Part shown: positions 1-16,856 of the stretch, piece by piece
Position numbering within the stretch: the stretch's first letter is position 1
Layout of the letters: each line of letters opens with the position of its first letter
From: JBDRGX01 sp043817485 [NCBI: bacterium]
GTDB taxonomy: Bacteria > JBDRGX01
Assembly: GCA_043817485.1 (NCBI GenBank)
Contig: JBDRGX010000051.1
Coordinates: 1 to 16,856 of the forward strand
Direction of reading: 5' to 3'
DNA: 16,856 nt
Program-made: the position numbers and the translations under genes
The notes under the pieces: model-generated
Database searches by the model: none
Told to the model about the DNA's origin: nothing
The model's input: the letters and a program-made list of their open reading frames with translations, nothing else

Positions 1-51
1 TTGCTTAAACTCGTGATTTATTTTTATCGCGATTGATGAGCGGTGCTATTG

Positions 52-85
52 ACCCCATTAGATATGACAAATTATCTAACGGGGT
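52..85. repeat. REP-like inverted repeat, copy 1
   Basis: The arms ACCCCATTAGAT (52-63) and ATCTAACGGGGT (74-85) pair over 12 positions with one mismatch around a 10-base loop. A second copy with the same right arm lies at 1154-1184, inside the start of the next gene. The element ends directly before the GAGG (87-90) that serves as Shine-Dalgarno for the first RhuM gene. The form is that of a REP-like or protein-binding palindrome; the function is inferred. Confidence 0.7.
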
Positions 86-99
86 TGAGGTATAAAATT

Positions 100-1128
100 A
101 TGAAAAAACTACCGGACAATCAAATCGCTTTTTATCAATCACCGGATGGCTCGGTGAATATTGAGGTATTGTTTGCCGAAGAAAATATCTGGCTTACCCA
201 AAAAAAAATGGCAGAACTTTTTGGATGCTCTACTGATAATATTTCCCTTCACTTAAAAAATATTTACAAAGACCACGAATTAGATGAAGAATCAACTACC
301 GAGGAATTCTCGGTAGTTCAAAAGGAAGGCGGTCGGGAAATAAAAAGAAAGACATATTTTTATTCTCTTGAGGCAATAATTGCTGTCGGTTATCGGGTAA
401 ATTCCGAGCGGGGCACACAATTTAGGCAATGGGCAACAGAAATTCTTAAAAGCTACATCCACAAAGGCTATGCGTTAGATAGCAACCGGTTCAAATATGG
501 TTCCCGCTTCAGCACCAGATATTTTGATGAACTCTACGAAGAAATTAAAGACATTCGCTCCAGCGAACGGATGCTCTATCAAAAAATTACCGATATTTAT
601 TCCACAGCCATAGATTATTCACCCAAAGCTTGCGAGAGTAAGCAATTTTTCGCTACAGTACAAAACAAGCTTCATTTTGCCATTACTGGAAAAACAGCGG
701 CGGAAATTATTCAAAACCGTGTGAGTAGTAAAAAAGATAAGATGGGACTTACATCATGGAGAAGATCTCCTAAGGGTAAAATTATGCCCGGCGATGTAGT
801 TATTGCTAAAAATTATTTAGACAAAAAAGAACTTACCGAGCTTAATAGAATTGTAAATATGTATTTGGATTATGCTGAGATGCAGGCTGCTCGCGGTCGG
901 GCAATGACTATGAAAGACTGGATAGAAAAGCTCAATGCTTTTTTGAAGTTCAGTGAACATGAGATATTGACAAATGCAGGCAAAATTAGTCATGAAGTTG
1001 CAGAAGAACTTGCTTTAGAAGAATATGAAAAATATCGGGTAATACAGAACAAAAATTATGTTTCCGACTTTGATCGTGAAGTAAAAAAATTATTAGATTC
1101 TAAAAAGGGAAAGTATGAAAAAGAATAA
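100..1128 (+). CDS. RhuM-family protein (virulence RhuM-like), first of a tandem pair
   Basis: A 342-residue protein of the RhuM family, a widespread group named after a Salmonella pathogenicity-island gene whose biochemical role is not established. Residues 31-56 (WLTQKKMAELFG...HLKNIY) look like a helix-turn-helix DNA-binding segment. The family signature continues with YSLEAIIAVGYRVNS at 88-102, QFRQWAT and IRSSER, then the long conserved block FFATVQNKLHFAITGKTA and a C-terminal DFDREVKKLL. I chose the ATG at 100 because GAGG lies at 87-90, nine bases upstream; the frame is open back to a GTG at 43, but that start has no good ribosome site and would translate the inverted repeat. The gene overlaps the next RhuM gene by 14 bases. 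RhuM genes are often seen near type I restriction-modification genes, which fits the HsdR remnant downstream. Family assignment is firm, function is not. Confidence 0.85.
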   Translation: MKKLPDNQIAFYQSPDGSVNIEVLFAEENIWLTQKKMAELFGCSTDNISLHLKNIYKDHELDEESTTEEFSVVQKEGGREIKRKTYFYSLEAIIAVGYRVNSERGTQFRQWATEILKSYIHKGYALDSNRFKYGSRFSTRYFDELYEEIKDIRSSERMLYQKITDIYSTAIDYSPKACESKQFFATVQNKLHFAITGKTAAEIIQNRVSSKKDKMGLTSWRRSPKGKIMPGDVVIAKNYLDKKELTELNRIVNMYLDYAEMQAARGRAMTMKDWIEKLNAFLKFSEHEILTNAGKISHEVAEELALEEYEKYRVIQNKNYVSDFDREVKKLLDSKKGKYEKE

Positions 1129-2191
1129 ACAGATTGCCAAACAGAACACATTTACCCAGTTAGATAGTAAACATCTAACGGGGTTTACAGAATTTCTACT
1201 CTACACCACGCCAAATGGTAAGGTGAAAGTGGAGATATTTCTGCATAATGAAAATATTTGGCTTACCCAAGACAAAATAGCTCTTTTGTTTGGCGTGCAA
1301 AGACCGGCCATTACCAAACATCTCAAAAATATTTTTGAAAGCGGAGAATTGCAAGAAAATTCAGTTAGTTCCATTTTGGAACATACTGCCAATGATGGAA
1401 AAACATATGAAACCAAGTTTTATAATCTTGATGCCATTATTTCCGTTGGCTACCGTGTTAATTCAAGACAGGCAACGCATTTTCGTATTTGGGCAACGGA
1501 AAGACTAAAAGAATATATTATCAAGGGCTTTACTATGGATGATGAACGGTTGAAAAATCCCAACAATATTTTCGGCCAGGATTATTTTGAAGAGCAACTG
1601 GCGCGAATTCGCAATATCCGCAGTAGCGAACGCAGATTCTACCAGAAAATCACCGACATTTACGCTCAGTGCAGTGCTGATTATAATCCGAATGAAGAAA
1701 TCACTAAGCAATTTTTTGCTACTGTGCAAAATAAACTACATTTTGCCATTACCGGAAAAACAGCAGCGGAAATTATTCAAGACCGCGTGAGTAGTGAAAA
1801 ACCCAATATGGGATTAACCACTTGGAAAAATGCTCCCAAAGGAGCCATTCGAAAAACGGATGTCAGTATTGCCAAGAATTATCTCAATGAAAAAGAGCTG
1901 GATGGACTGAACAGAATTGTCACAATGTATCTTGACTATGCCGAAATGCAGGCGCAAAAGGGTGTGGTGATGTATATGAAAGACTGGGTAGAGAAATTGG
2001 ACGCCTTTTTGCAATTCAACGAAAAAGAAATTTTACAGGATAGTGGCAAGATTAGTCATGAAGTCGCAGTGGCATTAGCCGAAAGTGAATATGAAAAATA
2101 CAGGGTTATTCAAGACCGTATGCTTGAATCTGACTTTGACCGCGAGGTAAAAAAATTATTAAAGAAAAAAAAGGAGTGCGAAAAAATATGA
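1115..2191 (+). CDS. RhuM-family protein, second of a tandem pair
   Basis: A 358-residue paralogue of the preceding gene with the same architecture: a predicted helix-turn-helix segment after IWLTQDKIALLFG (about residues 48-75), YNLDAIISVGYRVNS, IRSSERRFYQKITDIY, and the near-identical block FFATVQNKLHFAITGKTA. The ATG at 1115 lies inside the end of the first gene, in a different frame, behind AAGGGA, so translation is probably coupled. The first ~26 residues have no counterpart in the upstream paralogue as started at 100; residues 14-24 are encoded by an inverted repeat matching the one in front of the first gene, so this N-terminus may come from a repeat insertion. The stop overlaps the ATG of the next gene (ATGA). 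The helix-turn-helix suggests DNA binding, but no activity can be read from the sequence. Confidence 0.85.
   Translation: MKKNKQIAKQNTFTQLDSKHLTGFTEFLLYTTPNGKVKVEIFLHNENIWLTQDKIALLFGVQRPAITKHLKNIFESGELQENSVSSILEHTANDGKTYETKFYNLDAIISVGYRVNSRQATHFRIWATERLKEYIIKGFTMDDERLKNPNNIFGQDYFEEQLARIRNIRSSERRFYQKITDIYAQCSADYNPNEEITKQFFATVQNKLHFAITGKTAAEIIQDRVSSEKPNMGLTTWKNAPKGAIRKTDVSIAKNYLNEKELDGLNRIVTMYLDYAEMQAQKGVVMYMKDWVEKLDAFLQFNEKEILQDSGKISHEVAVALAESEYEKYRVIQDRMLESDFDREVKKLLKKKKECEKI
1154..1184. repeat. REP-like inverted repeat, copy 2 (inside the second RhuM gene)
   Basis: The arms ACCCAGTTAGAT (1154-1165) and ATCTAACGGGGT (1173-1184) pair with one mismatch around a 7-base loop. The right arm is identical to that of the copy at 74-85. 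This copy is translated in frame as part of the N-terminal extension of the second RhuM protein, encoding LD....LTG, as would the copy upstream of the first gene if that frame were read. Confidence 0.7.
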
Positions 2192-2757
2192 AAGTAAACA
2201 CAAAAATTTTAAGAATAATGATATTTATGATAACGCTAATTGTAATTATTGTTGCGAGTATTGGTATTTTTATTCTTCAAAACTTATCTGATAAAAGTTG
2301 GAAAACTTTTAAAAATTCGAAGTATAAGTACTCTTTTGAATATCCGAAAGATTGGAAAATCCAAAATCCTATTCTTTTCTTTTTAAAAAGAATGGATGAG
2401 ATCTATTTATACTCAGATAAAGGTAGTTTTGAATTTCGAAGCGGAGAAGGGGCTAAAGTTGCATATTCAGGATATAAGATAGATTCAAGGGAAGAAATAG
2501 AGGTAGCTGGCGAGAAAGCAATAAAGACTTTTCTTTCTGGCGGCAACCCTCCTGACGATTCATATACTACTCCTTCGCCTTTAGACCATAAAATGATTCA
2601 GGTTGAATTTACAAAAAATAACATTCATCATTTGATAGTAATTAATAATTTTAGTGAGTATGCTGTTGTGTCTGATCCCGTCGCGATGAAAAAGACTTTT
2701 GAATTTATTCTAAAAACAATTAAATTTGAAAATAAAAAGTTAAAAGATAAAACATAA
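2188..2757 (+). CDS. Membrane-anchored protein with PsbP-like region
   Basis: A 189-residue protein with one strong N-terminal membrane segment (about residues 9-31, rich in Ile, Val, Met and Phe) followed by an extracytoplasmic domain. The stretch YKYSFEYPKDWKI at about 44-56 is the opening motif of many PsbP-like or lipoprotein-type domains in which a short sequence near the membrane leads into a small beta-sandwich; IEVAGEKAIKTF and FEFILKTIKF also fit that fold. No enzymatic motif is visible. The ATG at 2188 overlaps the stop of the RhuM gene by four bases and has AAGGAG at 2171-2176; an in-frame GTG at 2176 overlaps that ribosome site and is less likely. The operon position suggests co-expression with the RhuM pair, but a functional link is only inferred. 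Confidence 0.7.
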   Translation: MKVNTKILRIMIFMITLIVIIVASIGIFILQNLSDKSWKTFKNSKYKYSFEYPKDWKIQNPILFFLKRMDEIYLYSDKGSFEFRSGEGAKVAYSGYKIDSREEIEVAGEKAIKTFLSGGNPPDDSYTTPSPLDHKMIQVEFTKNNIHHLIVINNFSEYAVVSDPVAMKKTFEFILKTIKFENKKLKDKT

Positions 2758-2960
2758 ATGAGTAAATCAAAACACTAAAAAGAATTAAAATTATAGCTGG
2801 GGTGATGTTTGCAAGTCTAATAAGTTTAATTAAAATAATTTATTTTAAAAATCTATGGAAGAAAAAAAAGTGATTTCAAAACCTTCGCCTATTGGAATTC
2901 GCAACGCGACTATTCAACAGGGTTTAATTAACGATAGGGTGATGGAAGAAAAAACAATAA

Positions 2961-3695
2961 CACAAAAGCCTGCAAAAAGACCGCGACCAAGCAGATATTA
3001 GCGATATTATTAAACAACTGCATGAAGTTATTGATGAGTTAATTATTGTTACGCCAGACAAAGCCAAAGAACCCAATAAGCTTTATGATATTAGCAAGAT
3101 TGATTTTAACCGATTGCGGGCAGAATTTGAACACATTAGAACCAAAAATACCATTGTGCAGAGCCTTAAAAGCGTGATTGAGAAAAAACTGGAACGGCTT
3201 ATCCAAAAAAATCCGCTCCGGACAGATTTTCAAGAACATTATGAAAAGATAATTGATGAGTATAATAAAGAAAAAGACCGCCAAAATATTGAAGCTATCT
3301 TTGAGATGTTATTGAAATTTGTGCAGGAGTTGGACGAGGAAGAAAGCCGAGCAGTGCGAGAAGGGCTGGATGAGGAGACTCTGGCTATTTATGACCTACT
3401 GGCAAAACCAGATTTGAAACCCCAGGAAATCCAAAAGATAAAGAAGGTAGCCAAAGAACTACTGGAAAGACTGAAGGGAAAATTAAAGGATATGTATAAA
3501 TGGCAAGACAAAGAGCCTACAAGAGATGATGTGAAGGCTTCAATACACCATTTTCTGTGGGATGATGCAATCGGCTTGCCTCTTGGGTTTTATACAGATA
3601 ATGAAGTTGAAAAGAAAACTGATGCTGTTTTTTATCATGTCTATCGGGCATATCCAACAGTGCCATCGCCGTATTATGCAAGCGTGGGTAATTGA
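2961..3695 (+). pseudogene. hsdR: C-terminal remnant of type I restriction enzyme R subunit (HsdR)
   Basis: The frame from 2961 to the stop at 3693-3695 encodes about 244 residues matching only the far C-terminus of type I restriction endonuclease R subunits: ADISDIIKQLHEVIDELI, then YDISKIDFNRLRAEF, KNPLRTDF.EHYEKIIDEYN, EEESRAVREGLDEETLAIYDLL, and a closing FYTDNEVEKKTDAVFYHVYRAY. A complete HsdR is roughly 800-1100 residues and carries an N-terminal nuclease domain and a two-lobed helicase motor; both are missing here. A stop at 2958-2960 closes the frame immediately upstream. There is no convincing start or ribosome site; the first in-frame candidate is a TTG at 3114. I read this as the stump of a deleted restriction gene. 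The C-terminal domain normally contacts the methyltransferase core, so an independently expressed fragment cannot be fully excluded. Confidence 0.75.
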
Positions 3696-3828
3696 TTTGG
3701 AGTAAGTGTTTAGAATCACGGGATGAAAATATGAAACAAACAAAACTTATTTCCTTTATTTGTTGTTTATGATTGGTAATGGAATTAATCGCATAAGATA
3801 CAGATGGAAGGATTGAGAAACATTAAAA

Positions 3829-3984
3829 AATGGTGGACATATCCCTCTTTGACTGGGTGGTTTATCAATATTATCGGAAAAACAGATGGGAAAGGTTAAT
3901 ATTGATATTTTTGCATCAGAATTGATGTGGCAATTTTTTGAAAGGCATTCAATTCAGAAAAAGCCTTTTGGTTTGCAGGAATAA
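3829..3984 (+). pseudogene. Decayed C-terminal tail of an LpqC/PHB-depolymerase-like alpha/beta-hydrolase
   Basis: Reading from 3829 gives NGGHIPL, a stop at 3850-3852, then LGG..ILSEKQMGKV and NIDIFASELMWQFFERH, ending at a TAA at 3982-3984. This resembles the C-terminus of secreted PHB-depolymerase/LpqC-type esterases, where a catalytic histidine sits in a GGHTWPGG-like motif and the chain ends in a D(A)SE.IW.FF..H helix. The in-frame stop, the loss of the WPG residues, another stop at 3814-3816 and no continuous coding upstream show a non-functional remnant. Identification is by motif memory only. The TAA lies 40 bases upstream of the adenine deaminase start. Confidence 0.45.
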
Positions 3985-4024
3985 GACGAACTTTAAAAAA
4001 TCAAATATAAATGAGGTAAAACTT

Positions 4025-5743
4025 ATGGAATTAGGAAATTTAATCAGTATCGCACGAGGTGAAAAAAAAGCCGAACTCGTTATCAAAAATGCTAAGGTAG
4101 TCAATGTCCTTTCCGGAGAGATATACTTAACTTCAGTTGCTATCTCTGAAGGGAAAATTGTCGGCTTAGGAGATTATGCCGGAGAGGAAGAGATTGACAT
4201 AAATGGTGCTATCTTGGCTCCGGGATTTATCGATGGTCATATCCATATTGAGAGTTCAAAACTCAAAGTGAGTGAATTTGCCAAGGTTGTTTTGTCGGCA
4301 GGGACTACTGCGGTGGTTATTGACCCTCATGAAATAGCCAATGTAGCCGGTCTTGACGGCATAAGATATATGCTGGACTCAAGTAAATATACCCCGCTTG
4401 ATGTGTTTGTTATGCTTCCTTCCTGTGTGCCGGCTACAAATATGGAGACATCAGGGGCGACATTAACTGCCTCGGATTTAGCTGAACTCATTGCTCAGGA
4501 TACAGGCTCGCTTGGTAAGGTATTAGGAATTGCTGAGGTAATGAATTACCCGGGCGTACTCTTTAGAGTGCCTGAAGTATTAGATAAAATCGCTCTTGGT
4601 AAGAATAGACCTATTGATGGACATGCACCCTATCTTTCAGGGAAAGACCTTTGTGCCTATATCCTTGCCGGAATACAATCAGACCACGAATGCACAAACC
4701 TCAATGAGGCAAAAGAGAAGTTGCGATTAGGCATGCATCTTATGATTAGAGAAGGCACTACCGCTAAAAACTTAAAAACACTTCTTCCTTTAGTTACTCC
4801 TCAAAATTCAAGGCAGTGTATGTTTGTTACGGATGATATTTCTGCCGCAGACCTTTTTGAGAAGGGACATATAAATGCAGTGATTAAGAAGGCTATCGTC
4901 AGTGGATTAGACCCAATTACTGCTATCCAGATGGGGACACTTAACCCGGCTCAATATTTTGGATTAAAAAATATGGGGGCAATTGCACCAGGTTATCAGG
5001 CTGATTTAGTGAGCATTGACAATCTTGAACACTTTAATATAAAGAAGGTGTTTAAAAAAGGAAAACTCGTCGCTGAAAATGGACTGATGCAAGATGTGAT
5101 TCAACCCTACGAAACTCCACCAAAGATAAAGAATTCTGTTCATATAGATTTTGGCAAGATAAAAGGATTTCAACTTGAATTAACCGATGAAAAAATGGTA
5201 AAGGTAATCGAGGTCATTCCTGACCAGATTATAACAAAGAAGGTGCTCGAGGTTATCAAAACAGGAGAAGGGGACATTTCCCGTGATATTTTGAAGATAG
5301 TGGTTATTGAGCGGCATAATGAAACAGGAAATGTTGGCATAGGTTTTGTAAAAGGGTTTGGATTGCTTGATGGTGCCATTGGTTCCTCAGTAGCCCACGA
5401 CTCACACAATATTATTATTGTAGGCACAAATGACGAGAATATAATGACCGCGGCAATTGAAATTGCTAAGATGGGTGGTGGTGAAATAGTCGTGGCAAAA
5501 GGTGAAATAAAGGCATTTTTGCCATTGCCTATTGCCGGATTAATATCAGAAGAACCAATTGAGGTAGTCAAAGAAAAAGAGCTTCTTTTAATTCAAGAGG
5601 CTAAAAAATTAGGGTGTTCACTTAATAACCCATTTATGACCTTATCATTTCTCGCCTTACCGGTTATCCCTGAATTAAAATTGACGGATAAAGGGTTGGT
5701 CGATGTAGTAAAATTTCAGATTGTGCCGTTATTTGGAGAATGA
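4025..5743 (+). CDS. ade: Adenine deaminase
   Basis: A 572-residue cytoplasmic amidohydrolase that deaminates adenine to hypoxanthine and ammonia (EC 3.5.4.2) in purine salvage. The N-terminal metal-dependent amidohydrolase barrel shows GFIDGHIHIESS (HIH at 72-74), DPHEIANVAG (100-109), HAP (200-202), SDHE (219-222) and TDD (269-271), the metal and active-site motifs of the Ade/AdeC family. The C-terminal adenine-deaminase domain carries GSSVAHDSHNIIIVGTND and MGGGEIVV. Length matches the usual 550-600 residues, and the gene appears intact. The ATG at 4025 follows GAGG at 4013-4016; the frame is open to 3938, but that part overlaps the hydrolase remnant and is unlikely to be translated. A hypoxanthine phosphoribosyltransferase gene lies about 110 bases downstream on the same strand and can use the product, so the two genes form a salvage route. 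Confidence 0.96.
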   Translation: MELGNLISIARGEKKAELVIKNAKVVNVLSGEIYLTSVAISEGKIVGLGDYAGEEEIDINGAILAPGFIDGHIHIESSKLKVSEFAKVVLSAGTTAVVIDPHEIANVAGLDGIRYMLDSSKYTPLDVFVMLPSCVPATNMETSGATLTASDLAELIAQDTGSLGKVLGIAEVMNYPGVLFRVPEVLDKIALGKNRPIDGHAPYLSGKDLCAYILAGIQSDHECTNLNEAKEKLRLGMHLMIREGTTAKNLKTLLPLVTPQNSRQCMFVTDDISAADLFEKGHINAVIKKAIVSGLDPITAIQMGTLNPAQYFGLKNMGAIAPGYQADLVSIDNLEHFNIKKVFKKGKLVAENGLMQDVIQPYETPPKIKNSVHIDFGKIKGFQLELTDEKMVKVIEVIPDQIITKKVLEVIKTGEGDISRDILKIVVIERHNETGNVGIGFVKGFGLLDGAIGSSVAHDSHNIIIVGTNDENIMTAAIEIAKMGGGEIVVAKGEIKAFLPLPIAGLISEEPIEVVKEKELLLIQEAKKLGCSLNNPFMTLSFLALPVIPELKLTDKGLVDVVKFQIVPLFGE

Positions 5744-5852
5744 GATTACCAAATTGTAATTAGAAATAAAATGTTATAAACCATCAAATTCAAATTTATT
5801 TCGTATTTCGATATTCGGATTTGTTTAAATTAAAAATTTGGAGAATAAAAAA

Positions 5853-6371
5853 ATGAACATACCAGTACTTATTTCAGAGAAGGATATTCAAGAGAAAATA
5901 AAGAAGCTTGCTTTACAAATATCAAATGATTATAAAGATAGGGAATTATTAGTTATAGGTGTTTTGAAGGGCTCGTGGATATTTATGGCTGATTTGGTAA
6001 GAAAATTAGAGAAAATAGGAATAAGATGTGATTTTATAAAGGCATCAAGTTATGGAGCCAAGAAGGTAAGCTTAGGAAAGGTCAAACTAACAGGAATAAA
6101 CACCAAATCTATCGATGAAAAAAACATTCTTTTGGTGGAAGATATAATCGATACAGGCATTACATTAAAAGCAATCAAGGAACATTTAGAGAAATTTAAC
6201 CCTCATAGTGTCAAGATATGTGTATTTTTAAACAAACCTTCTTGTCGTATGGTAGAGGTAGAGGTAGATTATGTAGGATTTACCATCCCGGATAAGTTTG
6301 TTGTCGGATATGGTTTAGACCACGCTGAGAAATTTAGGAATCTGCCTTATGTGGGATTCATAGAAGAGTAG
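5853..6371 (+). CDS. hpt: Hypoxanthine phosphoribosyltransferase
   Basis: A 172-residue cytoplasmic enzyme that joins hypoxanthine (usually also guanine) to phosphoribosyl pyrophosphate, giving IMP (or GMP). Visible family features are VIGVLKGSWIFMADL (34-48, diphosphate-binding loop and helix), SSYG (65-68, flexible loop), the PRPP-binding VEDIIDTGITL (95-105), and the base-binding DKFVVGYGLDHAEKFRNLP (147-165). Length is typical of bacterial HPRT. The ATG at 5853 is preceded by GGAG at 5840-5843; an in-frame TTG at 5838 overlaps that site and is not a likely start. It lies downstream of adenine deaminase in the same direction, so adenine can be recovered as IMP through the pair. It is the last gene of the less AT-rich part of the window. 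Confidence 0.95.
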   Translation: MNIPVLISEKDIQEKIKKLALQISNDYKDRELLVIGVLKGSWIFMADLVRKLEKIGIRCDFIKASSYGAKKVSLGKVKLTGINTKSIDEKNILLVEDIIDTGITLKAIKEHLEKFNPHSVKICVFLNKPSCRMVEVEVDYVGFTIPDKFVVGYGLDHAEKFRNLPYVGFIEE

Positions 6372-6495
6372 AGATGGCTTAAATTTTGCGTGTAAAAATT
6401 AATCTAAATAAAAATAAATTAATATGTTTTTTAAATAATATTATGTTAATACAATGACAAATACGATAATTATGTTATATCAGGAAATATTAATT

Positions 6496-7689
6496 TTACG
6501 ATGTTTTCAACAAACTAAATGCTTTATCTAAAATTTTTATTATTTTGTTAATATCTGTTTTTGTAATAATTAAAGGCGGTAAAAATCTTAAAATATTTTT
6601 TCCAGCACTACCAATAAGAACGCCATTTTCATAACAAAATTTGATTATATTTTTTGCTTCAAAATTACCTTCGATTCCAATCATTAGGCCTAATCCTCTA
6701 ATTTCTGTAATAAAAGAATATTTTTTTTGAAGAGTTTCTAATTTATTTTTTAAATATATTCCCATTTTTTCAACATTAGGAAGAAGTTTTATAATTTCTA
6801 AAACAACATTAAAACTTACTTCACATATTAAAGGATTTCCTCCAAAAGTTGAGCCATGTGTTCCAGCACAAAGATATTTGCTAATTTCTTTTTTTGAAAT
6901 CATCGCTCCTATAGGAAGACCATTTCCTAAAGATTTTGCTAATGTTAAAATATCGGGTTTTATTTTATAATGCTCATAACAAAAAAATTTGCCTGTTCTT
7001 CCAATTCCACATTGTACTTCATCAAAAATTAAAAGAATATTTTTTTCATTACATAATTTTCTTATTTTTTTGAGATAATCATAAGAAGCAACATTTATCC
7101 CACCTTCTCCTTGAATAGGTTCTATCATAATCGCAGATGTTTTAGAAGAAATATTTTTTTCTAAAGCATTAAAATTATTAAATTCTACATATTTAAAACC
7201 TGGAAATAAAGGAGAAAAATACTGTTGATATTTTTCTTGTCCTGTAGCTGTTAAACTACCAAGTGTTCTACCATGAAATGAATTTTTCATTGTAATAATT
7301 TCGTATTTTTCTGATCCAAATTTTAAATAAGAATATCTTCTAACTAATTTTATAGCAGCTTCATTAGCTTCTGTTCCACTATTACAAAAAAATACTTGTC
7401 CAGAAAAACTATATTTAGATAAAAGTTTTGCTAATTTTATTTGAGATTCTATATAATATAAATTAGAAGTATGTATTAAATTTTTTGCTTGTTTTTGCAA
7501 TACTTTAAGAATATGAGGATGGGAATGTCCTAAATTAGTAACACCTATTCCAGAAAGAAAATCAAGATATTTTTTATTTTGAATATCCCAAAGATAAGCA
7601 CCTTTTCCTTTTTTGAAACATAAAGGAAATCTTGTATAAGTTGGAATAATATATTTTTTTTCTTGCTTATTTATAGATTGAATATCCAA
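6496..7689 (-). CDS. argD: Acetylornithine aminotransferase (class III, PLP-dependent)
   Basis: A 397-residue pyridoxal-phosphate aminotransferase. From the start used here, motifs are FCNSGTEANE (101-110), SFHGRT (137-142), EPIQGEGG (190-197), FDEVQCGIGRTG (222-233), the PLP lysine in LAKSLGNGLPIGA (about K252) and THGSTFGGNP (277-286). This set is characteristic of acetylornithine/succinyldiaminopimelate aminotransferases, which transfer an amino group between glutamate and N-acetylglutamate semialdehyde in arginine synthesis; related ornithine or GABA aminotransferases are the main alternatives. I chose TTG at 7689-7687 because a perfect AAGGAGG lies just upstream (7700-7694, gap of four bases); the longer frame starts at another TTG (7734-7732), would read through that site, and has nothing comparable in front. 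The gene converges on hpt, stands alone with no other arginine genes, and is much more AT-rich than hpt. Confidence 0.88.
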   Translation of the reverse strand: MDIQSINKQEKKYIIPTYTRFPLCFKKGKGAYLWDIQNKKYLDFLSGIGVTNLGHSHPHILKVLQKQAKNLIHTSNLYYIESQIKLAKLLSKYSFSGQVFFCNSGTEANEAAIKLVRRYSYLKFGSEKYEIITMKNSFHGRTLGSLTATGQEKYQQYFSPLFPGFKYVEFNNFNALEKNISSKTSAIMIEPIQGEGGINVASYDYLKKIRKLCNEKNILLIFDEVQCGIGRTGKFFCYEHYKIKPDILTLAKSLGNGLPIGAMISKKEISKYLCAGTHGSTFGGNPLICEVSFNVVLEIIKLLPNVEKMGIYLKNKLETLQKKYSFITEIRGLGLMIGIEGNFEAKNIIKFCYENGVLIGSAGKNILRFLPPLIITKTDINKIIKILDKAFSLLKTS

Positions 7690-8074
7690 AAAACCTCCTT
7701 GTAATTTATAGACTATTTTTTTTGCAAATTGCAAAATGCAGAAATTTATTTGTAGGATAAAATTACTTATAATTATTATTTATTTTTAAGCAATTTTTTT
7801 TATATCTTTTTTTTGATATACATGTATGTGTTTATGCTAAATTGCAATTAAAGGAATATGAAATAAAGAGAAAAATTCGAAACAAATCCAAATTTGGTAA
7901 ATTACAACATTTTATTTTTGATTGCAATTTGGTATTATTTGATTGTTTTTGAGTTTTTCAAATTGTAGTTGTAATTTTTCTTGACAGTTTAATAAAGCAT
8001 GAATATTATAAATTTAATAAAATTAAAAAAAGTTTATAAATTAACTTTTAATAAATGTTTTTTAAGAGGAAAAA
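7690..8074. other. Intergenic region between divergent genes
   Basis: A 385-base, extremely AT-rich gap without a credible reading frame. It holds the argD ribosome site at its left end and the promoter and ribosome site of the outer-membrane protein gene at its right end. Two perfect 10-base palindromes, ATACATGTAT (7818-7827) and CCAAATTTGG (7888-7897), sit between and could be operator sites, but short palindromes are common in DNA of this composition. Confidence 0.5.
7981..8009 (+). promoter_or_regulatory. Sigma-70-type promoter of the PorV-like gene
   Basis: A perfect -35 TTGACA (7981-7986) is separated by exactly 17 bases from the -10 TATTAT (8004-8009, one mismatch to TATAAT). Transcription would start near 8016, giving a leader of about 60 bases, with AAGAGGA (8064-8070) directly before the ATG at 8075. 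It is the best promoter match I found in the window. Confidence 0.75.
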
Positions 8075-9019
8075 ATGTTAAAAAATAAAATTATTATTTT
8101 GGTTTTAATTTGTTTATTTATTTCTATTCCAATTAAAGCTCAATTTGTTGGAATGTTTGCTGATATTGGTTATGGAGCAAGACCAGTAGGAATGGGAGGA
8201 GCATTTGTTGCTGTTAGTGATGATGTAAATGCTTTAGTTTGGAATAATGCAGGGCTTGCTTATGCTCCAAAAGAAATAATTTTTATGTGTACTGCTCAAT
8301 TTAATATTGTTCCTTATACTTTTATGGCTTGTTCTGTTCCTTGTGCTAATAAAAAAAATATGGGTATGGGATTTGGAATGATTACATCTGGTGATTCACT
8401 TTTAAGAGAAAGTACTTTACTTATTGGATGTGGGTTAGAAATGAATGATTTTTTATCCAAATTATTTATGAAAAAAATATCAACAAATTTTTTGATAAGC
8501 AATGGTTTTACTTTTAAATTACGATTTATTTCAGTTGGTCAAAATTTAGAAAAACATGTAGATAAATCTACTGGTAGTGGTTTGGGATTTGGCACAGATT
8601 GGGGATTTTTAATTAAATTTAATGAAAAATTTAATATGGGTTTAAATTTAAAAGATTTATTTTCTCCAATATTTTGTAATTCTAATATGCAAGGTTCATA
8701 TACAGAATTTATATTACCAACTAACAGTATTGGGTTAAAATATATGTTTAAAAAAAATGTATTAGTATCTATAGAATTAGATAATTTTCGTTGGGTAAAA
8801 TTGGGTAATGAATTAAATTTTAATAAATATTTTGTTTTAAGAAGTGGTTTTATTTTATTGCCTCAAGGGAAAAGCTTTAGGCAAATATATAGTATTGGTG
8901 GTGGAATAAAATTTCCTTTGAAATCAGAAAAAAACATGTATTCTCAATTAGATGTATCTTATAATATTGATGGAGTTTTGCCAAATACTTCTAAATTTTC
9001 TTTAAATTTAATATTTTAA
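8075..9019 (+). CDS. PorV/PorQ-like outer-membrane beta-barrel protein
   Basis: A 314-residue predicted outer-membrane protein. Residues 1-22 form a signal peptide (hydrophobic core, cleavage probably after IKA). The mature N-terminus contains GARPVGMGGAFVAVSDD (34-50) followed by VNALVWNNAGLA, the hallmark opening of the PorV/PorQ/UPF0164 group, relatives of FadL-type barrels. The rest is alternating hydrophobic and polar beta-strand sequence with turns, ending in FSLNLIF with a terminal Phe as in many barrels. In Bacteroidota, PorV carries type IX substrates from the translocon to the surface-attachment machinery, so three nearby proteins with type-IX-like tails make that role attractive; this is inference, since the family also includes general porin-like proteins. 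It is monocistronic, with its own strong promoter, and is the only + strand gene in the AT-rich part. Confidence 0.75.
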   Translation: MLKNKIIILVLICLFISIPIKAQFVGMFADIGYGARPVGMGGAFVAVSDDVNALVWNNAGLAYAPKEIIFMCTAQFNIVPYTFMACSVPCANKKNMGMGFGMITSGDSLLRESTLLIGCGLEMNDFLSKLFMKKISTNFLISNGFTFKLRFISVGQNLEKHVDKSTGSGLGFGTDWGFLIKFNEKFNMGLNLKDLFSPIFCNSNMQGSYTEFILPTNSIGLKYMFKKNVLVSIELDNFRWVKLGNELNFNKYFVLRSGFILLPQGKSFRQIYSIGGGIKFPLKSEKNMYSQLDVSYNIDGVLPNTSKFSLNLIF

Positions 9020-9032
9020 TCTTCAAGATGAT

Positions 9033-9072
9033 AATAAAAAAGCGACACAGAATAAATTTAGGCTTTTTTATT
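9033..9072. terminator. Hairpin with T-run after the PorV-like gene
   Basis: AATAAAAAAGC (9033-9043) and GCTTTTTTATT (9062-9072) pair perfectly over 11 bases around an 18-base loop, 13 bases after the stop codon. The right arm supplies the T-run. The GC-poor stem and long loop make it a weak intrinsic terminator, plausible for both strands since the metalloprotease gene converges from the right. Confidence 0.4.
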
Positions 9073-9091
9073 GAAAATTGAAAATTTGTAA

Positions 9092-9106
9092 TGTCCTATA
9101 GGGACA
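9092..9106. repeat. Short palindrome TGTCCTATAGGGACA
   Basis: TGTCC and GGACA form a near-perfect hairpin around a five-base centre, in the gap between the converging PorV-like and metalloprotease genes. Its GC-rich arms stand out against the surrounding AT-rich DNA, and an A+T tail follows. The form is REP-like, but no second copy occurs in this window. Confidence 0.4.
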
Positions 9107-9152
9107 ACATATCGATAAAAATATTGAAATTTATTCTAATGAATATATCTAT

Positions 9153-9204
9153 TCTGGTGACTGGTGCTCTTTTTAGTGTTTTCTGGTGCCCTTTCCCTGT
9201 GTGG
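9153..9204. repeat. CTGGTG-rich imperfect direct repeat
   Basis: The hexamer CTGGTG occurs three times (from 9154, 9161 and 9183). TTCTGGTG is followed by a pyrimidine-rich stretch in both halves (GCTCTTTTT and CCCTTTCCC). The segment is richer in GC than its surroundings and lies in the non-coding gap before the metalloprotease gene end. No function can be assigned. Confidence 0.35.
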
Positions 9205-9268
9205 ATTAATAAATTAGAAATTGAATTGTCAAGACTATAATTTTTCATTTGTCTCTATTCCTACAATT

Positions 9269-10996
9269 TTACTTCAACATCAGCATTTTTTTACAATTTA
9301 GTGATTTGTTGTTCACAATTGTTTCATAAAAATACATTCCCGATGAAACTTCTTTTCCTAAATTATCTCTTCCATCCCAATATACTGAATTATTTGTATT
9401 ATTTGTAATTACTTCTCTTACTACTTGTCCTAATATATTGTATATTTTTATTTTAACATTTTGTGATTTGTTATTTGCTATTTCTAATGGGATATAACAT
9501 TCGGGATTAAATGGATTTGGATAACTTTTATTTATGGACATAGTAGTATTAGAAAAAATAGAATTGGCAGTATTTATTTTTACACTAAAAGTCATTGTAT
9601 TTCCAGAAGTAATTAAATTGTAAATAGAAATATTTGATATATTTCCTTTATTACTATGCGTATTTGGAATAGTAGTAGCATTAAAAGATATTTCTGGATT
9701 ACGAACAGAATTAGGTGGTGCTGGATTAGGATTAGAAAAAGCAGCAAAATCAGCATAAGGAAAAGAATAATTATTATTTGCAGTATTAAAATTAGGGTCA
9801 TGATTATAATTATAAGAATCTTCTATCCATATTCTATAATAAGGATTTTTTGGAAGTCCATTATTTCCACCATCTATTGGCATTGTTTCATCAACATGAG
9901 AAATAATAAGTCCAGAATCTGGCAATGTAGCATCATATTTTCCTCCCCAATTTTTAGTTCGGTTTTCAATTAAAAAATATTCTTTATTATTTGTATTTGG
10001 TATGATTATTTTATATAATCTATTATTTGTATTCAGTCCAGTGGCGTTTATAGAATAAGTTCCATTTGTAGTTATTGTTGTATAGGGAAGATCCAATGGA
10101 GTAGTGTTATGACTAGTAGGATCTGCATCTAAATCCATTTTTAAATAACCAGAAAGATGAGCAGGAAATTGTGATTGTCCTAAATAAGCTCCTAATGACA
10201 TTAAACACCACCAACCTGTAGGAAAAAAATCTGGATCATCATAATCATAAAGATCTGGTGCTCCTAAATCATGACAAAATTCATGACAAAAAGTTCCAAT
10301 AGAAAGAGCATCTTCATTATTGATTTTAAAATCAGGATCTTCAGCACAAATAACAGCAGAAACTATTTTTTTATTATCATATCTCCCAAACCCAAATAAT
10401 GCAGAAGTAGAAATACACACTGACCAAATATCGTTTGAATTACCAGTTCTGGCTTCATCATTCCCAGAATGAATAATAAAAACATGATCTACTACGCCAT
10501 CATTGTTTTTGTCATATTGACTAAAATCTACTTGTGAATTTATTGCATTTAAAGAATCTACTACTAAATTTGTAATTTTTTCATTTGATTCATCATTGTA
10601 TTCGCTAATGTTTTTAGGTAGTTTAACCCAGTTAATAGCCCCATTTAATATTCCCGGCAAGATTTCCATTTTTCCATTACTTATTTCATAAAAATAATTA
10701 TAAACACTTGGAATTAGTGAATCTTTAGAAAAGATATGTTTATTAAATAAACTGACATTTCTTAAATGCAATTTATCTTGAAATTCAACAAGAATTACTA
10801 AAACCTCTTCTTTTCCATTTTTTTGAGGAATAAAATTCAATCTTTGCATATCTGGATCTTTAAACTTTTTATAATTGCTATTAATGGACATTTTACCATT
10901 TGTATTTTTTTTAAATAATAAATTTGGATGAGGTGGAACAGAAAAACTAAAATTTGAAACTAAAAAAATAAAAATTAAACAAAAGATTTTAATCAT
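9269..10996 (-). CDS. Secreted M6-family zinc metalloprotease with C-terminal sorting domain
   Basis: A 575-residue secreted protease. A signal peptide occupies residues 1 to about 19. VLVILVEFQDK (65-75) opens the M6 catalytic domain; the zinc site is HEFCH (238-242) with GAPDLYD directly after, giving the HExxHxxGxxD pattern of immune-inhibitor-A-like peptidases. YDKNNDGVVDHVFIIHSG (161-178) looks like a calcium-binding loop, and EYFLIENR...GLIISHVDE is the usual continuation of this family. Residues 492-575 are a tail with YPNPFNP, IYNILGQVVREV, WDGRDNLGKEVSSGMYFYE and a basic end, as in type-IX sorting/FlgD-like domains. The start is the ATG at 10996-10994 with AAGGAA eight bases upstream. 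The tail is nearly the same as in two other genes of the window. Export to the cell surface or outside is expected; the substrate is unknown. Confidence 0.88.
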   Translation of the reverse strand: MIKIFCLIFIFLVSNFSFSVPPHPNLLFKKNTNGKMSINSNYKKFKDPDMQRLNFIPQKNGKEEVLVILVEFQDKLHLRNVSLFNKHIFSKDSLIPSVYNYFYEISNGKMEILPGILNGAINWVKLPKNISEYNDESNEKITNLVVDSLNAINSQVDFSQYDKNNDGVVDHVFIIHSGNDEARTGNSNDIWSVCISTSALFGFGRYDNKKIVSAVICAEDPDFKINNEDALSIGTFCHEFCHDLGAPDLYDYDDPDFFPTGWWCLMSLGAYLGQSQFPAHLSGYLKMDLDADPTSHNTTPLDLPYTTITTNGTYSINATGLNTNNRLYKIIIPNTNNKEYFLIENRTKNWGGKYDATLPDSGLIISHVDETMPIDGGNNGLPKNPYYRIWIEDSYNYNHDPNFNTANNNYSFPYADFAAFSNPNPAPPNSVRNPEISFNATTIPNTHSNKGNISNISIYNLITSGNTMTFSVKINTANSIFSNTTMSINKSYPNPFNPECYIPLEIANNKSQNVKIKIYNILGQVVREVITNNTNNSVYWDGRDNLGKEVSSGMYFYETIVNNKSLNCKKMLMLK

Positions 10997-11055
10997 AAAT
11001 ATATTTCCTTTATTTTAAAAAGTCAGTGAAAATGAAAATTTTTAAAATTCATTTT

Positions 11056-11083
11056 ATAATAAAGTTAATTAATTAATTTGCAA
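11056..11083 (-). promoter_or_regulatory. Candidate promoter of the metalloprotease gene
   Basis: On the - strand, TTGCAA (11083-11078) and TATTAT (11061-11056) are spaced by 16 bases, matching 4/6 and 5/6 of the sigma-70 boxes. They lie about 60 bases upstream of the metalloprotease ATG. In DNA this AT-rich such matches can arise by chance. Confidence 0.4.
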
Positions 11084-11125
11084 TCAAAATAATGACAAGG
11101 TGATAAGCAGCCGTAACAAAGGCAA

Positions 11126-11155
11126 CACAATTAGCGTTTGAATGCGACTTGGTAT
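11126..11155 (+). repeat. Dispersed intergenic repeat, copy A
   Basis: A 30-base element, CACAATTAGCGTTT then GAATGCGACTTGGTAT. It matches 27 of 30 positions of a copy in the opposite orientation at 12146-12175. It starts 30 bases, and ends 9 bases, from the 3' end of the 11164-12096 barrel gene, so the two copies bracket that gene. Confidence 0.65.
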
Positions 11156-11163
11156 AAAAAATA

Positions 11164-12096
11164 TTAAAAATTTCTTCCAATATTTAAAAAATAAATTTGT
11201 TTTAGTAAATTTTCTGATAAAATAATTTTAAGTCCTGGATCAATTACAAGTTTTGATCCTAAAATGTTTTTTAAAAAATATTGCCAAAAATTTTCAGTTT
11301 TTTCTATATAAATTTCTGGTTTATAACTTAAGCCCAAACAAACCCATTTAGAAGTTTTAGTTGCTTCACTTATTCTAACAGATATTTCATTAACAAAACA
11401 TAATTTTTTATTTTGGTACCAGTGAGTTTCTCCAAGATGAATTTCATGATAAATTTTTTTAGCAAAAATTTCTTCTCCTAATTCAACTAACACACCTATT
11501 GAAAAAAATTGATGGGAATTGAAAGTTACGCCTAAATCTAATTTTTGCTTTTCATTTATTGAAGATTTTATCTGCCAAAGTAAATTTGGATGAGCAAAAT
11601 TTTGATACAAACATTTAAAATTATAAGAATTTCCTTTTTTATCTAACATAGAATAAATTATTCCTAAATCTAAACTTGGAGAAAAAAGAATTTCTTTTTT
11701 TTGAGATGGATCACTAATTTTAACAAATTTCCATGAAATTCCAGCAAATAAATTAGGCAAAGTTTTTAATCCAAATGATGCTTTAAACATCTTTTCATTT
11801 TTAAAAACATTATTTTCATAAAATGTTTGTTCAGCATTTGCTAAACTAAAATTAGGATTTAAAAAATAAATTGAACTTCCATAAGATGCATTTTTTAAAT
11901 CAAAATCCAAAAAACCTCCAATAGAAATTTTATTTTCATCTAAATATCCTAATAATGCTGGATTAAAAATTATTCCCAATGTATCTATAGTTTTAAAATT
12001 AAAATTGAAATTTTCTATATCTTGTTCTTGAGAAGCAGAAAAACAAATACAATGAATAAAAATAAAACAAGAAAATAATATATATTTTAATTTCAT
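11164..12096 (-). CDS. Predicted outer-membrane beta-barrel protein
   Basis: A 310-residue protein with a signal peptide (residues 1 to about 20, cleavage near CFSA) and then FNPALLGYLDENKISIGGFLDF, which resembles the 'NPA' opening of PorV-like barrels although the full signature is absent. The remainder alternates hydrophobic and polar residues in strand-sized units with aromatic girdle residues and ends in Phe (IYFLNIGRNF), as expected of an outer-membrane barrel. I do not recognise a specific family. GGAGG lies 12 bases before the ATG, a long spacing, and no closer in-frame start is seen. The gene is bracketed by inverted copies of a 30-base repeat and sits between the metalloprotease gene and another predicted barrel gene, all on the - strand. 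A role in surface export is possible but not shown. Confidence 0.55.
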   Translation of the reverse strand: MKLKYILFSCFIFIHCICFSASQEQDIENFNFNFKTIDTLGIIFNPALLGYLDENKISIGGFLDFDLKNASYGSSIYFLNPNFSLANAEQTFYENNVFKNEKMFKASFGLKTLPNLFAGISWKFVKISDPSQKKEILFSPSLDLGIIYSMLDKKGNSYNFKCLYQNFAHPNLLWQIKSSINEKQKLDLGVTFNSHQFFSIGVLVELGEEIFAKKIYHEIHLGETHWYQNKKLCFVNEISVRISEATKTSKWVCLGLSYKPEIYIEKTENFWQYFLKNILGSKLVIDPGLKIILSENLLKQIYFLNIGRNF

Positions 12097-12145
12097 TAAA
12101 ATAAAAATCCTCCATATTAAAATAATAAAATTACTAATTTTTATA

Positions 12146-12175
12146 ATACCAAGTCGTATTTAAACGCTAACTGTG
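12146..12175 (-). repeat. Dispersed intergenic repeat, copy B (inverted)
   Basis: Read on the - strand it is CACAGTTAGCGTTT then AAATACGACTTGGTAT, differing from copy A at only three positions, all G/A changes. The conserved GGTAT ends of both copies point inward towards the barrel gene between them, the arrangement of terminal inverted repeats. It lies 50 bases upstream of that gene's start. Confidence 0.65.
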
Positions 12176-12231
12176 ACTTCTCCTGCGTATAATTTAATAT
12201 GCTTTTATCGTCCTTTCTTTGTGCTTTGTTA

Positions 12232-12963
12232 TTATTTTGAATTCAACTTAGTATAAGTTAATCCAATATGTCCATAAGTTTTTTGAATTCCACTATATCC
12301 GTTATTTATTCTAAATACAAAATTTGTACTTATTTGTGAAGTTAAATTATATTTAAGTCCAAAACTGAAAAAACTTGTATTTTTTAAATTTAGTTCTGTT
12401 GCCCAAGTAAAATTATTTTCTAAAATTATTTTCAAATTTTTTTGAAGATTACATTCTAATCCAAGTAGAATTCCCAAATTAAAAGGCATATGAATACCTA
12501 AATGCAATTTGCTATTTAAAAACCATGGTTTTTTATCACTAATAATTCCATATAAACCATAAGGAGAACATAATCCTAATGCAATACCACATTCTTCTTC
12601 TTGAATAAGGGAATATTTTAAAGATGGGAATAAAGGAACAATCATATTATTAGATGCTTTTTTAATATCTTGAGATTTAGTTTTATTTTGTATAAAATTA
12701 TCTTCATATAAAGGAGTGTTAGTAAGTCCTACTTCTAAATTAGAACTTGAAAAACCGAAATTAAAATTTAAAGAATAAGGATATAAATTCATATTTACAC
12801 CTTGAGCTGGTCTACTGAAATAACTAAAATTAAATTGTCCATTTTTTGTTGCAAAACCTGTAGGAATAAAATTTAATCCAGAAAATCCAAAATAAGTAGA
12901 TTGAGAAAAAGATATTTGAGATAGACAAAATAATATTATAAAAATCAAAACATTTTTTTTCAT
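12232..12963 (-). CDS. Predicted outer-membrane beta-barrel protein, YjbH-like N-terminus
   Basis: A 243-residue exported protein. A signal peptide spans residues 1 to about 20 (cleavage near ISFS/Q). The mature start, GFSGLNFIPTGFATKNGQFNF, recalls the 'GL.NIPTA....G' opening of YjbH/LbtU-type outer-membrane barrels, and the rest consists of strand-like stretches (LNFNFGFSSSNLEVGL, FFSFGLKYNLTSQIS, YGHIGLTYTKL). No catalytic residues are evident. The ATG at 12963-12961 has AAAGGA just upstream. The gap to the tyrS stop is 59 bases, so the gene may be read from the nuclease-tyrS transcript. Family assignment is weak; export and barrel nature are better supported than function. Confidence 0.5.
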   Translation of the reverse strand: MKKNVLIFIILFCLSQISFSQSTYFGFSGLNFIPTGFATKNGQFNFSYFSRPAQGVNMNLYPYSLNFNFGFSSSNLEVGLTNTPLYEDNFIQNKTKSQDIKKASNNMIVPLFPSLKYSLIQEEECGIALGLCSPYGLYGIISDKKPWFLNSKLHLGIHMPFNLGILLGLECNLQKNLKIILENNFTWATELNLKNTSFFSFGLKYNLTSQISTNFVFRINNGYSGIQKTYGHIGLTYTKLNSK

Positions 12964-13022
12964 TTTTTCCTTTCTTTATTAATATTATGATAAGAAGATT
13001 TTGCAGATTACTACGAAGTAAT

Positions 13023-14228
13023 TCATTTTTTAATTCTAACGAATTTTCTTTTGCCTACTTTTAAAATCATATCATTTTTAATTAAAATTTCTTCATTTAT
13101 ATTTGTAATATTTATTTTATCTACATCTACGGCTTTTTGTTCTATTAATCTTCGAGCTTCACTATTTGAATTTACTAAACCAGATATTATCAGAAGTTTT
13201 ATTATTCCAAGTTTTTCATCTTTTATTTCTATTTCTGGAATTTCATCGGGTATTTTTTTTTGAGAAAAAATTTTTTCAAATTCTTCATAAGATTTTTTTG
13301 CTTCAGTTTCATTATGATATATTTTAACTATTTCATAAGCAAGTTTTTTCTTTATTATCATAGGATGAAGAATATTGTTTTTCATTTTTTTTTCAAAATT
13401 TTCAATTTCGTCTGAAGAAAAAGTAGTTAGTAGTTTATAATATTTAAACATTAAATCATCAGGAATAGACATTGTTTTGCCAAAAATTTCTTTTGAAGAT
13501 TCATTGATACCGATGTAATTACCTAAACTTTTGCTCATTTTTTCTTTTCCATCAATTCCTTCTAAAAGAGGCAGAGTAATGGCTATTTGAGGAACTTGTC
13601 CATAATGTTTTTGAATTATTCTTCCAATTAATAAATTAAATCTTTGATCAGAGCCGCCAATTTCAACATCTGCTTTTACTTGCACAGAATCATATGCTTG
13701 AATAAGAGGATACATAAATTCGATTAAACTAATATCTTTATTTTGTTCATATCTTTTTCTAAAAGTACCATGTTCTAATATTTTGGCTAATGTAATTGCT
13801 GAAGAAAGTTTAATTATTTCAGCAAAATTCATTTTATTATACCATTGACTATTCAATAGTAATTGTGTTTTGCTTTCATCTAAAATTTGAAATATTTGTT
13901 CTTTATAAGTTTGGGCATTTTTTATGACTTGTTCTTGAGTTAAAAGCTTCCGTGTACTGGATTTTCCAGAAGGATCTCCAATTCTTCCCGTAAAATCTCC
14001 AATTATAAAAATAACTTCATGGCCTAAATTCTGAAATTGTTTTAATTTTCTAATTGGAACGGTATGTCCTAAATGAATATCTGGAACTGATGGATCTACA
14101 CCTAATTTTATTTTAAGAGGAGTATTTGTTTTTAAAGAATTTTGTAGTTTTTGTTTTAATTCTTCTTCTTCAATTATTTCTAATACACCTTTTTTAATTT
14201 CTTTTAATTGTTGTTCTATTTCTAACAA
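13023..14228 (-). CDS. tyrS: Tyrosyl-tRNA synthetase
   Basis: A 401-residue class I aminoacyl-tRNA synthetase that charges tRNA-Tyr with tyrosine in the cytoplasm. The ATP-binding HIGH motif is HLGH (52-55) in GVDPSVPDIHLGH; GDFTGRIGDPSGKSSTR follows, as in the TyrZ-type bacterial subgroup; the tyrosine pocket contains GGSDQRFN (191-198), and the second ATP motif is KMSKS (230-234). The C-terminal ~60 residues form an S4 RNA-binding domain (LLIISGLVNSNSEARRLIEQKAV). Length and motif order are complete. The start is a TTG at 14228-14226 with AAAGGAG six bases upstream. The gene follows a nuclease lipoprotein gene by 15 bases, so they share a transcript. No T-box leader is seen upstream of the pair. 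Confidence 0.96.
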   Translation of the reverse strand: MLEIEQQLKEIKKGVLEIIEEEELKQKLQNSLKTNTPLKIKLGVDPSVPDIHLGHTVPIRKLKQFQNLGHEVIFIIGDFTGRIGDPSGKSSTRKLLTQEQVIKNAQTYKEQIFQILDESKTQLLLNSQWYNKMNFAEIIKLSSAITLAKILEHGTFRKRYEQNKDISLIEFMYPLIQAYDSVQVKADVEIGGSDQRFNLLIGRIIQKHYGQVPQIAITLPLLEGIDGKEKMSKSLGNYIGINESSKEIFGKTMSIPDDLMFKYYKLLTTFSSDEIENFEKKMKNNILHPMIIKKKLAYEIVKIYHNETEAKKSYEEFEKIFSQKKIPDEIPEIEIKDEKLGIIKLLIISGLVNSNSEARRLIEQKAVDVDKINITNINEEILIKNDMILKVGKRKFVRIKK

Positions 14229-14243
14229 AATTTACTCCTTTAT

Positions 14244-14738
14244 TTAATGTTTTTTTTGATGTTTTTTTCTCCAAAGATAAGGAGATTCAAAAGTTGGAGA
14301 AGAAGTTTCTTTAGATGCTTTTAAAATTTGATTTGCAAATTTTTCAAAACCATTATTTCCATAAAAAGAAATTGTTTCATAAGCTAATTTTGCTTTAATA
14401 AGTTTTACTGCTAAAAGTTCATCATCAATTAAAATATGAGCAAGTAATCGGTTATATTTATCTTTTGTAGAAGGAAAATATTTTATAGTTTTAGCTTTTA
14501 ATATTGCATTTTTAGTAAATTCTGCTGCAATTTCTCCCATTTCTTGATTTTTAAATATTCCATGTTCTTTATGAATTATTTCTGGAGCATCAATTCCTAA
14601 AATTCTTATAGATATATTTTTATAAAAAATTGTATCTCCATCATCAAATTTTATAAATTTTTTATTCATGTTTATGGAGTTAGAATTACATCCAATAATT
14701 ATTATTAAAAATAAAAATAAAAATATTTTTTGTTTCAA
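14244..14738 (-). CDS. Staphylococcal-nuclease-like (thermonuclease) lipoprotein
   Basis: A 164-residue exported nuclease. The N-terminus is a lipoprotein signal with lipobox IIGC (Cys17), so the mature protein should be lipid-anchored in the envelope. The SNase fold is complete: DDGDTI (32-37) and D50 supply the calcium ligands, R45 and E53 in IRILGIDAPE, and R97 in DKYNRLLAH match the catalytic Arg/Glu/Arg of the family. The mature domain is about the usual size. The start is a TTG at 14738-14736 with AAAGGA upstream. It lies 15 bases before tyrS in the same direction, an unusual pairing. Likely roles are nutrient nucleic-acid degradation or defence against incoming DNA; neither is shown. 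Its hydrolysed nucleic acid could feed the purine-salvage enzymes in the left part, which is only a suggestion. Confidence 0.88.
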   Translation of the reverse strand: MKQKIFLFLFLIIIIGCNSNSINMNKKFIKFDDGDTIFYKNISIRILGIDAPEIIHKEHGIFKNQEMGEIAAEFTKNAILKAKTIKYFPSTKDKYNRLLAHILIDDELLAVKLIKAKLAYETISFYGNNGFEKFANQILKASKETSSPTFESPYLWRKKHQKKH

Positions 14739-14760
14739 AATTAGTCCTTTTTATTATTAA

Positions 14761-14797
14761 AAATTTAGGGCAAGAAATAAAATCTCGCCCTAAATTT
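14761..14797 (-). terminator. Intrinsic terminator between the propeller gene and the nuclease gene
   Basis: AAATTTAGGGC (14761-14771) and GCCCTAAATTT (14787-14797) pair perfectly over 11 bases, and the stem continues inward past one mismatch with AGA/TCT around AATAAAA. On the - strand it follows the stop of the propeller gene by about 60 bases and is followed by a short T-run (TTTTTAATAAT as read through the end of the arm). Both sides are T-rich, so it may work in both directions. Confidence 0.7.
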
Positions 14798-14859
14798 CTT
14801 TTCAACTTTTTACAATTTTGAGTTTTATTGTAAAACAACAAAATCTAAAATATTAGTAT

Positions 14860-16359
14860 TTATTTCAACATCAACATTTTTTTACAATTTTGTGTTTTGT
14901 TGTTTATAATTGTTTCATAAAAATACATTCCTGAACTTACTTCTTTTCCTAAATTATCTCTTCCATCCCAATATACACTACTATTTGCATTGTTTGTAAT
15001 TACTTCTCTGACTACTTGGCCAAGTATATTATATATCTTTATTTTTACATTTAGATTTTGGGATTTGTTATTTGACATTTCTATTGGTATATAACATTCT
15101 GGATTAAATGGATTTGGATAAGATGAAATTTTATTTTTATAAAATATATTTTTATCTATATTTGTTTCTGCTTTATAAGAATAATAAATTACATTAAATT
15201 GATCATCATAAGTATTTTCTGCACAAACAATATCAACTTTTTCATCAATATTTTTTGCACTACTTGGACAATAATTACTTTTATCTGAACTATTAGAAAT
15301 ATTTATAATTTCTCCCCATTCTCCAGACATTTTTTTTTGACGACAATATATTTCTGTATCATTACTTGTATCAGTACTTCCAGCAAACCAAGTACAATAA
15401 ATGTTATTATTTTTATCATAACTTAAACTAGGACAAAAAGAACGAAAATTAGGAATTTTTCCAATTATGGTATATTTTTGATCCCAAATTCCATTTACGC
15501 ATTTTTTATATAAAATTCTTTCTTCATATGTTTCTTTTATAAAATCACCCCAAGCTAAGTGAATAACATCATTATTATCAACAACAATACTAGGTTCACA
15601 TGACCAATTAGAAGTATTACTGAAGTTAAGAATAATTGGTTCCCAAATGTCATTTTTAAAATTATATTTTCCCATAGAAATATTTACTCCATATTCTCCA
15701 TTATCTCCGTTATTGTATTCACCCCATGCTACATAAAGATTATTTTGAGAATCTACATCAACATCTACCATTACAGATTTTTGATTTAATGAATTATTAA
15801 TTCTTGTTATTTCTGACCAATTTTCAGTTATTGCATTATATTTGCGATAAAAAATATCATAATGTATTAAACCATAAAATTTATCTTCCCAAAACACATA
15901 AACATTATCATTTTTATCAATTACAATAGAAGGAAAGCGTGATTTATCATCTGGAGTATTGCTAATATTTAAAATATTGCTATCCCAAATTCCATTTACA
16001 CATTTTTTATAGTAAATTTCTTTTTCATTAACATCCCAAACTAAATGTAAATTATTATTACTATCAATATTTAAAGCACAATGTTGTAAATTACTGCCAC
16101 TTGCTATTATAATTGGAGTAATAAATTTTGTATCTTGTTTTGAATTAGATTTAGTATATATAATATTATTTTTATCTGAAAAAACAATATGAATAATTCC
16201 ATTTGTATCTTTTACTATTTTTCTTCCATTTGGTTGTTCTGTAGCTAAATTATTAGTATTAGCAGTTCCAACAATTGTAGAAGTTATAGCATTTACAAAT
16301 GAAAAAGTAAAAATATAAATATAAATAAAAACAAAACAACTTAAAATTATTTTTTTCAT
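14860..16359 (-). CDS. Secreted beta-propeller-like protein with C-terminal sorting domain
   Basis: A 499-residue exported protein. A signal peptide spans residues 1 to about 24 (FSFVNA). Residues ~35-400 contain about six to seven repeats of a sialidase/BNR-like blade pattern: 'PSIV.D..N..Y..W.D' followed by 'I.Y......W....NISN', for example SIVIDKNDNVYVFWEDK and SIVVDNNDVIHLAWGDF. No catalytic Arg triad or aspartate box of a true sialidase is clear, so binding or structure is likelier than enzymatic activity. Residues 414-499 are the YPNPFNPECYIP...GQVVREV...SGMYFYE...KKMLMLK tail shared with the metalloprotease and the gene at the window end. AGGG lies four bases before the ATG. A hairpin after the stop (14761-14797) probably ends the transcript. 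Secretion to the surface is expected; the ligand is unknown. Confidence 0.75.
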   Translation of the reverse strand: MKKIILSCFVFIYIYIFTFSFVNAITSTIVGTANTNNLATEQPNGRKIVKDTNGIIHIVFSDKNNIIYTKSNSKQDTKFITPIIIASGSNLQHCALNIDSNNNLHLVWDVNEKEIYYKKCVNGIWDSNILNISNTPDDKSRFPSIVIDKNDNVYVFWEDKFYGLIHYDIFYRKYNAITENWSEITRINNSLNQKSVMVDVDVDSQNNLYVAWGEYNNGDNGEYGVNISMGKYNFKNDIWEPIILNFSNTSNWSCEPSIVVDNNDVIHLAWGDFIKETYEERILYKKCVNGIWDQKYTIIGKIPNFRSFCPSLSYDKNNNIYCTWFAGSTDTSNDTEIYCRQKKMSGEWGEIINISNSSDKSNYCPSSAKNIDEKVDIVCAENTYDDQFNVIYYSYKAETNIDKNIFYKNKISSYPNPFNPECYIPIEMSNNKSQNLNVKIKIYNILGQVVREVITNNANSSVYWDGRDNLGKEVSSGMYFYETIINNKTQNCKKMLMLK

Positions 16360-16430
16360 TTTTCCCTATTTTTTTTAAAAAAAGTATTAAAATAATTACT
16401 TTGATAAATGCAATTACCAATACTATAATA

Positions 16431-16466
16431 TTTCATAGAGACGCAATTTTTTGCGTCTCTATGAAA
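16431..16466. repeat. Perfect 16-bp-stem hairpin with GAGACGC core
   Basis: TTTCATAGAGACGCAA (16431-16446) and TTGCGTCTCTATGAAA (16451-16466) are perfect reverse complements around a TTTT loop. It lies seven bases after the stop codon of the truncated tailed gene and about 70 bases upstream of the propeller gene. It could terminate transcription, but neither side has a clear long T-run. The GAGACGC...GCGTCTC core resembles small dispersed palindromic elements of bacterial intergenic DNA. Confidence 0.7.
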
Positions 16467-16473
16467 ATTGTTT

Positions 16474-16856
16474 TTATTTCAACATCAGCATTTTTTTACA
16501 ATTTTGTGTTTTGTTGTTTACAATTGTTTCATAAAAGTACATTCCTGAACTTACTTCTTTTCCTAAATTATCTCTTCCATCCCAATATATTGAATTATTT
16601 GCATTATTTGTCATTACTTCTCTTACTACCTGTCCAAGTATGTTATATATTTTGATTTTGATGTTTGAGATTAAAGATTTATTATTTGTTTTTTCTATTG
16701 GTATATAACATTCTGGATTAAATGGATTTGGATAATTAGCTATATTCATTTTTGAATTATTTGTCATTTTATCAATAGAATTTGTGTTAAGAGATTCTCC
16801 CATTTGTTTTATTGTATTAAACCATTCTTGAGGATGTTGTTTCCATTGACCACGAG
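16474..16856 (-). CDS. C-terminal part of a protein with the shared sorting domain (runs off the window)
   Basis: The frame stays open to the last base of the window, so the visible 126 codons are only the 3' end of a longer gene; the internal ATG at 16803 is not a credible start. The first part reads RGQWKQHPQEWFNTIKQ, from a domain I do not recognise, then a polar Asn/Ser-rich linker. The last 86 residues are the sorting-type tail: YPNPFNPECYIPIE, IKIKIYNILGQVVREV, WDGRDNLGKEVSSGMYFYE and NCKKMLMLK. This tail is almost identical at the DNA level to that of the propeller gene 120 bases downstream. The protein is expected to be exported, but its signal peptide and main domain lie outside the window. 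Confidence 0.75.
   Translation of the reverse strand, partial: RGQWKQHPQEWFNTIKQMGESLNTNSIDKMTNNSKMNIANYPNPFNPECYIPIEKTNNKSLISNIKIKIYNILGQVVREVMTNNANNSIYWDGRDNLGKEVSSGMYFYETIVNNKTQNCKKMLMLK

What the first reader, a model, noticed from the sequence alone, without database searches (positions are those of the whole stretch)
9269..16856. Three nearly identical C-terminal sorting cassettes on unrelated secreted proteins
The metalloprotease, the propeller protein and the truncated gene share an ~85-residue tail that is almost the same in protein and strikingly similar in DNA, while the bodies are unrelated. Similarity covers the stop codon region in all three (TTTCAACATCA or CTTCAACATCA on the + strand). 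DNA identity appears highest between the two neighbours at 14860 and 16474. This suggests recent duplication or gene conversion of a tail cassette, a way of recruiting new proteins to one export route. Each tail also has two fixed cysteines (PECYIP and NCKK) that could form a disulfide or an attachment point, unlike the common type-IX tails I know.
Basis: partly seen in the sequence, partly recalled or inferred. Interest (0 to 1): 0.7.

Follow-up and report, generated by a model that had tools for sequence, protein, structure and literature searches.

The report
Uniform type IX sorting tails
Three unrelated secreted proteins of an unidentified AT-rich bacterium end in nearly the same known kind of export tag (a type IX secretion sorting domain); the sharing looks old rather than recent, has a published parallel, and its one odd feature is a pair of cysteines where the related tails found have mostly threonine.

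Summary
Three minus-strand genes end in tails 85-89% identical in protein and 86-87% in DNA; similarity starts about PNPFNP and ends at the stop codon; the bodies are unrelated. [quoted passage not shown] 'Recent duplication or gene conversion' is not supported: NG86 dS is 0.46-0.51 with dN near 0.1, other estimators give dS 0.93-1.88, and the neighbouring pair is not significantly closer. They look like paralogues of intermediate age held alike by selection, though some older conversion is not excluded. Such uniformity is unusual (12 control pairs: median 41%, maximum 73%) but has a precedent, the KLIKK proteases of Tannerella forsythia (PMC4404884, passages). The new detail is the cysteine pair, at sites that are Thr in 37 of 37 and 22 of 36 aligned relatives; the exact motif was found nowhere else searched. 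Whether the cysteines bond was not measurable, and no whole genome was held.

The parts
9269..10996 (-). M6-family metalloprotease with HExxH (HEFCH, residue 238) and C-terminal sorting tail
   Evidence: PF05547 73.5 bits and TIGR03296 162.6 bits; HExxH; signal-peptide-like N-terminus judged by eye
9269..9538 (-). Tail 1 (type A T9SS sorting domain); Cys codons at 9497-9499 and 9293-9295
   Evidence: Por_Secre_tail 31.3 bits (cut-off 27), TIGR04183 32.7 (cut-off 23); alignment
14860..16359 (-). Propeller-like (BNR/PDIAV-like, both below cut-off) protein with sorting tail
   Evidence: signal-peptide-like N-terminus judged by eye
14860..15132 (-). Tail 2; Cys codons at 15094-15096 and 14884-14886
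   Evidence: Por_Secre_tail 31.8, TIGR04183 33.0
16474..16854 (-). 3' end of a third gene, 5' part beyond the window, with sorting tail
   Evidence: open frame running off the window
16474..16746 (-). Tail 3; Cys codons at 16708-16710 and 16498-16500
   Evidence: Por_Secre_tail 31.8, TIGR04183 35.2
8075..9019 (+). PorV/PorQ-family outer-membrane protein, candidate partner (shuttle) of the tails; convergent with the M6 gene, 249 bp between their stop codons
   Evidence: NF033709 71.3 bits, E 1e-19, below its cut-off of 90; no Pfam match; distance

Best explanation
[quoted passage not shown] Inferred route: the proteins cross the inner membrane by Sec, the tail folds as an Ig-like sandwich in the periplasm and is recognised by the outer-membrane translocon and a PorV-type shuttle, and the tail is then removed or used for surface attachment. 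The tails descend from one ancestral domain that came to sit on unrelated proteins some time ago, and purifying selection for recognition by the same machinery keeps the protein sequence nearly fixed while synonymous sites drift. The two cysteines are a change relative to the related tails found, at positions where those have mostly Thr; they may be paired. Shown: family membership by profile, predicted fold, divergence pattern, cysteine positions. Inferred: secretion route, shuttle use, any role of the cysteines.
For: Por_Secre_tail and TIGR04183 above curated cut-offs in 3 of 3 tails. AlphaFold model from 40 sequences, pLDDT 84.6; best second-look match PorU, Z 9.9, rmsd 2.8, 89 aligned; mirolase sorting domain Z 7.6, rmsd 2.2, 71 aligned. 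A profile of the three tails also picks PorU residues 1061-1152 in the PDB, weakly (E 0.18). NG86 dN 0.087-0.105 against dS 0.46-0.51. Similarity limited to the domain. PorV-family gene alongside. Precedents: KLIKK proteases with 'virtually identical CTDs' (PMC4404884, passages); type A tails rely on PorV (PMC12618676, abstract and passages).
Against: None of the window ORFs scanned is a T9SS translocon, sortase or motor gene, and no genome could be searched. The PorV-like protein is below its cut-off. In one search the PorU range spans 860-1157, so a few aligned residues may lie outside its tail, and the Z-scores below PorU's are tied with unrelated Ig/FN3 folds. Part of the synonymous similarity could be gene conversion (52-nt run; codon identity above background).
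Confidence: 0.82

Rival explanations
1. Recent or ongoing gene conversion, or recent duplication of a tail cassette, homogenises the local copies.
For: Codon identity above chance in all three pairs (P 0.0004 or less; within-amino-acid permutation P 0.011-0.042); 52-nt identical run between the two neighbours, P 0.031 uncorrected; tails more alike than any of 12 within-record control pairs, and unlike the one other uniform record, whose codons show no excess identity; dS lower than in the RhuM pair.
Against: NG86 dS about 0.5, other estimators near or above 1; neighbours not significantly closer than the distant pair; identity runs of the other two pairs P about 0.16; no similarity in the flanks.
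Confidence: 0.15
2. The tails carry an intradomain disulfide that locks the sorting domain, in place of the Thr side chains.
For: Both cysteines in 3 of 3 tails, at sites that are Thr in 37 of 37 and 22 of 36 relatives; both lie in predicted strands (residues 13 and 83; strands 13-16 and 79-88).
Against: With three such close tails conservation proves little; no distance could be measured; the facing of the second cysteine changes with the register chosen against mirolase (my reading of PMC11285876 section 2.5, and of the ranges). The word disulfide does not occur in PMC11285876, and its one occurrence in PMC4804311 concerns the domain before the tail.
Confidence: 0.3
3. The tails are FlgD-like or generic Ig/FN3 modules with no sorting role.
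For: FlgD_ig matches just below cut-off (26.8, 23.1, 26.6 against 27); FlgD is the best PDB match by profile (E 0.026) and by Foldseek, and second.
Against: T9SS profiles pass cut-offs, position is strictly C-terminal, PNPFNP and the terminal Lys strand are present; PorU is the best match by the second-look aligner with both models.
Confidence: 0.04

Closest known systems
Type A T9SS sorting domain (TIGR04183 / PF18962 Por_Secre_tail)
   Same: Profile scores above cut-offs, C-terminal place, PNPFNP start, terminal lysine, Ig-like predicted fold
   Different: Cys in place of the Thr that is constant after PNPFNP in 37 of 37 aligned relatives, and of the common Thr in the last strand (22 of 36); tails more alike among themselves than the controls
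KLIKK proteases of Tannerella forsythia (PMC4404884, abstract and passages seen)
   Same: Nearly identical C-terminal sorting domains on unrelated secreted catalytic domains; genes grouped in clusters
   Different: Here the end is KMLMLK, not KLIKK; one protease, one propeller-like protein and one unknown. The paper calls its domains virtually identical and perhaps acquired relatively recently; here synonymous sites are well diverged
ETWIP-type tails of IMG/VR record IMGVR_UViG_2740892559
   Same: PNPFNPE(T/C)(W/Y)IP start; three tails in one record 72-73% identical
   Different: Thr and Trp instead of Cys and Tyr; codon identity no higher than permuted (P 0.20-0.57)

Membership tests
T9SS type A sorting domain | Score above curated cut-off of TIGR04183 and PF18962 | tested here: met
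   3 of 3 tails
T9SS type A sorting domain | Located at the extreme C-terminus, ending in a strand with conserved Lys | tested here: met
   KKMLMLK then stop in 3 of 3; Lys in the last strand described in PMC11285876 section 2.2
T9SS type A sorting domain | Ig-like antiparallel beta-sandwich (seven strands) | tested here: met
   Prediction only, and six strands of 3 or more residues instead of seven: pLDDT 84.6; PorU Z 9.9, mirolase CTD Z 7.6
T9SS type A sorting domain | Sec signal peptide on the carrier | tested here: inconclusive
   Two carriers have signal-like N-termini by eye; no predictor run; the third is cut off
T9SS type A sorting domain | T9SS core and PorV genes in the same genome | tested here: inconclusive
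   PorV-family gene in window below cut-off; no genome held
T9SS type A sorting domain | Secretion depends on the tail; tail processed | not testable with these tools
   needs an experiment
T9SS type B sorting domain (TIGR04131) | Score above cut-off 35 | tested here: not met
   20.3 bits for tail 3; not listed at E 0.01 for the other two
KLIKK-type uniform tails | Nearly identical tails on unrelated secreted proteins | tested here: met
KLIKK-type uniform tails | Terminal KLIKK | tested here: not met
   terminal KMLMLK
FlgD Ig-like domain (PF13860) | Score above cut-off 27 | tested here: not met
   26.8, 23.1, 26.6

The most novel reading that the evidence does not exclude
This lineage uses a disulfide-stapled version of the type IX sorting domain: both positions that are commonly Thr were changed to Cys and fixed across its cargo, giving a private, redox-dependent sorting tag that only this organism's machinery accepts.
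Probability: 0.12. Interest if true: 0.55.

Novelty: new variant of a known kind. Interest (0 to 1): 0.3.

Why it matters
It gives another apparent case, beside the KLIKK proteases, of one bacterium putting near-identical type IX tags on unrelated proteins, and suggests that the likeness can be kept by selection on protein rather than by recent copying. If the cysteine pair proves to be a disulfide, it would be a natural test of how folded and how rigid the tag must be for export.

Tried and rejected
Rejected: a remnant of a fourth tail downstream of the propeller gene (14807-14831, seen); the local shuffle gave P 0.003, but windows elsewhere reach equal or higher scores (23.0 against up to 29.5 among 622 window-strand tests), so I take it as chance. 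Rejected: similarity of the 3' flanks as part of the cassette. Type B and FlgD readings fail their cut-offs.

Led nowhere: relatives in genome contigs (patterns GMYFYET and NCKKMLM, 74 pattern matches, none confirmed, so more divergent tails there were not sampled; 0 exact PNPFNPECYIP, with no positive control of that pattern type in that collection, which also lacks contigs under 3 kb). Viral contigs: 43 relatives, but 0 with PNPFNPECYIP, 0 with a version loosened at the Phe and Tyr codons, 0 with PNPFNPxCx followed by a codon starting RT; the Thr/Trp version used as a positive control found 3 stretches with 4 matches in 2 records. Phages: no match; plasmids: two weak Rhodothermus matches. 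The source organism could not be named; a resemblance to tails of candidate phyla came from memory only, one name was looked up and nothing was tested. Cys-Cys distance could not be measured because no model coordinates were in the Python box. Text searches for motif letters found 0 papers; that for tail disulfides listed 4, of which I opened PMC4804311 (passages and one section); that for conversion or shuffling of tails listed 3, of which I opened PMC5266723 (passages), which in those passages treats other surface proteins.

Limits of counts: 37 of the 43 viral relatives went into alignment A3; left out were L007 and L015 (near copies), L019 (long insertion) and L038, L042, L043 (partial); all six read Thr at the first site in the listing. 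Relatives were recruited by the patterns [SN]YPNPFN and ECYIP[IL]E, so tails without these are under-sampled. The within-record control took all 12 of 26 records that had two or more matches (28 of the 43 loci were given as handles) and gave 12 pairs from 8 records; in 4 records, and for some tails of others, my regular expression found fewer tails than one search lists. YN00 failed on one tail pair and on the RhuM pair.

Full report
What is there. Three minus-strand genes end in a shared tail: an M6-family metalloprotease (9269-10996), a propeller-like protein (14860-16359) and the 3' end of a gene cut by the window edge (16474-16854). The tails are 85-89% identical in protein, and 229/267, 229/267 and 237/273 identical in DNA over gap-free positions. 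A repeat finder recovers them as a three-copy family of 295 nt. The two complete bodies match different families: M6 above cut-off; BNR_2 and PDIAV_lipo below cut-off. Similarity fades just before PNPFNP and ends with the TAA; at most 10 of the first 20 downstream bases match.

What it is. Pfam Por_Secre_tail (31.3, 31.8, 31.8 bits; cut-off 27) and NCBIfam TIGR04183, T9SS type A sorting domain (32.7, 33.0, 35.2; cut-off 23) match all three; type B and FlgD profiles stay below their cut-offs. A model built from 40 sequences (pLDDT 84.6) matches PorU best in the second-look alignment (Z 9.9, rmsd 2.8, 89 aligned; the range runs 860-1157, so a few residues may fall outside PorU's own tail) and the mirolase sorting domain at Z 7.6. 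The family call therefore rests on the profiles, with the fold as support. A PorV/PorQ-family gene (below cut-off, E 1e-19) lies convergent to the protease, 249 bp between stop codons. In Flavobacterium johnsoniae type A tails are all recognised by PorV (PMC12618676, abstract and passages).

How old is the sharing. NG86 gives dS 0.455, 0.510, 0.488 and dN 0.105, 0.097, 0.087 (M6-propeller, M6-truncated, propeller-truncated); YN00 (two pairs) and ML (three) give dS 0.93-1.88. At identical residues the same codon is used in 56 of 74, 55 of 71 and 59 of 73 cases against 50.6, 50.6 and 53.3 expected when codons are permuted within amino acids (P 0.020, 0.042, 0.011); against background codon usage of the window the excess is stronger (P 0.0004 or less, which also counts the stop codon). 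As a yardstick, the tandem RhuM paralogues in the window have NG86 dS 1.8 and 108 of 193 codons the same (86.3 expected). So the tails keep a trace of common descent but are not recent copies. Pair differences are not significant (Fisher P 0.55-0.85) and only the neighbour pair has a long identity run (52 nt, P 0.031 uncorrected; the others P about 0.16), so some past conversion between neighbours is not excluded.

Is such likeness unusual? Yes, moderately. Twelve of 26 IMG/VR records searched had two or more tails; from 8 of them my script recovered at least two, giving 12 within-record pairs with a median identity of 41% and a maximum of 73%. The 73% record shows that uniformity within a record occurs elsewhere, there with synonymous codons fully scrambled (P 0.20-0.57), i.e. 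protein constraint without DNA homogenisation; the window's tails retain more codon identity than that. In print, the KLIKK proteases of Tannerella forsythia carry 'virtually identical CTDs' on serine and metalloproteases, called unusual and possibly of common origin, acquired relatively recently (PMC4404884, abstract and passages). P. [quoted passage not shown]

The cysteines. In the alignment with 37 relatives, the first Cys falls on a column that is Thr in 37 of 37, the second on one that is Thr in 22 of 36; none of these has Cys at either. No other exact PNPFNPECYIP was found in genome contigs (no positive control there) or viral contigs, nor the looser Cys pattern in viral contigs, while the Thr/Trp version was found there. 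Both cysteines lie in predicted strands. Whether they face each other is open: in mirolase V717 and Y784 are listed as core residues (PMC11285876, section 2.5), but the end-strand register that would align the second Cys with Y784 differs by one from the aligner's range. The M6 and propeller bodies also hold 6 and 10 cysteines, so Cys is not rare in these proteins. A disulfide is plausible and untested.

Verdict.

Noticed in passing
43-1128 and 1115-2191: Two overlapping tandem RhuM-family genes, 202 of 346 aligned residues identical.
   Followed up: partly
3114-3695: C-terminal fragment of a type I restriction R subunit (PF11867 positions 158-302 of 329) in an ORF of 193 aa.
   Followed up: no
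11164-12096 and 12232-12963: Two proteins between the M6 gene and TyrRS, signal-bearing and outer-membrane-like by eye, with no Pfam or NCBIfam match at E 0.01.
   Followed up: no
14765-14840: AT-rich inverted repeats (by eye) downstream of the propeller gene; a 25-nt stretch resembles the tail end but at chance level.
   Followed up: yes
L002, L004, L089, L091 (IMGVR_UViG_2740892559_000001): A 78.7-kb contig classed as viral carries three ETWIP-type sorting tails 72-73% alike, so it may be bacterial DNA.
   Followed up: partly
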